Shown: piece after piece, positions 1-64,000 of the stretch | Numbering within the stretch: position 1 is the first letter of the stretch | How the letters are laid out: every line of letters begins with the position of its first letter | The notes under the pieces: model-generated | Seen by the model: only the letters and a program-made list of their open reading frames with translations | Databases searched by the model: none | Told to the model about the DNA's origin: nothing | Assembly (NCBI GenBank): GCA_017404205.1 | Contig: JAFRCV010000002.1 | Coordinates: 114,640-178,639, forward strand | Length of the DNA stretch: 64,000 nt | Origin: Erysipelotrichaceae bacterium | GTDB lineage: Bacteria > Bacillota_I > Bacilli_A > Erysipelotrichales > Erysipelotrichaceae | Direction: 5' to 3' | Made by a program: the position numbers and the translations under genes

Positions 1-1158
1 GCAGCAGGTACCGATATGTTTGGAAGAGATACAGCTGATAAATCTTTTGGCAAAGAAAAGGGAACAATGGAACACGCCAAGGCAAAAGTTGATGCAGGAT
101 TCGAATTCATGCAAAAACTTGGTATTAAATATTTTTGTTTCCATGATGTTGATATTGTGCCTGAAGCCGATGATATCAACGAAACAAATAGAAGATTAGA
201 TGAAATAAGTGATTATATTTTAGAAAAGATGAAAGGCACAGATATCAAGTGCCTATGGGGAACCGCAAATATGTTCTCTAATCCACGTTTTATGAATGGT
301 GCAGGATCATCAAATAGCGTAGAAGTATATGCATTTGCTGCTGCTCAAATAAAAAAGGCACTTGATTTGACGGTTAAACTAGGTGGAAGAGGCTATGTAT
401 TTTGGGGTGGAAGAGAAGGATATGAAACTCTATTAAATACTGATGTTAAATTTGAACAAGAGAATATTGCGAAATTAATGCACATGGCAGTTGACTATGG
501 TCGAAGCATTGGGTTTAAAGGAGACTTCTATATTGAGCCAAAACCAAAAGAGCCAATGAAACATCAGTATGATTTTGATGCCGCAACTTCTATTGCTTTC
601 TTAAGACAATATGGATTAGATAAAGATTTCAAATTAAACATTGAAGCTAATCATGCAACTTTAGCAGGACATACTTTCCAACACGATTTGCGTATTAGCG
701 CAATTAATGGAATGCTAGGATCAATCGATGCTAACCAAGGAGATATGTTGTTAGGATGGGATACAGATGAATTTCCATTTAATGTTTATGAAGCAACTTT
801 ATGCATGTATGAAGTATTAAAAAATGGTGGTTTGACAGGAGGCTTCAATTTTGATTCTAAAAATAGAAGACCATCTTACACTTATGAAGATATGTTTCAT
901 GCTTATATTTTAGGGATGGATACTTTTGCGTTAGGTTTGATCAAAGCAGCAGAACTAATTGAAGATGGAAGAATAGATAAATTTGTTAAAGAAAAATATT
1001 CTTCATGGAATAGTGAACTTGGGGAAAGAATCAGAGACAATAAGACAAGCCTAGAAGAACTTGCTACTTACGCAAGTGAATTAAAAGCTCCAGAACTTCC
1101 AGGAAGTGGTAGACAAGAATATCTTGAAGCAATAATGAACAATATTTTATTTAAATAA
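1..1158 (+). CDS. xylA: Xylose isomerase, 5'-truncated by the window edge
   Basis: Converts D-xylose to D-xylulose in the cytoplasm. The frame is open from base 1 (AAGTD before the first Met at 16), so the true start lies outside the window; about 385 of the usual ~440 residues are present. Metal and catalytic segments of the family are visible: FCFHDVD (catalytic His and Asp), [10 protein letters not shown] (metal Glu), [18 protein letters not shown] (metal Glu and His) and [16 protein letters not shown] (metal Asp). The C-terminus is complete. It is the first visible gene of a plant-polysaccharide sugar region and is followed by a convergent AraC regulator. Identification is very secure; only the N-terminus is missing. 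Confidence 0.97.
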
Positions 1159-1205
1159 AAATTAATTGATAAAGCCAGGCTAAAGTTCAGCGTTATTAAA
1201 TGATA

Positions 1206-2411
1206 TTATTGTGATTTTTTATTAGCTGTAATATTTTCTCTATATTGTGTAGGAGATAATCCAGCAGCTTTTTTAAATGTCGTAAAGAAATGATTTCTAC
1301 TGCCAAAACCTAAATCAATGTATATATCATTTATTGATTTATTTGAAGATGCCAACATTGTTTTAGCTACTTCTAGTTTGGCATCTTTTATATATTGAGC
1401 TACAGTTTTCCCGGTTTCTTTTTTGAATTTATGTGAGAAATAATAATTTGTATAACCAACACGATGTGATAATTCATCAATGCTTAATTCTTCATTTATA
1501 TGTAATGAAATATATTCACATGCATATCTTATAGGAATAGACATTTCTTTATTATGAAGGGCATGATTCCTTTTGACATAATCGTCTAATAATTCTTGAG
1601 ATGCTCTTGCGACTTCTGAGATATTTTGACAATTGTTTAATAACTTAGCATAATAATCATTTAAATCATAAGAAACATCAGGACTTAGTCCAGCTTCTAT
1701 TGACGCTCTTGATACTAGTGTCAGCAAGACAAATACATTATTGCGGGCATTTTGAAGACCGCTTCCTTCATCAACTCTCATTCCACTACTCAAACTGGTC
1801 ATTTTTTGTAGGCCTTTATGATACTGAGGGTTTCCTTCTTTAATCAAACGAAGAAAGTTTTGTTCAGCTTCATATATGCCCATATGCTTAGCAGAGATAT
1901 TGTTTATCGCTTCTTTGGAACTTGATTTATCATAGGAATAAATTATTTGATTGTCTAATATTTTTTCATCGTTTAATAAATAATGAAGAATAGTTGCATA
2001 TCTGATAAGGCTGGTTGTTGAAATAATTGGCGCTTTGTTGATTGCTTGTAATGTATAAGTTGTTTTATCAGAGTTCATTTTATCTAAACTTGTTTGATAT
2101 ATAGATAAAGAATTAAGACCACTTAACGATGGCCCCAACACATAAACGTGTAAAGGATCATGCACATATTCATAAGCAACAATGAAGATTAAACCTGATT
2201 TGTTTTCAATGAAAAAAGGATATTTTCCATTATTGTTGATATTTTCGAGTATTGTATCTTCGATTTGCATGAATTTTAAATCACCAACATTACCGTTATT
2301 TAAATGTTTATTTCTTAGAGGATTTAAATTTGCATCATATTTCCATATATTTACAGGATGAGAGAAATTTAATATTTCAGAAAATAATTGGATTTTTTCA
2401 TCAGTGTTCAT
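1206..2411 (-). CDS. AraC-family transcriptional regulator (long N-terminal sensor)
   Basis: A 401-residue regulator. The C-terminal ~100 residues are a typical AraC double helix-turn-helix: INEELSIDELSHRVGYTNYY, then FKKETGKTVAQYIKDAKLEV, then the second signature INDIYIDLGFGSRNHFFTTF. The N-terminal ~280 residues (segments such as YPFFIENKSG and HVYVLGPSLSG) resemble the sensor part of long AraC proteins of gut Bacillota, but I cannot name the ligand. The gene is divergent from the GPH symporter at 2528 and shares its promoter region. Its own extended -10 (TGTTATAAT, read on the minus strand, hexamer 2469-2474) sits beside the palindrome at 2479-2496. It probably controls the symporter-glycosidase operon; that is inference from position. 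Confidence 0.88.
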   Translation of the reverse strand: MNTDEKIQLFSEILNFSHPVNIWKYDANLNPLRNKHLNNGNVGDLKFMQIEDTILENINNNGKYPFFIENKSGLIFIVAYEYVHDPLHVYVLGPSLSGLNSLSIYQTSLDKMNSDKTTYTLQAINKAPIISTTSLIRYATILHYLLNDEKILDNQIIYSYDKSSSKEAINNISAKHMGIYEAEQNFLRLIKEGNPQYHKGLQKMTSLSSGMRVDEGSGLQNARNNVFVLLTLVSRASIEAGLSPDVSYDLNDYYAKLLNNCQNISEVARASQELLDDYVKRNHALHNKEMSIPIRYACEYISLHINEELSIDELSHRVGYTNYYFSHKFKKETGKTVAQYIKDAKLEVAKTMLASSNKSINDIYIDLGFGSRNHFFTTFKKAAGLSPTQYRENITANKKSQ

Positions 2412-2478
2412 ATTGCCTCTTTTAAGTTATTTATTAATAATCATTAAAATAAATACAAATTCATTAAAATTATAACAC

Positions 2479-2496
2479 AAAGAAAGCGCTTTCTTT
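2479..2496. promoter_or_regulatory. Perfect 18-bp palindrome, cre-like operator between divergent promoters
   Basis: AAAGAAAGCGCTTTCTTT equals its own reverse complement. Its core GAAAGCGCTTTC fits the CcpA cre pattern (central CG flanked by AAA/TTT) and also LacI-family operators in general. It lies just upstream of a minus-strand extended -10 (hexamer 2469-2474) for the AraC gene and of a plausible plus-strand -10 (TATAAA, 2504-2509) for the symporter, so it overlaps both -35 regions. Binding there could repress both genes. The regulator is inferred, not shown. Confidence 0.6.
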
Positions 2497-2527
2497 TATA
2501 TAGTATAAATATACAAAGGAGAATAAC

Positions 2528-3979
2528 ATGGATAATAATGTAGGGAATGTAGCATATCGTCGTGCTAAAACATGGCAGATAATATTAGCTGCATGTAATG
2601 GTTTTAACGGAATGGCTGTTTATACCTTAATTGGTTTAGCAACTTATTCGGCAAATGTTGGTTATGGAATATCAACATTAGTTGTAGGTGGATTATTAAC
2701 ATTCACTCGTATATTTGATGCGATTACCGATCCAATCTTAGCTTTCATTTATGATAGAGTTAATACTAAATGGGGCAAAGTAAGACCATTAATGATTGGT
2801 GGTTGGTTAATACAATCAATTGGTCTATTAGCGATGTTTGCGTGGGCATCTAGTAAGGGCTTTGGAATCCCAATGTTTATTGCCTTATATATGGTATATG
2901 TAATAGGCTATACAATTGTTAATATGACAGCTCAGACAATCCCAGCTTTAATGACAAACGATCCTAAACAACGTCCTACAGTTGGTGTTTGGTTTACAGT
3001 ATTCAACTATTTAGTTCCAATGCTATTAAATATCGTTTTAACTGTTATGTTGCTTCCTAAATTTGGTGGTACATATAATCAAGAATTCTTGAATATTGCT
3101 GCATATGTATGCGTTGCAACATCTTTATTTGGTGTAATCATGGTATGTATAGGCGTTTCTCAATATGATAAGCCTGAAAACTTCAGAGGAACTACTAAGA
3201 CTCATGAAAAATTAAAGATGAAAGACATGGTTGAAGTATTAAAAGAAAACAAGCCTCTTCAATCATATATTATTTCGGCAGCAACTGATAAGATTGCTCA
3301 ACAAACGCAATCACAATCAATCGTTAATACAATGTTGATGGGTATTTTGATTGGCAATATGGGACTTGGAACAATATTAAGTGTTATCGGTATGTTACCA
3401 TCAATTGCCTTTGCGGTAGTTGGTGCAAGATATGCTGGTAAGCACGGAAATAAAGAAGCATTAGTTACATGGACTAGAAATTGTATTTTTGCGAATATTG
3501 TCATCATTGTCTTCTTTATAATAATTAATCCTGCATCTATTTCTAAAATGGGTATCACAATGGTGCTATTTGTGTTGTTGACATTATGTTGTAATGGATT
3601 TGCGATGTGCGTTACAACCGCTAATACGGCATTCATGGCAGACATCATTGACTATGAATTAGATAGAAGCGGTAAATATATTCCAGCTGTTATTACTGGT
3701 ACATATAGTTTAATTGATAAGATTGTTTCATCTTTCTCAGCAGCTATAGCTACTGCAGGCGTTGCACTTATTGGCTATACATTATCGTTGCCTCAACCAA
3801 CAGATCCTGCAACAACAGGAGTATTCTGGATGACAATGTTCCTAAGATATGGACTTGCGATTATTGGATGGATTTGTACATTATTGGCAATGAGAAGATG
3901 TAATCTTACAAAAGATGAAATGGCAAACGTTCAATCAAGAATAGCTGAAAAGAAAAAAGAATTACAAGAACAAGAATAA
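2528..3979 (+). CDS. GPH-family (glycoside-pentoside-hexuronide) cation symporter
   Basis: A 483-residue, roughly 12-helix membrane transporter that should co-import a glycoside or uronide with sodium or protons. The N-terminal region has the family pattern TRIFDAITDPILAFIYDRV followed by KWGKVRPLMIGG, the loop-2/3 signature of the MelB/UidB/YicJ group. The C-terminal half carries the second symporter bundle (FAMCVTTANTAFMADIIDYE). ATG 2528 follows AAAGGAG at good spacing. It heads the run of glycosidase genes that continues to GH1 at 12342, so its substrate is probably an oligosaccharide split by these enzymes. The exact sugar cannot be read from sequence. Confidence 0.93.
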   Translation: MDNNVGNVAYRRAKTWQIILAACNGFNGMAVYTLIGLATYSANVGYGISTLVVGGLLTFTRIFDAITDPILAFIYDRVNTKWGKVRPLMIGGWLIQSIGLLAMFAWASSKGFGIPMFIALYMVYVIGYTIVNMTAQTIPALMTNDPKQRPTVGVWFTVFNYLVPMLLNIVLTVMLLPKFGGTYNQEFLNIAAYVCVATSLFGVIMVCIGVSQYDKPENFRGTTKTHEKLKMKDMVEVLKENKPLQSYIISAATDKIAQQTQSQSIVNTMLMGILIGNMGLGTILSVIGMLPSIAFAVVGARYAGKHGNKEALVTWTRNCIFANIVIIVFFIIINPASISKMGITMVLFVLLTLCCNGFAMCVTTANTAFMADIIDYELDRSGKYIPAVITGTYSLIDKIVSSFSAAIATAGVALIGYTLSLPQPTDPATTGVFWMTMFLRYGLAIIGWICTLLAMRRCNLTKDEMANVQSRIAEKKKELQEQE

Positions 3980-3986
3980 AATTATG

Positions 3987-4016
3987 ACAAGAGGTTGTAA
4001 AACCTCTTGTTATTTT
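3987..4016 (+). terminator. Hairpin terminator or attenuator after the symporter
   Basis: Ten-base-pair stem (ACAAGAGGTT / AACCTCTTGT) with a four-base loop GTAA, followed by TATTTT. It sits between the symporter and the GH2 gene, which otherwise look like one operon with 47 bases between them. It may lower transcription of the glycosidases relative to the transporter. Confidence 0.7.
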
Positions 4017-4026
4017 GGGGGTGTAG

Positions 4027-6222
4027 ATGAGAAAACAAATAAATATTAATAAAGATTGGGGCTTTATTAAAGATGTTAAAGATATAAGCTCTTTAGATGA
4101 ATCTTTAGAAACAAAAATTAATTTACCACACACTTGGAATAATGTCGATGGTATAGATGGCGGTAATGACTATTTTAGAGGAACATGTGCATATATTAAA
4201 GAATTGTCTTCTTTAGATGTTAATGAAAATGAAGAAGTGTGGCTAGAATTTAAGGGTGCTGCAATGTCCGCATGTGTTTTTGTTAATGGTGAGTTATTAA
4301 TAAAACATCAGGGCGGATATTCAACATTTAGAACTAATTTAACATCTAAGTTAACAGGGAACGATAAATTAGTTGTTTTGGTTGATAATAATAAAAACAA
4401 TGTATATCCTCAAAGTGCCGATTTTACTTTTTATGGTGGATTATATCGTGATGTTAATTTAATAATTGTTCCTAAAACACATTTTGCGTTAGGGCATTAT
4501 GGAGGAAACGGTATCAAGATTACACCAGTTATTAATAATGATATTGCCAATGTAACTGTTGAAGCATGGCTAGAAGGACAAGACACTACTGTTTTATTTG
4601 AAACCGCTGAACAATCAAAAACAGTGATGTCAACTGATGGTTATGCAAAGTGTGAATTCATCATCAACAATGTTCATCTATGGAATGGAATAGAAGATCC
4701 TTATCTTTATAATTTAAAAGCATCTACCAACGAAGATAGTCTAACAATTAATTATGGCTGCAGATCGTTTGAAATTGATAGTCAAAAAGGATTTATCTTA
4801 AATGGTAAAGAATATCCTTTACGTGGTGTCTCTAGACATCAAGATAGAATCGGTGTTGGCAATGCCTTAACTAATGAGATGCATGAAGAAGATATGGCGC
4901 TAATTAGAGAAATTGGTGCTAATTCTATTCGTTTAGCTCATTATCAACATGCGGATTATTTCTATGATCTTTGTGATAAATATGGAATAATTGCTTGGGC
5001 AGAGATACCATATATCACTATGCATATGAAAGACGGCAGAGAAAACACCCTTTCACAAATGAAAGAATTAATAATTCAAAATTATAACCATCCATCAATT
5101 GTTGTATGGGGTCTGTCTAATGAGATTACAGCCGCTTCAGCAGTTGATGAAGATTTACTTGAAAATCATCGCTTATTAAATGATTTAGCTCATAAGCTTG
5201 ATCACACTCGTAAAACAACAATGGCTAATGTGTTTATGTTGGAAACAAATTCACCTATTTTACAAATACCAGATGTGAATGCCTATAATTTATATTTTGG
5301 TTGGTATTTAGGCGAGCTTGAACAAAACGATGAATTCTTTGATGAATGGCATAAGAATTATCCAGACATGCCTATTGGTTTCTCTGAATATGGAGCTGAT
5401 ACAAACCCTAGTTTTCATAACAGTCATCCTGAAAGAGGAGATTATAGCGAAACTTACCAATGTTTATACCATGAACATCTTTTAAAAATGATTGAAGAAA
5501 GACCTTGGTTATGGTGTTCATATGTGTGGAACATGTTTGATTTTGCGGCCGACGGTCGAGATGAAGGTGGAAAACATGGTCAAAACCAAAAAGGTCTAGT
5601 AACAATTGATCGAAAAACCAAGAAAGATGCTTTCTATTTATATAAGGCACATTGGTCAAAAGAACCTTTCATTTATATCGCAGGTCGCAGGTATATAAAT
5701 AGAAATGAAAAAGAAACAAATATAAAAGTTTATTCTAATTTAAATGAAGTATCTTTATATATAAATGATTCATTATTTGAAACAAAAAAAGGACAATATG
5801 TTTTTAATTTTAATGTTCCATTAAATGGAAAGATTAAAGTAAAAGCTATTTCTTCCAACTTAGAAGACAATATGGAAATCAATTATGTTGATAAACCTGA
5901 TTTAAACTATGTATTGAACAAAGAAGGATCACAAGTAACTAACTGGTTTGATAAAGAAGAATTAAATCCTGAGGCATTTTCTGTCAATGATACTTTAGGA
6001 GAAATCATGGCTCATCCCCAAGCCGGTAAAGTAATTGAACAAATGATGGCTAAGATGTCTTCTTCAAGAGGAGATGTAGCTGATTCTGTAAAAGACAATC
6101 CTGCTTTAAAACAGATGATGTCAAGAATGAAATTAATTTCTCTTCTTAAACAAGCAGGAGATGTTAAGCTTGAAACTATTCAACAATTGAATAGAATTCT
6201 ACAAGGTTTTAAAAAACAATAA
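4027..6222 (+). CDS. Glycoside hydrolase family 2 (beta-galactosidase/beta-glucuronidase type)
   Basis: A 731-residue GH2 enzyme without a signal peptide, so cytoplasmic. Domain order: jelly-roll sugar-binding domain (about 1-150, LPHTWNNVDG), Ig-like domain (to about 250), TIM barrel (about 255-560), then an Ig-like segment and an unusual helical tail from about residue 640. The acid/base is Glu366 in WGLSNE and the nucleophile Glu454 in GFSEYG. The motif GQNQKGLV fits NxKG, reported for beta-glucuronidases, but many GH2 beta-galactosidases have a similar NDKG, so the sugar is undecided. ATG 4027 is 10 bases after the upstream terminator and is preceded by GGGGGTG. Neighbouring uronate genes make a glucuronoside possible. 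Confidence 0.92.
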   Translation: MRKQININKDWGFIKDVKDISSLDESLETKINLPHTWNNVDGIDGGNDYFRGTCAYIKELSSLDVNENEEVWLEFKGAAMSACVFVNGELLIKHQGGYSTFRTNLTSKLTGNDKLVVLVDNNKNNVYPQSADFTFYGGLYRDVNLIIVPKTHFALGHYGGNGIKITPVINNDIANVTVEAWLEGQDTTVLFETAEQSKTVMSTDGYAKCEFIINNVHLWNGIEDPYLYNLKASTNEDSLTINYGCRSFEIDSQKGFILNGKEYPLRGVSRHQDRIGVGNALTNEMHEEDMALIREIGANSIRLAHYQHADYFYDLCDKYGIIAWAEIPYITMHMKDGRENTLSQMKELIIQNYNHPSIVVWGLSNEITAASAVDEDLLENHRLLNDLAHKLDHTRKTTMANVFMLETNSPILQIPDVNAYNLYFGWYLGELEQNDEFFDEWHKNYPDMPIGFSEYGADTNPSFHNSHPERGDYSETYQCLYHEHLLKMIEERPWLWCSYVWNMFDFAADGRDEGGKHGQNQKGLVTIDRKTKKDAFYLYKAHWSKEPFIYIAGRRYINRNEKETNIKVYSNLNEVSLYINDSLFETKKGQYVFNFNVPLNGKIKVKAISSNLEDNMEINYVDKPDLNYVLNKEGSQVTNWFDKEELNPEAFSVNDTLGEIMAHPQAGKVIEQMMAKMSSSRGDVADSVKDNPALKQMMSRMKLISLLKQAGDVKLETIQQLNRILQGFKKQ

Positions 6223-6236
6223 CTAATAGGTGAAGC

Positions 6237-7088
6237 ATGAAATATTATGTTCAACAAATGATGTTAGGCTCTTTATGTACAAGTGAAGAGAAAGTTAAAA
6301 AATTATTAAAAGAGATTAAAAGAAGCGGATATAGTGGTTTAGAAATGAATCGTTATATGATTCATCCAACTTCATTTTTGGTAAGGGCTTTGACAAGGCT
6401 AGCTGGCATGCCAAGTGGCAATGCGGGTAAATATAACTGGTCTAAACTAATCAAAGAAGAAGGGCTTGATGTCATTTCTTTACATACTGATCTTGGCTCT
6501 TTAGAAAACGATTATGAAGGTGTTATTAAAGATGCCAAAGATTTTAATACTAGTTATATCGTTATTACTGGAATGTATCGCTTTAACTATCAAGATTTAA
6601 ATGAAGTTAAAAAACTTGCACAAAGACTCAATGTCGTAGGCGAAAGATTAAGAAAAGATGGGTTTAAACTTCTATATCACAATCACAATATAGAACTATT
6701 AAAAGTCGATGAAATTAATAGAGCTTATGACATTCTTGTCAATGAAACAAGTTTAGAAAATGTGAATTTTGAATTAGATACATATTGGTTTAGCGAAGCT
6801 GGAGCTGATGTTAAAAAAATAATTAAGACATTAAACAAAAGACTTAAGTTATGGCATATTACAGATAGAGGAACAAGATTAGAAAAAACATCGATTACTC
6901 CTATTGTCAAATCAGATTCGGTAGAACTTGGTACAGGCAACATGGATTTAAATGGTATCTATGATATTTCAAAAGATTATATTGATGCGATAATTTTAGA
7001 AACCCATCGCAACTTTATAAATGGTTCACCATTAGATAGTTTGAAGATAAGCGGTAAGTACTTATTAAACAACTTTGGAGAAAAATAA
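6237..7088 (+). CDS. Sugar phosphate isomerase/epimerase (xylose isomerase-like TIM barrel)
   Basis: A 283-residue protein of the AP-endonuclease-2/xylose-isomerase-like TIM-barrel superfamily. Visible family features are SGYSGLEMNRY near the N-terminus, GLDVISLHTDLG, LLYHNHNIEL (metal His), VNFELDTYWFSEAGAD (metal Glu and Asp), LWHITDRG (metal His) and a late Glu in DAIILETH. Such proteins epimerise or isomerise sugars, inositols or keto-sugars; the substrate is not predictable here. It is preceded by AGGTGA at normal spacing, 14 bases after GH2, and overlaps the GH78 start by one base (TAATG), so it belongs to the glycosidase operon. Confidence 0.87.
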   Translation: MKYYVQQMMLGSLCTSEEKVKKLLKEIKRSGYSGLEMNRYMIHPTSFLVRALTRLAGMPSGNAGKYNWSKLIKEEGLDVISLHTDLGSLENDYEGVIKDAKDFNTSYIVITGMYRFNYQDLNEVKKLAQRLNVVGERLRKDGFKLLYHNHNIELLKVDEINRAYDILVNETSLENVNFELDTYWFSEAGADVKKIIKTLNKRLKLWHITDRGTRLEKTSITPIVKSDSVELGTGNMDLNGIYDISKDYIDAIILETHRNFINGSPLDSLKISGKYLLNNFGEK

Positions 7089-9274
7089 TGGAAGAATTAA
7101 GAAAACACTTTATAACTACAGAAAGGCCTTATAAAGAAGGCGCTGTAGAAGTCTTTCAACAAATCATTAATGAAAAAGAAATAAAGAAAGCTAGTTTATA
7201 TATTACAGCTTTAGGCATTTATGATGTTTTAATTGATGACAAAGAAATCACAAAAGATTTATTTAAACCAGGTTTTACATATTATCCTTTACATCTACAA
7301 TATGATTCTTATGATGTTACTTCATTTTTGAAAGAAGGCAGTGTTTTAAAAATAGAATTAGCTCAAGGCTGGTACTGTGGAAGATTCACATTTGAAAACA
7401 ACATTCAAATATATGGAGAAAGGCCAGCAGTATCTTGGATATTAGAGATTGATAATGATTCGCAAAAACATTTCTATTATTCTGATGATGAAGATGTGAA
7501 GGCCATTTCATCACCTTATATTTATGCAGGTTTATATGATGGGGAAATATATGATGGAAGTGGCAATAAAGAAACAATATATAAGCCAATTCCATTTATT
7601 GGTAAAATTCCTGAAAACATAGAACCAGCAATCATTCATGTTCAAGCACATGAAGAAATTAGTATTAAAGAGCTTATTGAAAAAGACGATGTGACAATAA
7701 TTGACTTTGGACAAAATTTCGCAGGCTTTATTGAAATTAATCCAAAATATATGGATGGTGAAAAATTAAAAATAAGACATGGTGAAATTCTAAATAAAGA
7801 CGGAAGCCTTTATACAGCTAATCTTAGAAAAGCTAAGGCAGAAATTGTCTATACTAAGACAGATGATAAAATATATCGTCCAAAATACACTTACATGGGT
7901 TTTAGATATATAGAGTTGTCAGGAGTTTCTTACAAAGAGGGTTTACTAAAAGCTTTTGCGATCTATAGCTCTATGAAACAAACAGGCCATTTTTATTCAG
8001 AAAATAAAATGGTTGATAGATTATTTAATAATCAACTATGGAGTATGCGCTCTAACTATGTAGAAGTACCTACTGATTGTCCACAAAGAGATGAAAGAAT
8101 GGGCTACACTGGCGATGGCCAAGTATTTGCCCATACGGCTATGTACAATTATGATGTTAGAGATTTTTGGAAAAAGTTTTTAAAAGATATTCGTTATACC
8201 CAAAAAGATAATAAAGAAGCTTATGTGCCATCAACCGTTCCTGCTAAGGGACAAGGAGGAATTGGCTTTTTAACAATGCTTGGATGGAGTAGTTGTAACA
8301 TCATTGTTCCTGATAAACTATATCGTCATTATAACCAAGAAGATTTCATTAGCGAACAATATGAATCGATGAAGAAGTTGATGGATTGTGAAATTAAAAT
8401 GACAGGTATTTTTCATTTATCTAAAATGCCTAACTTAGGTGATTGGCTTTCTCCAGGAAAAGATATGAAATTTATGGCTATGCATCATGGTCCTGTATCA
8501 AATTCATTCATTATCAATGATTTAAAAATAATGATTAAATATACAGAAAAGTATGGCGATATAAAGAAACATAAAGAATATATTGAAGCATTAAATAAGA
8601 TCAAGAAAGCATATGTTTCAACATATATTTCTAAACAAGGAAAAATGAAAGATGACTATCAAGGAGCTTATGTCATGGCTTTGGCATATGTAATTGAAAA
8701 GGATGAACCTATTTGGAAAGATCTTTATAAGAACTTAGTTAAAAAATTAAAGAATGAAGGAATTGGAACAGGTTTCTTTGCGACAGAACATCTTTTACCA
8801 ATGCTTTGTGATAATGGTGACAGTAAGTTGGCTTTTGATTTACTTTTAAATGAAAACTATCCTGGTTGGATGTACACTATTAAAAATGGTGCGACTTCTA
8901 TTTGGGAAAGATGGGATGGCTTAAAAGAAGATGGCAGTGTCAATGAAGAAAAGAGCGGAGGCGACAATATGGTTAGCTTTAATCATTATGCCTTTGGCAG
9001 TGTTGGAGAATTTTATTATCGCTACATTCTTGGAATTAAAGAGTTAGAAAATGGCTTTAAAAAAGTATTAATAAGACCATATACAGATTCTAGATTAAAA
9101 GAAGTTTCTGGCACTTATGAATCGGTTTCAGGCAAAATAAAATCTGCTTGGAAATATGTTGATAAAAGAATTATGTTTGATATTGAAACCGAAATGCCAG
9201 CTACGGTTGTGCTTCCAAATGGAAAACATTATGAAGTAGAAAAAGGTATCTATCATTTTGAAGTGGAGGAATAA
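7088..9274 (+). CDS. Glycoside hydrolase family 78 alpha-L-rhamnosidase
   Basis: A 728-residue enzyme that should remove terminal alpha-L-rhamnose. It has an N-terminal beta-sandwich (ELAQGWYCGRF is a family hallmark), a second sandwich, an (alpha/alpha)6 barrel and a short C-terminal beta domain. The catalytic segment is DCPQRDERMGYTGD at residues 330-343, where Glu336 is in the position of the conserved general acid. TSIWERWDG and FNHYAFGSVGEF are further GH78 signatures. There is no signal peptide, so it acts inside the cell on imported glycosides. Its product feeds the rhaA-rhaD-rhaB genes 8 kb downstream. Confidence 0.95.
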   Translation: MEELRKHFITTERPYKEGAVEVFQQIINEKEIKKASLYITALGIYDVLIDDKEITKDLFKPGFTYYPLHLQYDSYDVTSFLKEGSVLKIELAQGWYCGRFTFENNIQIYGERPAVSWILEIDNDSQKHFYYSDDEDVKAISSPYIYAGLYDGEIYDGSGNKETIYKPIPFIGKIPENIEPAIIHVQAHEEISIKELIEKDDVTIIDFGQNFAGFIEINPKYMDGEKLKIRHGEILNKDGSLYTANLRKAKAEIVYTKTDDKIYRPKYTYMGFRYIELSGVSYKEGLLKAFAIYSSMKQTGHFYSENKMVDRLFNNQLWSMRSNYVEVPTDCPQRDERMGYTGDGQVFAHTAMYNYDVRDFWKKFLKDIRYTQKDNKEAYVPSTVPAKGQGGIGFLTMLGWSSCNIIVPDKLYRHYNQEDFISEQYESMKKLMDCEIKMTGIFHLSKMPNLGDWLSPGKDMKFMAMHHGPVSNSFIINDLKIMIKYTEKYGDIKKHKEYIEALNKIKKAYVSTYISKQGKMKDDYQGAYVMALAYVIEKDEPIWKDLYKNLVKKLKNEGIGTGFFATEHLLPMLCDNGDSKLAFDLLLNENYPGWMYTIKNGATSIWERWDGLKEDGSVNEEKSGGDNMVSFNHYAFGSVGEFYYRYILGIKELENGFKKVLIRPYTDSRLKEVSGTYESVSGKIKSAWKYVDKRIMFDIETEMPATVVLPNGKHYEVEKGIYHFEVEE

Positions 9275-11059
9275 ATGAAATATTTTTGTAATCCAATAAA
9301 CATTGATTATCGTTATCAATTTAATAAAGACCCTCGTGTTGGCAAACTCCAAATATGTAGAGAAGCAGCTGATCCTTCACTTATTAAATATAAAGGCAAA
9401 TATTATATTTTTGCCTCTATGCAATTAAAGGTGTGGGTATCAGATGATTTAATAAATTGGGAGAGCTACAAACTACCTAATAATCTTCCACTTTATGATT
9501 ATGCGCCTGATGTTAGAGTTATCGGTGACTATGTATATTTTTCAGCTTCTAGTAGAGATAATATTTGTGACTATTATAAGACTAAGGATATAATCAATGG
9601 CCCATATGAAAAAATAGAAGGAACATTTTCTTTTTGGGATCCAAACATCTTTGAAGATGATGATGGTCGAATCTATTTCTATTGGGGTTGTTCAAACATA
9701 AGTCCAATATATGGTGTTGAAGTAGATAGAGAAACTTTAAAGCCACTTGGCGAAAAGAAAGAATTAATTTTTGGGCATCCTTTTGAAATTGGCTATGAAA
9801 GAGTTGGAAATGATAATTCTAAATATCCAAAAAGCGATGAAGAAATAGAAATGTTGTATCAAGGCTTTGTGAAGAAACAAGGTGTTCCTGAAAATATGTT
9901 GCCTGATAATGTTAAACCTTTAATTAGAGGCATGCTTTCAGATAAACCATATATTGAAGGTGCTTGGCTCAATAAAATTAATGGCAAATATTATTTTCAA
10001 TATGCTGCGCCAGGAACACAATACAATACATATTCAGATGGCGTTTATATAGCTGATAATCCTTTAGGGCCATTTGTGTTAGCTGATAATAATCCTTACT
10101 CATATTTGCCTGGTGGTTTTATGAGTGGAGCTGGTCATGGTTCAACGCTTGTGGATGACAATGGAAAGATGTATCACACATCAACAATGCAGATAAGTGT
10201 TAATCACGATTTTGAAAGAAGGGTAGGTATTTGGCCTAGTTTTATAGATGAAGATGGCCAATTAGTTTGTGATCAAAGATATGGTGATTGGCCAATTGAT
10301 TTGAATAATGCAGAACCATTTAAAGATCCAGATTATTATTTATTAAGTTACAAAAAAGAAATGAAGGCATCAAGTTATATTGAAGGACATGAACCTTTAT
10401 ATGCTGCTGATGAAAATTCTAAGACTTGGTGGCGGGCAAATTCCAATAAAGAAGGCCAATGGCTAAAATGTGATTTAGGACAAACATATGATGTAAAAGG
10501 TATTCAAATAAATTTTGCGGATGATGTCATTAGTGATCAAGAGCCTCAAGGAGAAATCAAAGGGATATCACAAGCAAGATGGATAGATGATAGGCAACAC
10601 AAAACAAGATGGTATCTAGAAGCATCTTTAGATGATATTAATTGGTTTATGCTTAAAGATAAATCAAAAGTTACCACTGATTTAGCTCATGATTATATTG
10701 ATTTAGAAGAAATGATTAAAGCTAGATATATTAGGCTTACAATTATTGAAATTCCAATGAATCAAAACCCATGTATATCTGGTCTTAGAGTCTTTGGCAA
10801 AGGAAGTGGCAAAAAGCCAGATATAGTTAAATATGAATTAAAAAGACAAGATGATTTAGATATGCTTGTAGAAATAGATGATATTGGATGTGGATATAAT
10901 ATTTTATTTGGTAATAGCCCAGACAAACTTTATCACAGTTATAAAACATATGATTGTGTTAAAAGAGTTGGAGCATTAATTAAGGGCAGAGAATACTATG
11001 TTAGAGTGGATAGCTTTAATGAAAACGGTATAACTCAAGGTATAGTAAAAAAATTATAG
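9275..11059 (+). CDS. Glycoside hydrolase family 43 with discoidin-like and FN3-like C-terminal domains
   Basis: A 594-residue protein. The N-terminal five-bladed propeller has the three GH43 acids: Asp33 (AADPSLIKY), Asp122 (FWDPNIFED) and Glu228 (PYIEGAWL). Residues about 360-505 look like an F5/8 type C (discoidin, CBM32-like) domain (LKCDLGQTYDVKGIQINF, ARYIRLTI), and about 510-594 like a fibronectin type III repeat. No signal peptide is seen even though a carbohydrate-binding domain is present, so the protein is probably cytoplasmic. Likely activity is beta-xylosidase or alpha-L-arabinofuranosidase; the family does not settle which. Start follows GH78 directly with GGAGG in the preceding coding end. 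Confidence 0.92.
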   Translation: MKYFCNPINIDYRYQFNKDPRVGKLQICREAADPSLIKYKGKYYIFASMQLKVWVSDDLINWESYKLPNNLPLYDYAPDVRVIGDYVYFSASSRDNICDYYKTKDIINGPYEKIEGTFSFWDPNIFEDDDGRIYFYWGCSNISPIYGVEVDRETLKPLGEKKELIFGHPFEIGYERVGNDNSKYPKSDEEIEMLYQGFVKKQGVPENMLPDNVKPLIRGMLSDKPYIEGAWLNKINGKYYFQYAAPGTQYNTYSDGVYIADNPLGPFVLADNNPYSYLPGGFMSGAGHGSTLVDDNGKMYHTSTMQISVNHDFERRVGIWPSFIDEDGQLVCDQRYGDWPIDLNNAEPFKDPDYYLLSYKKEMKASSYIEGHEPLYAADENSKTWWRANSNKEGQWLKCDLGQTYDVKGIQINFADDVISDQEPQGEIKGISQARWIDDRQHKTRWYLEASLDDINWFMLKDKSKVTTDLAHDYIDLEEMIKARYIRLTIIEIPMNQNPCISGLRVFGKGSGKKPDIVKYELKRQDDLDMLVEIDDIGCGYNILFGNSPDKLYHSYKTYDCVKRVGALIKGREYYVRVDSFNENGITQGIVKKL

Positions 11060-11070
11060 GGGGGGAAAGA

Positions 11071-12342
11071 ATGATTGCGAAAGATTTCATGATAGGTGCG
11101 GCCACTGCCGCTCATCAAGTTGAAGGAAACAATATTCATAGTGATTATTGGCTACAAGAAAATATGCCACATACAAGTTTTTTAGAACCAAGTGGCATTG
11201 CGTGTGATCATTATAATCGATACAAAGAAGATATAAAAATGATGGCAGATGCAGGCCTTAATGCCTATCGTTTCTCTATTGAATGGGCAAGAATCGAACC
11301 AGAAGAGGGCTTATTTGATGAAAATGAAATCAATCATTATGAAGATGTAATTAATACTTGTCTTAGCTATAATGTTAAACCAATAGTTACGCTTATGCAT
11401 TTTACATCACCTGCATGGCTTATTAAAAAGGGTGGCTGGACAAGTGTTAGTACTGTTGAATATTTTAGAAGATATGTTTCTTATGTGATTGATAAATTAG
11501 GATCTAAATTAGAATTTGTTTGCACAATCAATGAAGCAAATATGGGCTTACAATTAGCCGCTATTTCTAAACGCTTTAAACTAATGGCTGAACAAGTCGC
11601 AAAGAAAGCTGATGGCACAGTGCAAGTTGGCATGAATTTTGAAAAGATGATGGAAAATATGAAATATGCAGCTATGGAAAATGCCCAAATATTTGGTACA
11701 CCTGATCCAAAAATATTTGTATCATCTAGAGATTTAAATGATGATGAAATAGTCATTAAAGCTCATTTAGCCGCAAGAGAAGAAATAAAGAAATTATATC
11801 CAAATATTAAAGTTGGACTTACATTATCTTTACATGATCTACAAGATGTGGGCGGCGGCGAAAAATATATTAAAGAAGCATGGAATGAAGAATTCTCTCA
11901 TTATCTTCCTTATATAAAAGATGATGATTTCTTAGGCGTTCAAAATTATACAAGAACATTATATGGAGAAAATGGACAATTACCTGCTCCTGAAGGCGCT
12001 GAATTAACACAGATGAATTATGAATACTATCCAGAAGCTTTGGGCAATGTGATAAGAAAAGTCAATGAAGAATATAAAGGAGTAATCATCGTTACTGAAA
12101 ATGGTGTAGCAATTGACGATGATGAAAGAAGAGTAAATTTCATCAATAAAGCCATTGAAGGAATTAAGAAATGTCTTAATGAAGGAATCAAAATAAATGG
12201 TTATTTCTATTGGAGTTTGATGGATAATTTTGAATGGCAAAAAGGCTATTCACAAAAATTTGGTTTAGTTGCTGTAGATAGAACAAGCATGGAAAGAACA
12301 GCCAAAAAGAGTTTATATTATTTAGGTTCTTATAATAAATAA
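11071..12342 (+). CDS. Glycoside hydrolase family 1 (beta-glucosidase-like)
   Basis: A 423-residue GH1 TIM barrel, slightly shorter than the usual 440-480. N-terminal AATAAHQVEGN and YRFSIEWARIEPEEG are diagnostic. The nucleophile Glu343 lies in VTENGVAIDDDER. The acid/base Glu155 lies in TINEANMG, where most members have NEP, so the Pro is replaced by Ala-Asn. YWSLMDNFEWQKGY is the conserved C-terminal aglycone motif. ATG 11071 follows a run of G (AGGGGGGGAAAG). Last gene of the glycosidase operon; no signal peptide. Substrate may be a beta-glucoside or related aryl glycoside. Confidence 0.93.
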   Translation: MIAKDFMIGAATAAHQVEGNNIHSDYWLQENMPHTSFLEPSGIACDHYNRYKEDIKMMADAGLNAYRFSIEWARIEPEEGLFDENEINHYEDVINTCLSYNVKPIVTLMHFTSPAWLIKKGGWTSVSTVEYFRRYVSYVIDKLGSKLEFVCTINEANMGLQLAAISKRFKLMAEQVAKKADGTVQVGMNFEKMMENMKYAAMENAQIFGTPDPKIFVSSRDLNDDEIVIKAHLAAREEIKKLYPNIKVGLTLSLHDLQDVGGGEKYIKEAWNEEFSHYLPYIKDDDFLGVQNYTRTLYGENGQLPAPEGAELTQMNYEYYPEALGNVIRKVNEEYKGVIIVTENGVAIDDDERRVNFINKAIEGIKKCLNEGIKINGYFYWSLMDNFEWQKGYSQKFGLVAVDRTSMERTAKKSLYYLGSYNK

Positions 12343-12346
12343 ATAT

Positions 12347-12373
12347 AAGGGCAAACGATCTTTGTCCTTTTTA
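12347..12373. terminator. Terminator between convergent GH1 and AraC genes
   Basis: Nine-base-pair stem AAGGGCAAA / TTTGTCCTT (one G-T pair) with a five-base loop, followed by TTTT on the plus strand. It lies between the GH1 stop and the end of the minus-strand AraC gene and serves at least the glycosidase operon. Confidence 0.7.
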
Positions 12374-13246
12374 AATTGTTTTATGTAACATATTAATTTG
12401 ATATTCTTTTGGTGACATCGAATATTCCTTTTTAAAGGCTCTAAAAAATGAAGAATAATCATTAAAGCCAAAATCTTGATAAACATCACGAATAGATTGT
12501 CCATTACTTATACCATAAACGCAATTTTCTAATCTTCTTTTTGTGATGTATTTATGAATAGACATTCCAATATGTTCTTTAAATAAATGAGCTATATAAT
12601 ATTTTGAAATATAAAATATCTCACTTAATTTATCTAACGATAATTGTTCATCTAAATGCGTATCAATATAATTTATGATTTGATCAAATAAATAGGCGTT
12701 GTTGTTTAAAGGATGTAAATGTTCATGCTCATAGAATAGACGATTTAATGTCATCAATAAATCTTGGATGCAGATATCGATAAAGATTTCTTTTTCATAG
12801 CGATCATTTCTAACTTCTGATAATAAACGCAATAATTTTGTTTGGATCATTGCGTATTCGTTTTCCGAAAAATGATAAATATATTGTTGTTTCTTGATGG
12901 TGTTTTCAACAATGGCAATTTTATTATTTATTCTTTGACATATTTGATTAAAATATTTTTTTGAAATCCAAAAAACATAACGACAATAAGATTTATCATT
13001 ATTTTTGGTTAAAGCACGATGCATTGTATTTGGTGGAACAATGACAACATCTCCTAATTTAAGAGAGGTCTTATGTTTATGAATTTCCATTTCAATGTAT
13101 CCTTTAACAGGAAAATAGAATTCATAATAGTTGTGATTATGTATAGCTACGTTTTGAAAATGAGAATCGCTGTAATAAAAAACTTCAAAGTCATCATTGG
13201 ACATTGTCTGTCTTCTTAAAAATTCCGAACGCAGTTTTTGCCTCAT
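12371..13246 (-). CDS. AraC-family regulator with cupin sensor domain
   Basis: A 291-residue regulator. The N-terminal cupin-like domain (HNHNYYEFYFPVKG, then LGDVVIVPPNTMH) should sense a sugar or uronate; the C-terminal AraC helix-turn-helix pair is complete (LSLDKLSEIFYISKYYIAHL, then QDFGFNDYSSFFRAFKKEY). It is divergent from uxuA and the best candidate regulator of the uronate genes. No ribosome binding site precedes ATG 13246; instead an extended -10 TGCTATAAT ends six bases before it, which suggests a leaderless mRNA. A later Met at 13204 is an alternative start but also lacks a Shine-Dalgarno. Confidence 0.87.
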   Translation of the reverse strand: MRQKLRSEFLRRQTMSNDDFEVFYYSDSHFQNVAIHNHNYYEFYFPVKGYIEMEIHKHKTSLKLGDVVIVPPNTMHRALTKNNDKSYCRYVFWISKKYFNQICQRINNKIAIVENTIKKQQYIYHFSENEYAMIQTKLLRLLSEVRNDRYEKEIFIDICIQDLLMTLNRLFYEHEHLHPLNNNAYLFDQIINYIDTHLDEQLSLDKLSEIFYISKYYIAHLFKEHIGMSIHKYITKRRLENCVYGISNGQSIRDVYQDFGFNDYSSFFRAFKKEYSMSPKEYQINMLHKTI

Positions 13247-13252
13247 ATTTAC

Positions 13253-13312
13253 ATTATAGCAATATTTGCAATATATTTCGCAAAATGCACAATGTAAAGA
13301 AAGTTACTTTCA
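13253..13312. promoter_or_regulatory. Divergent AraC/uxuA promoter region with repeated operator-like motifs
   Basis: On the minus strand TATAAT (13253-13258) with TGC in front is the AraC -10. Behind it lie repeated GCAAT/TTGCAA/GCAAAATGCA words (13259-13290) and an inverted repeat GAAAG-TTA-CTTTC at 13299-13311. The repeats are typical of regulator half-sites in a divergent control region; which protein binds is unknown. Confidence 0.45.
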
Positions 13313-13345
13313 ATTCATAATTAAGATATAAGGACGGTAAACAAT

Positions 13346-14419
13346 ATGAAAATGACACTTCGTTGGTATGGCTCAAAATATGATACAGTAACTCTTGAAC
13401 AAATTAGACAAATTCCTGGTGTTAAAGGTGTCATTACGACACTATATGATAAACAACCAGGGCAACTTTGGACAAGAGAAGAAATCAAAGCTTTAAAAGA
13501 TGAAGTAGAAAGCGCTGGTTTAAAGATTGAAGGTATAGAAAGCGTCAATGTATCAGACGCTATCAAAACAGGCTCAAAGGATAGAGATAAAGATATTGAT
13601 ACTTATATTGAATGTTTAAGAAATCTTGGCAAAGAAGATATTCATTTGGTATGCTACAACTTTATGCCTGTATTTGATTGGACACGCACTGAATTGGCTA
13701 GAAAAAGAGAAGACGGCTCTACTGTTTTAGCTTATACTCAAGAAGCTGTTGATAGTTTAGTTCCTGAAAAGATGTTTGAAAGTATTTCTTCAGATATGAA
13801 TGGAACGATTATGCCAGGTTGGGAGCCTGAAAGAATGGCTAAAGTTAAAGAGTTGTTTGAATTATATAAAGATATTGATAATGAAAAACTATTTGCGAAT
13901 TTAGTTTATTTCTTAAAAAAGATTATGCCAGTATGTAATGAGTATGATATTAAAATGGCTATTCATCCTGATGATCCCGCATGGAGCGTTTTTGGTTTAC
14001 CTAGAATTATCATTAATAAAGAAAATATCAAACGTTTAATGGATGCTGTTGATGATGTACATAATGGTGTAACTTTCTGTTCTGGCAGTTATGGCACAAA
14101 TTTAAATAATGACTTACCAGATATGATTCGTTCATTAAAAGGGCGTATTCATTTTGCTCATGTCAGAAACTTAAAATTCCATTCACCTACAAATTTTGAA
14201 GAAGCAGCACATTTATCAAGTGATGGGTCGTTTGATATGTATGAGATAGTAAAAGCTCTTTATGATATCGGCTTTGATGGTCCAATTAGACCAGATCATG
14301 GTCGTATGATTTGGAATGAAGTTGCCATGCCGGGGTATGGATTATATGATAGAGCACTTGGCGCAACTTATATAAATGGTTTATGGGAAGCAATTGAAAA
14401 GAATGATAAAAGAAAGTAG
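13346..14419 (+). CDS. uxuA: Mannonate dehydratase
   Basis: Dehydrates D-mannonate to 2-keto-3-deoxy-D-gluconate, the third step of glucuronate catabolism. The 357-residue length matches the family. Diagnostic segments: MTLRWYGSKYDTVTLEQIRQ at the N-terminus, CYNFMPVFDWTRT, MAIHPDDPAWSVFGLPRI and VTFCSGSYG, then GRIHFAHVRN and RPDHGRMIW, which supply the metal-binding His and Asp residues. ATG 13346 follows AAGGACGG with eight bases spacing. It starts a four-gene operon (uxuA, uxuB-like, uxaC, eda) with gaps of nine bases or fewer. Confidence 0.97.
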   Translation: MKMTLRWYGSKYDTVTLEQIRQIPGVKGVITTLYDKQPGQLWTREEIKALKDEVESAGLKIEGIESVNVSDAIKTGSKDRDKDIDTYIECLRNLGKEDIHLVCYNFMPVFDWTRTELARKREDGSTVLAYTQEAVDSLVPEKMFESISSDMNGTIMPGWEPERMAKVKELFELYKDIDNEKLFANLVYFLKKIMPVCNEYDIKMAIHPDDPAWSVFGLPRIIINKENIKRLMDAVDDVHNGVTFCSGSYGTNLNNDLPDMIRSLKGRIHFAHVRNLKFHSPTNFEEAAHLSSDGSFDMYEIVKALYDIGFDGPIRPDHGRMIWNEVAMPGYGLYDRALGATYINGLWEAIEKNDKRK

Positions 14420-14428
14420 GAAATAAAG

Positions 14429-15280
14429 ATGAATAAAAATGTAATAAATACTGATTTAACAGGTAAGGTAGCTGTTGTAACGGGAGCTGGAGGAGTTTTG
14501 TGTTCTGAGTTTGCGAAAGTATTAGCTAATGCTGGAGCAAAAGTGGCTTTATTAGATTTAAACTTTGATGCAGCAAACGAATTTGCGAAGGAAATTGTCA
14601 ATGAAGGCGGATGCGCAAAAGCCTATGCTTGTAATGTATTAGATAAAGAAGCGTGTGAGAAAGTTGCTAATGAAGTTTTAAAAGATTTAGGTTCTTGTGA
14701 CATCTTAATCAATGGTGCAGGTGGCAATAATCCACGTGCTACAACTGATAAAGAATACTTTGAATTAGGCGATATTGAAGATGATACAAAGAGTTTCTTT
14801 GATTTAGATAAGAGTGGTGTTGAATTTGTGTTCAACTTAAATTTCATCGGTACATTATTACCAACACAAGCATTTGTAAAACAGATGATTGGCAAGAAAG
14901 GATGCAACATCTTAAATATTAGTTCAATGAATGCTTTTACTCCTTTAACAAAGATTCCTGCTTACTCAGGCGCTAAAGCAGCTATTTCTAACTTTACACA
15001 ATGGTTGGCTGTACATTTTTCTAAAGTGGGTATTCGTGTTAATGCGATTGCACCTGGTTTCTTTTCAACAAAACAAAATGCCGCATTATTATTCAATGAA
15101 GATGGCACGCCTACAAAAAGAACAGAGAAGATTATTAATGCTACACCAATGAATCGTTTTGGTAAAACAGAGGAACTAAGCGGAGCAGTATTGTTCTTAT
15201 TAAATAATGAAGCAGCTTCATTTATAACTGGTGTAACTTTGCCAATTGATGGTGGTTTCTCTGCTTATTCAGGAGTATAA
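14429..15280 (+). CDS. uxuB: SDR-type fructuronate reductase (D-mannonate oxidoreductase)
   Basis: Short-chain dehydrogenase of 283 residues, expected to interconvert D-fructuronate and D-mannonate with NAD(P)H. The Rossmann nucleotide motif is VVTGAGGVLCSEFAKVLA, followed by LLDLNFDAANEF; the catalytic set is Ser in NISSMNAF and YSGAK (YxxxK). In Bacillus subtilis the equivalent reaction is also done by an SDR (YjmF/UxuB), unlike the long-chain E. coli UxuB. The long insertion after NGAGGNNPRATTDKEYF is typical of that subgroup. It sits between uxuA and uxaC, which supports the call strongly. Confidence 0.9.
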   Translation: MNKNVINTDLTGKVAVVTGAGGVLCSEFAKVLANAGAKVALLDLNFDAANEFAKEIVNEGGCAKAYACNVLDKEACEKVANEVLKDLGSCDILINGAGGNNPRATTDKEYFELGDIEDDTKSFFDLDKSGVEFVFNLNFIGTLLPTQAFVKQMIGKKGCNILNISSMNAFTPLTKIPAYSGAKAAISNFTQWLAVHFSKVGIRVNAIAPGFFSTKQNAALLFNEDGTPTKRTEKIINATPMNRFGKTEELSGAVLFLLNNEAASFITGVTLPIDGGFSAYSGV

Positions 15281-15282
15281 AC

Positions 15283-16692
15283 ATGAAGCAATTTATGGGA
15301 GATGATTTTCTTTTAAATAGTAAAACAGCCAATCATTTATATCATGATTACGCAAAGAAAATGCCAATAATTGATTATCATTGCCACTTAAGTCCAAAAG
15401 AAATATATGAAGATGTACACTTTCAAACAATAACTGAAGCATGGCTAAAAGGCGACCATTATAAATGGCGAATTATGCGAGCTCATGGTGTCGAAGAAAG
15501 ATATATAACTGGCGACGCAAGTGACGAAGAAAAATTTATGAAATGGGCAGAAACTATAAGTTTAGCTATTGGCAATCCTCTTTTTCATTGGACACATATG
15601 GAACTACAAAAATTCTTTGATTATCACGGCGTGTTAAATAATGAAAGCGCAAAAGAAGTATATGAATTGTGTAACAAAAAATTAAAAACACTATCAGCAC
15701 GAAAGATGATTGAAATGTCTAATGTTACACATTTATGTACTACTGATGATCCAATTGATGATTTGCGTTGGCATGCCTTGATTAAAGAAGACAAGTCTTT
15801 CAAAGTAAAAGTAATGCCAGCTTTTAGACCAGATAAGTCAATGTCTATTAATAGAAATGATTATTTAGATTATATTGCTAAATTATCAAAAGTTTCAAAG
15901 ATAAATATTAATTCATTCGCTAGTTTAATGGAAGTGCTAAAAAAACGTATAGAATTTTTTAATGAGAATGGTTGTTCAATATCTGACCACGGTATGGACT
16001 TAATTGTTTATAAAGAAGCTAGTGAAGAAGAAATAGAAACAATCTTTCAAAAGCGTTTAAATAATCAAGATTTAAGCCAAGATGAAATTTATAAATTTAG
16101 AACAGCATTTTTGCTTAAGATGTGCAAAGAATATGCAAAGAATAATTGGGTTGTGCAATTACATTATGGTGTTGTTCGTGACAACAATGAAAAACTATTT
16201 AAAAAACTAGGACCTGATGCGGGAATTGATTCAATTGGTGATAATACACAAATTTCTATGTTGGCTAAATTCTTAAATGCTTTAGCTAAAACAGATGAAT
16301 TGCCAAAGACAATTGTCTATTCATTAAATCCAATAGATAATACAGCAATTGAAACAGTTATCGCTTGTTTTCAAGAAGGACCTACAGTTTCCAAACTACA
16401 ACACGGAGCAGCTTGGTGGTTTAATGACCACAAAGATGGTATGGAAGCTCATATGAAATCGTTGGCTAATGAGGGTATGCTGGCTCACTTTGTAGGTATG
16501 CTTACAGATTCAAGAAGCTTTCTGTCATACACAAGACACGATTATTTTAGAAGAATTCTATGTAACCTAGTTGGTGAATGGGTTGAAAACGGCGAATATC
16601 CTAATGATGAATTATATTTAGAAAAAATCATTAAGGGCATTTCCTATAACAATGCATATACATATTTTAATTTCGATGTGGAGGAAAAATAA
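15283..16692 (+). CDS. uxaC: Glucuronate (uronate) isomerase
   Basis: Isomerises D-glucuronate to D-fructuronate (and galacturonate to tagaturonate). At 469 residues it is family length. It belongs to the amidohydrolase-like TIM barrels: IIDYHCHLSPKEIYED near residue 30 carries the metal His pair, and the C-terminal part has MLTDSRSFLSYTRHDYFRRI, a UxaC hallmark. WVVQLHYGVVRDNN is the conserved core segment. ATG lies two bases after the uxuB-like stop, and the stop overlaps the eda start by one base, so all are co-transcribed. Confidence 0.97.
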   Translation: MKQFMGDDFLLNSKTANHLYHDYAKKMPIIDYHCHLSPKEIYEDVHFQTITEAWLKGDHYKWRIMRAHGVEERYITGDASDEEKFMKWAETISLAIGNPLFHWTHMELQKFFDYHGVLNNESAKEVYELCNKKLKTLSARKMIEMSNVTHLCTTDDPIDDLRWHALIKEDKSFKVKVMPAFRPDKSMSINRNDYLDYIAKLSKVSKININSFASLMEVLKKRIEFFNENGCSISDHGMDLIVYKEASEEEIETIFQKRLNNQDLSQDEIYKFRTAFLLKMCKEYAKNNWVVQLHYGVVRDNNEKLFKKLGPDAGIDSIGDNTQISMLAKFLNALAKTDELPKTIVYSLNPIDNTAIETVIACFQEGPTVSKLQHGAAWWFNDHKDGMEAHMKSLANEGMLAHFVGMLTDSRSFLSYTRHDYFRRILCNLVGEWVENGEYPNDELYLEKIIKGISYNNAYTYFNFDVEEK

Positions 16693-17327
16693 TGACAATA
16701 AATGATGAATTAAGAAAATATGGAGTAGTACCTGTAGTTGTATTAGATGATTCAAAAGACGCGTTGCCGTTAGCGAAGGCTTTAGTTGATGGCGGTTTGC
16801 CTTGTGCAGAGGTAACCTTTAGAACATCAGCTGCCAAAGAAGCTATTCATCTCATAGTAGAAGAGTATCCTGATATGTTAGTTGGTGCAGGAACAGTATT
16901 AAATATTGAACAAGCAAAAGACGCAATTAATGTTGGCGCAAAATTTATTGTCAGTCCAGGCTTTGATGATGATTTGGTTAGATATTGTAAGGAAAACAAC
17001 ATACCCGTATTTCCAGGTGTTGTTACACCAACAGAAGTAATGAAGGCTCTAAAATATGATTTAAAAGTTCTGAAATTTTTTCCCGCAGAAAACTATGGTG
17101 GCTTAGCTACAATCAAAGCTTTATCTGCTCCATTCAATAATATTCAATTTATGCCAACCGGTGGTATCAATAGTAAAAACATTAAAGATTATTTAACTAA
17201 CAATAAGATTATTGCCTGTGGTGGAAGTTGGATGGTAAAAAAAGAATTAATCAACGAAGGAAAATTTGATGTCATTGAGTCGTTAGTTAAAGAAGCAGTT
17301 TCAATTGTAAAAGAAATAAGAGGATAA
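16692..17327 (+). CDS. eda: KDPG/KHG aldolase
   Basis: A 211-residue class I aldolase that splits 2-keto-3-deoxy-6-phosphogluconate to pyruvate and glyceraldehyde-3-phosphate. The catalytic Glu is in PCAEVTFRT and the Schiff-base Lys in VLKFFPAENYGG; VGAGTVL and FMPTGGI are the phosphate-loop signatures. The one-base overlap with uxaC (TAATG) shows translational coupling. No 2-keto-3-deoxygluconate kinase, needed to make its substrate from UxuA's product, is found in the window; it is presumably encoded elsewhere, possibly upstream of xylA. Confidence 0.96.
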   Translation: MTINDELRKYGVVPVVVLDDSKDALPLAKALVDGGLPCAEVTFRTSAAKEAIHLIVEEYPDMLVGAGTVLNIEQAKDAINVGAKFIVSPGFDDDLVRYCKENNIPVFPGVVTPTEVMKALKYDLKVLKFFPAENYGGLATIKALSAPFNNIQFMPTGGINSKNIKDYLTNNKIIACGGSWMVKKELINEGKFDVIESLVKEAVSIVKEIRG

Positions 17328-17370
17328 AACATATTCTTTAAACAATATATAAATTTGATATATTAAAATC

Positions 17371-17517
17371 ATGAATGACGAAGAATTATTAAATAATCTA
17401 CTGGAAGAAGGATATAGTAAAGAAGAAGTATTAGAAATAATTGAAGCATATGATACAGAAAAAGAACATTTAGATTTTTATAGATTTATAGAATTACATT
17501 ATCACATAAATGATTAA
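17371..17517 (+). CDS. Small acidic hypothetical protein (48 residues)
   Basis: ATG 17371 opens a 48-residue frame (MNDEELLNNLLEEGYSKEEV, then IIEAYDTEKEHLDFYRF, ending ELHYHIND). The composition is acidic and helical, and codon use matches the neighbours. There is no ribosome binding site, but an extended -10 (TGATATATT) ends exactly six bases before the ATG, so a leaderless transcript is plausible. I do not recognise a family. It lies in the 492-base gap between eda and rhaA, beside a decayed small gene. Confidence 0.55.
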   Translation: MNDEELLNNLLEEGYSKEEVLEIIEAYDTEKEHLDFYRFIELHYHIND

Positions 17518-17528
17518 TAAGGGGTTTT

Positions 17529-17688
17529 GTAATCTATTATGTAGATATTGAAGGTGAAGATGTTGAATTTGAAGGCGCATATCAAGATATGCATTTTATT
17601 GAAAATTGGCGATGCAAAAAAATACGAAAAGACAGATTATCCACTAGAAACATTCAGCGATTTATTAAAAATATTAATAGGCAACTAA
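17529..17688 (+). pseudogene. Decayed small gene: lost start codon and a -1 frameshift
   Basis: Frame 1 reads IYYVDIEGEDVEFEGAYQ then DMHFIE from 17532; frame 2 continues IGDAKKYEKTDYPLET then FSDLLKILIGN to the TAA at 17686. Restoring one A in GAAAATT near 17607 would fuse the two into a plausible ~52-residue acidic protein. An AAGGGG Shine-Dalgarno (17519-17524) precedes the position where a start would be expected, but the codon there is GTA. Both faults point to a recently inactivated gene. The family is unknown. The rest of the gap before rhaA holds only the promoter region. Confidence 0.5.
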
Positions 17689-17781
17689 AGTAGTTGTTTA
17701 TGTTTTTGATAAAATCAAAATGTAAGGACTTGATAATTGCTGCATTTAGTCATACGCAAAAAATTACAAATATTATTTTAG

Positions 17782-17798
17782 TATAATAATTTTATAAT
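17782..17798 (+). promoter_or_regulatory. Likely -10 elements for the rhaADB operon
   Basis: Two TATAAT hexamers (17782-17787 and 17793-17798) lie just upstream of the rhaA ribosome binding site AGGAGAG. No convincing -35 box is visible, so activation by a regulator is possible. Nothing else is recognised in 17700-17819. Confidence 0.45.
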
Positions 17799-17819
17799 TA
17801 TTGTCACAGGAGAGATCAT

Positions 17820-19079
17820 ATGAACGAAGAAAGATACTTATATGCAAAAAAAGAATATGAAAAATTAGGAATTGATGTCGAAAAAGCAATTGATACATTA
17901 AAGAATATTTCAGTATCTTTGCATTGTTGGCAAGCTGATGATGTAAGAGGCTTTGATACTGATCCAAATAAACCATTAACAGGAGGAATTCAAACTACTG
18001 GTAATTATCCAGGTAGGGCAAGAAATCCTGAAGAAGTAATGGCTGATTTAGATGAAGTGTTAAAACTAATTCCAGGTAAGCCAAAGATGAATCTTCACGC
18101 ATCTTATGCAATATTTGAAGATGGCAAATGGGTTGATAGAAATAAATTAGAACCAAAACATTTCCAGAAATGGGTAGATTTTTGTAAAGAAAGAGGATTA
18201 GGCTGTGACTTTAATCCAACATTCTTTTCTCATGAAAAATGCGATCCTTTAACTTTATCTTCGCCAAACAAAGAAACAAGAGATTTTTGGATTGAGCATG
18301 GCAAGGCATGTATCAGAATCTCTAATTATCTTGCCAAAGAATTAGGTCAAAAATGCGTTATGAATATTTGGACTGGTGATGGACTTAAGGATGTTCCAGG
18401 AGATAGAATTGGTCCAAGAAGAAGATATAAAGAGAGTATTGATGAAATACTAAAAGAAGAATATGATTTCAATTTAGTTAAACCATGTGTTGAATCAAAA
18501 GTGTTTGGTATCGGTGTTGAAAGCTATACTGTTGGCTCAAGTGAATTTGCGCTATCTTATGCAGCATTTAATAAAGACAAATGTATTCCATTAATGGATA
18601 ATGGCCATTATCATCCAACTGAAGTTGTTTCTGATAAGATACCTTCTTTATTAACATTCTTTGATGAGATAGCTTTACATGTAACTAGACCAATAAGGTG
18701 GGATAGCGATCATGTGGTTCTATTTGATGATGAGACAAAAGAAATAGCTAGAGAAATAGTTAGATGTGGAATTAATAAAGTAAATATTGCCCTTGATTAT
18801 TTTGATGCCTCAATTAATAGAATTAGTGCTTATGTTGTTGGATATCGCAATATTCAAAAAGCTTTATTATATGCCTTACTTCAACCAAATGAAGAATTAA
18901 AGAAACTACAAGACAATAAAGAGTTCTCAAAACTTATGGTTGTTCAAGAAGAATTAAAGACACTTCCATTTAATGAAATATGGGATGAATATTGTAGAAC
19001 ATGCAACAAACCACTTGATGGAGAATGGTTTGAAGAAGTTGAAAGGTATGAAAGGGAAGTTCTTTCTCAAAGAGGCTAA
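17820..19079 (+). CDS. rhaA: L-rhamnose isomerase
   Basis: Converts L-rhamnose to L-rhamnulose with Mn/Zn in the cytoplasm. The 419-residue length is standard. Family marks include VSLHCWQADDVRGF, TGNYPGRARNPEEVMADL, PKMNLHASYAI, FNPTFFSHEKCD, MNIWTGDGLKDVPGDRIGPR and LMDNGHYHPTE with the metal ligands, then IRWDSDHVV. ATG 17820 follows AGGAGAG. First gene of a compact rhaA-rhaD-rhaB operon (2-base gap, then 1-base overlap), supplied by the GH78 rhamnosidase of the preceding cluster. Confidence 0.98.
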   Translation: MNEERYLYAKKEYEKLGIDVEKAIDTLKNISVSLHCWQADDVRGFDTDPNKPLTGGIQTTGNYPGRARNPEEVMADLDEVLKLIPGKPKMNLHASYAIFEDGKWVDRNKLEPKHFQKWVDFCKERGLGCDFNPTFFSHEKCDPLTLSSPNKETRDFWIEHGKACIRISNYLAKELGQKCVMNIWTGDGLKDVPGDRIGPRRRYKESIDEILKEEYDFNLVKPCVESKVFGIGVESYTVGSSEFALSYAAFNKDKCIPLMDNGHYHPTEVVSDKIPSLLTFFDEIALHVTRPIRWDSDHVVLFDDETKEIAREIVRCGINKVNIALDYFDASINRISAYVVGYRNIQKALLYALLQPNEELKKLQDNKEFSKLMVVQEELKTLPFNEIWDEYCRTCNKPLDGEWFEEVERYEREVLSQRG

Positions 19080-19081
19080 AC

Positions 19082-19921
19082 ATGAACACTAAACTAAAAA
19101 GAGATTTTATTAAAATATGCAGCGATGGATATAAACAAGGCTGGCATGAAAGAAATGGCGGCAACCTTTCATATCGCATGAAAGATGAAGAAGTAAAGGA
19201 AGTAAAAGCTGAGTTAAATGAAGATAGTGAATGGAAAGAAATAGGTACGGAAGTTCCATCTTTAGCTAATGAATACTTCATGGTCACTGGCTCTGGCAAA
19301 TATTTTAGAAATGTTGAATTAGATTTTGAAGATAATGTATGCATCATCAAATTAAATGAAGATGGCACAAAATATAAGATTGTATATGGGTTAGTAAATG
19401 GTGGCAGACCAACATCTGAGCTTCCTTCTCACTTAATGAATTTAGAAGTAATTAAAAATAGAAATGAAGATTTAAGAGTTGTTTATCATGCCCATCCATG
19501 TAATGTGGTAGCTTTAAGTTTTGTCTTACCACTTGATGAAGAAATATTCACAAGAGAAATATGGGAAATGGAAACAGAATGCCCAATCGTTTTCCCTAAA
19601 GGAATTGGTGTTGTACCATGGATGGTTCCTGGTGGTAAAGATATTGGAATTAAAACCTCAGAAATCATGAAAGAAAAAGATGTGGCTTTATGGGCACATC
19701 ACGGAATGTTTGTATGTGGTAGAGACTTTGATGAAGCTTTTGGTTTGATGCATACAGTAGAAAAAAGTGCAGAAATATTAGTAAAAGTCATGTCAATAAC
19801 AAACGAAAAGCTTAATACAATTAGACCTCAAGACTTTAGAGACCTACAAGAACCATTTAATGTCACTTTAGATGAAAAGTTCTTATATGAAAAATCTTCT
19901 AAGAAGATTGGAGAAAAATAA
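19082..19921 (+). CDS. rhaD: Rhamnulose-1-phosphate aldolase
   Basis: Class II (zinc) aldolase splitting L-rhamnulose-1-phosphate into dihydroxyacetone phosphate and L-lactaldehyde. It is 279 residues long, as expected. Zinc ligands and catalytic residues are seen in GRPTSELPSHLMNLEVIK (catalytic Glu), VVYHAHPCNVVALS (His pair) and ALWAHHGMFVCGRDFDEAF (third His). WHERNGGNLSYRM is the N-terminal phosphate-binding segment. It sits between rhaA and rhaB; no lactaldehyde reductase is next to it. Confidence 0.96.
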   Translation: MNTKLKRDFIKICSDGYKQGWHERNGGNLSYRMKDEEVKEVKAELNEDSEWKEIGTEVPSLANEYFMVTGSGKYFRNVELDFEDNVCIIKLNEDGTKYKIVYGLVNGGRPTSELPSHLMNLEVIKNRNEDLRVVYHAHPCNVVALSFVLPLDEEIFTREIWEMETECPIVFPKGIGVVPWMVPGGKDIGIKTSEIMKEKDVALWAHHGMFVCGRDFDEAFGLMHTVEKSAEILVKVMSITNEKLNTIRPQDFRDLQEPFNVTLDEKFLYEKSSKKIGEK

Positions 19922-21195
19922 TGCGTTATGCGTTAGCCATCGATATAGGCGCATCATCTGGAAGACATATTGTTGGATGGATAGAAGATAACTCAATTCA
20001 TACTGAAGAAGTTTATCGTTTTAATAATGGTGTAATATTGAAAGATGGACATCTAACTTGGGATATAGATGAACTATTAAATAATGTTAGAAAAGGCATA
20101 GATGTAGCCTTAGATAAATATGATATTGAATCATTGTCAATTGATACATGGGGAGTTGATTATGTATTAATGAAGGGCGACAAAGAAGTTTATCCTGTTT
20201 ATGCATATCGCGACCATCGCACAGAAAAAACAATTGGAAATGTTCATGAGATCATATCTTTTAATGAATTATATGAACATACAGGCTGTCAATTCCAATT
20301 ATTTAATACCATTTATCAACTTTATAATGATTTTGAAAATAATCGTTTAAAAGATGTTGATGACTTTTTAATGATTCCTGAATATTTAATGTATAAATTA
20401 ACAGGAAAAAAGAAAAAAGAATTTACTAACGCGGTTACAACAGGATTAATAAATCATGAAACATTAGAATTCGACAAAGAGATAATTGAAAGATTAAATC
20501 TTCCTAAACATCTTTTTCCAAAGTTGAATAAGCCAGGTGAATTTGTGGGAGAATATAAAGGCATAAAAGTTCTATTATGTGCAACGCATGATACAGCTAG
20601 TGCTGTTGAAGGCATTCCTATGGAAGATAATGAATTATACATTTCAAGTGGAACTTGGTCACTACTTGGTGTAAAGAGCGAAAAACCATTAGTAGATAAT
20701 AATAGTTTAATAGCTAATTATTCTAATGAAGGTGGTGTAGGTTATAATCGTTATCAAAAAAATATCATGGGGATGTGGATAGTAAATGAACTTAAAAAGG
20801 AATTATGTCCAAATGAAGATATAAAAGATATTGTCATTAATGCACAAAAAAGCACATATGAGGAAACACTTGATGCGAATCACGAATTATTACTATCGCC
20901 AAAAAGTATGAAAGAAGCATTTGATAGTTTACTAAAGAATAAGCCAGAAAATAAATATGATTATTTTAATTGTGCTTTTAGATCATTAGCTTTATCTTAT
21001 AAAAAAGCAATTGAAGAAATCGAATACAATACTAAAAAGAAATATGCGAAACTTTATGTTGTAGGCGGTGGTGCTAAGAACCAATATTTAAATGAATTAA
21101 CAAGACAATATACTAATAAAGAAGTGATCGCTTTACCAATAGAAGCTACAGCAATAGGCAATTTAAAAATACAATTTAATAAAATATGGGAGTGA
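19921..21195 (+). CDS. rhaB: Rhamnulokinase (FGGY kinase)
   Basis: Phosphorylates L-rhamnulose at C1 with ATP. FGGY-family signatures: DIGASSGRHIVGWI (phosphate 1), SIDTWGVDYVLM, ATHDTASAVEGIP, SSGTWSLLGV (phosphate 2) and VVGGGAKNQYLNELT (adenosine). PIEATAIGN is typical of RhaB. At 424 residues it is shorter than the common 460-490, with the shortening in the C-terminal domain, but all nucleotide motifs remain, so it is probably active. It overlaps rhaD by one base, and its stop codon lies within the following terminator hairpin. Confidence 0.93.
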   Translation: MRYALAIDIGASSGRHIVGWIEDNSIHTEEVYRFNNGVILKDGHLTWDIDELLNNVRKGIDVALDKYDIESLSIDTWGVDYVLMKGDKEVYPVYAYRDHRTEKTIGNVHEIISFNELYEHTGCQFQLFNTIYQLYNDFENNRLKDVDDFLMIPEYLMYKLTGKKKKEFTNAVTTGLINHETLEFDKEIIERLNLPKHLFPKLNKPGEFVGEYKGIKVLLCATHDTASAVEGIPMEDNELYISSGTWSLLGVKSEKPLVDNNSLIANYSNEGGVGYNRYQKNIMGMWIVNELKKELCPNEDIKDIVINAQKSTYEETLDANHELLLSPKSMKEAFDSLLKNKPENKYDYFNCAFRSLALSYKKAIEEIEYNTKKKYAKLYVVGGGAKNQYLNELTRQYTNKEVIALPIEATAIGNLKIQFNKIWE

Positions 21196-21209
21196 ATTCC
21201 CATTTTTTT
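21186..21209 (+). terminator. Terminator of the rha operon, overlapping the rhaB stop
   Basis: Stem ATGGGA / TCCCAT with loop GTGAAT, followed by a run of seven T. The rhaB TGA stop (21193-21195) is in the loop. Confidence 0.8.
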
Positions 21210-21243
21210 ATAATCTAGTATTTAATAAACATTACATTAATAA

Positions 21244-21363
21244 ATGAATAAGAGAGAACAAATTATTGTCAGTAAACATAGCATATGAATCGTGGTTAAA
21301 GGAAGCAGATTTGGTTCTAATGTTTCAAAAGAAAATCTTCAAGCTTGGATTGAAAACAAATAA
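21244..21363 (+). pseudogene. Small reading frame interrupted by an in-frame TGA
   Basis: ATG 21244 opens MNKREQIIVSKHSI, stopped by TGA at 21286-21288. The same frame then continues IVVKGSRFGSNVSKENLQAW and IENK to TAA at 21361. A TGG to TGA change would explain it. The two parts together look like a small ~39-residue protein, but I recognise no family. Other genes here clearly use TGA as stop, so readthrough as Trp is not assumed. Confidence 0.4.
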
Positions 21364-21398
21364 CAGCCATAACAACTAAATATTGGTAAAATAGAAAC

Positions 21399-21734
21399 AT
21401 GAATAAAGTTATACAAGCGACTATATATGTTGGATTAAATGACTCAGTTACCCATGTTCAAAAGTTTTCAACAGAGAAGTATATTTCTTTATTAAAAAAT
21501 ATTTGTAAAAGCTATGGTTTAGCTTTTACAATGAATAGAATATCTGGTGGTTACTTTCACGATGATGGAACATATGTAGAAGAAAATTCCTTGGCGTTGA
21601 TATTGTTAGATGTTGAAGAAAGCATTGTTGAAGATGTCGCTAAAGATTTATGTGCTTTCTTTAATCAGGAAAGCGTCATGGTTACTTATTCGCAAGCTGA
21701 AGTTCATTTTGTTAAAGAAAGAATAGAAAAATAA
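21399..21734 (+). CDS. Hypothetical protein, DUF3574-like
   Basis: A 111-residue soluble protein. The pattern (ATIYVGLND near the start, then FSTEKYISLLKNICKSYG, GGYFHDDGTYVEENSLALIL, FFNQESVMVTYSQAEVHFV at the end) resembles DUF3574 proteins, small alpha/beta proteins of unknown function; this assignment is tentative. There is no Shine-Dalgarno; an extended -10 TGGTAAAAT ends six bases before ATG 21399, which suggests a leaderless mRNA. It stands alone between two terminators. Confidence 0.7.
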   Translation: MNKVIQATIYVGLNDSVTHVQKFSTEKYISLLKNICKSYGLAFTMNRISGGYFHDDGTYVEENSLALILLDVEESIVEDVAKDLCAFFNQESVMVTYSQAEVHFVKERIEK

Positions 21735-21736
21735 AT

Positions 21737-21766
21737 AGTTTATATCAATAGATATAAACTTTTATT
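21737..21766 (+). terminator. Hairpin terminator
   Basis: Perfect ten-base-pair stem AGTTTATATC / GATATAAACT, loop AATA, followed by TTTATT. It ends the DUF3574-like gene. Confidence 0.75.
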
Positions 21767-21807
21767 AATTAAGCCAATATTCATTTATAATATAAAAGGT
21801 TGTATAT

Positions 21808-23028
21808 ATGAAAATTAAAGATTATATTGAAACAAATAAATACGTAAGAAAATTAGAAATAATTGCGATTATCGCTTTATTGATTGTTTCTTGTTTTTCT
21901 TATGTTTATGGTTTTATAAAACTAAATGAAAAACCTAATCTTGGAGAATATTTAGGTGAAGTAACATTAATAAGAAATGTTGATGAAGAAGATTATGATG
22001 AAGATATTACGAAGTGTGATGTCATATATGAAAATAAAGAAGATAAATTAATTGTTACATATGATTATGAAGATTATGTCAAACTAGATGACGAAGAAAT
22101 CATTGCTTATAAATATATAAGCGATGATGGCACAAGACTTATCTTTAATCATTTAAATCCTAGCGATATAGAAGTGACTGATACATATAGAAGTGTAATT
22201 GCTGAAAAATTGATGCCTATATTTAACTTGGCAAATGCATCGATAATCTTATTGATATCAATATTGATAATTTTGTTATTTGGAAAATTCTTTTCGACAT
22301 ATGAAAAGATATGGTTTATATCAATAATGGTGCTTGCCACAATAATGGCAATTATTTTTCCTGAAGAAAGTGCTAATGGTGTAAATGGCATCATTATCAT
22401 GCTTCTATATTTATTAGATACTTTCCTTAATATCTTATGCGAATTATTAATATCTAAACAATCTCGTTATAATTTCCTAGTTTCAGTATTAGTAGAAATT
22501 ACAGAAATTATAATATGCTTAGTGTTGATGTATCGCTTTGCGACAATGGCTGTAACATTATTGTTCTGGCTTCCTATTGATATTATTAGTTTTATTAATT
22601 GGTCTAAGCATAAAGATGAAAAAGAGAGTGAACTAACGGCTGTCAGAAGGCTAAAAGGATATCAAGAATTATTAATAATCTTAGCTATCATTATATGGAC
22701 GATGGTTGTTGGTTATTTCTTAAGTGGACTAGATATTCAAACTGATTTTCTAGGTGGCAATAGGGAACTGGAATTATGGATTATATATATTGACGCTTGT
22801 GCATCAGCGGTCGGTATAGCTAATGGCTTATTTATTTTATTTAGATTGAGAGAACAATGGATTGCTTGGTATTTATGTGCACTTCTAGAAGCAATAATAA
22901 ATATCTTGTCTGGACAATATGTATTGTTAATATTAAAGCTTGGTTATTTTACAAACACAACATATGGCTACATTAAGTGGAGCAAATATATTAATTCTCA
23001 TAATATAAAAGATAATTCATTATTCTAG
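21808..23028 (+). CDS. PnuC-like transporter with an N-terminal extracytoplasmic domain
   Basis: A 406-residue membrane protein. The C-terminal ~240 residues resemble PnuC vitamin (nicotinamide riboside/thiamine-type) facilitators: LLFWLPIDIISFINW, then FRLREQWIAWYLCALLEAI and TTYGYIKWSKYI, which match the family Trp/Gln/Asn-rich helices. The N-terminus differs from normal PnuC: one helix (about 17-37), an acidic ~100-residue segment expected outside the membrane (containing DEEDYDEDITKCDVIYE), then a second helix pair. The substrate is unknown. ATG 21808 has only a weak AGGTTG nearby. No NAD or thiamine gene is adjacent. Confidence 0.68.
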   Translation: MKIKDYIETNKYVRKLEIIAIIALLIVSCFSYVYGFIKLNEKPNLGEYLGEVTLIRNVDEEDYDEDITKCDVIYENKEDKLIVTYDYEDYVKLDDEEIIAYKYISDDGTRLIFNHLNPSDIEVTDTYRSVIAEKLMPIFNLANASIILLISILIILLFGKFFSTYEKIWFISIMVLATIMAIIFPEESANGVNGIIIMLLYLLDTFLNILCELLISKQSRYNFLVSVLVEITEIIICLVLMYRFATMAVTLLFWLPIDIISFINWSKHKDEKESELTAVRRLKGYQELLIILAIIIWTMVVGYFLSGLDIQTDFLGGNRELELWIIYIDACASAVGIANGLFILFRLREQWIAWYLCALLEAIINILSGQYVLLILKLGYFTNTTYGYIKWSKYINSHNIKDNSLF

Positions 23029-23087
23029 TAATATAGTATAAAAGAATAAAATTTGATAGAATTTAAGAGTTAAAAAAGGAGAACACT

Positions 23088-23645
23088 ATGGCAATTGAAG
23101 CAGGTGATTTTAAAACAGGATTAACTTTATTAATCGATGGTGATCCATGTCAAGTATTAGATTTCCAACACGTTAAACCAGGCAAGGGTGCAGCTATTTT
23201 AAGAACTAAAATGAAAAATCTTAGAACAGGCGCAACTCAAGAAAGAAACTATAACGCATCTACAAAATTTGAACAAGCAATTATTGAAAAAAAGAATGTA
23301 TCTTTCTCATATGAAAGTGATAAGATTTATTATTTCATGGATCCAGAAACATTTGAAATGTATGAACTAAGTGAAGATCAAATTGGTTTTAATAAATATT
23401 TCATCGTTGATGGTATAGATGTTAGCTTAATGATATATGAAGGCGATATTTTAACTGTATCAGTTCCAGCATCAGTTGATTTAACAATTGTTGAAACTAG
23501 CCCTGCAATTAAGGGTGCACCTTCAACACAAACTAAAGATGCTATTACAGAAACTGGTTTATCTATTAGAGTTCCTCAATTTATTGAACAAGGTGAAAAA
23601 GTTTCTGTTACTACAGCTGATGGAAAATATTCTAGTCGTGCATAA
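23088..23645 (+). CDS. efp: Translation elongation factor P
   Basis: EF-P relieves ribosome stalling at proline stretches. It has 185 residues and three domains: KOW-like N-terminal domain (DFKTGLTLLIDGDPCQVLDF), OB domain and C-terminal OB domain ending GEKVSVTTADGKYSSRA. The modification-loop Lys is in KPGKGAA, position about 32-34, so a Lys-type EF-P. ATG 23088 follows AAAAAGGAG. An SDR gene follows after 3 bases, probably co-transcribed. The efp modification genes are not in the window. Confidence 0.97.
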   Translation: MAIEAGDFKTGLTLLIDGDPCQVLDFQHVKPGKGAAILRTKMKNLRTGATQERNYNASTKFEQAIIEKKNVSFSYESDKIYYFMDPETFEMYELSEDQIGFNKYFIVDGIDVSLMIYEGDILTVSVPASVDLTIVETSPAIKGAPSTQTKDAITETGLSIRVPQFIEQGEKVSVTTADGKYSSRA

Positions 23646-23648
23646 TTA

Positions 23649-24395
23649 ATGAATAAAAATGTTTTAATCACAGGCGGTACTGGCGGCATTGGCAGCAGTA
23701 TCGCTTTATTATTAGCTAAAGATGGTTATAATATCATAATCAATTATTTTTCTAATGACAAAAAAGCTAATGAATTAAAAGAAAAAATTATTAATGAATA
23801 TAAAGTCAATTGTCTTGTCATTAAAGCAGATGTATCAAAAGAAGATGAAGTTAATAAGATGATTGAACAAATAGAAAAAGAATTAGGTAATGTAGATATT
23901 CTGATTAATAATGCAGGCATTGATTTACCAAATTTATATCATTATAAGACAGCAGATGAATTTAGAAAAATCTTAGATGTAAATGTAGTAGGAGCTTATA
24001 TTTGCGCAAAGGCAGTAGGTAAGAAGATGCTTGATAATAAATATGGAAAGATTATCAATATATCTTCAACTAATGGCATTAATACTTATTATCCAATGTG
24101 CTTTGATTATGATGCTTCTAAAGCAGCCCTAAATTCTTTAACACACAATCTTGCGTTACAGTATGCGCCATATGTAAATGTAAATGCTATTGCAGCTGGT
24201 TTTATAGGCACAGAAAAAGAATTAGAAGGTTATGATGAAGATTTTCTAAAAGAAGAAATCGATAAGATACTAGTAAAAAGATATGGAGAGCCAATAGAAC
24301 TAGCCAAACTTGTAAAATATTTGATAAGTGATGATGCGTCATTTATAAATAATACAATTATTAGATTTGATGGAGGACAAAAAGGAAGCTATTGA
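23649..24395 (+). CDS. SDR oxidoreductase (FabG-like)
   Basis: A 248-residue classical short-chain dehydrogenase. NADP-binding motif ITGGTGGIGSSIALLLA, NNAG at DILINNAGID, catalytic Ser in INISSTNGI and YDASKAAL (YxxxK); C-terminal FINNTIIRFDGGQ. It resembles 3-oxoacyl-ACP reductases, but no other fatty-acid gene is near, so the substrate is open. It starts 3 bases after efp. Its end overlaps the end of the convergent PLP-enzyme gene by 7 bases, and both stop codons lie in a shared terminator. Confidence 0.87.
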   Translation: MNKNVLITGGTGGIGSSIALLLAKDGYNIIINYFSNDKKANELKEKIINEYKVNCLVIKADVSKEDEVNKMIEQIEKELGNVDILINNAGIDLPNLYHYKTADEFRKILDVNVVGAYICAKAVGKKMLDNKYGKIINISSTNGINTYYPMCFDYDASKAALNSLTHNLALQYAPYVNVNAIAAGFIGTEKELEGYDEDFLKEEIDKILVKRYGEPIELAKLVKYLISDDASFINNTIIRFDGGQKGSY

Positions 24396-24413
24396 TGATT
24401 AGCTTTCTTTTTT
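24381..24413. terminator. Bidirectional terminator across two overlapping gene ends
   Basis: Stem AAAGGAAGCTA / TAGCTTTCTTT (one G-T pair), loop TTGATGAT, with T-runs on both strands. The SDR stop (24393-24395) and the stop of the convergent PLP gene (24389-24391) are both inside it. Confidence 0.8.
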
Positions 24414-25651
24414 AATTTAGAAAGAGTAGACAGAATAGACAATTTACCATATTCAAATGTAAGGCCACCTTGCATATAAAAAGTATAAGGTTCTACAACA
24501 GGAGCATCTCCACTTAATTCAATAGTGCTGCCTTGTGTAAAACTTCCACAAGCCATAACTTCATCAAATGGATAACCAGGCATTGGTGCCGCTTCAACTT
24601 TTACATATGAATCAATTGGAGAAGATGATTGAAGACCTTGCGCAAATGTGACAAGGTTTTCTTTATTTTCTAAATTAACTGTCTGAATAATATCAGTTCT
24701 TTTTTCATTAAATCGAGGTGATATATTTTTATAACCTAATTTTTCTAATAGATATGCTGTAAAAATAGCTGTCTTTAAAGCGTTTTTAACAGCATTTGGT
24801 GCCATATAAATTCCTTTAAAATATGAATTATTCAAATTAAAATTTGCACCCTGCTCTTTACCGATACCTGGTGCAGATAATCTTTCTGCTACCATTTCAA
24901 TTAAATCTTTTCTTCCAGCCACATAGCCACCACTAGAAGCTACACCACCACCAAGATTTTTCATTAGTGAGCCAACGAGTATATCAGCCCCTACATGTCC
25001 TGGTTCTTTTTCTTCCACAAGTTCACCATAACAATTATCAACCATAATGATGACTTCTTTATTAACGCTTCTTATACAGTTGATTACTTTTTCTATTTTA
25101 TTGATATTCAGAGAAGCTCTTGAAGAATAGCCTCTTGATCTTTGAATTTCAATTACTTTAATATTTTTTTCTTTTAAATATTTAATAATCTTTTCATAAT
25201 CAAAATCATCATTTAAAAGATCTATTTGTTCATATTTAATACCATTAGCTTTTAATGATTGACTTGAATTTCCAATAATGCCAATTGTTTCTTGTAAGGA
25301 ATCATATGGGCTTCCAGTGATTGATAATAAAGTCTCGCCGTGTTTTAATAATGCGCTAAAAGTTAAATAGATAGCAGTAGTGCCAGACATGATGTGTGGC
25401 CTTACTAATGCATCTTCACATCCCAATACATAAGCGAATATTTTTTCTAATTTATCTCTACCACTATCAAAGTTACCATAGCCATTAATATCCGCAAAAT
25501 CACTATAAGACACTTGATTATCTATGAATGCTGATAATATTCTAGAAGAATTTATTAGGCATATATCATCTATCTTTTTATAATATTCTTCTAATTCTTT
25601 ATCAGCTTGTTTAGAAAGTTTTAATATTTCTGTATCAATGTTGTTTATCAT
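24389..25651 (-). CDS. Aluminium-resistance/methionine gamma-lyase family PLP enzyme
   Basis: A ~420-residue fold-type I PLP protein of the YnbB family (Met_gamma_lyase domain), cytoplasmic and of uncertain reaction. Diagnostic segments are CEDALVRPHIMSGTTAIYL, ITGSPYDSLQETIGI, VIEIQRSRGYSSRASL, VDNCYGELVEEKEPGHVGAD (PLP Asp) and GSLMKNLGGGVASSGGY, which holds the Schiff-base Lys. Start chosen at 25651 because GGAG lies six bases before that ATG; an ATG at 25663 is possible but has no ribosome binding site. It faces the SDR gene and is divergent from a GPH symporter. Confidence 0.9.
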   Translation of the reverse strand: MINNIDTEILKLSKQADKELEEYYKKIDDICLINSSRILSAFIDNQVSYSDFADINGYGNFDSGRDKLEKIFAYVLGCEDALVRPHIMSGTTAIYLTFSALLKHGETLLSITGSPYDSLQETIGIIGNSSQSLKANGIKYEQIDLLNDDFDYEKIIKYLKEKNIKVIEIQRSRGYSSRASLNINKIEKVINCIRSVNKEVIIMVDNCYGELVEEKEPGHVGADILVGSLMKNLGGGVASSGGYVAGRKDLIEMVAERLSAPGIGKEQGANFNLNNSYFKGIYMAPNAVKNALKTAIFTAYLLEKLGYKNISPRFNEKRTDIIQTVNLENKENLVTFAQGLQSSSPIDSYVKVEAAPMPGYPFDEVMACGSFTQGSTIELSGDAPVVEPYTFYMQGGLTFEYGKLSILSTLSKLKKKANHQ

Positions 25652-25728
25652 TTTTTGCTCCATAATATTTATTACATTTAATATAATAGCATACGCTCAT
25701 ACAGTATTAATTTGCATATTTATTCACA

Positions 25729-25737
25729 TGCTATAAT
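25729..25737 (+). promoter_or_regulatory. Extended -10 promoter of the GPH symporter/deacetylase operon
   Basis: TGCTATAAT is a consensus extended -10 element about 55 bases before the symporter start. A minus-strand extended -10 (TGCTATTAT) for the divergent PLP gene lies upstream in the same 130-base gap. Confidence 0.55.
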
Positions 25738-25791
25738 TATGATAATAAAATAAGTATATTAATAGATATTTTAAGTTGAAAGGAATAACTA

Positions 25792-27192
25792 ATGCGCAAG
25801 GATAGTAACTTTATCGCAACAAGAAAAGAACATGTTACTTATAATATGTTTTGGTTTGGGCAAAATTTATTATGGGGCTATGCTGGATTTATAGCTACAT
25901 ACCTAACTATGGGGCTTGGCATTGACGCATCAATTGCAGCAGCTGTTATTTTTGCTCCACAAATTTGGGATGCCATTAATGATACATTATTTGGTTATAT
26001 CATTGATAAATTTAGATTTAAGAATGGTCAACAATTTATGCCATGGGTAAAAATAGGCACTTTTGGTATTGGCATTATTTCTATCGTAATGTTTGCCATT
26101 CCAAAAGATCTAGCACATAATTTACAAATTATTTGGTTTATTATTTCATATATTATTTTTGATGCTTTCTATACATTGTTAGATGCACCAGCCTTTGCGA
26201 TGGCAACAGTAATGACTGACAATATTCAAGAACGCACAAGCTTTATTTCTGGAAATAAACTATTCGCAATGCTTGGAGGTATAGTTCCGGTTGTATTGAT
26301 TGGTACTGTAACTGCTAATTTGGGCTGGACTCTTGGATCTATTTTATTTGCTGGTGTTGGATGCTTATTAATGCTTCCGTTTACTTTTGTTGGAAAAGAA
26401 AGAAGAAGACAAAGTGAAGAAGATAAAGAAGAAAAATTCACTTTTAAACAAATGTTTAATTATTTAAAGACAAATAAGTATTTATTAGTTTGTTTAGTTG
26501 TCTTTATTATTTTTGGTATGACAGCTTTTGAATCAATTATGTCTACATATGTTGCGGCTGTATGTTATGGTGATCCAGGCAAACAATTATATCTTGCAGC
26601 TGCAGCAGCCTTACCAGTTATTCTTGTTTCTGTTTTGTTACCAATACTCGCAAAAAAGATTGATAAATTTTATCTATTAATTGGTGGTTTAATATTTTCA
26701 ATTCTTGTGAGTGTAATCGCAATGTTTGTAGGCTATGATAATTTCTTATTATCAGTAATTATTGTCGCATTAAAATGTGTTGGTTTGGCTTCATGGCAAG
26801 TCATCATTTATATGTTGGTTGCTGATACAACAGAATATGGAACATATAAATCTGGAATTAGAGCCACTGGTGTTACTTTCTCTTTACAAACATTTATATC
26901 TAAATTAAGAAATGCTGCCGTAAATTCATTTATGTTATTATGTATTGCTTGGACTGGCTATAATGCTGAAGCAAGTTTACAAACAACAAGCGTTGTCAAT
27001 AAGATGTGGTCAGTATTTATTGTGATACCTGTGATTGGCTATATCATTGGTATAATCGTTTTATTAATATTCTATAAATTAAGAGATAACGATGTTCAAA
27101 TAATGGCAAAATATAATAATAGAGAAATTTCTTATGATGAAGCTAAAGAAGCATTAGCTGTTAAATATGGATTACCTGCTAAAGGAGAATAA
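25792..27192 (+). CDS. GPH-family cation symporter
   Basis: A 466-residue, about 12-helix transporter of the MelB/UidB type. N-terminal marks FAPQIWDAINDTLFGYIIDK and MPWVKIGTFG are the family loop, and VADTTEYGTYKSGIRATG is the conserved segment of the second half. ATG 25792 follows AAAGGAATAACTA. It is followed after one base by the PIG-L deacetylase start, so the two likely handle one substrate, such as an acetylated amino sugar or glycoside. It is only distantly similar to the symporter at 2528. Confidence 0.92.
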   Translation: MRKDSNFIATRKEHVTYNMFWFGQNLLWGYAGFIATYLTMGLGIDASIAAAVIFAPQIWDAINDTLFGYIIDKFRFKNGQQFMPWVKIGTFGIGIISIVMFAIPKDLAHNLQIIWFIISYIIFDAFYTLLDAPAFAMATVMTDNIQERTSFISGNKLFAMLGGIVPVVLIGTVTANLGWTLGSILFAGVGCLLMLPFTFVGKERRRQSEEDKEEKFTFKQMFNYLKTNKYLLVCLVVFIIFGMTAFESIMSTYVAAVCYGDPGKQLYLAAAAALPVILVSVLLPILAKKIDKFYLLIGGLIFSILVSVIAMFVGYDNFLLSVIIVALKCVGLASWQVIIYMLVADTTEYGTYKSGIRATGVTFSLQTFISKLRNAAVNSFMLLCIAWTGYNAEASLQTTSVVNKMWSVFIVIPVIGYIIGIIVLLIFYKLRDNDVQIMAKYNNREISYDEAKEALAVKYGLPAKGE

Positions 27193-27193
27193 A

Positions 27194-27979
27194 ATGCCTA
27201 CATTAAAAGAAATAATAAAAACATATGGCGCAATTCCACCATTAACTTCTTTTAAAAGGCCAATGTTTATTGGTCCTCATCCCGATGATATTGAATATGG
27301 TTGTGGAGGAATAATTTCTAAATATAGTGAACTTGGAATTCCAGTAACTTTTGTGATTGTAACTGATGGTGCAGCTGGAGGAATTGGTGAACCCGAAAGC
27401 ATCAAAGAGATGCGATATGAAGAAAGTAAGAATGCCGCTAGTTTTTTAGGTGTAGAAAATGTTGAGTTTTGTGACCTTGAAGATGGTGGAATATATACTG
27501 TAGAAGATGCCTTAGAAAGAATCGTTCCGTATGTATTAGAATATAAACCAGATATTATTTTTGGGCCTGATTCTAGACTTTTAACTGAATGTCATCCAGA
27601 TCATTTAAAAGTTGGTGAAGCAGTCAGACAACTTACGCAAATTGTTCCTTATAAACAATCACTTATTAGACATGGTATTGATGTTTCAAATTATAATGAT
27701 TTTCCAAACAACATCACCTTGGCTTTATATTTTAGTGATAATCCAAATTATATTGAAGAAATAAGTGAAAAAAATCTTAGAGAAAAGATTAATGCGTTAT
27801 TAATCCATTGTTCCCAAATGAAAGATAGCTCTTCTGAATTATTATTGAATTATTTCAAATTAAAAGCTGTGGCTTTAGGAGAAAAAAACCATACAGCTTT
27901 AGGAGAAGATTATCAAATACTTGTTCCTCTTTGTAGGCATGTTTATAGTGAGGGGGTTCATTATAACGATTGGGAATAA
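27194..27979 (+). CDS. PIG-L family (LmbE-like) zinc deacetylase
   Basis: A 261-residue enzyme expected to remove N-acetyl groups from amino sugars. The metal site is GPHPDDIEYG (His29, Asp31, Asp32), with the third ligand in TECHPDHLKV; TDGAAGGIGEPE follows the first strand as usual. The start at 27194 is chosen because AAAGGAG lies just before it; a longer frame from 27167 would overlap the symporter. The pairing with the symporter suggests uptake and deacetylation of an imported compound. No signal peptide. Confidence 0.92.
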   Translation: MPTLKEIIKTYGAIPPLTSFKRPMFIGPHPDDIEYGCGGIISKYSELGIPVTFVIVTDGAAGGIGEPESIKEMRYEESKNAASFLGVENVEFCDLEDGGIYTVEDALERIVPYVLEYKPDIIFGPDSRLLTECHPDHLKVGEAVRQLTQIVPYKQSLIRHGIDVSNYNDFPNNITLALYFSDNPNYIEEISEKNLREKINALLIHCSQMKDSSSELLLNYFKLKAVALGEKNHTALGEDYQILVPLCRHVYSEGVHYNDWE

Positions 27980-28026
27980 AAATAAATAATGTTTATAATA
28001 GAGTAGAAATTAAAGGAGATTATTAA

Positions 28027-29190
28027 ATGAAAAAATTACTCATTACTTTATTAGCACTTATGATGCTTCTTATGAGCGCTTGTGCCGGTAATTCAAAAAC
28101 AGTAAACACAAGAGAAGAAGCTCAACAAATGGTTGAAGAATTCTTTGATGGACTATTAGAAGCCGATCCAATCAAAGTTGATACTTATCAAAACGACACA
28201 TTAATGAGCACTTTTATGAAAGATGGCGATAAGATGTATCAATATTATGAAGATGCAGGCTATGGCTATTATTTATTCATTAAAGATGATGTTAAATATT
28301 TAATAAGCGATGATTTAACATTGATGGAAGATGAGTTTATGTATGATATGTCAAATCAATCACTTGAATTTATGTTGATGATGAATGTAACTGGTTATTT
28401 TGATGTTGATGATGGTTCTTTAACATTTAAAGCTACAAATAAAGCTGATAAAGAATTATTATTAGAAATCAGTGGCGAAAGTGATGATACACAAGTAAAT
28501 ATCAACACTATAGCTAAAAAAGAAAATAATCAAATTAGCGAAATAACAACAGAAATGATTGCTGGCGAGCAAACTGTTAGCACAACTTATAAATTTGAAT
28601 ACAACACACACATCAATTTACCTGAATATAAAGTTCCTGTTACATATGACAATATGCCTCATGTCGATAGTCCATATGCAACATTTGGTCAAGTTATAAA
28701 TGAATTAGATGAAGATGAAGACTTGTTCTATGCCTTAATGGAAAACCAACTTGTCGTAATTGATGAAGTTGATAATAGACATTATCAATACAGTACAGTT
28801 TTAGATGATGAAACATTTGAAAAATATAATAATTTAGATTTCATGGCTGATGATTATAACCAACAAGTCTATAGTTTAATATCTGAACTTCCAATTGAAG
28901 ATTGTATTGATTTCACTGATTCACTTCTTAGTCCTGATTCATTAAAAGCTTATGTAGGAAAGACAATACAAGCTTTAGTTGATGATGGCTTTGAAATCAA
29001 TGGCTATTCTTTTTATGAAGATGATGCTAATGTATTTGTTACAAAAGATCTAATGACTTATAAAGTTGACGCCATCATTGTTGATGATTTTGATCCAGAA
29101 GCTGATTTTGAAAGTGAAGATTTAGTTGTATTAGGCATCGTTGATATGGAATTTGATTCTGTAGAATATGCTGCATTACCAATGAAATAA
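28027..29190 (+). CDS. Putative lipoprotein of unknown function
   Basis: A 387-residue surface lipoprotein: MKKLLITLLALMMLLMSAC is a signal peptide with lipobox MSAC (Cys near 19). The mature protein is very acidic. Its first half (MMNVTGYFDVDDGSLTFKA, then YKFEYNTHINLPEYKVP) looks like a LolA/DUF6612-type beta fold; the second half contains further acidic alpha/beta sequence that I do not recognise. It has its own -10 (TATAAT, 27994-27999) and Shine-Dalgarno (AAAGGAG), and a terminator behind, so it is monocistronic. Confidence 0.72.
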   Translation: MKKLLITLLALMMLLMSACAGNSKTVNTREEAQQMVEEFFDGLLEADPIKVDTYQNDTLMSTFMKDGDKMYQYYEDAGYGYYLFIKDDVKYLISDDLTLMEDEFMYDMSNQSLEFMLMMNVTGYFDVDDGSLTFKATNKADKELLLEISGESDDTQVNINTIAKKENNQISEITTEMIAGEQTVSTTYKFEYNTHINLPEYKVPVTYDNMPHVDSPYATFGQVINELDEDEDLFYALMENQLVVIDEVDNRHYQYSTVLDDETFEKYNNLDFMADDYNQQVYSLISELPIEDCIDFTDSLLSPDSLKAYVGKTIQALVDDGFEINGYSFYEDDANVFVTKDLMTYKVDAIIVDDFDPEADFESEDLVVLGIVDMEFDSVEYAALPMK

Positions 29191-29220
29191 AACTGTTATT
29201 TCAATAATTTAATAAATATA

Positions 29221-29260
29221 AACCCTCAAAGTTGAACGAAACCAATAATGAGGGTTTTTA
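29221..29260 (+). terminator. Hairpin terminator with long loop
   Basis: Stem AACCCTCA / TGAGGGTT with a 20-base loop, followed by TTTA. It ends the lipoprotein gene. Confidence 0.6.
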
Positions 29261-29265
29261 TACTT

Positions 29266-29340
29266 ATGACACAATTTAACATCTACGAAGCTAAGACCAT
29301 TAGATGTAAAAAAACAATTTTAATTCACACAAAAAATTAA
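29266..29340 (+). pseudogene. Truncated Phd/YefM-type antitoxin remnant
   Basis: ATG 29266 gives MTQFNIYEAKTIRCKKTI and stops after 24 residues. The first eleven residues (MTQFNIYEAKT) match the very conserved start of Phd/prevent-host-death antitoxins; the rest is unrelated and ends at once. No toxin gene follows; the next gene is on the other strand. It is probably the remains of a lost toxin-antitoxin pair. The region 29341-29379 shows nothing else. Confidence 0.45.
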
Positions 29341-29379
29341 ATGATTTAGATTTTAAAAATGTTTTGTTTATCTAAAATA

Positions 29380-29862
29380 TTAAATATCAATAAATTCAAT
29401 TATCGCATTCTTAATTGAAATAATGCGACGTTTTTTATGAATAGCTTCTATAGCTTCAATAAATGTATGACTTGCTTCCCATACATTAAATGCCCATAAA
29501 GTACCAAATAATTCTCTTAATACGGTATTAGATAATTTAAACCACACAAAAAGAATAATTAAAGCTAATAACACAAGAACGATGGTTTTTATAGATACAG
29601 CTTTTATTTTGATTTCGATTCTATCTTCTTCATCTTTATAATGTTCAAAGAACAATTCTTTGAATTTCTCTTGAATTGCCTTTCCAATAGTTGGAGAAAA
29701 GATTGTAATTTTTAAATTACTAATATTTTTTGTCCTTGTTGTAAAGTTTTCAACAGCACTATAAATATCACTATTTATTTCACTATGTGGTGATAAAACT
29801 ATTGGATCAAATAATTCATTTCTCTTAAGTTTTAATACTAATTCTTGATTTGTGTTTGTCAT
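29380..29862 (-). CDS. Hypothetical membrane-anchored protein
   Basis: A 160-residue protein with a soluble N-terminal ~95 residues (LKITIFSPTIGKAIQEKF), one strong transmembrane helix (TIVLVLLALIILFVWF) and a C-terminal cytoplasmic tail with GTLWAFNVWEASHTFIEA and a basic KKRR stretch. The tail appears amphipathic. I do not recognise the family. There is no Shine-Dalgarno; on the minus strand TATAAG ends six bases before the ATG, so it may be leaderless. It lies alone between the antitoxin remnant and the T-box leader. Confidence 0.6.
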   Translation of the reverse strand: MTNTNQELVLKLKRNELFDPIVLSPHSEINSDIYSAVENFTTRTKNISNLKITIFSPTIGKAIQEKFKELFFEHYKDEEDRIEIKIKAVSIKTIVLVLLALIILFVWFKLSNTVLRELFGTLWAFNVWEASHTFIEAIEAIHKKRRIISIKNAIIEFIDI

Positions 29863-29934
29863 AATCTACTTATATATTTTAGCGCTTTTTTATTGTCTTT
29901 TATATTGCATTAGAAAAAAATTTATAATATCATT

Positions 29935-30170
29935 TAGAAAAGCTTAGAAGAGAAGAGTAACTTATTTGTAGATTGTAGAGAGTCTTTAAATGGTGAAAAA
30001 AGATATCGAAGAATAAGTGAACATGGTCTTGGAGCTGTTGGCTCGATATGAGGGTCAAACGTAATGCATACGTTATAATGCTAGGATATGTTTGTATCTG
30101 AAGAAGGTGTAGAAATACATAAATTAAGGTGGTAACACGGTCAAGGTCGTCCTTAGGGATGGCTTTTTTT
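29935..30170 (+). ncRNA. T-box leader, probably tRNA-Met-sensing, upstream of metQNI
   Basis: The T-box itself is AGGTGGTAACACGG at 30127-30140, close to the consensus that pairs with uncharged tRNA. A long Stem I region (GTAGAGAGTC near 29975, the AGTGAACATGG loop at 30017-30026) precedes it; ATG at 30023-30025 is the likely Met specifier. The terminator hairpin is AGGTCGTCC / GGATGGCTT at 30144-30165 with a T-run to 30170. A TATAAT at 29923-29928 is a suitable -10. The methionine transporter genes behind it support Met specificity. Confidence 0.9.
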
Positions 30171-30213
30171 GTTTAAAAGTTCAAGATACAAATACCTATA
30201 AGAAAGGGGAAAC

Positions 30214-31089
30214 ATGAAAAAGATTATTACATTATTAGTTGCTTTATTAACATTACTTACTCTTGTCTCTTGTTCTAATGGATCAAGCGATGAAGAAAAC
30301 ATTTATAACCCACATGGTTATGAAATCGTAGCTATAGAAGCTGGCCAATTGCCATTAACATTACCTGATGTTGACGCTGCTGTTATTAATGGCAACTATG
30401 CTTTAGAAGCTAAATTGAATGAAACAAATCCAGCAATTGAGATTGAAGCATTCAATTGGGAAACAAGCGTTAAAAGAACTAATTATTTAGCTGTTAAAGG
30501 CGGCAATGAAGAAAGCGATAAGACTAAAGCTTTAGTTGCTGCAATCACAAGTGAGGAAGTAGAAAAGTACATTAACGATACATATCAAGGTGCAGTTATT
30601 GCCTCATTCATTGATGCAGATGGAAAAGATATTGCCTCAGCTGAAATTCCTGAAGCAAAAGATGACAACGTAATAAAAGTAGGTGCTACTTTAGTTCCAC
30701 ATGCTGAAATTTTAAAGAATGTTGTAGCTGATATATTAGCTTTAAAAGGATGGAAACTTGAAGTAATTGAATTTAATGATTATGTTCTTCCAAATACAAC
30801 TTTAAATGAAGGTGAAATTGATGCTAACTACTTCCAAACTTTAGGTTATTTAAAAAACCAAAATGAAGAAGGTGGCCTAGACTTAGTTGCAGCTGTTGGT
30901 GTTCATATTGAACCAATGGGTTTATATTCTAAGAAGATTAATTCTTTAAGTGAGTTAAAAGATGGCGCTTCAATTGCCGTTCCAAATGATACTGATAATT
31001 ATGCACGTGCAATTGATTTATTAAATGCTTTAGGTCTTTTAAACAATGCACCTAGTGATGTAGAATCTATCACTAAAATAAATAAATAA
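30214..31089 (+). CDS. metQ: Methionine-binding lipoprotein MetQ, circularly permuted
   Basis: Substrate-binding lipoprotein of the methionine ABC importer, 291 residues, signal peptide with lipobox LVSC (Cys20). Its segment order is reversed. Residues 31-131 (YEIVAIEAGQLPLTLPDVDA, AAVINGNYALEA, TYQGAVIASF) are what is normally the C-terminal half. Residues 152-291 (NVIKVGATLVPHAEILKNV, FNDYVLPNTTLNEGEIDANY, HIEPMGLYSKKINSL, GASIAVPNDTDNYARAI) are what is normally the N-terminal half. The old ends are joined by a ~20-residue acidic linker, and the new ends fall at one point (ESITKINK to NPHGYEIV). All family segments are kept, so it is probably functional. ATG follows AAAGGGG. Confidence 0.93.
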   Translation: MKKIITLLVALLTLLTLVSCSNGSSDEENIYNPHGYEIVAIEAGQLPLTLPDVDAAVINGNYALEAKLNETNPAIEIEAFNWETSVKRTNYLAVKGGNEESDKTKALVAAITSEEVEKYINDTYQGAVIASFIDADGKDIASAEIPEAKDDNVIKVGATLVPHAEILKNVVADILALKGWKLEVIEFNDYVLPNTTLNEGEIDANYFQTLGYLKNQNEEGGLDLVAAVGVHIEPMGLYSKKINSLSELKDGASIAVPNDTDNYARAIDLLNALGLLNNAPSDVESITKINK

Positions 31090-31090
31090 A

Positions 31091-32056
31091 ATGATAGAAC
31101 TTATACATGTAAAAAAAGAATTTGATAATTTAGAAGTTCTTAGCGATATTTCAATAACTATCAATGATCATGAAATATATGGAATTATAGGCCAATCGGG
31201 TGCTGGCAAATCAACATTACTTCGTTGTATTAATGGCCTAGTTAGTTATGATTCTGGAGAAATACGTGTTGGTGGGGAACTTGTAGATATTAAAGATAAA
31301 AAGAAATTAAGTCTTCTTCAAAAAAGAATGGGCATGATATTTCAAAACTTTAATCTTCTTAATCGATTGGATGTTTATGATAATGTTGCCTTACCAATGA
31401 AGTTTTGGGGAATAGACACAAAGAGTCCTGAAGCTATAAAAAAAATAAAAAATTTAATTGAGCTTGTAGGACTTAGTGATAAAATGCATTCTTTACCTAG
31501 AGAATTATCTGGTGGTCAAAAACAAAGAGTAGCCATCGCAAGAGCTTTGGTACTTGATCCAGAAATTCTTTTATGTGATGAAGCAACTTCAGCTTTAGAT
31601 CCATCTATCACAAGAGAAATTCTTAGCTTACTTCAAAAAATAAATAAAGAAATGGGTATCACAATCATTGTGGTAACTCATCAAATGGAAGTAGTTAAAC
31701 AGATATGTGAAAGAGTTTCTTTTCTTAAAGATGGAAGAGTCTTAGCTGAAGGCAAACCTGAAGAATTATTTATCAAACCAATTAAGGAAGTTAAGCAATT
31801 CCTACAAGAAGAAAGTGGACATTTACCAAGTGATGGTGTAAATATTCAATTATTCTTTACTGATGAAAGTTCAGATGAACCAGTAATCACAAAGATGGCT
31901 AGAGATTTAAACATTGACTATAGTATCTGTTGGGGAAAACTTGAAGACTTTAGGTCAAATGTCTTTGGTTCACTTGTGATTAATGTTAAAAACGAAGATC
32001 AAGATAATATTTGTCGTTATCTTGATGACAAGAAAGTTTTATGGGAGGTTTTATAA
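31091..32056 (+). CDS. metN: Methionine import ATP-binding protein
   Basis: ATPase of the methionine ABC transporter, 321 residues. Walker A GQSGAGKST (34-42), Q-loop FQNFNLL, signature LSGGQ (139-143), Walker B ILLCDE (159-164), and switch His in VTHQMEVV. The C-terminal ~75 residues (INVKNEDQDNICRYLDDKK) form the NIL regulatory domain that binds methionine and inhibits transport. It begins one base after metQ, and the metI ATG follows its stop by one base, so the three are one operon under the T-box. Confidence 0.97.
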   Translation: MIELIHVKKEFDNLEVLSDISITINDHEIYGIIGQSGAGKSTLLRCINGLVSYDSGEIRVGGELVDIKDKKKLSLLQKRMGMIFQNFNLLNRLDVYDNVALPMKFWGIDTKSPEAIKKIKNLIELVGLSDKMHSLPRELSGGQKQRVAIARALVLDPEILLCDEATSALDPSITREILSLLQKINKEMGITIIVVTHQMEVVKQICERVSFLKDGRVLAEGKPEELFIKPIKEVKQFLQEESGHLPSDGVNIQLFFTDESSDEPVITKMARDLNIDYSICWGKLEDFRSNVFGSLVINVKNEDQDNICRYLDDKKVLWEVL

Positions 32057-32057
32057 G

Positions 32058-32693
32058 ATGTGGGAAACAATTATAAATGCTGCAGGACAAACTTTCTATA
32101 TGGTGTTTTGGTCAACTTTATTATCAGTAATCATCGGTTTTGTTCCTGCTGTTATCTTAACATTAACTGCTAATGATGGATTAAGACCAAATAAAGTTGT
32201 TTATGAAATATTAAGTTTTATTGTGAATGTCTTTAGGTCATTTCCGTTTATTATTTTGTTGATAATAATCATTCCTTTTACAAGATTTGTGGCAGGCAAG
32301 TCAATTGGCACAACGGCAGCCATTGTTCCGTTAACGGTGTCAGCAATTCCCTATATTGCCCGAATATTTGAAACATCTTTAAGGGAAACAGATAAAGGTG
32401 TTATTGAAGCAGCTAAATCATTTGGTGCTTCTGACTTTCAAATAATATTTAGAGTATATATTAAAGAAAGTATTCCAAGGATGTTAAATGGTGTTGTCTT
32501 GCTAATAATAAGTCTAATTGGTTATTCAGCAATGGCTGGAACTGTTGGCGGGGGAGGACTAGGAGATATTGCGATAAGATATGGTTATCAACGTTATAAT
32601 ACAGAATATCTTGTGATATGTTCATTAATCCTAATTGTCTTTGTCCAATTAATCCAAATGTTAGGAAACCATTTATATAAAAGATTATCATGA
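32058..32693 (+). CDS. metI: Methionine ABC transporter permease
   Basis: Inner-membrane permease of 211 residues with about five helices. The EAA loop that docks to MetN is VIEAAKSFGASDFQIIF. NVFRSFPFIILLIIIIPFTR and AGTVGGGGLGDIAIRYGYQR are MetI hallmarks. The start at 32058 is chosen for the GGGAGG ribosome binding site at 32043-32048; a longer frame from 31983 would overlap metN by 74 bases. A terminator and then the metK riboswitch follow. Confidence 0.96.
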   Translation: MWETIINAAGQTFYMVFWSTLLSVIIGFVPAVILTLTANDGLRPNKVVYEILSFIVNVFRSFPFIILLIIIIPFTRFVAGKSIGTTAAIVPLTVSAIPYIARIFETSLRETDKGVIEAAKSFGASDFQIIFRVYIKESIPRMLNGVVLLIISLIGYSAMAGTVGGGGLGDIAIRYGYQRYNTEYLVICSLILIVFVQLIQMLGNHLYKRLS

Positions 32694-32717
32694 AGCCCAT
32701 CATCGATGGACTTTTTT
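32694..32717 (+). terminator. Terminator of the metQNI operon
   Basis: Stem AGCCCATC / GATGGACT (one C-A mismatch) with a three-base loop, directly after the metI stop, followed by a T-run. Confidence 0.65.
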
Positions 32718-32754
32718 ATTGAAGTCTATATTGTTAAGTGTTATTATATTTTTG

Positions 32755-32883
32755 TCCATATAGAGAAGACGGAGAGACAAGCTCAATGAAGTCTCAGCAA
32801 CCTAACTATAGTAAAGGTGCTAATGCTTGAACGATGGGTTATATGTAACTACTCGTATCTCATCGTATGGATGAGATTTTTTT
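32755..32883 (+). ncRNA. SAM-I (S-box) riboswitch upstream of metK
   Basis: The aptamer core is present: AGACGGAGAGACAAGC, ATGAAGTCTCAGCAACC and AAAGGTGCTAATGCTTGAA match the conserved S-box words. P1 is formed by CATATA (32757-32762) and TATATG (about 32839-32844). The expression platform is a terminator, ATCTCATC / GATGAGAT (32857-32877), with a T-run. With SAM bound, metK transcription should stop. This control is separate from the T-box on metQNI. Confidence 0.95.
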
Positions 32884-32896
32884 AAGGAGGAAATAG

Positions 32897-33919
32897 ATGA
32901 AACTTTATAGTAATGAAATCGTATTTAGAGGGCATCCAGATAAAGTTTGTGACCAAATTTCAGCGGCAATTTTAGATGAATGTTTAAGACAAGACAAAAG
33001 TAGCCGTTGCGGGATTGAAACACTAGGTGGAAAAGGAGAAATCTTTATCACTGGGGAAATAACTAGCAACGCAGTTTTGGATGTTGAAAACATCGCAAAA
33101 AGAGTTTTAAAAGATATTGGTTATTCTGCTGATTATAAAATTATTAACAACATTGGTAAACAATCACTTGATATTGCGCTTGGCACAAACGATGAAGTAT
33201 CTGGTGCAGGAGATCAAGGCATGATGTTTGGCTATGCTTGTGCTGATACAAAAGAATATCTTCCAAAAGCGATGGTTATTCTTCAAAGACTTGCGAAAGA
33301 ATATGATAAGCTTGTTCAAAAGCATGAAGATTTTTATGCTGATGGCAAAGCACAAATTACAGGTCTTTATGATGATGATTTTAATTTAATCAAAATTAAA
33401 TATTTTACCATCTCTTACAACAATGCTGAAAAAGATCGTGAAAGAACAGATGCAATTATTAAAAAGATTGCCAAAGATATTTGTGATGAATATCATGTTG
33501 AGATTGAAGAATTCTTAATTAATCCAACAGGCAAATTCTTAATTGGTGGCTTTGAAGGAGATGCAGGCCTTACAGGAAGAAAGATTGTTGTTGATGCATA
33601 TCAATCATTTGCCAATGTAGGTGGTGGTTGTATGAATGGCAAAGATCCAAGCAAGGTTGATTTATCTGGTGCTTATATCGCAAGACAATTCGCTAAAGAA
33701 GTATTAGATAAAGAAAATCTTAGATGGTGTGAAGTACAAATAAGTTATGCAATTGGATTAAGAAGACCACTTGCAATATATATTGATTCAGATAAAGGCA
33801 ATCTAGAGCCAAGTGAAGATATGTATTTAAGAGCTGAACCAAAAAATATAATTGATTCTTTAAAGATGAAAGAAATCAATTATGAAAAACAAGCAATGTT
33901 TGGTCACTTCTATGATTAA
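32897..33919 (+). CDS. metK: S-adenosylmethionine synthase, short divergent form
   Basis: Makes SAM from methionine and ATP. Family segments: RGHPDKVCDQISAAILDE, GAGDQGMMFGYACAD, FLINPTGKFLIGGFEGDAG with LTGRKIVVDAY, and GGGCMNGKDPSKVD (usually GGGAFSGKDPTKVD). At 340 residues it is clearly shorter than the usual 380-400: the central segment and the C-terminus after GHF are reduced, and the normal SESVSEGHPDK is NEIVFRGHPDK. The catalytic His, Lys and Asp residues appear to be kept. ATG follows AAGGAGG, directly behind the SAM-I riboswitch, which supports function. It converges on the nucleoside kinase with a one-base gap. Confidence 0.94.
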   Translation: MKLYSNEIVFRGHPDKVCDQISAAILDECLRQDKSSRCGIETLGGKGEIFITGEITSNAVLDVENIAKRVLKDIGYSADYKIINNIGKQSLDIALGTNDEVSGAGDQGMMFGYACADTKEYLPKAMVILQRLAKEYDKLVQKHEDFYADGKAQITGLYDDDFNLIKIKYFTISYNNAEKDRERTDAIIKKIAKDICDEYHVEIEEFLINPTGKFLIGGFEGDAGLTGRKIVVDAYQSFANVGGGCMNGKDPSKVDLSGAYIARQFAKEVLDKENLRWCEVQISYAIGLRRPLAIYIDSDKGNLEPSEDMYLRAEPKNIIDSLKMKEINYEKQAMFGHFYD

Positions 33920-33920
33920 T

Positions 33921-35576
33921 TTATTTAACTATTGCTGATCCACCAATAAATTCTCTAATAATAGAATTATTCACAATTAAGCCATCATCTTCGATGGCTT
34001 TTACTAAGCTTAAATAGCCAAGCATTCTTTGAGCATCAGCATATTCTTTTTCTTCTCTTTTAATTTCTTTTAACAATGGTTCAGCATATTTCTTTAAGAC
34101 ATTCATTTCATAAATACAATTTGAATTAAAGAAAGCATCAGCACTATTGGCTAGTGGGAATATATTATTATCTTCACCAGCTCTTACTTTATGCCACTCA
34201 TTTAATGTCTGTTTAGCTGGACGACCTCTAAATTGATAGTCACGCACAAGTCTTCTAAGCATTCTTGCATCAGTTGTAGGAAAACGATTTATACGATCTA
34301 GAGATATTGGTGAAAAAGGCGAAATGTAGATTTTATAAAAGCCATTGTCTTCAATCTTTTCGGTTAATTTTGGATTAAGGGCATGAATTCCTTCAATGAC
34401 AACAATAGTATCTGAATTTATTTTTGTTTTTCTTTGACCAAATATTTTTTCACCATTTATAAAATCAAAAATCGGAATATCTGTTAATTCACCTTTTAAT
34501 AAACTATTCATCTGTTCACTAAACAAATCAATATCGACAGCACTTAAACTTTCAAAATCTTTTTCACCATTTTCATCAACTTCCATATCTGCACGATCTA
34601 AAAAATAATCATCAGTACCTAAATATAATGTTTTCTTTCCACTAACTTGTAGTTGTATACATAATCTTTTCGCAAATGTTGTCTTACCACTAGATGATGG
34701 ACCACATATTAAGACAATGCGACTTTCTCTTTTTAGAATTTCCTCACTTAATTCATTAATGCGTTTGTTGTGAAGGGCCTCTTGTAGAAGGAATAAATCT
34801 TCATGATTACAGCTTGCTTTTTCATTCATATCAGAAATATATTTTATTCCAGTTATTTTTCCCCAACCATAAGTTTGTTTAAAAGCTTCATATAATATTT
34901 CTTCTTCTTCGTTAGGAAGAATCAATGAAGGATCTTTTTGATGAGGGAAGCGCATTAAAATGCCATGTTTATATTTTCTAAGTTCAAAGTATTTTAAATA
35001 TGATGTAGAAGGAACCATTAATGAATAAAAGATCTGTGTTTCATCATCTAAAGAATAGATAGACAAATCTTGAATGGTTGGCATTGTATCAATGATACGA
35101 TATGTTTCTTCTTGTTTTAATTGTTTAGCGATTCTTTTAGCATTTTTTTGATTGCTCCATTTTTTAATAATGGGAATATCTTTTTCAACTAAAAGCTTCA
35201 TTTGTTTTTCAATTTTTAATAATGTTTCTTCATTAATTTCATAATTAGTGGTTAAATATAAGCCTTTATTGATAGAATTGCGAACAGAAACTTTGTATCT
35301 TTTACCGCATATATCATGTAAAGCTTTTATAAATAAAAGAATCAATGAGTTTTGATATATTAACCAAGTTGCTTGATTTCTAATATCTAGAAACTCAATA
35401 TATGAATCATGCCCAATAATATGGGTCAATGAACGATAAGCATTATCTAATCGACATGCATATATTGGATAGGGCATCTTATCTTTTATGATATTTAAAA
35501 TATCTTCAACTTTTGTGCCGACTTCACATTCAAATGTTGTTTCTTTTAAATTAGGACCACTAACAATAACTTTCAT
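33921..35576 (-). CDS. Nucleoside (uridine) kinase-like protein with TGS and ThrRS-like N-terminal domains
   Basis: A 551-residue cytoplasmic protein. Domain order: TGS/ubiquitin-like domain (1-60), threonyl-tRNA-synthetase second-additional-domain-like region (about 65-215), then a phosphoribulokinase/uridine-kinase P-loop domain from about 280. Walker A is CGPSSSGKTTFAKR; LYLGTDDYFLDR, TIVVIEGIHALNP and the lid RRLVRDYQFRGRPA follow. This architecture is common in Bacillota, and its substrate is not firmly known. It is on the opposite strand to metK and is monocistronic. Confidence 0.88.
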   Translation of the reverse strand: MKVIVSGPNLKETTFECEVGTKVEDILNIIKDKMPYPIYACRLDNAYRSLTHIIGHDSYIEFLDIRNQATWLIYQNSLILLFIKALHDICGKRYKVSVRNSINKGLYLTTNYEINEETLLKIEKQMKLLVEKDIPIIKKWSNQKNAKRIAKQLKQEETYRIIDTMPTIQDLSIYSLDDETQIFYSLMVPSTSYLKYFELRKYKHGILMRFPHQKDPSLILPNEEEEILYEAFKQTYGWGKITGIKYISDMNEKASCNHEDLFLLQEALHNKRINELSEEILKRESRIVLICGPSSSGKTTFAKRLCIQLQVSGKKTLYLGTDDYFLDRADMEVDENGEKDFESLSAVDIDLFSEQMNSLLKGELTDIPIFDFINGEKIFGQRKTKINSDTIVVIEGIHALNPKLTEKIEDNGFYKIYISPFSPISLDRINRFPTTDARMLRRLVRDYQFRGRPAKQTLNEWHKVRAGEDNNIFPLANSADAFFNSNCIYEMNVLKKYAEPLLKEIKREEKEYADAQRMLGYLSLVKAIEDDGLIVNNSIIREFIGGSAIVK

Positions 35577-35641
35577 AATTATATTTTACTATCATTTAAT
35601 ATTATAATTAAATTGTAAAGGTAATTGTGAAGGTGCTAATT

Positions 35642-36421
35642 ATGAAAAAGATCTTAAGCTTGCTATTTGTTTTATTATTGTTATGTGCTTGTACAGGCAA
35701 TAAACCAGAAGAAGTTGAAGTTGTTGAAACACCAAAGACAACAGAAACTGATTTTCCATTTGAAGATATGCTTGGATATTGGGTATCAATGAATGATGGA
35801 GAATATTTAAAGATTTATAAAAATGACAAAGGTTTGTATGCTTTTGAGGAAGGCGATTTTAATTCATTTAATACTGGTGAAATAAATATTAATTCAATAG
35901 AAAAATTAGATGATTGTATGTATTATTTTGAAGTTTCTTATCCAAATATGAATGGATTAATTGGTGATAAGAATATAAACATTGAAGAATTAGACTTTTA
36001 TTACATTTCTGTTGAAGATGAAAAATATGTATATTGTGGACCAGATGAATACCAGGCAAAACTCGCTAGTACTCATACAGTAATAGGAAAGTTTATGGAT
36101 GAATTAAATGGCATCTGGAATAGTGATGATGACAACAACTTTATTAGTTTTGGCACAAACGAAATTGGTGAATATCTAATAGCACCAGGTCTATACGATT
36201 CTGAAGGTGATGGCGCATTTGTTATTGATTCATTTAAAAAACTTGATGGAGAAGTATATGAAGTATGGACACATCATTTAGTAAATGAAGAAGTTGTCTC
36301 ATTTAATATTGACAAGACCAACATCCCTAGTGGCAAATTAAAAGTAAATGGTATAAATTATCATTTTGGTGGATATGGATTTGATGAAGCATATGAAGAA
36401 TATGCAGCAAGATTTCATTAG
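35642..36421 (+). CDS. Putative lipoprotein
   Basis: A 259-residue acidic lipoprotein with signal MKKILSLLFVLLLLCAC (lipobox LCAC). Two halves have similar outlines (MLGYWVSMNDGEYLKIYKND; LNGIWNSDDDNNFISFGTNE), suggesting two copies of a lipocalin/DUF-like beta domain that binds an unknown ligand. The start at 35642 has AAGGTG six bases upstream; an upstream GTG at 35627 would put extra residues before the signal peptide. A TATAAT at 35603-35608 is the likely -10. The following 198 bases hold no other gene. Confidence 0.68.
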   Translation: MKKILSLLFVLLLLCACTGNKPEEVEVVETPKTTETDFPFEDMLGYWVSMNDGEYLKIYKNDKGLYAFEEGDFNSFNTGEININSIEKLDDCMYYFEVSYPNMNGLIGDKNINIEELDFYYISVEDEKYVYCGPDEYQAKLASTHTVIGKFMDELNGIWNSDDDNNFISFGTNEIGEYLIAPGLYDSEGDGAFVIDSFKKLDGEVYEVWTHHLVNEEVVSFNIDKTNIPSGKLKVNGINYHFGGYGFDEAYEEYAARFH

Positions 36422-36577
36422 AAGTAACTAATGATATTTAAAGGAAAATCTCAAAGAATATTCAAATATAAACAATAAAATAAGCAGCGATTTCTTTATA
36501 TCAATAAGATCAAAAATAAAATGCATATATCTTAAAGATTATGCATCTATAAAAACTATAAGTCTTTATTTAGCAAT

Positions 36578-36606
36578 AATAAAAGAAGCCATTAGGCTTC
36601 TTTATA
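36578..36606 (-). terminator. Terminator of the YtxH-like gene
   Basis: Stem AAAGAAGCC / GGCTTCTTT with loop ATTA (36582-36603); the T-rich tail (TTTATTATT) appears when read on the minus strand. The bases 36422-36577 show no gene. Confidence 0.7.
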
Positions 36607-36619
36607 ATTTAAGTAAATA

Positions 36620-37012
36620 TTAGTCTTCTTTGCCATCAAAGATATCGTTTACACCATCCTTGAATTCATTTGCTATCTTGCTAGCTTTTTCAAGGGCTTC
36701 TCCAGACTTAATTTCATCAACTGTTTTATTGAATTGTTCAGTTACATTCTTTTGGAATTCTCCTGATTTTACATCTTCAACTGTCTTATTAGCGAAATCA
36801 GTTACTTTTTTAGCAGCTGTATCAGCCTTATTTGCGATATCACCAGATTTTACATCTTCGATTAAGCTATCAATTTTTTCTTTTGCAACATCTAAGATAT
36901 CTGCATCTCTTTCCTTTGCTTCTCTTTCAAGCTTAACAATTGCAGCTACGGCACCAGCTATTGCTGCCGCACCAACTAAAACACCTAAACGATTTTTTCT
37001 TCTTTTTGCCAC
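36620..37012 (-). CDS. YtxH-like membrane-anchored helical protein
   Basis: A 130-residue protein: basic start MAKRRKNRLG, one glycine/alanine-rich transmembrane helix (VLVGAAAIAGAVAAIV), then a long amphipathic helix. The tail contains three imperfect repeats built round VKSGDIANK, VKSGEFQKN and IKSGEALEK, spaced about 23-25 residues. This is the plan of YtxH/apolipoprotein-like stress-associated proteins; no enzymatic role is indicated. AGGAGG precedes the ATG at the minus strand. It is divergent from the signalling operon that starts at 37136. Confidence 0.72.
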   Translation of the reverse strand: MAKRRKNRLGVLVGAAAIAGAVAAIVKLEREAKERDADILDVAKEKIDSLIEDVKSGDIANKADTAAKKVTDFANKTVEDVKSGEFQKNVTEQFNKTVDEIKSGEALEKASKIANEFKDGVNDIFDGKED

Positions 37013-37135
37013 AAGCGGGTACCTCCTTAACTTTATTTTACTATATCTAAAAAGGAAAATATGCTAATAATATGCTAAATATATATTTATTTTTTAGTAA
37101 AATATAATTGTTAAATAATGAAGGAAGGCATAATT

Positions 37136-37435
37136 ATGAATGTAACAAAAACAATAAGCGATGGTAAAGAACTTGTTAAAGTTGAAGGTAGATTAGACTC
37201 TGTAAACGCAAGTCAACTTGAAGCTTCTGTAAAAGAAGGATTAGATGAAATTTCTGAATTAGAATTTGATTTTTCTAAATTAGATTATATTTCGAGTGCA
37301 GGATTAAGAATACTTCTATCAACGCTTAAATCACTAAATGCAAAGGGTGGAAGCATGTATTTAAGTGGATGTAATGATACTATTTTAGAAATACTAGAAG
37401 TTACAGGATTTAAGGATATCCTAAATATAAGATAG
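37136..37435 (+). CDS. STAS-domain anti-sigma-factor antagonist-like protein
   Basis: A 99-residue single STAS domain. The phosphorylatable site is in LDYISSAGLRILLSTLKSL, the SpoIIAA/RsbV signature with its conserved Ser. Start at 37136 because GAAGGAAGG precedes it; an earlier ATG at 37118 has no ribosome binding site. TATAAT (37103-37108) is the likely promoter -10 of the operon. It should be phosphorylated by the RsbW-like domain and dephosphorylated by the PP2C domain of the next gene, which begins one base after its stop. No sigma factor is nearby. Confidence 0.93.
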   Translation: MNVTKTISDGKELVKVEGRLDSVNASQLEASVKEGLDEISELEFDFSKLDYISSAGLRILLSTLKSLNAKGGSMYLSGCNDTILEILEVTGFKDILNIR

Positions 37436-37436
37436 C

Positions 37437-39533
37437 ATGCCTAAAAAAAGTGTTAGAGAAATGAACTTCTTTGAAAGAATGCATTATTCATTGAGTTCAA
37501 AGATGTTTCATACAATATTAATGTTTTCAATTATTCTTAGTTTAGTAGCTGTCAGTTTTGGCTTTTTTCTATACACAAGAGCGATTAGAAATAGATATGC
37601 AGATAAGGCCTATACTTTATCAGCAAATGTATCATTAGCTTTAGATAAAGATTTAATAGCTAACTATATAACAGAAACAAAAAAGATATATGTCGGATTA
37701 GACCAAAATACAAAAGAAGATATAAATAGCGCTTCATATTTAAATAGTTTTAAGCGGCTTAAAGATGAGAATTATGATAAAGTATTATCTTTATTAGAAG
37801 AATTCGCTACTAAAAATGAAGCTGACAGTATAATTATTGGATATGGCGTCAACAATAAATTTATTAATATTTTCAGTGTCAACAAAGATGGTCTTGTAAA
37901 TGAGCCTGGCTTTACACAAGTGATTGAAGAAGAACAACAAAATATAATTGAAACATTAAATCAAAATATTCCTATCTTCAATGTTCAAAGTGATAATTTT
38001 TACTGTCTGGGGAATACTTTCTTAAATACTAGTGCAGGCAGCGCAAGCATCGTAACTTATTTTTCATTAAATGATGTTGTTAGATTAAGTAGAGCCTTCT
38101 TATTACAATATTTCATTGTTTTATTTGTAGTAACAGCAATCATTGATTATTTCATTGTTAGAAAAATGAAAAAGACGGTTGTTAAGCCTATTGTCGCTTT
38201 AAATGAAGCGGCAAGAGATTACATGATGGACAATGATTATAATGTAATGCATTTTTCAAATGTTGATATTCATAGTGGTGACGAAATTGAAAGTTTAGCA
38301 CTTATAATGTCTGATATGGAAAAAAAGATTGCTAAACATGTTCAAGATATTGTAAAAATAAATGGCGAAAAAGAAAAAATGGGTGCAGAGTTAAATGTTG
38401 CATCACAAATTCAAGAAGGTATGTTGCCTAATATTTTTCCAGCTTTCCCTGATAGAAGTGAGTTTGAAATATATGCATCGATGCATACAGCAAAAGAAGT
38501 TGGTGGTGACTTCTATGACTTCTTCTTAATAGATGATGACCATTTAGCAACCGTAATTGCTGATGTATCTGGTAAGGGAATTCCAGCGGCTTTATTTATG
38601 ATGGCAAGTAAAATTGTTATAAACAATTTATCAACCATTGGTATCAATGATCCTGGCGAAATATTAAGAGAAGTAAATAATCGTATTGTTAAGAATAATC
38701 CAGTAGAAATGTTTGTGACCGTATGGCTTGGCATTTTAGAGATATCAACTGGTAAATTAAAAGCTGCAAATGCGGGACATGAGTATCCATGTCTATGCAA
38801 GAGCGGCGGCAAATATGAAATGGTTAAAGATAAACACGGTTTAGTTATAGGTGGTATTGAAAATTGTAAATATCAAACTTACGAATTACAACTAAATCCT
38901 GGTGATAGTTTCTTTGTATATACTGATGGCGTTCCTGAAGCTACTAACGCAAAGAATGAACTATTTGGAAATGAGAGATTACTGTCAGCATTAAATGATG
39001 ATCCTTCATATTCAGTGGTTGAACTTTTAGATCATGTAAAAGAAAGAGTTGATGGCTTTGTGAAAGAAGCACCAAGATTTGATGATATAACAATGTTGGC
39101 TTTAAGATATTTCGGAAAAGAAACAGACGAATTAACAATTGATGCCAATATTGAAAATATACCAACTGTTACAGCTTTTGTTGATAAAAAATTAGAGGCA
39201 TTAAATTGTCCTGAAAAAGTTCAAAGACAAATAGCCATCGCTATAGATGAACTATTCAGCAATGTTGCTAAATATGCATATAGAGATAGTGATGGTGGAA
39301 ACATTACAGTAAGAGTTAAAGGTGAAGAAAATCCTAAGAGCATTACAATTAGCTTCATTGACAATGGCAAAGAATTTAATCCATTAGATAATAAAGAGCC
39401 TGACATAAGTTTAGCTGCTGAAGATAGAGAAATTGGCGGGCTTGGCATATATCTAGTTAAAAAGACAATGGATGATATTAGTTATGAATATGTAAATAAT
39501 CAAAATGTATTAACAATCAAGAAAGGCTTTTAA
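37437..39533 (+). CDS. Membrane PP2C (SpoIIE-type) phosphatase fused to RsbW-like ATPase
   Basis: A 698-residue signalling protein. Helix 1 (24-46), an extracytoplasmic sensor (about 50-215), helix 2 (220-241), HAMP linker (242-300), PP2C phosphatase (about 320-560: GGDFYD, VIADVSGKGIPAALFM, YTDGVPEATN and RFDDITML carry the metal Asp residues) and a C-terminal HATPase_c domain (570-698: IAIDELFSNVAKYAY, FIDNGKEFNP, GGLGIYLVKK). One protein thus has both the phosphatase and the kinase of a partner-switch cycle acting on STAS proteins. The stop is one base before the HD gene. Confidence 0.93.
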   Translation: MPKKSVREMNFFERMHYSLSSKMFHTILMFSIILSLVAVSFGFFLYTRAIRNRYADKAYTLSANVSLALDKDLIANYITETKKIYVGLDQNTKEDINSASYLNSFKRLKDENYDKVLSLLEEFATKNEADSIIIGYGVNNKFINIFSVNKDGLVNEPGFTQVIEEEQQNIIETLNQNIPIFNVQSDNFYCLGNTFLNTSAGSASIVTYFSLNDVVRLSRAFLLQYFIVLFVVTAIIDYFIVRKMKKTVVKPIVALNEAARDYMMDNDYNVMHFSNVDIHSGDEIESLALIMSDMEKKIAKHVQDIVKINGEKEKMGAELNVASQIQEGMLPNIFPAFPDRSEFEIYASMHTAKEVGGDFYDFFLIDDDHLATVIADVSGKGIPAALFMMASKIVINNLSTIGINDPGEILREVNNRIVKNNPVEMFVTVWLGILEISTGKLKAANAGHEYPCLCKSGGKYEMVKDKHGLVIGGIENCKYQTYELQLNPGDSFFVYTDGVPEATNAKNELFGNERLLSALNDDPSYSVVELLDHVKERVDGFVKEAPRFDDITMLALRYFGKETDELTIDANIENIPTVTAFVDKKLEALNCPEKVQRQIAIAIDELFSNVAKYAYRDSDGGNITVRVKGEENPKSITISFIDNGKEFNPLDNKEPDISLAAEDREIGGLGIYLVKKTMDDISYEYVNNQNVLTIKKGF

Positions 39534-39534
39534 G

Positions 39535-40104
39535 ATGGATCAAAGTTTATTTAATGATGCCTTAATATTTGCAAGAGATGCCCACAATGGAGTAACAAGA
39601 AAAAAGAGCAGTGTTCCTTTTCTTATTCATCCAATGGAAGTGGCAACAATCGTAGCAACTATTTCCGAAAGCCAAGAATTATTAGCTGCTGCTTTGTTGC
39701 ATGATACGGTTGAAGATGCTGAAGTTTCTTTAGAAGAAATAAAAGAAAGATTTGGTGAAAAGGTATATGAACTTGTTAAATCAGAAACAGAAGATAAGCA
39801 TCGTGATATGTTACCTGAAGATTCTTGGCAATTAAGAAAAGAAGAATCTTTAGAAGAACTAAAGAATAGTAATAGTTTAGAAATTAAAATATTATGGTTA
39901 GCAGATAAGTTAGCTAATATGCGTTCTTTCTATCGTGCATATATGAAAAAAGGAAGCAGTTTATGGGAAGACTATCATCAAAAAGACCCTTCTAAACAAG
40001 CATGGTATTATCGTAAAGTTTTGGAATATACAAATGAACTTAGCGAAACAATGGCATATAAAGAATTAGAACAATTAGTTAATTTAGTATTCAAAGGAGA
40101 ATGA
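39535..40104 (+). CDS. HD-domain (p)ppGpp hydrolase-like protein (MESH1 type)
   Basis: A 189-residue single HD domain without synthetase or regulatory domains. The manganese site resembles the SpoT/RelA/MESH1 hydrolase set: His32 in FLIHPMEVA, His56-Asp57 in LLHDTVEDAEV and Asp124 in LWLADKLANM. Likely activity is hydrolysis of (p)ppGpp or NADPH-like nucleotides; this is inference from family. AAAGG precedes ATG 39535, one base after the phosphatase gene, linking it to the partner-switch operon. Confidence 0.86.
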   Translation: MDQSLFNDALIFARDAHNGVTRKKSSVPFLIHPMEVATIVATISESQELLAAALLHDTVEDAEVSLEEIKERFGEKVYELVKSETEDKHRDMLPEDSWQLRKEESLEELKNSNSLEIKILWLADKLANMRSFYRAYMKKGSSLWEDYHQKDPSKQAWYYRKVLEYTNELSETMAYKELEQLVNLVFKGE

Positions 40105-40105
40105 G

Positions 40106-41287
40106 ATGTCAACAATTAATTTTAAAAATGATGATGGAATTTTAACTATTTATTTAGCTGGGCATATTGATTCTAATAATGCTGGTGAAATTGAAGCAGA
40201 AATTACGAAGATTGTAGATGAAAACAAACCTTCAAACATTATTATTGATGCTGCAAATCTAGAGTATATTTCTAGTGCAGGATTAAGAATTGTTTTACGT
40301 TTAAAGAAGAATTATCCAGATATTAAAGTAATAGAACTAAGTAGTGAAGTATATGAAATATTTGAAATTACTGGCTTTAGTGAAATGATGGATATTCAAA
40401 AAGCATATCGTAAGATATCAGTTGAAGGTTGTGAAGTAATTGGACAGGGTGCCAATGGCAAGGTATATCGCATTGATCAAGATACAATTGTCAAAGAGTA
40501 TTTTAATGCCGATGCCTTACCAGACATTAAAAGAGAAAGAGAATTAGCTAGAACAGCTCTAATTCTTGGCATCCCAACTGCAATTCCATATGATGTTGTA
40601 AAAGTTGGAAATGGATATGGTTCTGTATTTGAATTATTAAATGCAAAATCTTTCGCAAAGATTATTATTTCTGAACCAGAAAAACTTGATGATGTTGTTA
40701 AAATGTCTGTTGAATTATTAAAGAAGATTCATTCAACATATGTTAAACCAGGTCTAATGCCAAGAATGAAAGATGTAGCTGTTAATTGGGTTGAATTCTT
40801 AAAAGATTATTTAGATGCAGATAAATATGACAAATTTATTAGAATGGTAAAGGAAGTACCAGAAACAGATACAATGCTTCATGGTGATTATCATATTAAA
40901 AATGTTATGTTACAAGATGGCGAAGTATTGTTAATTGATATGGATACATTATGTGTTGGCCATCCAATTTTTGAATTTGCATCTATCTTTAATGCTTATC
41001 AAGGATATAGCGAATTAGATCATCTTAATATTGAAAAATTCTTAGGTATAAGTTTTGAACAAGGCAAACAGTTCTGGGATAAAACTGTAGATTTATATTT
41101 TGATGATAAGACAAAAGAAGAAAAAGAGGAAATCAAAAAGATGGCAATGATTATTGGCTATGCAAGAAATATGCGTAGAACAATAAGAAGAAACGGCTTT
41201 GATACAGATAGTGGAAAAGCTCTAATTGAACATTGTAAAAATCGCATAAATGAATTATTAGATGAAGTAGATAGACTATATTATTAA
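40106..41287 (+). CDS. STAS domain fused to APH-type kinase
   Basis: A 393-residue fusion. Residues 1-105 are a STAS domain with the switch site LEYISSAGLRIVLRLKKNYP. From about 110 an aminoglycoside-phosphotransferase/eukaryotic-like kinase fold follows: GQGANGKVYRI (glycine loop), IVKEYF (Lys), HGDYHIKNVML (catalytic loop) and LLIDMDTLCVG (metal Asp). The kinase half resembles TIGR02172-type putative kinases, whose substrate is not established. The STAS half would let the phosphatase/RsbW-like protein control the kinase. The ATG follows AAAGGAG, one base after the HD gene. Confidence 0.9.
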   Translation: MSTINFKNDDGILTIYLAGHIDSNNAGEIEAEITKIVDENKPSNIIIDAANLEYISSAGLRIVLRLKKNYPDIKVIELSSEVYEIFEITGFSEMMDIQKAYRKISVEGCEVIGQGANGKVYRIDQDTIVKEYFNADALPDIKRERELARTALILGIPTAIPYDVVKVGNGYGSVFELLNAKSFAKIIISEPEKLDDVVKMSVELLKKIHSTYVKPGLMPRMKDVAVNWVEFLKDYLDADKYDKFIRMVKEVPETDTMLHGDYHIKNVMLQDGEVLLIDMDTLCVGHPIFEFASIFNAYQGYSELDHLNIEKFLGISFEQGKQFWDKTVDLYFDDKTKEEKEEIKKMAMIIGYARNMRRTIRRNGFDTDSGKALIEHCKNRINELLDEVDRLYY

Positions 41288-41288
41288 T

Positions 41289-41831
41289 ATGCAAAATATT
41301 ATTCTATATTTAATTATTATCGCTAATATTGTTGTTTATTATCTAACTTATACAGAAAAATTAAGTTTAGGAAGATTAGCTGATTCTTATAGCACGACAT
41401 TAAGACATAAACAATATTATCGATTAATTACTAGTGCGTTTTGTCACAAGAATATCATTCATTTAGTTTTAAATATGATAGCTCTTTATAATGTTGGGAC
41501 ATCAATTATTTTCTATTATGGACCAATATTATTTGTGATAATCTATTTTGTGACAATGATAGCGGGAGAAATACTGTCATTATTGATACATCATAACCAA
41601 GGTCAAGACGATTTATATAGTGTAGGTTCATCTGGCGCTATATGTGGTCTTATTGGTGCAATATTAATGTTGTATGCATATAATTTTGGAATATTAAATG
41701 CCTTTAGGTCTTTATCAACAACATTAATATACTTAGTAGTTATGTCATTTTTACCACAAGTTGATGGTGTATCTCATATATGTTGTTTAGCAGTTGGTGT
41801 AGCTGTAGCTTATTTATTAATGTTAATCTAA
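41289..41831 (+). CDS. Rhomboid-family intramembrane serine protease
   Basis: A 180-residue six-helix membrane protein. HKNIIHLVLNMIALYNVG is the family helix 2 motif; GSSGAICGLIGA holds the nucleophile Ser, and GVSHICCLAVGV the catalytic His. The dyad is complete, so it is probably an active protease cleaving membrane proteins. It starts one base after the STAS-kinase gene and overlaps the next lipoprotein start by one base. The substrate is unknown; a link with the signalling operon is positional. Confidence 0.9.
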   Translation: MQNIILYLIIIANIVVYYLTYTEKLSLGRLADSYSTTLRHKQYYRLITSAFCHKNIIHLVLNMIALYNVGTSIIFYYGPILFVIIYFVTMIAGEILSLLIHHNQGQDDLYSVGSSGAICGLIGAILMLYAYNFGILNAFRSLSTTLIYLVVMSFLPQVDGVSHICCLAVGVAVAYLLMLI

Positions 41832-42280
41832 TGAAAAAAATATTATTTATATTATTACTATTATTACTTACATCTTGTGGCACAAAAAGAAGTTCTTTTT
41901 ATGAGCTTAAATATAATGATTCAAGCGTAGTAGTAGGTTATGACAACATATCAATTGTTGAAAATGATGAATATATAGATTCGTATTCTTATTATTTGAA
42001 CAAAAAAGATGAACCCATCTTAAGTAAGCTAGTCTTATATGTAGATGACTTAGATAATAAGAATATTTATATTGATAACTATTTATTAAATGAAGGTATT
42101 AAAGAAACATGTGTAAGCTTAAAAGGAGAATTGATAGATCATAATGGCTATGCATGTTTAATAAATAAAACAGTTAATAAAAGAGAAAACTATATCTTAA
42201 TATATGGTGATATTTTAGCAGATGATATCAACAAGATTAACAGGATTGAAGTTTATTATGATGTAGATAATGGTCAATAG
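41831..42280 (+). CDS. Small putative lipoprotein
   Basis: A 149-residue protein with signal MKKILFILLLLLLTSC (lipobox LTSC). The mature part is acidic and beta-rich (SSVVVGYDNISIVENDEYID, KLVLYVDDLDNKNIYI). I recognise no family. The start at 41831 is chosen because it gives a canonical lipoprotein signal and overlaps the rhomboid stop by one base; a longer frame from 41780 has no such signal. It ends the signalling operon. Confidence 0.7.
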   Translation: MKKILFILLLLLLTSCGTKRSSFYELKYNDSSVVVGYDNISIVENDEYIDSYSYYLNKKDEPILSKLVLYVDDLDNKNIYIDNYLLNEGIKETCVSLKGELIDHNGYACLINKTVNKRENYILIYGDILADDINKINRIEVYYDVDNGQ

Positions 42281-42319
42281 AAACGGTGTTATAATTAAGA
42301 TACTAAAAGGAGTAATATA

Positions 42320-42919
42320 ATGGCAAACAATGATATAAGTTCTTTATTAGGACAATTATTAAGTTCAAATACTTTAAATGAAATTTCAAAAACAGTTGGC
42401 GTTAGTAAAAAGGACACAAAGAATGTCTTAGTTGATGCTTTGCCACAATTATTAAATGGTGCTAATAATCAAGTTATAAGTTCATCAACTGTTAGTGGCT
42501 TCTTAAATGCTTTAACAAAGCATGCAAGTGATGATAGCTCAAATATCACAAACTTCTTTAGTAGTATTGATTTAGCTGATGGTGGCAAGATTGTTAAGCA
42601 TTTATTAGGTGGCGATACAGAAAAAATAGAAGAAAAGGTAGCTAAAAGTTCTGGCGTTGATGTAAGTAAAGTAGGAGCTATTCTTTCATCTGTAGCACCA
42701 TTATTATTGACACTTCTTGGTAAACAAGTAGCTACTAATAAAAAAGAAGACAGTGAAAACGCAAGTGTTGATTTACTAAGTTCATTACTTGGTGGTGCAA
42801 ACAACAGTGTTGATTTTGCGGGACTTGCATCTAGTTTCCTTAAAACTTCAGATAATAAAAAAGACAATAATGATTTATTGTCTAATGTAGCTGGTATTGT
42901 AGGCAAATTATTAAAATAA
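42320..42919 (+). CDS. DUF937-like helical protein
   Basis: A 199-residue soluble protein rich in Ser, Asn, Leu. The pattern of repeated LLGQLLSSN, LLNGANNQ, HLLGGDTEKI and LLSSLLGGANNS blocks, with alternating hydrophobic helices, resembles DUF937 proteins of unknown function. A Shine-Dalgarno (AAAAGGAG) precedes ATG 42320. It is expressed alone: the previous operon ends 39 bases upstream and a terminator follows. Confidence 0.7.
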   Translation: MANNDISSLLGQLLSSNTLNEISKTVGVSKKDTKNVLVDALPQLLNGANNQVISSSTVSGFLNALTKHASDDSSNITNFFSSIDLADGGKIVKHLLGGDTEKIEEKVAKSSGVDVSKVGAILSSVAPLLLTLLGKQVATNKKEDSENASVDLLSSLLGGANNSVDFAGLASSFLKTSDNKKDNNDLLSNVAGIVGKLLK

Positions 42920-42943
42920 AATAATTATTTAAATAGCTAAACT

Positions 42944-42970
42944 AAAAGGCAACTTGTGTTGCCTTTTATT
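42944..42970. terminator. Bidirectional terminator
   Basis: Ten-base-pair stem AAAAGGCAAC / GTTGCCTTTT with loop TTGT, between the convergent DUF937-like gene and the minus-strand helical protein. Confidence 0.8.
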
Positions 42971-42971
42971 A

Positions 42972-43499
42972 TTACTTATTATTATTTCTTTTTTCTAATG
43001 CGTTTTTTACAACATCTAATCCTTTACTGGCAAGTGTTAATACCGCAAGCTTTGCTTGATTAATTTTATGTTGTGTTTCTGGACTATTATAGAAATCAAC
43101 AAGTGCATCTTTTGCTTTTAAAACAACATTAGCTGCATTTTGAACATTTTCATTTTTCATGAATTTTTCCATTGTTGATTCTTCCTTTTCTTCATCTTTT
43201 AATTCTAAATCTTCAGGAAGAAGTTCGTTTATTTTAGTAAAAGCGTATTCTTTTGCGTTTTGACATTTTTCATCTACTCGATCAAGAAAATTATTTAATT
43301 CTTCTTCATTGTCAATTCTATCTACAGCGCTTTTAAGCTTAACTGCTGCTTCATTTACGACATCAATAGTTTTATCTGCTACAGCTTTAATCTTTTCAAC
43401 TATTTCTTCATCTAATTCAAAATTAGAAAGATCTGCTTTAGCTTTGATGTCACTTGTGATATCTTGCATCTTCTTAATTGTTTCATTAAATCTACTCAT
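42972..43499 (-). CDS. Hypothetical helical protein
   Basis: A 175-residue, highly charged, almost wholly helical protein (MSRFNETIKKMQDITSDIKA; VADKTIDVVNEAAVKLKSAV; LTLASKGLDVVKNALEK). No enzymatic motif, signal or membrane segment is seen. The start at 43499 is set by GGAGGTG just upstream; a longer frame from 43514 would contain this ribosome binding site. It resembles in style the YtxH-like protein at 36620 but has no membrane anchor. It is divergent from the XpaC-like gene. Confidence 0.68.
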   Translation of the reverse strand: MSRFNETIKKMQDITSDIKAKADLSNFELDEEIVEKIKAVADKTIDVVNEAAVKLKSAVDRIDNEEELNNFLDRVDEKCQNAKEYAFTKINELLPEDLELKDEEKEESTMEKFMKNENVQNAANVVLKAKDALVDFYNSPETQHKINQAKLAVLTLASKGLDVVKNALEKRNNNK

Positions 43500-43556
43500 C
43501 ACAAACACCTCCACATATCATTATAACTCAATAAAATTTATTGTATAATCTATTAT

Positions 43557-44531
43557 ATGAGAAGAAGAAGCGGTGGATTTGGGATATTTGGTTTTTTCCT
43601 TTTTATTGTTTTTTTAGGCTATTTTGAAGTTTATGAATTGGCGTCTATATTGTTTTCTTTATTAATTCTTGGTGGAATAGTAGGTTCATTTATTGCGCTT
43701 GGCAAAGCAATTTCTAAAAATATGGAAAGAAGAAATCAAGATCGTGTAAGAGTAGTTAGAAATCAGAATAGTCAAAACAATATTTATTCAAATCAAAATA
43801 CATCAAGAGTAAGTAAATTATCAAATGCTGATTTGATTAAAATAGATAAGAAATTAGCTTCATATTTTAGTACAAATATGGTTTTACCAGTTACAGCAGA
43901 TATTTCATTAACAACACAATCTGGCAAATTCTCTAACATTGATTCTTTATATTTAACTTATAAAGATGAGAAAATATCTAAATTAAGTGAATTTAAAAAT
44001 ACATATTTTCCAATGTATGATAGATTATTAGAATTATTACTTGTCTTTGCGGATAAAGATAATGATGTAATAGCTGCCGAAGTTGAAACACCTACTCCTA
44101 AAAAGAAAGAGAAATTATCTACAAGCGAAAAATATATTGATAAGATCAATGAATTAAATGATGCGATCCCTCAAGAAGAAATCACCAATGGCTTATATCA
44201 AACTTGTGATTTATTGAAACAAATTGAATTATTAAAGGAATCAAAGAGTGATGAAGATAAAGTTAAAAAACTTTATGACTATTATTTGCCAATATTAATT
44301 GATATTTTAGAGAAATATAAAAAGCTTCAAGATAATCCAACTTCAAGTAATGAATTAAAGAAATCAGAAGCACAATTAATTAAGACAATTGTTTTAATTA
44401 ACGAAGCTTTAAAGACAATTGCAGATAGTATGCATGAAGATGATTATATGAATATAAATGCTGATATTAATACACTTCAAAGCTTACTTCAAAAAGATGG
44501 TTATGGCGAAGATCCATTTGGAGAAAAATAA
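43557..44531 (+). CDS. XpaC-like (5-bromo-4-chloroindolyl phosphate hydrolysis family) protein
   Basis: A 324-residue protein. Two N-terminal helices (GIFGFFLFIVFLGYF and SILFSLLILGGIVGSFIALG) anchor it in the membrane; a charged linker follows, and the C-terminal ~130 residues fit the XpaC domain (KLYDYYLPILIDILEKYKKL, then MNINADINTLQSLLQKDGYG). The function of the family is not established; it often neighbours TelA toxic-anion-resistance genes, absent here. There is no Shine-Dalgarno; TATAAT ends seven bases before ATG, so the operon may be leaderless. The stop overlaps the next start by one base. Confidence 0.75.
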   Translation: MRRRSGGFGIFGFFLFIVFLGYFEVYELASILFSLLILGGIVGSFIALGKAISKNMERRNQDRVRVVRNQNSQNNIYSNQNTSRVSKLSNADLIKIDKKLASYFSTNMVLPVTADISLTTQSGKFSNIDSLYLTYKDEKISKLSEFKNTYFPMYDRLLELLLVFADKDNDVIAAEVETPTPKKKEKLSTSEKYIDKINELNDAIPQEEITNGLYQTCDLLKQIELLKESKSDEDKVKKLYDYYLPILIDILEKYKKLQDNPTSSNELKKSEAQLIKTIVLINEALKTIADSMHEDDYMNINADINTLQSLLQKDGYGEDPFGEK

Positions 44532-45112
44532 TGGCTGAACAAGATATATATAAAATAGTTGAAGAAATGAATAGAAATAAAGTATCAAACGATACAAAAA
44601 TAGATAGTATCTATGGTATTTTAGATGAAGTAAAAAGACAAAACGAAAAAGAAACAAGTCGTAAAGTGAATCTTCAATTTAAAGATACATTAGATGATGT
44701 TGATGAAGATGCCACTAAGCGTTCACAGACAAGACTGAGTGATTTAAAAGGAAAAGTTAAGCCTGCTAGAAAGCCCGGATATCCAACTGAAATAAGAGAT
44801 TTTGAAAAGCGTTCTGATTGTTTTATGAATATTATTGCTGCTGTTGATTATGGTGACAATAATGTTGATTATGTTGAAGGACACCGTAAAGCATTAGAGA
44901 AATATTATAATATCGCAAATAATAATTCCAAAGAATTTTATATTGTTGAAGGAAGAGCTAACGATGAACTTAAATCATTAAGAGGTAATGTCACAAATAC
45001 ATATACTAAAGGGTATCGTGATGGCATTGAATATGTTGTTTGGGCATTAAATAAATCAAAAGTTTTATTAAACAAAAAAATAAATCAAGAATTATTAAAT
45101 GAGTTGAGCTAA
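44531..45112 (+). CDS. Hypothetical protein in XpaC-AAA operon
   Basis: A 193-residue hydrophilic protein without signal or membrane segment. The N-terminal ~85 residues are charged and probably coiled or disordered; the C-terminal half (FEKRSDCFMNIIAAVDYGDN, YYNIANNNSKEFYIVEGRAN, YTKGYRDGIEYVVWALNKSK) looks like a folded helical domain. I recognise no family. It overlaps its neighbours on both sides by one base, so translation is coupled with the XpaC-like protein and the ATPase and a shared complex is likely. Confidence 0.72.
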   Translation: MAEQDIYKIVEEMNRNKVSNDTKIDSIYGILDEVKRQNEKETSRKVNLQFKDTLDDVDEDATKRSQTRLSDLKGKVKPARKPGYPTEIRDFEKRSDCFMNIIAAVDYGDNNVDYVEGHRKALEKYYNIANNNSKEFYIVEGRANDELKSLRGNVTNTYTKGYRDGIEYVVWALNKSKVLLNKKINQELLNELS

Positions 45113-47094
45113 TGAAAAAAGAAGAAAGAGAAAAATTATTAGAAGAAGTTTTAAATAAAAAACGTGATTATAATTCAATTTATACTGATTCCTTAAAAGT
45201 TATTGATGCAACTGAAAAAGAATTAAATCGTATGTTAAGCGAAAATAAAAAAGGCATTGATGAACTTGTGAATAAAGATAATTATAATGATGCTTATTTA
45301 AATTCATTAAAGAATCAAATGGAAAATGATTTCAATGTGAAAATTGATGTGCCAGAAAAGGTTGTTGTTGGTAAAGCATCAAAAGAAGTTTTTGATTTAA
45401 TTGAAAAAGAATTAAAAGAAACAATTGTTGGTCAAGATGAAGCTTGTGAAAGACTATGCATGGCATTTAGAAGACCATATATAACTGGCAGTGATCCAAA
45501 AAAAGTTAGAAATTCCATTGTTGTTTATGGAACTAATGGTACAGGAAGGCATCAGCTTATTAATAGTATGGGCCAATTATTAAAAAAGAATGGCCTGACT
45601 GTTTCAAGTGAAGTTTATGTTTTAGATATGAAGAGATATCAATCTTCTACTCAAGAAATATTGTTTCTTCAAGATTTATATGTTGCTTTAGTGGGTAAAA
45701 ATCCAATTATTTTAATTGAAAATTTTAAAGAAGCATCACCTATATTTAATCGCATGCTTAGTGAACTTGTATTAGATGGAAGGTGTTTATTAAATCAAAG
45801 ATATACATTCGCTAACAACCAACTTCAAGAAGCTACTGCTAAATTAAGCAAAGATGTTATTGACCACTTAGATGGTAATGATAAAACATTAGTATTTATT
45901 TCTGAAGATAACCCAACAAAGCTAATGGATGTCTTTGGCAAATCTTTTGTAGATAAAATTGAAGATAAGATTCAAACAGTTAAATTTTCTGAAGAAGCTT
46001 TAACCAAAATTATTGAACAATTATTAAAAGATTTAGAGTTAAAGAGTGAAACCCAATTTGAACTTGATTTAATAATCGATGATTCTTTAAAGACATACTT
46101 AAAGGAGAATTATGAACCTAATGATGGTATTGATTCTTTAACACCAATTATCAATAAAATCTATAATTGTTTAGTTAATATAACATTAAAGAATGACGGT
46201 CTTAATTCTTTAACTTTAATCTATGATGAAACAATTAAAGCTAGATTTAATGAGAAAGAACTTGATTTAGACATTGTTGATGATGAATCACAAGAAAGAA
46301 AAGAAATACAAGCAGAATTGGATGAAATTGTAGGTCTTAATAGTGTTAAAGATTATTTATTATCTCTTGAAAACAATATGAAGATTATGCAGATTAGAAA
46401 ACAAAAAGGTTTGAAGGTAACCGAAGTTTCTAAACATATGATCTTTACAGGAAATCCAGGAACTGGTAAGACAACTATTGCCCGTATCGTTTCAAGAATG
46501 ATGAAGGCGGCTGGTATCTTAAAACAAGGACAATTAGTAGAAGTAACAAGAGCAGATTTAGTAGGTAAATATGTAGGACATACAGCACCACTTACAATGA
46601 ATGTCATCAATAGTGCATTAGGTGGTGTACTATTTATTGATGAAGCATATTCTTTATATCGTGGTAAAGATGATTCGTTTGGTCTTGAAGCCATTGATAC
46701 GATTGTCAAAGGCATGGAAGATCATCGTAATGATTTAATTGTCATCTTAGCTGGTTATACAAAAGAAATGTCCGAATTCTTAACAGCTAATTCAGGATTA
46801 AAGAGTAGATTTGCGAATATCATCCAATTTGATGACTATACTGGTGAAGAAATGATGCTTATTGCTAAATCTATTGCGAAATCAAAAGGCTATTTCTTGA
46901 ATGAAGAATGTGATAAACCTCTACAAGAATATTTCACAATTATTCAAGCTAAGGGTGATCCAAATACTGGTAATGGTAGATTGGCTCGTAATAAGGTAGA
47001 AGAAGCCATCTTAAAACAAGCTAAACGTCTATTAGATAATCCTGATGATGATATCAGTGAATTAAAATTAGAAGATTTCAATTTAAGTGATTAG
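45112..47094 (+). CDS. Double-AAA ATPase, CbxX/CfxQ-like second module
   Basis: A 660-residue protein. Residues 1-85 are coiled; about 95-330 form an AAA-like module that begins VGQDEACERLCMAFRRPYI but has a broken Walker A, GTNGTGRH (140-147), with Arg in the Lys position. The second module (about 400-650) is an intact CbxX/CfxQ AAA ATPase: Walker A GNPGTGKTT (447-455), GKYVGHTAP, Walker B VLFIDEAYSL, and arginine-finger region LKSRFANIIQF. It should remodel a protein partner. Last gene of the operon; its stop lies in the terminator. Confidence 0.88.
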   Translation: MKKEEREKLLEEVLNKKRDYNSIYTDSLKVIDATEKELNRMLSENKKGIDELVNKDNYNDAYLNSLKNQMENDFNVKIDVPEKVVVGKASKEVFDLIEKELKETIVGQDEACERLCMAFRRPYITGSDPKKVRNSIVVYGTNGTGRHQLINSMGQLLKKNGLTVSSEVYVLDMKRYQSSTQEILFLQDLYVALVGKNPIILIENFKEASPIFNRMLSELVLDGRCLLNQRYTFANNQLQEATAKLSKDVIDHLDGNDKTLVFISEDNPTKLMDVFGKSFVDKIEDKIQTVKFSEEALTKIIEQLLKDLELKSETQFELDLIIDDSLKTYLKENYEPNDGIDSLTPIINKIYNCLVNITLKNDGLNSLTLIYDETIKARFNEKELDLDIVDDESQERKEIQAELDEIVGLNSVKDYLLSLENNMKIMQIRKQKGLKVTEVSKHMIFTGNPGTGKTTIARIVSRMMKAAGILKQGQLVEVTRADLVGKYVGHTAPLTMNVINSALGGVLFIDEAYSLYRGKDDSFGLEAIDTIVKGMEDHRNDLIVILAGYTKEMSEFLTANSGLKSRFANIIQFDDYTGEEMMLIAKSIAKSKGYFLNEECDKPLQEYFTIIQAKGDPNTGNGRLARNKVEEAILKQAKRLLDNPDDDISELKLEDFNLSD

Positions 47095-47112
47095 TTATCT
47101 AATCACTTTTTA
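47085..47112 (+). terminator. Terminator overlapping the AAA gene stop
   Basis: Ten-base-pair stem AAGTGATTAG / CTAATCACTT with loop TTAT, then TT and A/T. The TAG stop of the ATPase (47092-47094) is in the stem. Confidence 0.8.
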
Positions 47113-47127
47113 ATATAAAATATAAAT

Positions 47128-48438
47128 ATGCTAAATGATACGATAGTTGCGATAAGCACCGCTTTAAATGCTGGTGCCATTTCGATTGTGAGAATGTCTG
47201 GTGAAGACAGTTTTGAAATTGTTAAAAAGATTAGTGATATTAAGGAAATAGAAGCTAATACAATTAAATATGCTCATATCTATGAAAATAATGAATTATT
47301 AGATGAGGTTTTAATATCTTTCTTTAAAGGTCCTAAATCTTATACAAGAGAAGATATGGTAGAAATCAATTGCCATGGTGGTGTTTATGTCACAAGACAA
47401 ATATTAAATTTATTGTTATCTAAAGGTTGCAGATTGGCTTTAGCAGGAGAATTTTCTAAAAGAGCTTATTTAAATGGACGCATTGATTTAAGTGAAGCAG
47501 AATCAATTAATGATTTGATAAATGCTACTACTAAGCTACAAGCCAAAAGTGCCATAAAGGGAATTGATGGTTCAATAGAAAAATTATTAAATCCAATTAT
47601 GGAAGAAATGAAAGATATTATTTCTTCAATTGAAGTTAATATTGATTATCCAGAATATGATGATGTAAAAATCATGACACATGAAAATATTTTGCCTCAT
47701 ATTAATAAATGGATAATTGATATGAAAGAAATGATTGATAAAGCTGAAAGATTTAGAAACATTAAAAATGGTATTAAAACAGTTATTATTGGCAAGCCTA
47801 ATGTTGGCAAATCTTCTTTATTAAATGCTTTACTTGAAAAAGATAAAGCTATTGTCACTGATATTGCCGGCACCACAAGAGATTTAGTAGAAGGTAGTGT
47901 CAATTTAAAAAATGTGACACTTAATCTAATAGATACAGCAGGAATAAGAGATAGCGAAGATAAAATTGAAAGAATTGGCATTGAAAAATCTAAGGAAGCT
48001 TTAAAGGAAGCAGAACTTGTCATTGTGGTAATAGATGCAACCAATATTGATAAAGAGGATGAAGAATTATTAGATTTAACTAAGGATAAAAAGCGTCTTG
48101 TTGTCTACAACAAATCTGACTTAAATAAAAAAGGCGATATTTCAATAAGTGCCAAAAATAATGATATTGTTTCACTAATAGATAAGATTGAAGAGATGTA
48201 TAAAGATGATCTTACTTTAGTTGATGAAGATATTTTAAATAATGAAAGACAAATATCGTTAATGAAAAAGGCTTTATATGAACTTGAGGAAATGAATAAG
48301 AATATAGATGAAACATCACTTGATGTTATTATGTTGAATCTTGAAGAAAGCTATCATGATTTATGTGAAATACTTGGAAAGGAATATCAAGAGGATCTAA
48401 TCGACCATATGTTTAGAAACTTTTGTTTAGGAAAATAA
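47128..48438 (+). CDS. mnmE: tRNA modification GTPase MnmE
   Basis: With MnmG it makes the 5-carboxymethylaminomethyl modification of wobble uridine in tRNA. At 436 residues: N-terminal folate-binding domain (AISTALNAGAISIVRMSG, FFKGPKSYTREDMVEI), helical domain, and G domain with GKPNVGKSSLLNALL, DIAGTTRDLVEG (G2), DTAGIRD (G3) and YNKSDL (G4). The C-terminus ends FCLGK, with the catalytic Cys of the family. No ribosome binding site is visible; TAAAAT ends six bases before the ATG. It starts a housekeeping run to divIC. Confidence 0.97.
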   Translation: MLNDTIVAISTALNAGAISIVRMSGEDSFEIVKKISDIKEIEANTIKYAHIYENNELLDEVLISFFKGPKSYTREDMVEINCHGGVYVTRQILNLLLSKGCRLALAGEFSKRAYLNGRIDLSEAESINDLINATTKLQAKSAIKGIDGSIEKLLNPIMEEMKDIISSIEVNIDYPEYDDVKIMTHENILPHINKWIIDMKEMIDKAERFRNIKNGIKTVIIGKPNVGKSSLLNALLEKDKAIVTDIAGTTRDLVEGSVNLKNVTLNLIDTAGIRDSEDKIERIGIEKSKEALKEAELVIVVIDATNIDKEDEELLDLTKDKKRLVVYNKSDLNKKGDISISAKNNDIVSLIDKIEEMYKDDLTLVDEDILNNERQISLMKKALYELEEMNKNIDETSLDVIMLNLEESYHDLCEILGKEYQEDLIDHMFRNFCLGK

Positions 48439-49187
48439 TGAATTATTTAGATAGTCACTGTCATATAAACGGTGAAGAATTTATTGATGATTTAGATGCA
48501 GTCTTAAATAATATGTTGAATAATCATGTAACTAAGGCAATGTTGGTATGTGTTAATTTAGATGATTATAAGCGTTCAGTTAAAATAAAAAAGGATGGCA
48601 TTGATTTTAAAATAGCTATTGGTGTATATCCTGAAGATACAAATATTTCTGAAGATATTTTTAAAGAATATTATGAAAAGATGAAGGAAGTAGATGCGAT
48701 TGGTGAAATAGGTTTAGATTATCATTGGTATCCTGAAACTAAAGAAAAACAAAAAGAATTATTTATAAGTCAAATTAAAATCGCTAATCAATTAAATAAA
48801 CCAATAATTGTGCACTCAAGAGAGGCGATGGGTGATTGTTTTGAAATATTAAAAGAACATCACTGTAGAGGTGTGCTACATTGCTATAGCGGTTCAAGCG
48901 AGATGGCTAAAGAACTTTCTAAGATGGGCTATTATATTTCATTGGGTGGTCCTTTAACTTGGAAAAACGCCAAAGAACCTATTGAAGTTGTTAAAAATGT
49001 TCCAATTGATAAATTATTAATTGAAACAGACAGTCCATATTTAACACCTGTACCAAATCGTGGAAAAAGAAATGAGCCAAGCAATGTCATATATGTCGCA
49101 AAAAAGATGGCTGAAATATTAAATATTGAAGAAGAAACTTTATTGAAACAAATAAATTTAAATTACGATAACTTATTTAATCGTTAG
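48438..49187 (+). CDS. TatD-family metal-dependent DNase
   Basis: A 249-residue TIM-barrel hydrolase. Metal residues are in LDSHCHINGEEF (His-x-His), DAIGEIGLDYHW (Glu), PIIVHSREAMGD (His), GVLHCYSGSSEM (His) and LIETDSPYLTPVPNRGKRNE (Asp). TatD enzymes act as 3'-5' DNases in repair; YcfH-type members are of similar length. The start at 48438 is chosen because it overlaps the mnmE stop by one base and matches the family; a longer frame from 48423 would run into mnmE. Confidence 0.94.
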   Translation: MNYLDSHCHINGEEFIDDLDAVLNNMLNNHVTKAMLVCVNLDDYKRSVKIKKDGIDFKIAIGVYPEDTNISEDIFKEYYEKMKEVDAIGEIGLDYHWYPETKEKQKELFISQIKIANQLNKPIIVHSREAMGDCFEILKEHHCRGVLHCYSGSSEMAKELSKMGYYISLGGPLTWKNAKEPIEVVKNVPIDKLLIETDSPYLTPVPNRGKRNEPSNVIYVAKKMAEILNIEEETLLKQINLNYDNLFNR

Positions 49188-49214
49188 TATAATTATTGTG
49201 ATGGAGAAAAAGAT

Positions 49215-49979
49215 ATGAACGGAACATTATTGTTAGTGATGGCAGCGATTGTTGTCTTGATGTTATTTAATAACATTCGCAAAATTAAAGAAATGCGAAA
49301 AGATAATCGTTATGTTGATGCTTATATGAAAGTATTAAGAGGCGAAGAAGATGCTAAAGATAATTTGAATTCTTATATTGAAGCAGAAACAAACGAAACT
49401 ACCAAAAATAGAGCTTTAATTGTAAAAGCGTATGTAGATGATGATCCAAAAAGTGTAATTGAAGCAGTTAATTATGATTTAGTATTTAAACCAAGTGGAC
49501 AATACGATACAAATCATCTAGTTTCTATTTCTGACACTTTTATTTGGTTAATACTTGCATTATCTAAATATAAAGATAATAGAGAAATATTAGATTTAGT
49601 GTATTCAAAGGTTTTCAATGAAGAGTTTAATAAACATGTTGAATATCTAGTATTTAAAGCAGCTTATGAAATTATTTCTAATAAAGAAGAAAAGGATGTA
49701 TCTTTCTTGACTAGTTTATTATCTGGTGATTATGCTGAATATAAATATGATAAACAATTAATTGGCATTTATAAGAAAATGTCTGTTGCATTACTTGTAT
49801 ATAATGGCAATGCCGTTGATAGTGAAGATGAAGATATGCTTAAAGACTTTGTCTTAACACAAGTTGGTGGACGCTTCTTAGAAAATTTAAATTTAAAAGA
49901 AAAATATATCGTCAAAGAAGAAACTGTTCAAGAAAATAATGAAGTAGAAGAAAAGAAAGAAGAAGATAATCAAGAATAA
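49215..49979 (+). CDS. Membrane-anchored hypothetical protein
   Basis: A 254-residue protein with one N-terminal helix (GTLLLVMAAIVVLMLF) and a cytoplasmic helical body suggestive of TPR-like repeats (RYVDAYMKVLRGEEDAKDNL, NRALIVKAYVDDDPKSVIEA). The C-terminus is very acidic (a run of Glu and Lys after residue 235). I recognise no family. GGAG precedes ATG 49215, and a TATAAT just upstream may give a new promoter. It overlaps pth by one base. Confidence 0.72.
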   Translation: MNGTLLLVMAAIVVLMLFNNIRKIKEMRKDNRYVDAYMKVLRGEEDAKDNLNSYIEAETNETTKNRALIVKAYVDDDPKSVIEAVNYDLVFKPSGQYDTNHLVSISDTFIWLILALSKYKDNREILDLVYSKVFNEEFNKHVEYLVFKAAYEIISNKEEKDVSFLTSLLSGDYAEYKYDKQLIGIYKKMSVALLVYNGNAVDSEDEDMLKDFVLTQVGGRFLENLNLKEKYIVKEETVQENNEVEEKKEEDNQE

Positions 49980-50536
49980 TGAAGATTATTGTAGGTCTAG
50001 GAAATCCAGGAAAAGAGTACGCAAAAACCAGACATAATACTGGGTTTTTGGTTATGGATGAAATCTTGAAGAAATTAAATATCGAATTAGATAAAGAAAA
50101 ATATGAAGCACTTTATACCATATATAAATATCAAAATGAGAAAATATATTTTGTTAAGCCTATGACCTATATGAATAATTCAGGAAAAGCTGTAAAAGCT
50201 TTAATGAATTATTATAAATTGAATGTTGATGATTTGCTTGTAATCTATGATGATTTAGATTTGCCTGTTGGCAAGATTCGTTTAAGAGAAAGTGGATCTT
50301 GTGGTGGCCAAAACGGTATGCGAAGTATTATCGATTTGTTAGGAAATCAAAATATCAAAAGAATAAGAGTTGGCATCGGCAAAGACCCACTAATCCCAAC
50401 TGTTGATTATGTGCTTGGAAAAGTAAGCCCAAGTGACAAAAAAGAATATAAAAAAGCATTAGATAAAGCATCTGAAGCCGTTATCTATTATCTAGATAAT
50501 GACTTCAATAAAACAATGAGTATATTTAATTCATGA
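49979..50536 (+). CDS. pth: Peptidyl-tRNA hydrolase
   Basis: Frees tRNA from stalled peptidyl-tRNA. At 185 residues: VGLGNPGKEYAKTRHNTGF contains the catalytic His and the N-terminal Asn; KPMTYMNNSGKAV, IYDDLDLPVGKIRLRESGS (catalytic Asp), GGQNGMRSI and RIRVGIGK follow. It overlaps the previous stop by one base and the mfd start by four (ATGA). The pth-mfd-rqcP-divIC order is a well-conserved Bacillota arrangement. Confidence 0.98.
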   Translation: MKIIVGLGNPGKEYAKTRHNTGFLVMDEILKKLNIELDKEKYEALYTIYKYQNEKIYFVKPMTYMNNSGKAVKALMNYYKLNVDDLLVIYDDLDLPVGKIRLRESGSCGGQNGMRSIIDLLGNQNIKRIRVGIGKDPLIPTVDYVLGKVSPSDKKEYKKALDKASEAVIYYLDNDFNKTMSIFNS

Positions 50537-53500
50537 AATATTTAAACATTTTAAATAAAATTGATGAAACTTTAATAAACAAGAAAGACAATTTTTTTTC
50601 ATTGTCTTATAACAGTTTAATTGAAGAAGCTATAAAGATTGCGTTAAAGGCAATTAAAAGTGATAAGCCAATTATCGTAATAAAAGAAAATAATTATATG
50701 GCAAATCGTTTAAAAGAAATATTGAATTCATATTTTGATAATGAAGAAATAGTTTCCTATTTGCCAGAAGAATCGTTACGTGCTGAAGAGATTGCCACAT
50801 CATTTGAAAATAGAGCTGAAAGACTACTAGCTTTATACAACATCATCACCAACGACAACTTAAAAGTGATTGTTACATCACCATATGGTTTTATTAGACA
50901 TTTACCAGAAAAAGAAATACTAAAGAATAGTATTATTCATCTAAAAAAAGATGATGTTTATGACAAAGACGAATTATTGACAAGACTTATGAAATTAGGA
51001 TATGAAAAAGTATCTCATGTTGAAACACCAATGAGTTTTGCTAGTAGAGGTTATATCGTTGATTTATATTCAGTTAATTATGAAAGACCAGTAAGAATAG
51101 AATTTTTTGATGACATTATTGATTCAATAAGGTTCTTTGATATTAATACACAAAGAACACTAGAAGTAATAGATGAAATAGATATTTGTTTTGGTAAAGA
51201 TGTTTTCTTTAATGATGAAGAAAAGAAGTATCTAAAAGAAAATGTTGATATATTAAGTGGTGAAATAGAATTAAGTCTTGAATATATTGAAGCAGATCAA
51301 TATCAACAATCACAGTATTTTTATTATGCGTATTTTAAGAAAGAACATCTAATAGATTATATTGATGCATATATATATTTAAGTGATGATTATAAAATAA
51401 AAGAACATTTAAAGATGTTAAGTGATGAAACAACATCATATATTAGAGAAATGTATGAAGTTAAAAAGCTACCTCTTAAATTTTATGTCTATGCGGATTT
51501 TAATCGTCTATTAGTAAATAAAAAGACAATTGTTGGTGAACCTTTTAAAGAAGCTTTCTCAAAAATTGATGAAGTTGATTTGCCTTTTGGCAATATTGAT
51601 TATTTAGTTAGTTTAATTGATATTGATAGCCATAAATATAAATTAATTGTTTTAGAAGATAAACAGGCAAGCGATACGATCAATTCATTGACAAAACAAA
51701 AAATACCTTATCAGATTTATACAGATAAATTATATGAGGGTATTAATATTTTATATGGAAGCATATTTGGTGGTTTTAGTATAAATGATTTAGATTTAAT
51801 TATTTATACAAGTGATGAACTATATAAACAAAGAAAGACACACGGACGCTTCTTTAATAAATATGCTGAAGCACGAACTTTAAATTCTTATGAAGAATTA
51901 AATAGAGGGGATTATGTAGTTCATGATCAATATGGCATTGGTCAATATATCGCCATTGAAACAAGAAAAATAAATGGCATATCTTTAGATTATCTAAAGA
52001 TTATTTATAAGGGTAATGATGAATTATTGGTTCCATTATCTCAATTTTCATTAGTAAGAAAATATGTCTCAAAAGATGGAGTGGTGCCAAAATTAAATAA
52101 ACTTGGATCTAAAGAGTGGGCACAAACAAAGAAACGTGTTGAAGAAAGTGTAGATGAAATTGCTGGTCAACTTATTGAATTATATGCTCATCGTAATGAA
52201 GATATAGGTTTTGCTTATAGTAAAGATAATGAATTGCAGAAAGAATTTGAAGATACTTTTGTTTATGATTTAACGCGCGATCAAGAAGTAGCAATCAAAG
52301 AAGTCAAAGAAGATATGGAAAGTAAAAGACCAATGGATCGTTTACTTTGTGGCGATGTTGGCTTTGGCAAGACAGAGGTTGCACTTAGAGCTGCTTTTAA
52401 AGCTGTCAATGATGATAAACAAGTTGCATATCTTTGTCCAACAACGATTCTTTCTTTACAACATTACAATACTTTTAAAGATAGATTAGAAAAATTTCCA
52501 GTACGAGTTGAACTTCTAAATCGTTTTGTGCCTGATAAAAAACAAAAAGAAATAATTAAAGATTTAAAAGATGGCAAGGTGGATGTCATAATCGGCACGC
52601 ATCGTTTACTTTCAAAAGATATTGTTTATAAAGATTTGGGCTTATTAATTATAGATGAAGAACAAAGATTTGGTGTTGAACATAAAGAAATGATTAAGAA
52701 GATGAAAGAATCAATTGATGTTTTATCACTTAGCGCAACACCAATACCAAGAACTTTGCAGATGTCTTTAATTGGTATAAGAGGTCTATCGACTCTTGAT
52801 ACAGCACCTTCAAATCGTTATCCTGTATTAACTTATGTTGTTCATAAAAATGAAAATTTAATAAGAGAAGTAATAATGCGTGAACTTGAAAGAAAGGGAC
52901 AAGTCTTTTTCTTATATAACAATGTAGAAACAATACATAGAGTTGCCAATAAGATATCTAAAGATATTCCTTATGCAAAAGTTGAAGTAGTACATGGACA
53001 AATGAACGCTGATGAAATCGAAGAGGTAATGTTTAAATTCTATAATGGTGAAATTAATGTTTTAGTTTGTACAACAATTGTTGAAACGGGATTAGATGTT
53101 CCAAATGCCAATACAATTATTGTTGATAATGCTCAAAATTTTGGTTTATCACAACTATATCAAATAAAAGGAAGAGTAGGGCGAAGTGATAGAGTTGCTT
53201 ATGCGTATTTATTAATACCTGAAGATAAACAATTAAGTGAAGTATCTACTAAACGTCTTGAAGCAATTAAAGAATTTGCATCTTTAGGAAGTGGATATAA
53301 AATTGCAATGCGTGATTTAACAATAAGGGGAGCTGGTGATTTATTGGGCGCTAAACAATCAGGATTTATTGATAATGTCGGATTAGATTTATATTTGGCA
53401 ATGCTAAATAAAGCAATTAAGACAAAAAAAGGTGAAACAGTTGAAGAAGTCAAAGAAAAAAATAATATCAATATACCTATAGAATCATATATTCCAGCTA

Positions 53501-53916
53501 ATTTCTCTGATAATGATTATGAAAAATTAAGCCTTTATCATGAATTAGATGATGTTGATAATAAAGAAGATTTATTGAATTATTATATGAAGGTACAAGA
53601 TGAATATGGTCATCTTCCAAAAGAAGTTGAAGCTTTATTTAATAAGAAAAAATTAGAATTATTAGTTAACTTAAACTGTATCGATCGTATTTATAATCGC
53701 AATAATGTCTTCACAATTGTTTTGAGTGAAGATTATTCAAACAATATCGATGGTGTCAAATTGTTTGAATTCTGTAATAATCTATCAAGAGACATAAAAA
53801 TTGGTTATCATAAAAACAAACTTGAACTCAATATTGAAAATCAAAGAAGTGGTGTTGATAAGATTATGCAACTAGTAGATAATTTAGATAAGTTAAAAAA
53901 AGATGAGAATAGATAA
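50533..53916 (+). CDS. mfd: Transcription-repair coupling factor
   Basis: Removes RNA polymerase stalled at DNA lesions and recruits UvrA. At 1127 residues it is normal length: UvrB-like domains (from VIKENNYMANRLKEIL), the RNA-polymerase-binding CarD-like domain (LNRGDYVVHDQYGIGQY), the translocase with Walker A GDVGFGKT (607-614), LLIIDEEQRFGVEHKE (motif II), SATPIPRTLQMSL, and the TRG segment ending RDLTIRGAGDLLGAKQSGF. The C-terminal D7 domain closes the protein. It overlaps rqcP by 14 bases. Confidence 0.98.
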   Translation: MKYLNILNKIDETLINKKDNFFSLSYNSLIEEAIKIALKAIKSDKPIIVIKENNYMANRLKEILNSYFDNEEIVSYLPEESLRAEEIATSFENRAERLLALYNIITNDNLKVIVTSPYGFIRHLPEKEILKNSIIHLKKDDVYDKDELLTRLMKLGYEKVSHVETPMSFASRGYIVDLYSVNYERPVRIEFFDDIIDSIRFFDINTQRTLEVIDEIDICFGKDVFFNDEEKKYLKENVDILSGEIELSLEYIEADQYQQSQYFYYAYFKKEHLIDYIDAYIYLSDDYKIKEHLKMLSDETTSYIREMYEVKKLPLKFYVYADFNRLLVNKKTIVGEPFKEAFSKIDEVDLPFGNIDYLVSLIDIDSHKYKLIVLEDKQASDTINSLTKQKIPYQIYTDKLYEGINILYGSIFGGFSINDLDLIIYTSDELYKQRKTHGRFFNKYAEARTLNSYEELNRGDYVVHDQYGIGQYIAIETRKINGISLDYLKIIYKGNDELLVPLSQFSLVRKYVSKDGVVPKLNKLGSKEWAQTKKRVEESVDEIAGQLIELYAHRNEDIGFAYSKDNELQKEFEDTFVYDLTRDQEVAIKEVKEDMESKRPMDRLLCGDVGFGKTEVALRAAFKAVNDDKQVAYLCPTTILSLQHYNTFKDRLEKFPVRVELLNRFVPDKKQKEIIKDLKDGKVDVIIGTHRLLSKDIVYKDLGLLIIDEEQRFGVEHKEMIKKMKESIDVLSLSATPIPRTLQMSLIGIRGLSTLDTAPSNRYPVLTYVVHKNENLIREVIMRELERKGQVFFLYNNVETIHRVANKISKDIPYAKVEVVHGQMNADEIEEVMFKFYNGEINVLVCTTIVETGLDVPNANTIIVDNAQNFGLSQLYQIKGRVGRSDRVAYAYLLIPEDKQLSEVSTKRLEAIKEFASLGSGYKIAMRDLTIRGAGDLLGAKQSGFIDNVGLDLYLAMLNKAIKTKKGETVEEVKEKNNINIPIESYIPANFSDNDYEKLSLYHELDDVDNKEDLLNYYMKVQDEYGHLPKEVEALFNKKKLELLVNLNCIDRIYNRNNVFTIVLSEDYSNNIDGVKLFEFCNNLSRDIKIGYHKNKLELNIENQRSGVDKIMQLVDNLDKLKKDENR

Positions 53917-54166
53917 ATATTTAAAAGTAGCACGCATATTAAAAAGAAGAGTAGTAGCCAAGGAGCTCGCTGAATCAGGGCGTCTTTTAATTAACGATCG
54001 CATAGCTAAAGCTAGTAGTGAAATAAAAGCTGGCGATATTATTACGATTGAATTTGGACATCGAACAATAAAATTTAAGGCATTAGAAATTAAAGAAAAC
54101 GCTTCAAAACAAGATGCCTTACAGATGTATGAGGTTGTTGAAGAACATAAGTCCTCTATTGTATAA
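53903..54166 (+). CDS. rqcP: S4-domain RNA-binding protein (RqcP/Hsp15-like)
   Basis: An 87-residue protein made of one S4 domain: MRIDKYLKVARILKRRVVAK, ESGRLLINDRIAKASSEIKA, GDIITIEFG. In Bacillota the homologue (YabO, RqcP) binds stalled 50S subunits and helps RqcH add Ala tails; its place between mfd and divIC matches that gene. It starts inside the end of mfd. RqcH is not in the window. Confidence 0.9.
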   Translation: MRIDKYLKVARILKRRVVAKELAESGRLLINDRIAKASSEIKAGDIITIEFGHRTIKFKALEIKENASKQDALQMYEVVEEHKSSIV

Positions 54167-54176
54167 TTAGTTGCAC

Positions 54177-54506
54177 ATGACAAATAAAAAAAGAAAAGTA
54201 AGAAAATTGAATAAAAAAATTATTGGAAAGATGATATCAATTGTGATGATTGTTATCGCTATCTTTATTTTTGTTGCTGTTGGTAAACAAGTTCGAAATA
54301 TGTATACATTGACAAAGCAAGCAAAATTAGTAGAAGAAGAGTTGATTAAACTACAAGATGAAAATGCTGCTTTATATACAACAAAGAATAAATTAGAAGA
54401 TCCAAATTATGTGACGACATTCGCAAGGGGAGAATACATGTTCTCAAAAGGGGATGAAAAAGTATTTTATCTTCCTTCTAATAACAATGATGAAGCTTCT
54501 CAATAG
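54177..54506 (+). CDS. divIC: Septum formation initiator, DivIC/FtsB family
   Basis: A 109-residue bitopic membrane protein of the cell-division complex. It has a basic cytoplasmic start (MTNKKRKVRKLNKKIIGKM), one helix (ISIVMIVIAIFIFVAVG), an extracellular coiled coil (TKQAKLVEEELIKLQDENAA) and the family end FARGEYMFSKGDEKVFYLP. The start is taken at 54177 rather than 54171; neither has a Shine-Dalgarno, and TATAAT ends nine bases before 54177. Its stop is within the terminator that follows. Confidence 0.88.
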   Translation: MTNKKRKVRKLNKKIIGKMISIVMIVIAIFIFVAVGKQVRNMYTLTKQAKLVEEELIKLQDENAALYTTKNKLEDPNYVTTFARGEYMFSKGDEKVFYLPSNNNDEASQ

Positions 54507-54517
54507 AGAAGTTTTTT
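54496..54517 (+). terminator. Terminator overlapping the divIC stop
   Basis: Stem CTTCTC / GAGAAG with loop AATA, then six T. The TAG stop (54504-54506) lies in the loop and stem. Confidence 0.75.
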
Positions 54518-54561
54518 ATAGGATTTTTTGATTTTTATTGTAATTATGATATGGGTGAAAT

Positions 54562-55095
54562 ATGGAAAAATTATTAAATAGAGAAAATAAATACCAAGGT
54601 AAAATATTAGATTTATGTGTTGATGATGTCATAATTGATGATAAAGATCAATCAATTAGAGAAGTTATTTTACACAATGGTGGTGTCTGTATTGCCTTAA
54701 AAGATTTAAGTGATAATAAATATTTTTTAGTTAAACAATACCGTTATGTTCAAAAAAGAGAAATGTTAGAATTTGCTGCAGGCAAGATTGAAAAGGATGA
54801 AGATATTGATTTAGCTATCAAAAGAGAAGCTAAAGAAGAATTGGGATATGAAGTCAATAATTTAAAGAAACTAGGGAAAATGATTCCAACATGTGCATAC
54901 AGCAGTGAAGTAATACATCTTTATTATGGTGAAACAGGAAAATATGTTGGCCAAGATTTTGATGAAGACGAAAGAATTGAAGTTTTAAAATATTCTTTTA
55001 ATGAAATAAAAGAACTAATCAAGAAAGGAATAATTGAGGACGCAAAAACCATTGCCTTAATGTATCATATTGAAATAGGGGGCATCGATGCTTAG
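54562..55095 (+). CDS. NUDIX hydrolase, ADP-ribose pyrophosphatase type
   Basis: A 177-residue enzyme. The Nudix box is AAGKIEKDEDIDLAIKREAK followed by EELGYEV, with the catalytic Glu residues in REAKEELG. KQYRYVQKREMLEFAAGKIE in front is typical of the ADP-ribose pyrophosphatase (NudF) group, and PTCAYSSEVIHLYYG follows as in that group. The GGGTG ahead of ATG 54562 is the ribosome binding site. It overlaps the next gene by eight bases, starting an operon that runs to rsmI. Confidence 0.93.
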   Translation: MEKLLNRENKYQGKILDLCVDDVIIDDKDQSIREVILHNGGVCIALKDLSDNKYFLVKQYRYVQKREMLEFAAGKIEKDEDIDLAIKREAKEELGYEVNNLKKLGKMIPTCAYSSEVIHLYYGETGKYVGQDFDEDERIEVLKYSFNEIKELIKKGIIEDAKTIALMYHIEIGGIDA

Positions 55096-55888
55096 TTTTG
55101 CGGTACTATTATTTGAGGCAGCATATATAGTAGAAAGTGAACAGCTGATTGAACACTTTGAAGATTTTTTTATTCCTGAAAATTTTGATGATTACTTAAT
55201 CGATGATGATGCAGGTGAAAAAGATAAAACATCAATTAGAAGGATGTTTTGTGATACAGGCGATATTTTAACAAGAGCTAACAGTATTTTAAAAGATGAT
55301 CCATTTTGTTTAGAAGCCAATTATGTTAGTTACCGTTTAAATGAAGAAACAATAGTTGATAGTTATTTTAAAGGCTTATATTTAAATAATATTAATTACG
55401 ATTCTTTCACGAATTATGAAAAAAAGAACTATTTGCAAGCACTAAGCATGTATGTTGAATTCTTATCAGAAATAAGATATCGAACTTTAGCTATTAAGGT
55501 AGCTAAAAAGATTGCACAACTTGAAGGTAAATATAATCATGATTTGTTGTTGAACCTCGCTTTTCTATATAGTGTCACTGAAAATGCAGATGAATTTTAT
55601 GAATTGTATTTAAATGTAGAATTTGAAGATATTGTTCCATATTTGTTATTGATATGTGTTGAGCTTAAAAATGATGATGAAATAAAAGCTAAGGAAGTGT
55701 TATCAGAATTTCTAAACAAATATGAATATGGAACTTATATAGATCATATATGGGACTTAGAAAATGATTCAAGTATGGAAGCCGTTGAATTCAAAGATGC
55801 TGTTAATCTGTGTTTTGATGAATTGGTATCGGTACCTTATTTCTTTACTTGGTGTTCTAATAATAAAGAAAGGAATTATCAATCATGA
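55088..55888 (+). CDS. Hypothetical helical repeat protein
   Basis: A 266-residue acidic soluble protein, mostly helical, with TPR-like spacing (DILTRANSILKDDPFCLEAN, YVEFLSEIRYRTLAIKVAKK, NLAFLYSVTENADEFYELYL). It shows no catalytic motif. AGGGGG precedes ATG 55088. It overlaps the NUDIX gene by eight bases and queT by four, so it is co-translated with both. I do not recognise the family. Confidence 0.72.
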   Translation: MLSFAVLLFEAAYIVESEQLIEHFEDFFIPENFDDYLIDDDAGEKDKTSIRRMFCDTGDILTRANSILKDDPFCLEANYVSYRLNEETIVDSYFKGLYLNNINYDSFTNYEKKNYLQALSMYVEFLSEIRYRTLAIKVAKKIAQLEGKYNHDLLLNLAFLYSVTENADEFYELYLNVEFEDIVPYLLLICVELKNDDEIKAKEVLSEFLNKYEYGTYIDHIWDLENDSSMEAVEFKDAVNLCFDELVSVPYFFTWCSNNKERNYQS

Positions 55889-56400
55889 AAAATAAAAAAT
55901 TAATTAAAATTGCCTTATATGCCATAATCATTGCGGTATATGTTGCATTGTCTTTAGCTCTAGGAGCATTCTCGTTTGGACAGATTCAAATCAGAGTTGC
56001 CGAAGTTCTTGTTATCTTTTGCTTAGTTTCATTAGGCTATACAATACCATTAACTATTGCTTGTCTAATAACTAATGTATTAGGACTAACATTAGGCATG
56101 GACTTTTTACCACTTGATTTTATTTTTGGTACATTGGCAACCCTAATATCTTGTTTACTAGCTTATTATTTCCGTAAGAAATTATGGTTTGACCTTCCAA
56201 TTTTATCTTTATTGATGCCTTGTATCGCAAACGGAATCATTGTTGGCCTTGAATTAATGATTACATTTGATATGGGGATGATTGGTTTTTTAACTAATTT
56301 CTTATTTGTTTTCCTTGGTGAATTTATTTCTTGTGTACTACTTGGTTCATTATTATATAAGCCGTTTTTAAGAGTGTATCAAAACTTCATCATTGAATAA
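55885..56400 (+). CDS. queT: QueT-type queuosine-precursor transporter (ECF S component)
   Basis: A 171-residue membrane protein of about six helices. SFGQIQIRVAEVLVIFCLVS, TIACLITNVLGLTLGMDFLP and LDFIFGTLATLISC match the QueT family, which imports a queuosine precursor with the shared ECF module. AAAGGAA precedes the ATG. The ECF ATPases and transmembrane subunit are not in the window. No preQ1 riboswitch is seen, because the gene starts within the previous coding end. Confidence 0.9.
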   Translation: MKNKKLIKIALYAIIIAVYVALSLALGAFSFGQIQIRVAEVLVIFCLVSLGYTIPLTIACLITNVLGLTLGMDFLPLDFIFGTLATLISCLLAYYFRKKLWFDLPILSLLMPCIANGIIVGLELMITFDMGMIGFLTNFLFVFLGEFISCVLLGSLLYKPFLRVYQNFIIE

Positions 56401-56418
56401 TTAATGTATAATTAAGGT

Positions 56419-56715
56419 ATGAATATAGATATTGAAAAATTGAATGATTTAAGAGATAAATTAGAGGATCTTGAAGAAGATGATGTTTTATTTGTTGAAG
56501 AAAATGGTGAAAAGAAATTCGCTATTATGACAATGTCTCAATATGAAATGATTGAAGCGATTTTGAATCCTAATAAAATAACATCTGCTCCTAATGTGCG
56601 TGTAATTAATACTGGCGATATTGAACTAACATATGATGAATATGAAAAAGTGAAAGAACAATTAATTGAAGTAATTGATAAGACATTTAAACCAAAACCG
56701 GAGAAGTTAAATTAA
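56419..56715 (+). CDS. Orphan Phd/YefM-like protein
   Basis: A 98-residue acidic protein. The central VLFVEENGEKKFAIMTMSQY followed by EMIEAIL has the pattern of Phd/YefM antitoxin N-terminal domains (DNA-binding fold with a 'speed bump' of Gly-Glu-Lys and the MSxxEYE motif). Its C-terminal region is charged, but no toxin gene is next to it; tmk starts one base before its end. No Shine-Dalgarno; TATAAT ends six bases before ATG. It may be a solitary regulator. Confidence 0.62.
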   Translation: MNIDIEKLNDLRDKLEDLEEDDVLFVEENGEKKFAIMTMSQYEMIEAILNPNKITSAPNVRVINTGDIELTYDEYEKVKEQLIEVIDKTFKPKPEKLN

Positions 56716-57338
56716 TGAATAAGGGATATTTTATCGTTCTTGAAGGTCCTGATGGTTCAGGAAAAAGCAGTGTTAGTGATATTGTTTGTGAAAAATTAAC
56801 AGAAAAAGGTTATGAAGTTGTCCACACAAGAGAACCAGGTGGAATTGAAATAGCGGAAGAAATAAGAAATATCATTCTTGATCCAAAAAATACAAGCATG
56901 GATGCTAAAACTGAAGCACTTTTATATGCTGCAAGTCGTAGACAACATTTAGTTGAAAAAGTTGTTCCTGCTAAGTCACAAGGAAAGATCGTTATTTGCG
57001 AACGCTTTGTTTATTCATCGTTGGCTTATCAAGGATATGGCAGAGGACTTGGCTTTGATGAAATATTAAAGATAAATGATTTTGCGATTGGTAGCGATTA
57101 TCCTGATATGACAATTTATTTAGATATTAATGAAGAAGTGGGACTAAAAAGAATTGAATCTAGAACTTTCAAAGATCGCTTAGACAAAGAATCATTATCT
57201 TTTCATCATTTAGTAAATGAAGGTTATAGAGAAGTGTTAAGACGATTTAAAGATACCAAAGTTGTTGATGCATCTAAAAGTATTGATTGTGTTGTAGATG
57301 ATGTATTAGCTTTAATAATAGATTTAATAAATGATTAA
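56715..57338 (+). CDS. tmk: Thymidylate kinase
   Basis: Phosphorylates dTMP to dTDP. At 207 residues: P-loop LEGPDGSGKSSV, HTREPGGIEIAEEIRNIIL (DR/RxPGG motif), AASRRQHLVEKVVPA, VICERFVYSSLAYQG and lid SRTFKDRLDKE. It overlaps the orphan Phd-like gene by one base and holB by eight. The tmk-holB-ricT-rsmI order is common in Bacillota. Confidence 0.98.
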   Translation: MNKGYFIVLEGPDGSGKSSVSDIVCEKLTEKGYEVVHTREPGGIEIAEEIRNIILDPKNTSMDAKTEALLYAASRRQHLVEKVVPAKSQGKIVICERFVYSSLAYQGYGRGLGFDEILKINDFAIGSDYPDMTIYLDINEEVGLKRIESRTFKDRLDKESLSFHHLVNEGYREVLRRFKDTKVVDASKSIDCVVDDVLALIIDLIND

Positions 57339-58281
57339 AGAAATTCTAAAAGAAAAAGAAACTATTGCTTATTTGAGTCTACAAAATGATTTAAAAAATG
57401 ACCATTTAGCACATAGTTATTTATTATATGGCGAATTAAATCCTTTAAAGAAAGATACAGCTTTTTTATTGGCACAAAGTATCATTGAAGGAAAAAAAGA
57501 CTTTGCATGTGAAACATGTAATACATGCCAAAGAATCAAGAATAACGAGTATTACGATGTTTATTATATTGATGGCCATTCTTCAAGTATTAAAAAAGAC
57601 CAAATTGAAGAGTTAATGAATGAATTATCAAAGACTCCTTTAGAGAAAGCGAATAAGAAAATATATATAATTGATAATATTAATAATTCTTCACCAAAGG
57701 TTTTAAATATGATATTAAAATTCATGGAAGAACCAAATGGCGATAACATCTATGGCATCTTCATATCTGATAATATTGATACATTATTAGAGACGGTTGT
57801 ATCAAGGTGTCAAAAAATTCCTTTTGTCACAAGAGATTTTTCTTTTTTAATAAAGGAATATGAAAACAAGGGCTATGAATATATTGATGCTTACTTATTA
57901 AGTCATATAAAACATGAACTATTAGATATTGATAGTGATGCTTATAATCTTGCGAAAGAATTTGTCTATCGAACAATAGATAACTTAAATAATCCAGAAT
58001 ATTTGCCAATCTTATTCTCAAGAGAATTCTTTCCTTCAATAAACAAAGATAAGGCAAAAGAAACAACAGATTATTATCTAGATATTTTTTTAAAAATTAT
58101 TGATGATGTCATTAATGATGTCCAAATAGATGATGAAGAATATTTGATGTATATTAATGATTTAAAAAGATATGATACAAATAAATTGTTAGAAATAATT
58201 TTAGAAGCTAAAAATAAGACCAAAAGTGCTGTAAACAGAAGTCTGTTGTTTGACCAAATTGCAGCTAAAATAATATTATAA
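57331..58281 (+). CDS. holB: DNA polymerase III delta-prime subunit
   Basis: Clamp-loader subunit of 316 residues. HSYLLYGELN replaces a P-loop, which this subunit normally lacks in function; the zinc module is CETCNTCQRI. KANKKIYIIDNINNSSPKVL and NMILKFMEEPNG are the sensor-like and arginine-finger-like segments (SRCQKIPF). The C-terminal third is divergent. It begins within tmk (8-base overlap) and precedes ricT by 15 bases. Confidence 0.93.
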   Translation: MIKEILKEKETIAYLSLQNDLKNDHLAHSYLLYGELNPLKKDTAFLLAQSIIEGKKDFACETCNTCQRIKNNEYYDVYYIDGHSSSIKKDQIEELMNELSKTPLEKANKKIYIIDNINNSSPKVLNMILKFMEEPNGDNIYGIFISDNIDTLLETVVSRCQKIPFVTRDFSFLIKEYENKGYEYIDAYLLSHIKHELLDIDSDAYNLAKEFVYRTIDNLNNPEYLPILFSREFFPSINKDKAKETTDYYLDIFLKIIDDVINDVQIDDEEYLMYINDLKRYDTNKLLEIILEAKNKTKSAVNRSLLFDQIAAKIIL

Positions 58282-58296
58282 AAACAGGAGTTTATT

Positions 58297-59154
58297 ATGA
58301 GTGAGATTATTAAATATTTATCAGTAAGATTTCAAACTACCAATAAAACATATACCTTTTCAACTACTGATTTAAGTATAAAAAATGGTGATGCTGTTGT
58401 TGTAGAAACACAAAGAGGATTGGAGTATGCAAGAGTTATAGCAGAACCTTTTGATAAACCAAATGTCGAATTTGAGATTAAACAAATTGTAAGAAAAGCA
58501 ACTGAAGAAGATTTAGAGCAATTTAAACAAAATCTTCGTGATAGTGTTTCCGCAAGAGATATATGTCAAGAAGAATCAGATAAATTACAGCTTGGAATGA
58601 ATATTCTATCTGCTGAATATACATTAGATAGAACAAAAATTACTTTTATTTATTTAGCTGATAATCGTGTAGATTTTAGAGAACTATTAAAAGTTTTAGC
58701 TTCTATATTTAGATGTCGCATTGATTTAAGACAAGTTGGCACAAGAGATAAGGCGAAGATGGTTTCAGGAATTGGGCCTTGTGGCAGAGAACTTTGTTGT
58801 GCAAAATATATCAGTGAATTTGATCGTATATCAATCAATATGGCAAAAAATCAACTGTTGGCATTAAATATACAAAAATTATCAGGACAATGTGGCAATC
58901 TAATGTGTTGTCTAAAATATGAAGATGAAGCATATAAAGAGCTTAGAAACGGCCTACCAAAGATGAATGCTGTTGTCGAATATGAAGGTGAAAAATATCG
59001 TTTAACTTCAATGAATGTAATTGCGAGAACTTGTAAATTAGAAAACCATGAGCACGCAATTTATCTAACGCTTGATGATTTGAAGAATTATGGCAAATAT
59101 CAAACAGTTAATAAAGAAGAAGATATTGAAGTAAAGGAAGAAGTCGATGAATAA
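58297..59154 (+). CDS. ricT: PSP1-domain protein, RicT/YaaT family
   Basis: A 285-residue protein with a PSP1 domain. The cysteine-rich segments GIGPCGRELCCAKYISEFDR and SGQCGNLMCCLKYEDEAYKE are diagnostic; in B. subtilis RicT with RicA and RicF carries iron-sulfur clusters and helps RNase Y processing. AGGAG precedes ATG 58297. It overlaps rsmI by eight bases. RicA/RicF are not in the window. Confidence 0.94.
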   Translation: MSEIIKYLSVRFQTTNKTYTFSTTDLSIKNGDAVVVETQRGLEYARVIAEPFDKPNVEFEIKQIVRKATEEDLEQFKQNLRDSVSARDICQEESDKLQLGMNILSAEYTLDRTKITFIYLADNRVDFRELLKVLASIFRCRIDLRQVGTRDKAKMVSGIGPCGRELCCAKYISEFDRISINMAKNQLLALNIQKLSGQCGNLMCCLKYEDEAYKELRNGLPKMNAVVEYEGEKYRLTSMNVIARTCKLENHEHAIYLTLDDLKNYGKYQTVNKEEDIEVKEEVDE

Positions 59155-59965
59155 AGGAAAACTATTCCTTGTCGCAACTCCAATTGGCAATTTAAATGAA
59201 ATATCTAAGCGCGCCTTAGATGTTTTAAATATGGCTGATGTCATTGCGTGTGAAGATACACGTAATACATTAAAATTATTAAGTCATTTTGATATACATA
59301 CTAAAATGATTAGTTATCATAATTTTAATGAAGATTATAAAAGTATCGAAATAATTGAATTATTAAATGAAGGTAAAAATGTAGCTTTAGTTTCTGATGC
59401 TGGCTATCCATTAATTAGTGACCCTGGCTATGAATTAGTGAATAAAGTAATTGAAGAAGGAATAAAAATCGAAACGATATCTGGTCCTAATGCTGCCCTA
59501 AATGCCTTAGTCGCAAGTGGATTAAGCAGCACACATTTTCTTTTTTATGGCTTCTTAAATCCTAAAAGTAGCCAGGCAAAAAAAGAATTAGAATCCTTAA
59601 AAGATTTTCCATATACAATTATTTTTTATGAAGCACCTCACCGTATAAACAAGACACTTGAATTGGCTTATGAAATACTTGGAGATCGTAAAGCTGTAAT
59701 CGCTAGAGAGCTCACAAAGATTCATGAAGAATTTATTAGGGGAAACTTAAGCGAACTTGTAAAGGTTGGCGAATTAAAAGGCGAAATTGTCTTCTTGGTT
59801 GAAGGAAACAAAAAAGAAGATGAAGTTGATTATGAAATAATAAAGAAAGAGATTGATGACTTATTAAAAAAAGAAAACAAAATCAAAGATATAGTTAATG
59901 AAATTGCAGATAAATACTCTATTCCAAAAAATAAAATAAAAGATTTGATTTATAATCATAACTAA
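59147..59965 (+). CDS. rsmI: 16S rRNA 2'-O-methyltransferase (C1402)
   Basis: Methylates the ribose of C1402 of 16S rRNA. At 272 residues: LFLVATPIGNLNEISKRALD, VIACEDTRNTLKLLSHF, VALVSDAGYPLISDPGYELV (SAM-binding Gly-rich loops), ISGPNAALNALVASGLSSTH and IFYEAPHRI are all hallmark segments. It starts within ricT. It overlaps the end of the convergent Crp-family gene by four bases, and its terminator lies inside that gene. Confidence 0.97.
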   Translation: MNKGKLFLVATPIGNLNEISKRALDVLNMADVIACEDTRNTLKLLSHFDIHTKMISYHNFNEDYKSIEIIELLNEGKNVALVSDAGYPLISDPGYELVNKVIEEGIKIETISGPNAALNALVASGLSSTHFLFYGFLNPKSSQAKKELESLKDFPYTIIFYEAPHRINKTLELAYEILGDRKAVIARELTKIHEEFIRGNLSELVKVGELKGEIVFLVEGNKKEDEVDYEIIKKEIDDLLKKENKIKDIVNEIADKYSIPKNKIKDLIYNHN

Positions 59966-60005
59966 ATTAATGTTAATGTCTTGGCATTTCTAGTTATGAT
60001 TTTTT
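59954..60005 (+). terminator. Terminator of the nudF-rsmI operon, inside crp
   Basis: Eleven-base-pair stem AATCATAACTA / TAGTTATGATT (59954-59964 and 59991-60001) with a 26-base loop, followed by TTTT. The stem includes the rsmI stop region. Confidence 0.6.
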
Positions 60006-60543
60006 CTTTAATCAAAGATGATATTGTTCTAGACAATGTTTCTCTTTCAAGATTTAAATATGAAGCTAAAGAGGAAATAGATTGATATTCAAAAATACCA
60101 TTGTTTTCTTCTAAGAAGAATATCAGTTTTTCTTTAGCACTATTTAAAGATAATAATTTAATTTTAGAATTTAATTCTTTTCCAAAATTTGATTGGATTC
60201 TTAAATAATCAATCAAAAACTTTTGATTATTACTTAATATTTTTAAGAGATTATTCTTTTCAATAAAGGCAATCTCGCATTCACTTAAGCTTATAACATT
60301 TCCTTTGTAGTAAGGTTTAGATGAAAAGATTAAATTATTACCAAATATTCCTCCTTCACTAATTGTGTTATATACAAGTTCATTTCCAAGTGCAGTAAAA
60401 GTAGAAATCTTAATGCTTCCTTTGGTGATAATGCCAATCTTATTACATAATTCATCTTCTAAAAAAATATAAGTGTTATTCTTATATTCTTTAAACTGTA
60501 TGAAATTCATTTCTTTTTTAGTTAATAAATCTAATATATTCAT
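59962..60543 (-). CDS. Crp/Fnr-family transcription regulator
   Basis: A 193-residue regulator: N-terminal cyclic-nucleotide-binding-like beta domain (IFLEDELCNKIGIITKGSIK; ISEGGIFGNNLIF), long dimerisation helix, and C-terminal winged helix (SSLASYLNLERETLSRTISS). The recognition helix RETLSR (167-172) has the Glu/Arg pattern of CRP and FNR. No cluster of cysteines is seen, so oxygen sensing by Fe-S is unlikely. A TGTGA-N6-TCACA box overlaps its start codon, which suggests autoregulation. It is divergent from the SBP lipoprotein. Confidence 0.9.
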   Translation of the reverse strand: MNILDLLTKKEMNFIQFKEYKNNTYIFLEDELCNKIGIITKGSIKISTFTALGNELVYNTISEGGIFGNNLIFSSKPYYKGNVISLSECEIAFIEKNNLLKILSNNQKFLIDYLRIQSNFGKELNSKIKLLSLNSAKEKLIFFLEENNGIFEYQSISSLASYLNLERETLSRTISSLIKEKIITRNAKTLTLI

Positions 60544-60563
60544 ATGTGACTTAAATCACATAT
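60542..60563. promoter_or_regulatory. Crp-type operator between crp-family gene and SBP lipoprotein
   Basis: ATATGTGA-CTTAAA-TCACATAT has perfect 8-base arms and contains the TGTGA-N6-TCACA consensus. The centre (60552.5) lies 29.5 bases before the first base of the -10 TATAAT at 60582-60587, the spacing of class II activation (about -41.5), and the site covers the start of the divergent regulator gene. The regulator presumably activates the lipoprotein gene and represses itself. Confidence 0.75.
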
Positions 60564-60581
60564 TATTATATTTGATTTATA

Positions 60582-60599
60582 TATAATTTAAAAGGAGGT
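60582..60599 (+). promoter_or_regulatory. -10 element and strong Shine-Dalgarno of the SBP lipoprotein gene
   Basis: TATAAT (60582-60587) followed by AAAGGAGGT (60591-60599), six bases from ATG 60606. If transcription starts about seven bases after the -10, the leader is only about 12 bases and begins in the Shine-Dalgarno. Confidence 0.55.
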
Positions 60600-60605
60600 C
60601 AAGGT

Positions 60606-61508
60606 ATGAAAAAGATATTGATAATACTACTAATTGTCTTTTGTTTAGTGGGCTGTACTTCAAAAAATGAAGGCAGTAATCAAGAAGAAATAAGAGACAT
60701 AAATTATAAAATAGTTACACCAAGTGGAGCGCCAAGTCTTTCTTTAATTGATTTTGTTGATGATGAAAGAATAAGTATTGATGTTGTTGATGGTGGAGAT
60801 GTTTTACAAGCTGAATTTACAACGGCAAATGCTGATATTATCATCGCACCAATTAATTTAGGCGCTAAATTATCTAGTGTCACTGGTAATTATAAATTAG
60901 CTGCTGTATTAACATGGGGAAATTTACACTTAGTATCAACACTTGATAATATTGATGATTTAAATAAAGTTGCAGCTTTTGGACAAGCTGCTGTTCCAGG
61001 CAAAGTTTTAAATTATTTAAGTGATGAGTTGCCTTTTGAATTTGAATGGTTTGAAAATGTAAATGAAGCTAGCGCATCTTTATTGGCTGGAAAAAACAAT
61101 GCCGCAGTATTAGCTGAGCCAATTCTGACAATGACAAAAGCGAAAAGTGAAAACGAAATACACGAACTTATAGATATTCAAGAGTTATATAAAGAAAAAA
61201 CAGGTTTTGATTCATATCCTCAAGCTGCATTATTTGTGAATGTAAATATTGCTGAAAGTGAAGATTTAAAATATTTCTTAAACCAAATTGACATGGCAAA
61301 CGACATCTATAACAAAGATAATGATGCCTTGGCAAAAAGAATTGATGAAATTGATTTAAGTGTATTAGGTTTTGGCAATCCTGATCTTATTAAAAAAGCT
61401 TATTCTAAAATGGCATTAGATTATAAAGAAGCTGGAAATGTAAAAGAAGAAATAAAAACATTCTTAGAATTATTTGATATTTCACTTGATGAAAAGATAA
61501 TTAATTAA
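60606..61508 (+). CDS. ABC substrate-binding lipoprotein (NMT1/SsuA-like), orphan
   Basis: A 300-residue lipoprotein: MKKILIILLIVFCLVGC signal with lipobox LVGC. The mature part has NMT1/SsuA-like features: IVTPSGAPSLSLIDF, ADIIIAPINLGAKLSSVTG, AAFGQAAVPGKVLNYL and ASLLAGKNNAAVLAEPIL. It should bind a small molecule (the family binds sulfonates, pyrimidine precursors or similar) for an ABC importer, but no permease or ATPase is next to it. It is divergent from a Crp-family regulator and followed by its own terminator. Confidence 0.83.
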   Translation: MKKILIILLIVFCLVGCTSKNEGSNQEEIRDINYKIVTPSGAPSLSLIDFVDDERISIDVVDGGDVLQAEFTTANADIIIAPINLGAKLSSVTGNYKLAAVLTWGNLHLVSTLDNIDDLNKVAAFGQAAVPGKVLNYLSDELPFEFEWFENVNEASASLLAGKNNAAVLAEPILTMTKAKSENEIHELIDIQELYKEKTGFDSYPQAALFVNVNIAESEDLKYFLNQIDMANDIYNKDNDALAKRIDEIDLSVLGFGNPDLIKKAYSKMALDYKEAGNVKEEIKTFLELFDISLDEKIIN

Positions 61509-61520
61509 TAATTAAATACT

Positions 61521-61550
61521 AGGCTCCTTAACTAAGGAGCCTCATTTTTT
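61521..61550 (+). terminator. Strong terminator after the SBP lipoprotein
   Basis: Nine-base-pair stem AGGCTCCTT / AAGGAGCCT with loop AACT, followed by CATTTTTT. Confidence 0.85.
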
Positions 61551-61576
61551 ATGTATAGATGTGGTAAACTTTAATT

Positions 61577-62881
61577 ATGGAAAAAGTATTGGTTATTGGT
61601 TGTGCTAGAAGTGGATATTGGGCCAGCAAATTGCTCAATAAAAAGGGTTATGATGTCACTATTACAGATGCAAAAATCATTAAAGAAAAAAATGAACTTG
61701 AAGGACTAGGAATCAAAGTTTTTGATAATGGACATCCAGATATCTTAAGAAACGAAGAATGGTCATTTGTGGTTAAAAATCCTGGAATTCCTTATTCAAA
61801 TGATTTTGTGAAATATTTTGTTGAGAAGAAAATTGATATCTTTACAGAAATAGAAATTGCCTTAAGATATCCTATTTTCTATGACGTAGCAGCTGTGACA
61901 GGAACTAATGGCAAAACCACCATCACTACACTTTTATATAAAATACTAAAAGAAAATACTTTGGCATATCCATGTGGTAACATTGGAACAGCTTTATCAG
62001 AGGTTGTATATAATCATGAAAACGAAAGCGCAAATATTGCCTTAGAAATAAGTGCATTTCAATTACTTGGAGCTCCTTCGTTTCATCCAGAAGTCGCAGT
62101 AATAACAAATCTAACACCAGATCATTTAGATTATTTTGATAGTTTACAAGATTACTATGATGCTAAAAATCTGATCTATAAGAACATGAAAGGAAATGAT
62201 GATTGGTTTTTAAGAAACATTGATGATGAAACAGTAATGGCCAATATGAAAGAAATCAATTGTCGTGTAGTTGATTATTCACTAGAAAAAGAAGCTGACT
62301 TAATGTTAAAGGGCGATGATGTGACATTGTTTGGTGAAGTTTTATTCAACAAAAACGATTTAAAAATAATTGGCAAGCACAATCTTCAAAATGCTATGGT
62401 AGCTGCAGCTATGGCTTATAAACTAGATGCAACAAAAGAGAGTATAAGAAGAGTAATTTCTAATTTCAAAGGTGTTGAACATCGAATTGAATTTGTTGAA
62501 ACAATAGATGGTGTATCTTATTATAACGATTCAAAAGGAACAAATGTTGATAGTACAATAACAGCTTTAAAAGCATTTAACAAGCCGGTTATTTTACTTG
62601 CTGGTGGTCATGATAAACATACAGGTTTTAAAGAATTAGAAACATATAAAAATAAAATCAAAAAACTAATTACTTTTGGTGAAACAAAAAATGAATTAGC
62701 TAAGCTTAAAGATGATTCGATAATTTGTGAAACAATGGAAGAAGCTTTAAATATGGCGAAACAATTAGCAAAAAAAGATGATGTCGTTCTTTTATCGCCA
62801 GCATGTTCAAGCTATGATCAATTTAAGAATTTTGAAGAACGTGGTGAAATATTTAAAGAATTAGTTAGAAAGTTTAAATAA
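61577..62881 (+). CDS. murD: UDP-N-acetylmuramoylalanine-D-glutamate ligase
   Basis: Adds D-Glu to UDP-MurNAc-L-Ala in peptidoglycan synthesis. At 434 residues: VLVIGCARSGYWASKLL (Rossmann-like start), VAAVTGTNGKTTITTLLYKI (ATP P-loop), NLTPDHLDYF, GVEHRIEFV, YYNDSKGTNVDSTITAL and LSPACSSYDQFKNFEERG are family motifs. No Shine-Dalgarno; an extended -10 TGGTAAACT ends six bases before ATG 61577. murI follows one base later, giving D-Glu production and use in one operon. Presence of a cell wall excludes true mycoplasmas. Confidence 0.97.
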   Translation: MEKVLVIGCARSGYWASKLLNKKGYDVTITDAKIIKEKNELEGLGIKVFDNGHPDILRNEEWSFVVKNPGIPYSNDFVKYFVEKKIDIFTEIEIALRYPIFYDVAAVTGTNGKTTITTLLYKILKENTLAYPCGNIGTALSEVVYNHENESANIALEISAFQLLGAPSFHPEVAVITNLTPDHLDYFDSLQDYYDAKNLIYKNMKGNDDWFLRNIDDETVMANMKEINCRVVDYSLEKEADLMLKGDDVTLFGEVLFNKNDLKIIGKHNLQNAMVAAAMAYKLDATKESIRRVISNFKGVEHRIEFVETIDGVSYYNDSKGTNVDSTITALKAFNKPVILLAGGHDKHTGFKELETYKNKIKKLITFGETKNELAKLKDDSIICETMEEALNMAKQLAKKDDVVLLSPACSSYDQFKNFEERGEIFKELVRKFK

Positions 62882-62882
62882 A

Positions 62883-63626
62883 ATGATACTTGGAATATTT
62901 GATAGTGGTATTGGTGGACTCACTGTCTTAAAAGAAATATTAAAGAAGAATTCTTTTGATAAAATCATTTACTTTGGTGATACCGCAAGGCTTCCTTATG
63001 GTGAAAAAAGTAAGGAAGAGCTTTTAGATATCGCAAAAGAAAATGTTGGTTTTTTATTATCAAAAGGTGCAGAAAAAATTGTCATCGCTTGTGGCACTGT
63101 TAGCTCTAATGTTTTAGAAGAATTAAAGAAAGATTACAATATTGAAATAATCGGTATTGTTGATGCTTTAATTGAAGGCACGAAAGAAAAAACAATCAAT
63201 AATAAGATTGGCATTATTGCGACAAGTGCAACAATTAAGACACATATTTTTAAAAATAAGCTAAATGGATACCATGTATATGAAATGTCATGTCCAAAAT
63301 TTACTCCTTTAATTGAAAGTGGAAAGTTAGATAGTAAAGAAATGGACGATGCTATAAATGAATATTTGAAGCCATTAAAAGATGAAGGAGTTGATACATT
63401 AATACTTGGATGTACGCATTATCCCATCTTATCTAACAAGATAAAAAAATATTTTGATTATCCAATTAATTTAATAAATAGTGGAGTAATAATTGCTGAT
63501 AATTTGTTCGATGGAAAAATTAAAAATCCAGAATTAGAAATTTATTGTTCTGGTAGTATTGAAGATTTTAAAAATAACAGTAAATATTTAGAAATTGAAA
63601 ATATTAACGAAATTAAAAAATATTGA
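62883..63626 (+). CDS. murI: Glutamate racemase
   Basis: Makes D-glutamate for peptidoglycan. At 247 residues: IFDSGIGGLTVLKEI (Asp/Ser site), IYFGDTARLPYGEKS and LGCTHYPILSNKI with the second catalytic Cys. The first catalytic Cys is in IACGTVSSN, where most racemases have ACNTAS; the Asn to Gly change is unusual, but both Cys residues are kept. It starts one base after murD, which uses its product. The region 63627-63724 has no gene, only an AT-rich stretch with a small palindrome at 63657-63670. Confidence 0.94.
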   Translation: MILGIFDSGIGGLTVLKEILKKNSFDKIIYFGDTARLPYGEKSKEELLDIAKENVGFLLSKGAEKIVIACGTVSSNVLEELKKDYNIEIIGIVDALIEGTKEKTINNKIGIIATSATIKTHIFKNKLNGYHVYEMSCPKFTPLIESGKLDSKEMDDAINEYLKPLKDEGVDTLILGCTHYPILSNKIKKYFDYPINLINSGVIIADNLFDGKIKNPELEIYCSGSIEDFKNNSKYLEIENINEIKKY

Positions 63627-63724
63627 GTGTTGAAATCATTTATATAGTGAAATAACTACATTTAAATGTAAGATGATTTTAAATTAAGTAATCTTATTTA
63701 ATGCAAATTATCATAATTAAATAT

Positions 63725-63748
63725 AAAAAAAGAGGTTTTTCAACCTCT
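63725..63748 (-). terminator. Terminator of the tRNA operon
   Basis: On the minus strand AGAGGTT-GAAA-AACCTCT is followed by six T and an AT-rich tail, just after the tRNA-Ala 3' end. Confidence 0.8.
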
Positions 63749-63759
63749 ATTCTTTTACT

Positions 63760-63835
63760 TGGTGGAGCATAGGAGGATCGAACTCCTGACCTCCTGCGTG
63801 CAAAGCAGGCGCTCTCCCAGCTGAGCTAATGCCCC
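63760..63835 (-). tRNA. tRNA-Ala (anticodon TGC)
   Basis: The minus strand gives a full cloverleaf of 76 bases including an encoded CCA: acceptor GGGGCAT / ATGCTCC, D-loop AGCTCAGCTGGGAGAGC, anticodon stem-loop CCTGCTTTGCACGCAGG with TGC, and T-loop GTTCGATCC. The discriminator is A. Confidence 0.97.
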
Positions 63836-63846
63836 AAGTTTATTTT

Positions 63847-63923
<77 letters not shown>

Positions 63924-63956
63924 AATACCTTAAACAGCTTATTGCTGTGCCTATTT

Positions 63957-63984
63957 ATAATACCATATTTTTTATTAATTGCAA
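63957..63984 (-). promoter_or_regulatory. Promoter of the tRNA-Ile/tRNA-Ala operon
   Basis: On the minus strand TTGCAA (63979-63984), a 16-base spacer, then TGGTATTAT, an extended -10 (hexamer 63957-63962). It is about 34 bases from the tRNA-Ile 5' end. No rRNA gene lies between this promoter and the tRNAs. Confidence 0.6.
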
Positions 63985-64000
63985 ATATTTTATTATATTT

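Follow-up and report, generated by a model that had tools for sequence, protein, structure and literature searches.

A methionine transport operon with a rearranged metQ gene

The window, the whole 64,000-nucleotide stretch of Erysipelotrichaceae DNA that was analysed, contains an ORF of 291 amino acids at 30214–31089 (+ strand) for which PF03180 is the sole Pfam family (231.7 bits against a cut-off of 27, in two stretches, with E up to 0.001). Its sequence reads as that of a MetQ lipoprotein with the lipobox cysteine at residue 20. A T-box leader lies upstream at 29936–30157 (+; Rfam RF00230, 113.5 bits, cut-off 93, E 2.6e-24), with a likely AUG (methionine) specifier within ..GAACAUGGUC.., placed by the usual position convention. 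Downstream are metN at 31091–32056 (+), encoding the ATP-binding subunit with a NIL domain (PF00005, 123.8 bits; PF09383, 65.4 bits), and metI at 32058–32693 (+), encoding the permease (PF00528, 84.4 bits), whose ATG at 32058 lies within the frame of a longer mechanically called ORF. The Pfam and Rfam matches bear out the original prediction that metN and metI follow normally and that a T-box controls the operon.

A SAM riboswitch at 32753–32840 (+; RF00162, 56.2 bits) precedes an ORF at 32897–33919 that is metK-like by eye, so that methionine uptake and SAM synthesis adjoin under different RNA switches. Upstream of the metQ region, an ORF at 27167–27979 (+) has a GPHPDDIEYGCGG motif and resembles a PIG-L type deacetylase.

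The two parts of MetQ are in swapped order

It had been proposed from the DNA that this MetQ is circularly permuted, with residues 31–131 corresponding to the usual end of the protein and residues 152–291 to the usual start. Alignments to solved structures, the Pfam profile and normal-order relatives agree on both points. A phmmer search of the PDB matched 22 distinct MetQ-type sequences. Residues 148–276 of the window MetQ align with residues 7–134 of the 4ib2 chain, while residues 31–129 align with chain residues 151–249. Residue-by-residue alignments to 4k3f and 4qhq have the same swapped segments, and for the other 19 sequences the single listed stretch agrees with the swapped order. An alignment with the segments in normal order was looked for, and the PDB alignments gave the swapped order instead. 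Among the stretches listed for PDB matches to permuted MetQs, no chain has the permuted order. The better of the two Pfam stretches maps residues 154–277 to positions 1–123 of the 236-position PF03180 profile. The normal-order relative P0069 is 70% and 73% identical to the window MetQ over its two parts. The new ends of the window MetQ (..ITKINK and NPHGYEIV) lie near each other in the normal protein and, as predicted, meet at one point in the P0069 sequence (..LNKDAEK followed directly by NPHGFEIT..).

We defined three segments on normal-order relatives, S1 (the N-part), S2, and S3 (the C-part). The usual MetQ order is S1-S2-S3 and the window MetQ has S3-S1-S2. As in natural permutants, two homologous segments are swapped relative to a close relative and both are retained. 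Judged by sequence, the ORF is a circularly permuted MetQ lipoprotein arranged as C-part, linker and N-part, and it belongs to the PF03180 family by descent, not by topology, as a permuted subgroup.

The signal peptide with its lipobox (LVSC), read from the sequence, extends to Cys20 (residues 1–20; 30214–30273, +), which is invariant in 47 aligned proteins of the lineage described below as clade A. A short N-terminal tether follows, also read from the sequence (residues 21–30; 30274–30303, +), with pLDDT below 50 at residues 17–25. S3, the usual end of MetQ (residues 31–131; 30304–30606, +), corresponds to residues 169–268 of P0069 and, in 4ib2, to the chain stretch given above. The linker that joins the old ends (residues 132–151; 30607–30666, +) has the predicted length of about 20 residues and acidic character (seven acidic and two basic residues). 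Comparison with the tails of the normal-order proteins P0069, P0072 and P0079 indicates that it consists of the old C-terminal tail (IDADGKDI) and the old post-Cys N-terminal tail (KDDN), with a few new residues between them. The former reads SFIDADGK.. in the window MetQ and SFVDAKGNPVK in P0069, and the latter ..DDNVIKVG compared with EDDKVIKVG in a normal-order relative. Linker residues G137, A148 and D151 are invariant across the 47 clade A rows. S1, the usual start of MetQ and lobe 1, occupies residues 152–249 (30667–30960, +), as placed by the Pfam stretch and the segment model. S2 (residues 250–291 and the stop codon; 30961–31089, +; segment model 250–286) is the first beta-alpha part of lobe 2, placed here at the C-terminus, and holds the ligand residue Arg265.

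The residues of Neisseria MetQ that contact the ligand are R156, N213 and N238, together with Y81, F98, H100 and Y103 (PMC6739813). By motif, these correspond to R265, N61 and N90, and to Y190, F207, T209 and Y212, in the window MetQ, so that six of the seven methionine-contact residues (Y, F, H, Y, R, N, N) are retained. The exception is the histidine, replaced by Thr209; threonine is also found here in 53 of 53 normal-order relatives listed. Y190, F207, Y212, R265 and N90 are invariant in all 47 clade A rows and N61 in 46 (one has histidine). The spacings Y-F (17), F-Y (5) and Y-R (53) are the same as in Neisseria MetQ. The N-N spacing differs (29 versus 25), which a four-residue gap in the 4k3f alignment would explain. 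The segment models find S1, S2 and S3 all present, in line with the claim that every ligand-region segment has been kept.

Predicted fold and position of the lipid anchor

Structure prediction of the whole protein, which the original prediction had proposed as a check, gave a confident best model (pLDDT 88, pTM 0.79; the five models span 76.5–88.0). From residue 31 onwards, the pLDDT of 10-residue blocks is 85–98 except for one block at 78. Foldseek and VIA-align match the model to MetQ chains over one segment. Both aligners keep sequence order, which limits the confirmation that they can give of the whole fold.

MetQ binds its methionine between two lobes. The anchored N-terminus of a normal MetQ leads into lobe 1, and that of the permuted MetQs would lead into lobe 2, given the segment assignment and the known lobes of the ligand residues. 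The cut in the clade A proteins falls inside lobe 2, which would leave lobe 1 as one continuous stretch, split lobe 2 and place the tether on lobe 2. The permuted MetQ is predicted to bind methionine by the usual Venus-flytrap closure and to dock on MetNI, and methionine import is expected to be retained. The MetQ lipid anchor matters for the interaction with MetNI in Neisseria and E. coli (PMC8416018).

The permuted order is inherited and the gene is under purifying selection

A search of 5.8 billion proteins with the window MetQ gave 5617 matches. The best 120 comprise 67 proteins with permuted order, including the window's own protein and two truncated proteins, and 53 with normal order. 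Such a count rules out chance. The order S3-S1-S2, which defines clade A, is present in at least 65 proteins (window's own included) that are 61–100% identical to the window MetQ, and among the matches listed the permuted relatives align mostly over 89–100% of the length. The source names of near relatives include Solobacterium sp. and Erysipelotrichaceae bacterium. The proposed search of related genomes for the same order was also fruitful: of the 272 genomes searched from the window's family, 23 have the clade A order, each with one one-piece match, and they belong to three genera (g1, g7 and g44). We compared 27 locus entries of clade A, four of them repeats of the same genes; 24 have the arrangement metQ-metN-metI, and the remaining three have no metN or metI partner within the fetched stretch. 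A pattern search of viral contigs gave 11 matches, with no relative among them.

The order could merely look permuted if two metQ copies or two strains had been collapsed or joined during assembly. The window's genome is a draft of 23 contigs (99.7% complete), and 41 two-copy proteins in our homologue lists suggest that joining of this kind may happen: 40 of these clusters lie on a single contig (P0145 is on two), and close to conserved motifs the pieces change from permuted-like to less similar sequence. Against this, the exact window protein is present on 43 contigs, and relatives as diverged as 61% identity have the same junctions. These assembled sequences contradict the collapse of two copies that had been named as a possible refutation. 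A sister permuted lineage is also found in named-strain records that carry no MAG label, from Faecalibacterium prausnitzii APC923/61-1 (on a contig named cov_118.203) and Slackia faecicanis DSM 17537. With 64 diverged relatives having the permuted order and its presence in 23 of 272 family genomes, an assembly accident is very unlikely.

It is also very improbable that the permuted gene is decaying or non-functional. We found no point in support of decay, and the frame is open, the ligand residues are invariant, the operon and T-box are intact, and a search of the window's genome gave this one metQ with no second copy. Median dN/dS is 0.12 for S3 and 0.14 for S1S2 (from those 141 of 253 pairs in which dS fell between 0 and 2 for S3 as well as S1S2), indicating purifying selection.

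Two further permuted lineages

The search with the window protein also gave one-piece matches at approximately 40% and at 32–35% identity, which proved to be two other permuted types, here called clades B and C. Both have the order S2-S3-S1, cut before IAIPNDTTNEARA, approximately 40 residues earlier than in clade A. In all, the permuted order, at two cut points, was found in more than 250 related proteins across the three lineages.

Clade B is present in nine of the 272 family genomes. It accounts for 68 of the 80 loci kept from a contig scan, the other 12 having normal order; one of the 68 (L168) has an additional 6-bit S2 match that we took as noise. Record titles of clade B include Oscillospiraceae, Lachnospiraceae, Clostridia, Treponema and others, mostly MAGs, and its strains include Oscillibacter sp. 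ER4 in addition to the F. prausnitzii and S. faecicanis strains named above. Clade C is present in 14 of the 272 family genomes, four of which also retain a normal-order metQ. In a sample of the phylum, 100 of 392 genomes matched the clade B protein. Besides the window's genome and G240, one-piece permuted-looking matches in this sample were found in G514, where locus L091 confirmed the permuted order, and in G485, which was judged by match shape.

Like the window MetQ, the clade B and C proteins are permuted MetQs with a lipobox and with metN-metI. Of the loci tested, two of nine from clade B (L069 and L137) and one of two from clade C (L062) have a T-box above the cut-off. The clade C operon is ordered metN-metI-metQ, unlike the metQ-metN-metI of the window. 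A clade B model, built from 21 rows, reached pLDDT 88.4 and pTM 0.80, and one of its five models reached only 53.7. We considered a loss of the hinge strand in clade B and dropped this idea on inspection by eye, as the C-terminal GIYGGKQTSLDAI seems to retain the crossing.

The permuted MetQ of the actinobacterial strain S. faecicanis DSM 17537 (L193, 3399–4283) lies in a metN-metI-metQ operon, unlike most of clade B. It may represent a further independent event or a transfer.

MetQ was likely permuted at least three times

We built a tree from 89 proteins and 242 columns, with the segments of every protein rearranged into one common order. Clade A forms one branch (support 100/99) nested within normal-order proteins of the same family. 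The permuted order is one inherited by a clade nested among normal-order MetQs. The main part of clade B (15 rows) forms a branch at 99/93 that leaves out Fournierella and Slackia (88/75). The branch of clade C has support 100/100 and also includes a single normal-order gene, from genome G231. AU tests reject the joining of A and B (p = 5.8e-10), A and C (p = 3.8e-11) and B and C (p = 3.3e-86) into single clades. All of clade B as one clade is borderline (p = 0.033), and clade C alone, without G231, is not rejected (p = 0.064). Trees of single segments, which have few columns, recover clade A as one branch with both S1 (87) and S3 (92), and clades B and C are not single branches in either.

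The rejection of all pairwise joins suggests that the permuted order arose at least three times. We consider at least three independent permutations likely, with the count above three unsure; a fourth origin, from the separate placement of Fournierella and Slackia, is weakly supported. A single ancient permutation followed by returns to normal order would account for the breakpoint shared by clades B and C and for the normal-order gene within clade C. This is unlikely to explain all permuted MetQs, as the AU tests reject each pair as a single clade, the clade A breakpoint differs from that of B and C, and the listed stretches of the 22 solved MetQ-type sequences follow the normal order. Fusion of halves from different metQ paralogues, rather than permutation of one gene, is very unlikely. 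Tandem and paralogous metQ copies do exist in the family (in G013 and G057), but in the S1 tree as in the S3 tree clade A is one branch within a set of like MetQs in normal order, and both parts of the window MetQ are approximately 70% identical to the same normal proteins. Recovery of clade A in the whole, S1 and S3 trees indicates that both halves have one ancestry.

Independent permutation remains the preferred reading. The finding goes beyond the earlier observation of a single gene, because the permutation is widespread and probably convergent. The likely independent evolution of clades B and C, with their cut near the start of lobe 2, argues that MetQ tolerates circular permutation, for which it may even be selected. 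More tentative, and in our view somewhat doubtful, is that MetQ is a hot spot of convergent permutation, with at least three and perhaps five events in Bacillota and neighbours, each selected for moving the tether from lobe 1 to lobe 2 and thereby changing opening on, or docking with, MetNI.

The normal-order metQ of G231 (contig C161; L116 and L053), which nests inside clade C, is possibly a reversion to normal order or the product of a second permutation.

A probable route through tandem duplication

The linker built from both old tails, together with tandem metQ copies in a relative, makes duplication with partial loss the likely route. An in-frame tandem duplication of metQ probably came first. 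Fusion would then have joined the end of copy one to copy two just after its lipobox, with loss of the first copy's front and the second copy's back. The original prediction had suggested a tandem duplication of this kind and a search for tandem metQ genes in related genomes. That search found one such pair, in G013, and the linker also speaks for the suggestion; a clean natural fusion intermediate did not emerge. Overall, we consider it highly probable that the window protein is a permuted MetQ of C-part, linker and N-part with a predicted ordinary two-lobed fold feeding MetNI, that its lipid anchor has likely shifted from lobe 1 onto lobe 2, that it probably arose by tandem metQ duplication, and that clades B and C likely arose independently.

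The two tandem normal-order metQ genes of G013 (L065, 4686–6996) are 85.8% identical and lie before metN-metI. The metQ of G013 shares a 24-row group of the tree with the window MetQ and lies in the group adjoining the one that holds clade A. This genome additionally has a permuted metQ of clade C (L061), within an operon ordered metN-metI-metQ.

At least 41 two-copy MetQ proteins of 380–455 amino acids were found among the matches listed (39 within P0126–P0190, and P0275 and P0324 from the clade C list). Their orders are S2-S3-S1-S2-S3 (24 proteins), S1-S2-S3-S1 (16) and S2-S3-S3-S1 (one, P0146); a second apparent S2-S3-S3-S1 entry, P0297, is one S3 match split in two. In the clade B list, two S3 or S1 copies within one protein are 42–68% identical, except for the internal repeat of P0146 (99%) and the short P0190 pieces (65% over 31 residues). 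Within the S2-S3-S1-S2-S3 set, median identity to permuted proteins is 82% over the first part of S1 and 62.5% over the rest (17 of 22 with the motif). In the S1-S2-S3-S1 set, the first S1 is 60% identical to permuted proteins compared with 79% for S3 (16 of 16). We considered these proteins as evolutionary intermediates and rejected this, because the internal switches in identity best fit assembly chimeras of permuted and normal genes. Chimeras are the most likely explanation and real fusions are less favoured, although some clusters comprise several members, with 93 in P0139, and this argues somewhat against a pure artefact. As they are mostly chimera-like, we set the two-copy proteins aside as evidence on the route.

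Relation to known permuted binding proteins

The window MetQ shares with MetQ/NlpA proteins (PF03180; solved as 4ib2, 4k3f, 4yah and 6cva) its family sequence, lipobox, six of seven ligand residues and metN-metI partners. It differs in having the C-part before the N-part, whereas the N-part comes first in the 22 matched PDB sequences, in the stretches listed. Neither a type I sugar-binding domain nor an OpuAC-family domain was found in it by Pfam, which gives PF03180 only (E up to 0.001). The glycine-betaine binding proteins discussed below belong to another ligand family, PF04069.

By analogy, the nearest precedent is TpMglB-2 (Tp0684), a naturally permuted, tethered, bilobed binding protein of an ABC importer, for which a "Cluster Bc" was proposed (PMC4990184). 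In that paper, its relatives come mostly from treponemes and Gram-positive bacteria, among them many gut commensals, and the protein still binds its ligand and changes shape; the authors raise a link to anchoring. TpMglB-2 has a type I sugar-binding fold with reordered N-lobe strands and an added hinge crossing, unlike the MetQ-type window protein. Its permuted part is 13% identical to the E. coli one (PMC4990184), compared with approximately 70% between the window MetQ and its normal-order neighbours, where permutation is likely recurrent. Glycine-betaine binding proteins (2b4l, 1r9l and 1sw1) are circular permutants of one another (PMC2395249) and, like the window MetQ, have a permutation within the substrate-binding protein fold; 2b4l aligns over residues 29–278 of our predicted model. 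In contrast to the window MetQ, these permutants were detected by structure at less than 24% identity (PMC2395249).

Permuted binding proteins are thus already known and the permuted MetQ is a variant of that kind. Among the papers listed from the open-access literature, we found no title or opening of an abstract that described a permuted MetQ/NlpA, and a search there for NlpA with "circular permut" gave zero matches. In the precedents above, permuted and normal forms differ widely in sequence, so that the route and its consequences are hard to follow. The two forms of MetQ are approximately 70% identical and have operon partners, and often a T-box, in common; the rearrangement was likely repeated at two cut points, with one type carried by named strains. 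This closeness and recurrence make passage via working intermediates, and the role of tether position in ABC import, accessible to testing. Lipidation of MetQ matters for the Neisseria transporter (PMC8416018). Linear domain annotation hides this topology: permuted and normal forms are both assigned to PF03180 and, where named, are often called MetQ/NlpA.

Other MetQ variants

Two further arrangements were seen among the homologous loci. The permuted MetQ of F. prausnitzii at L182 (3351–4280) starts with a lipoprotein signal that looks twin-arginine-like (MITRRDFLKVTG..), and downstream of the operon lies a metY-like gene; both were identified by eye. At L095, L199 and L204, normal-order MetQ segments lie in open frames of 506–684 residues, where they are possibly fused to a permease.
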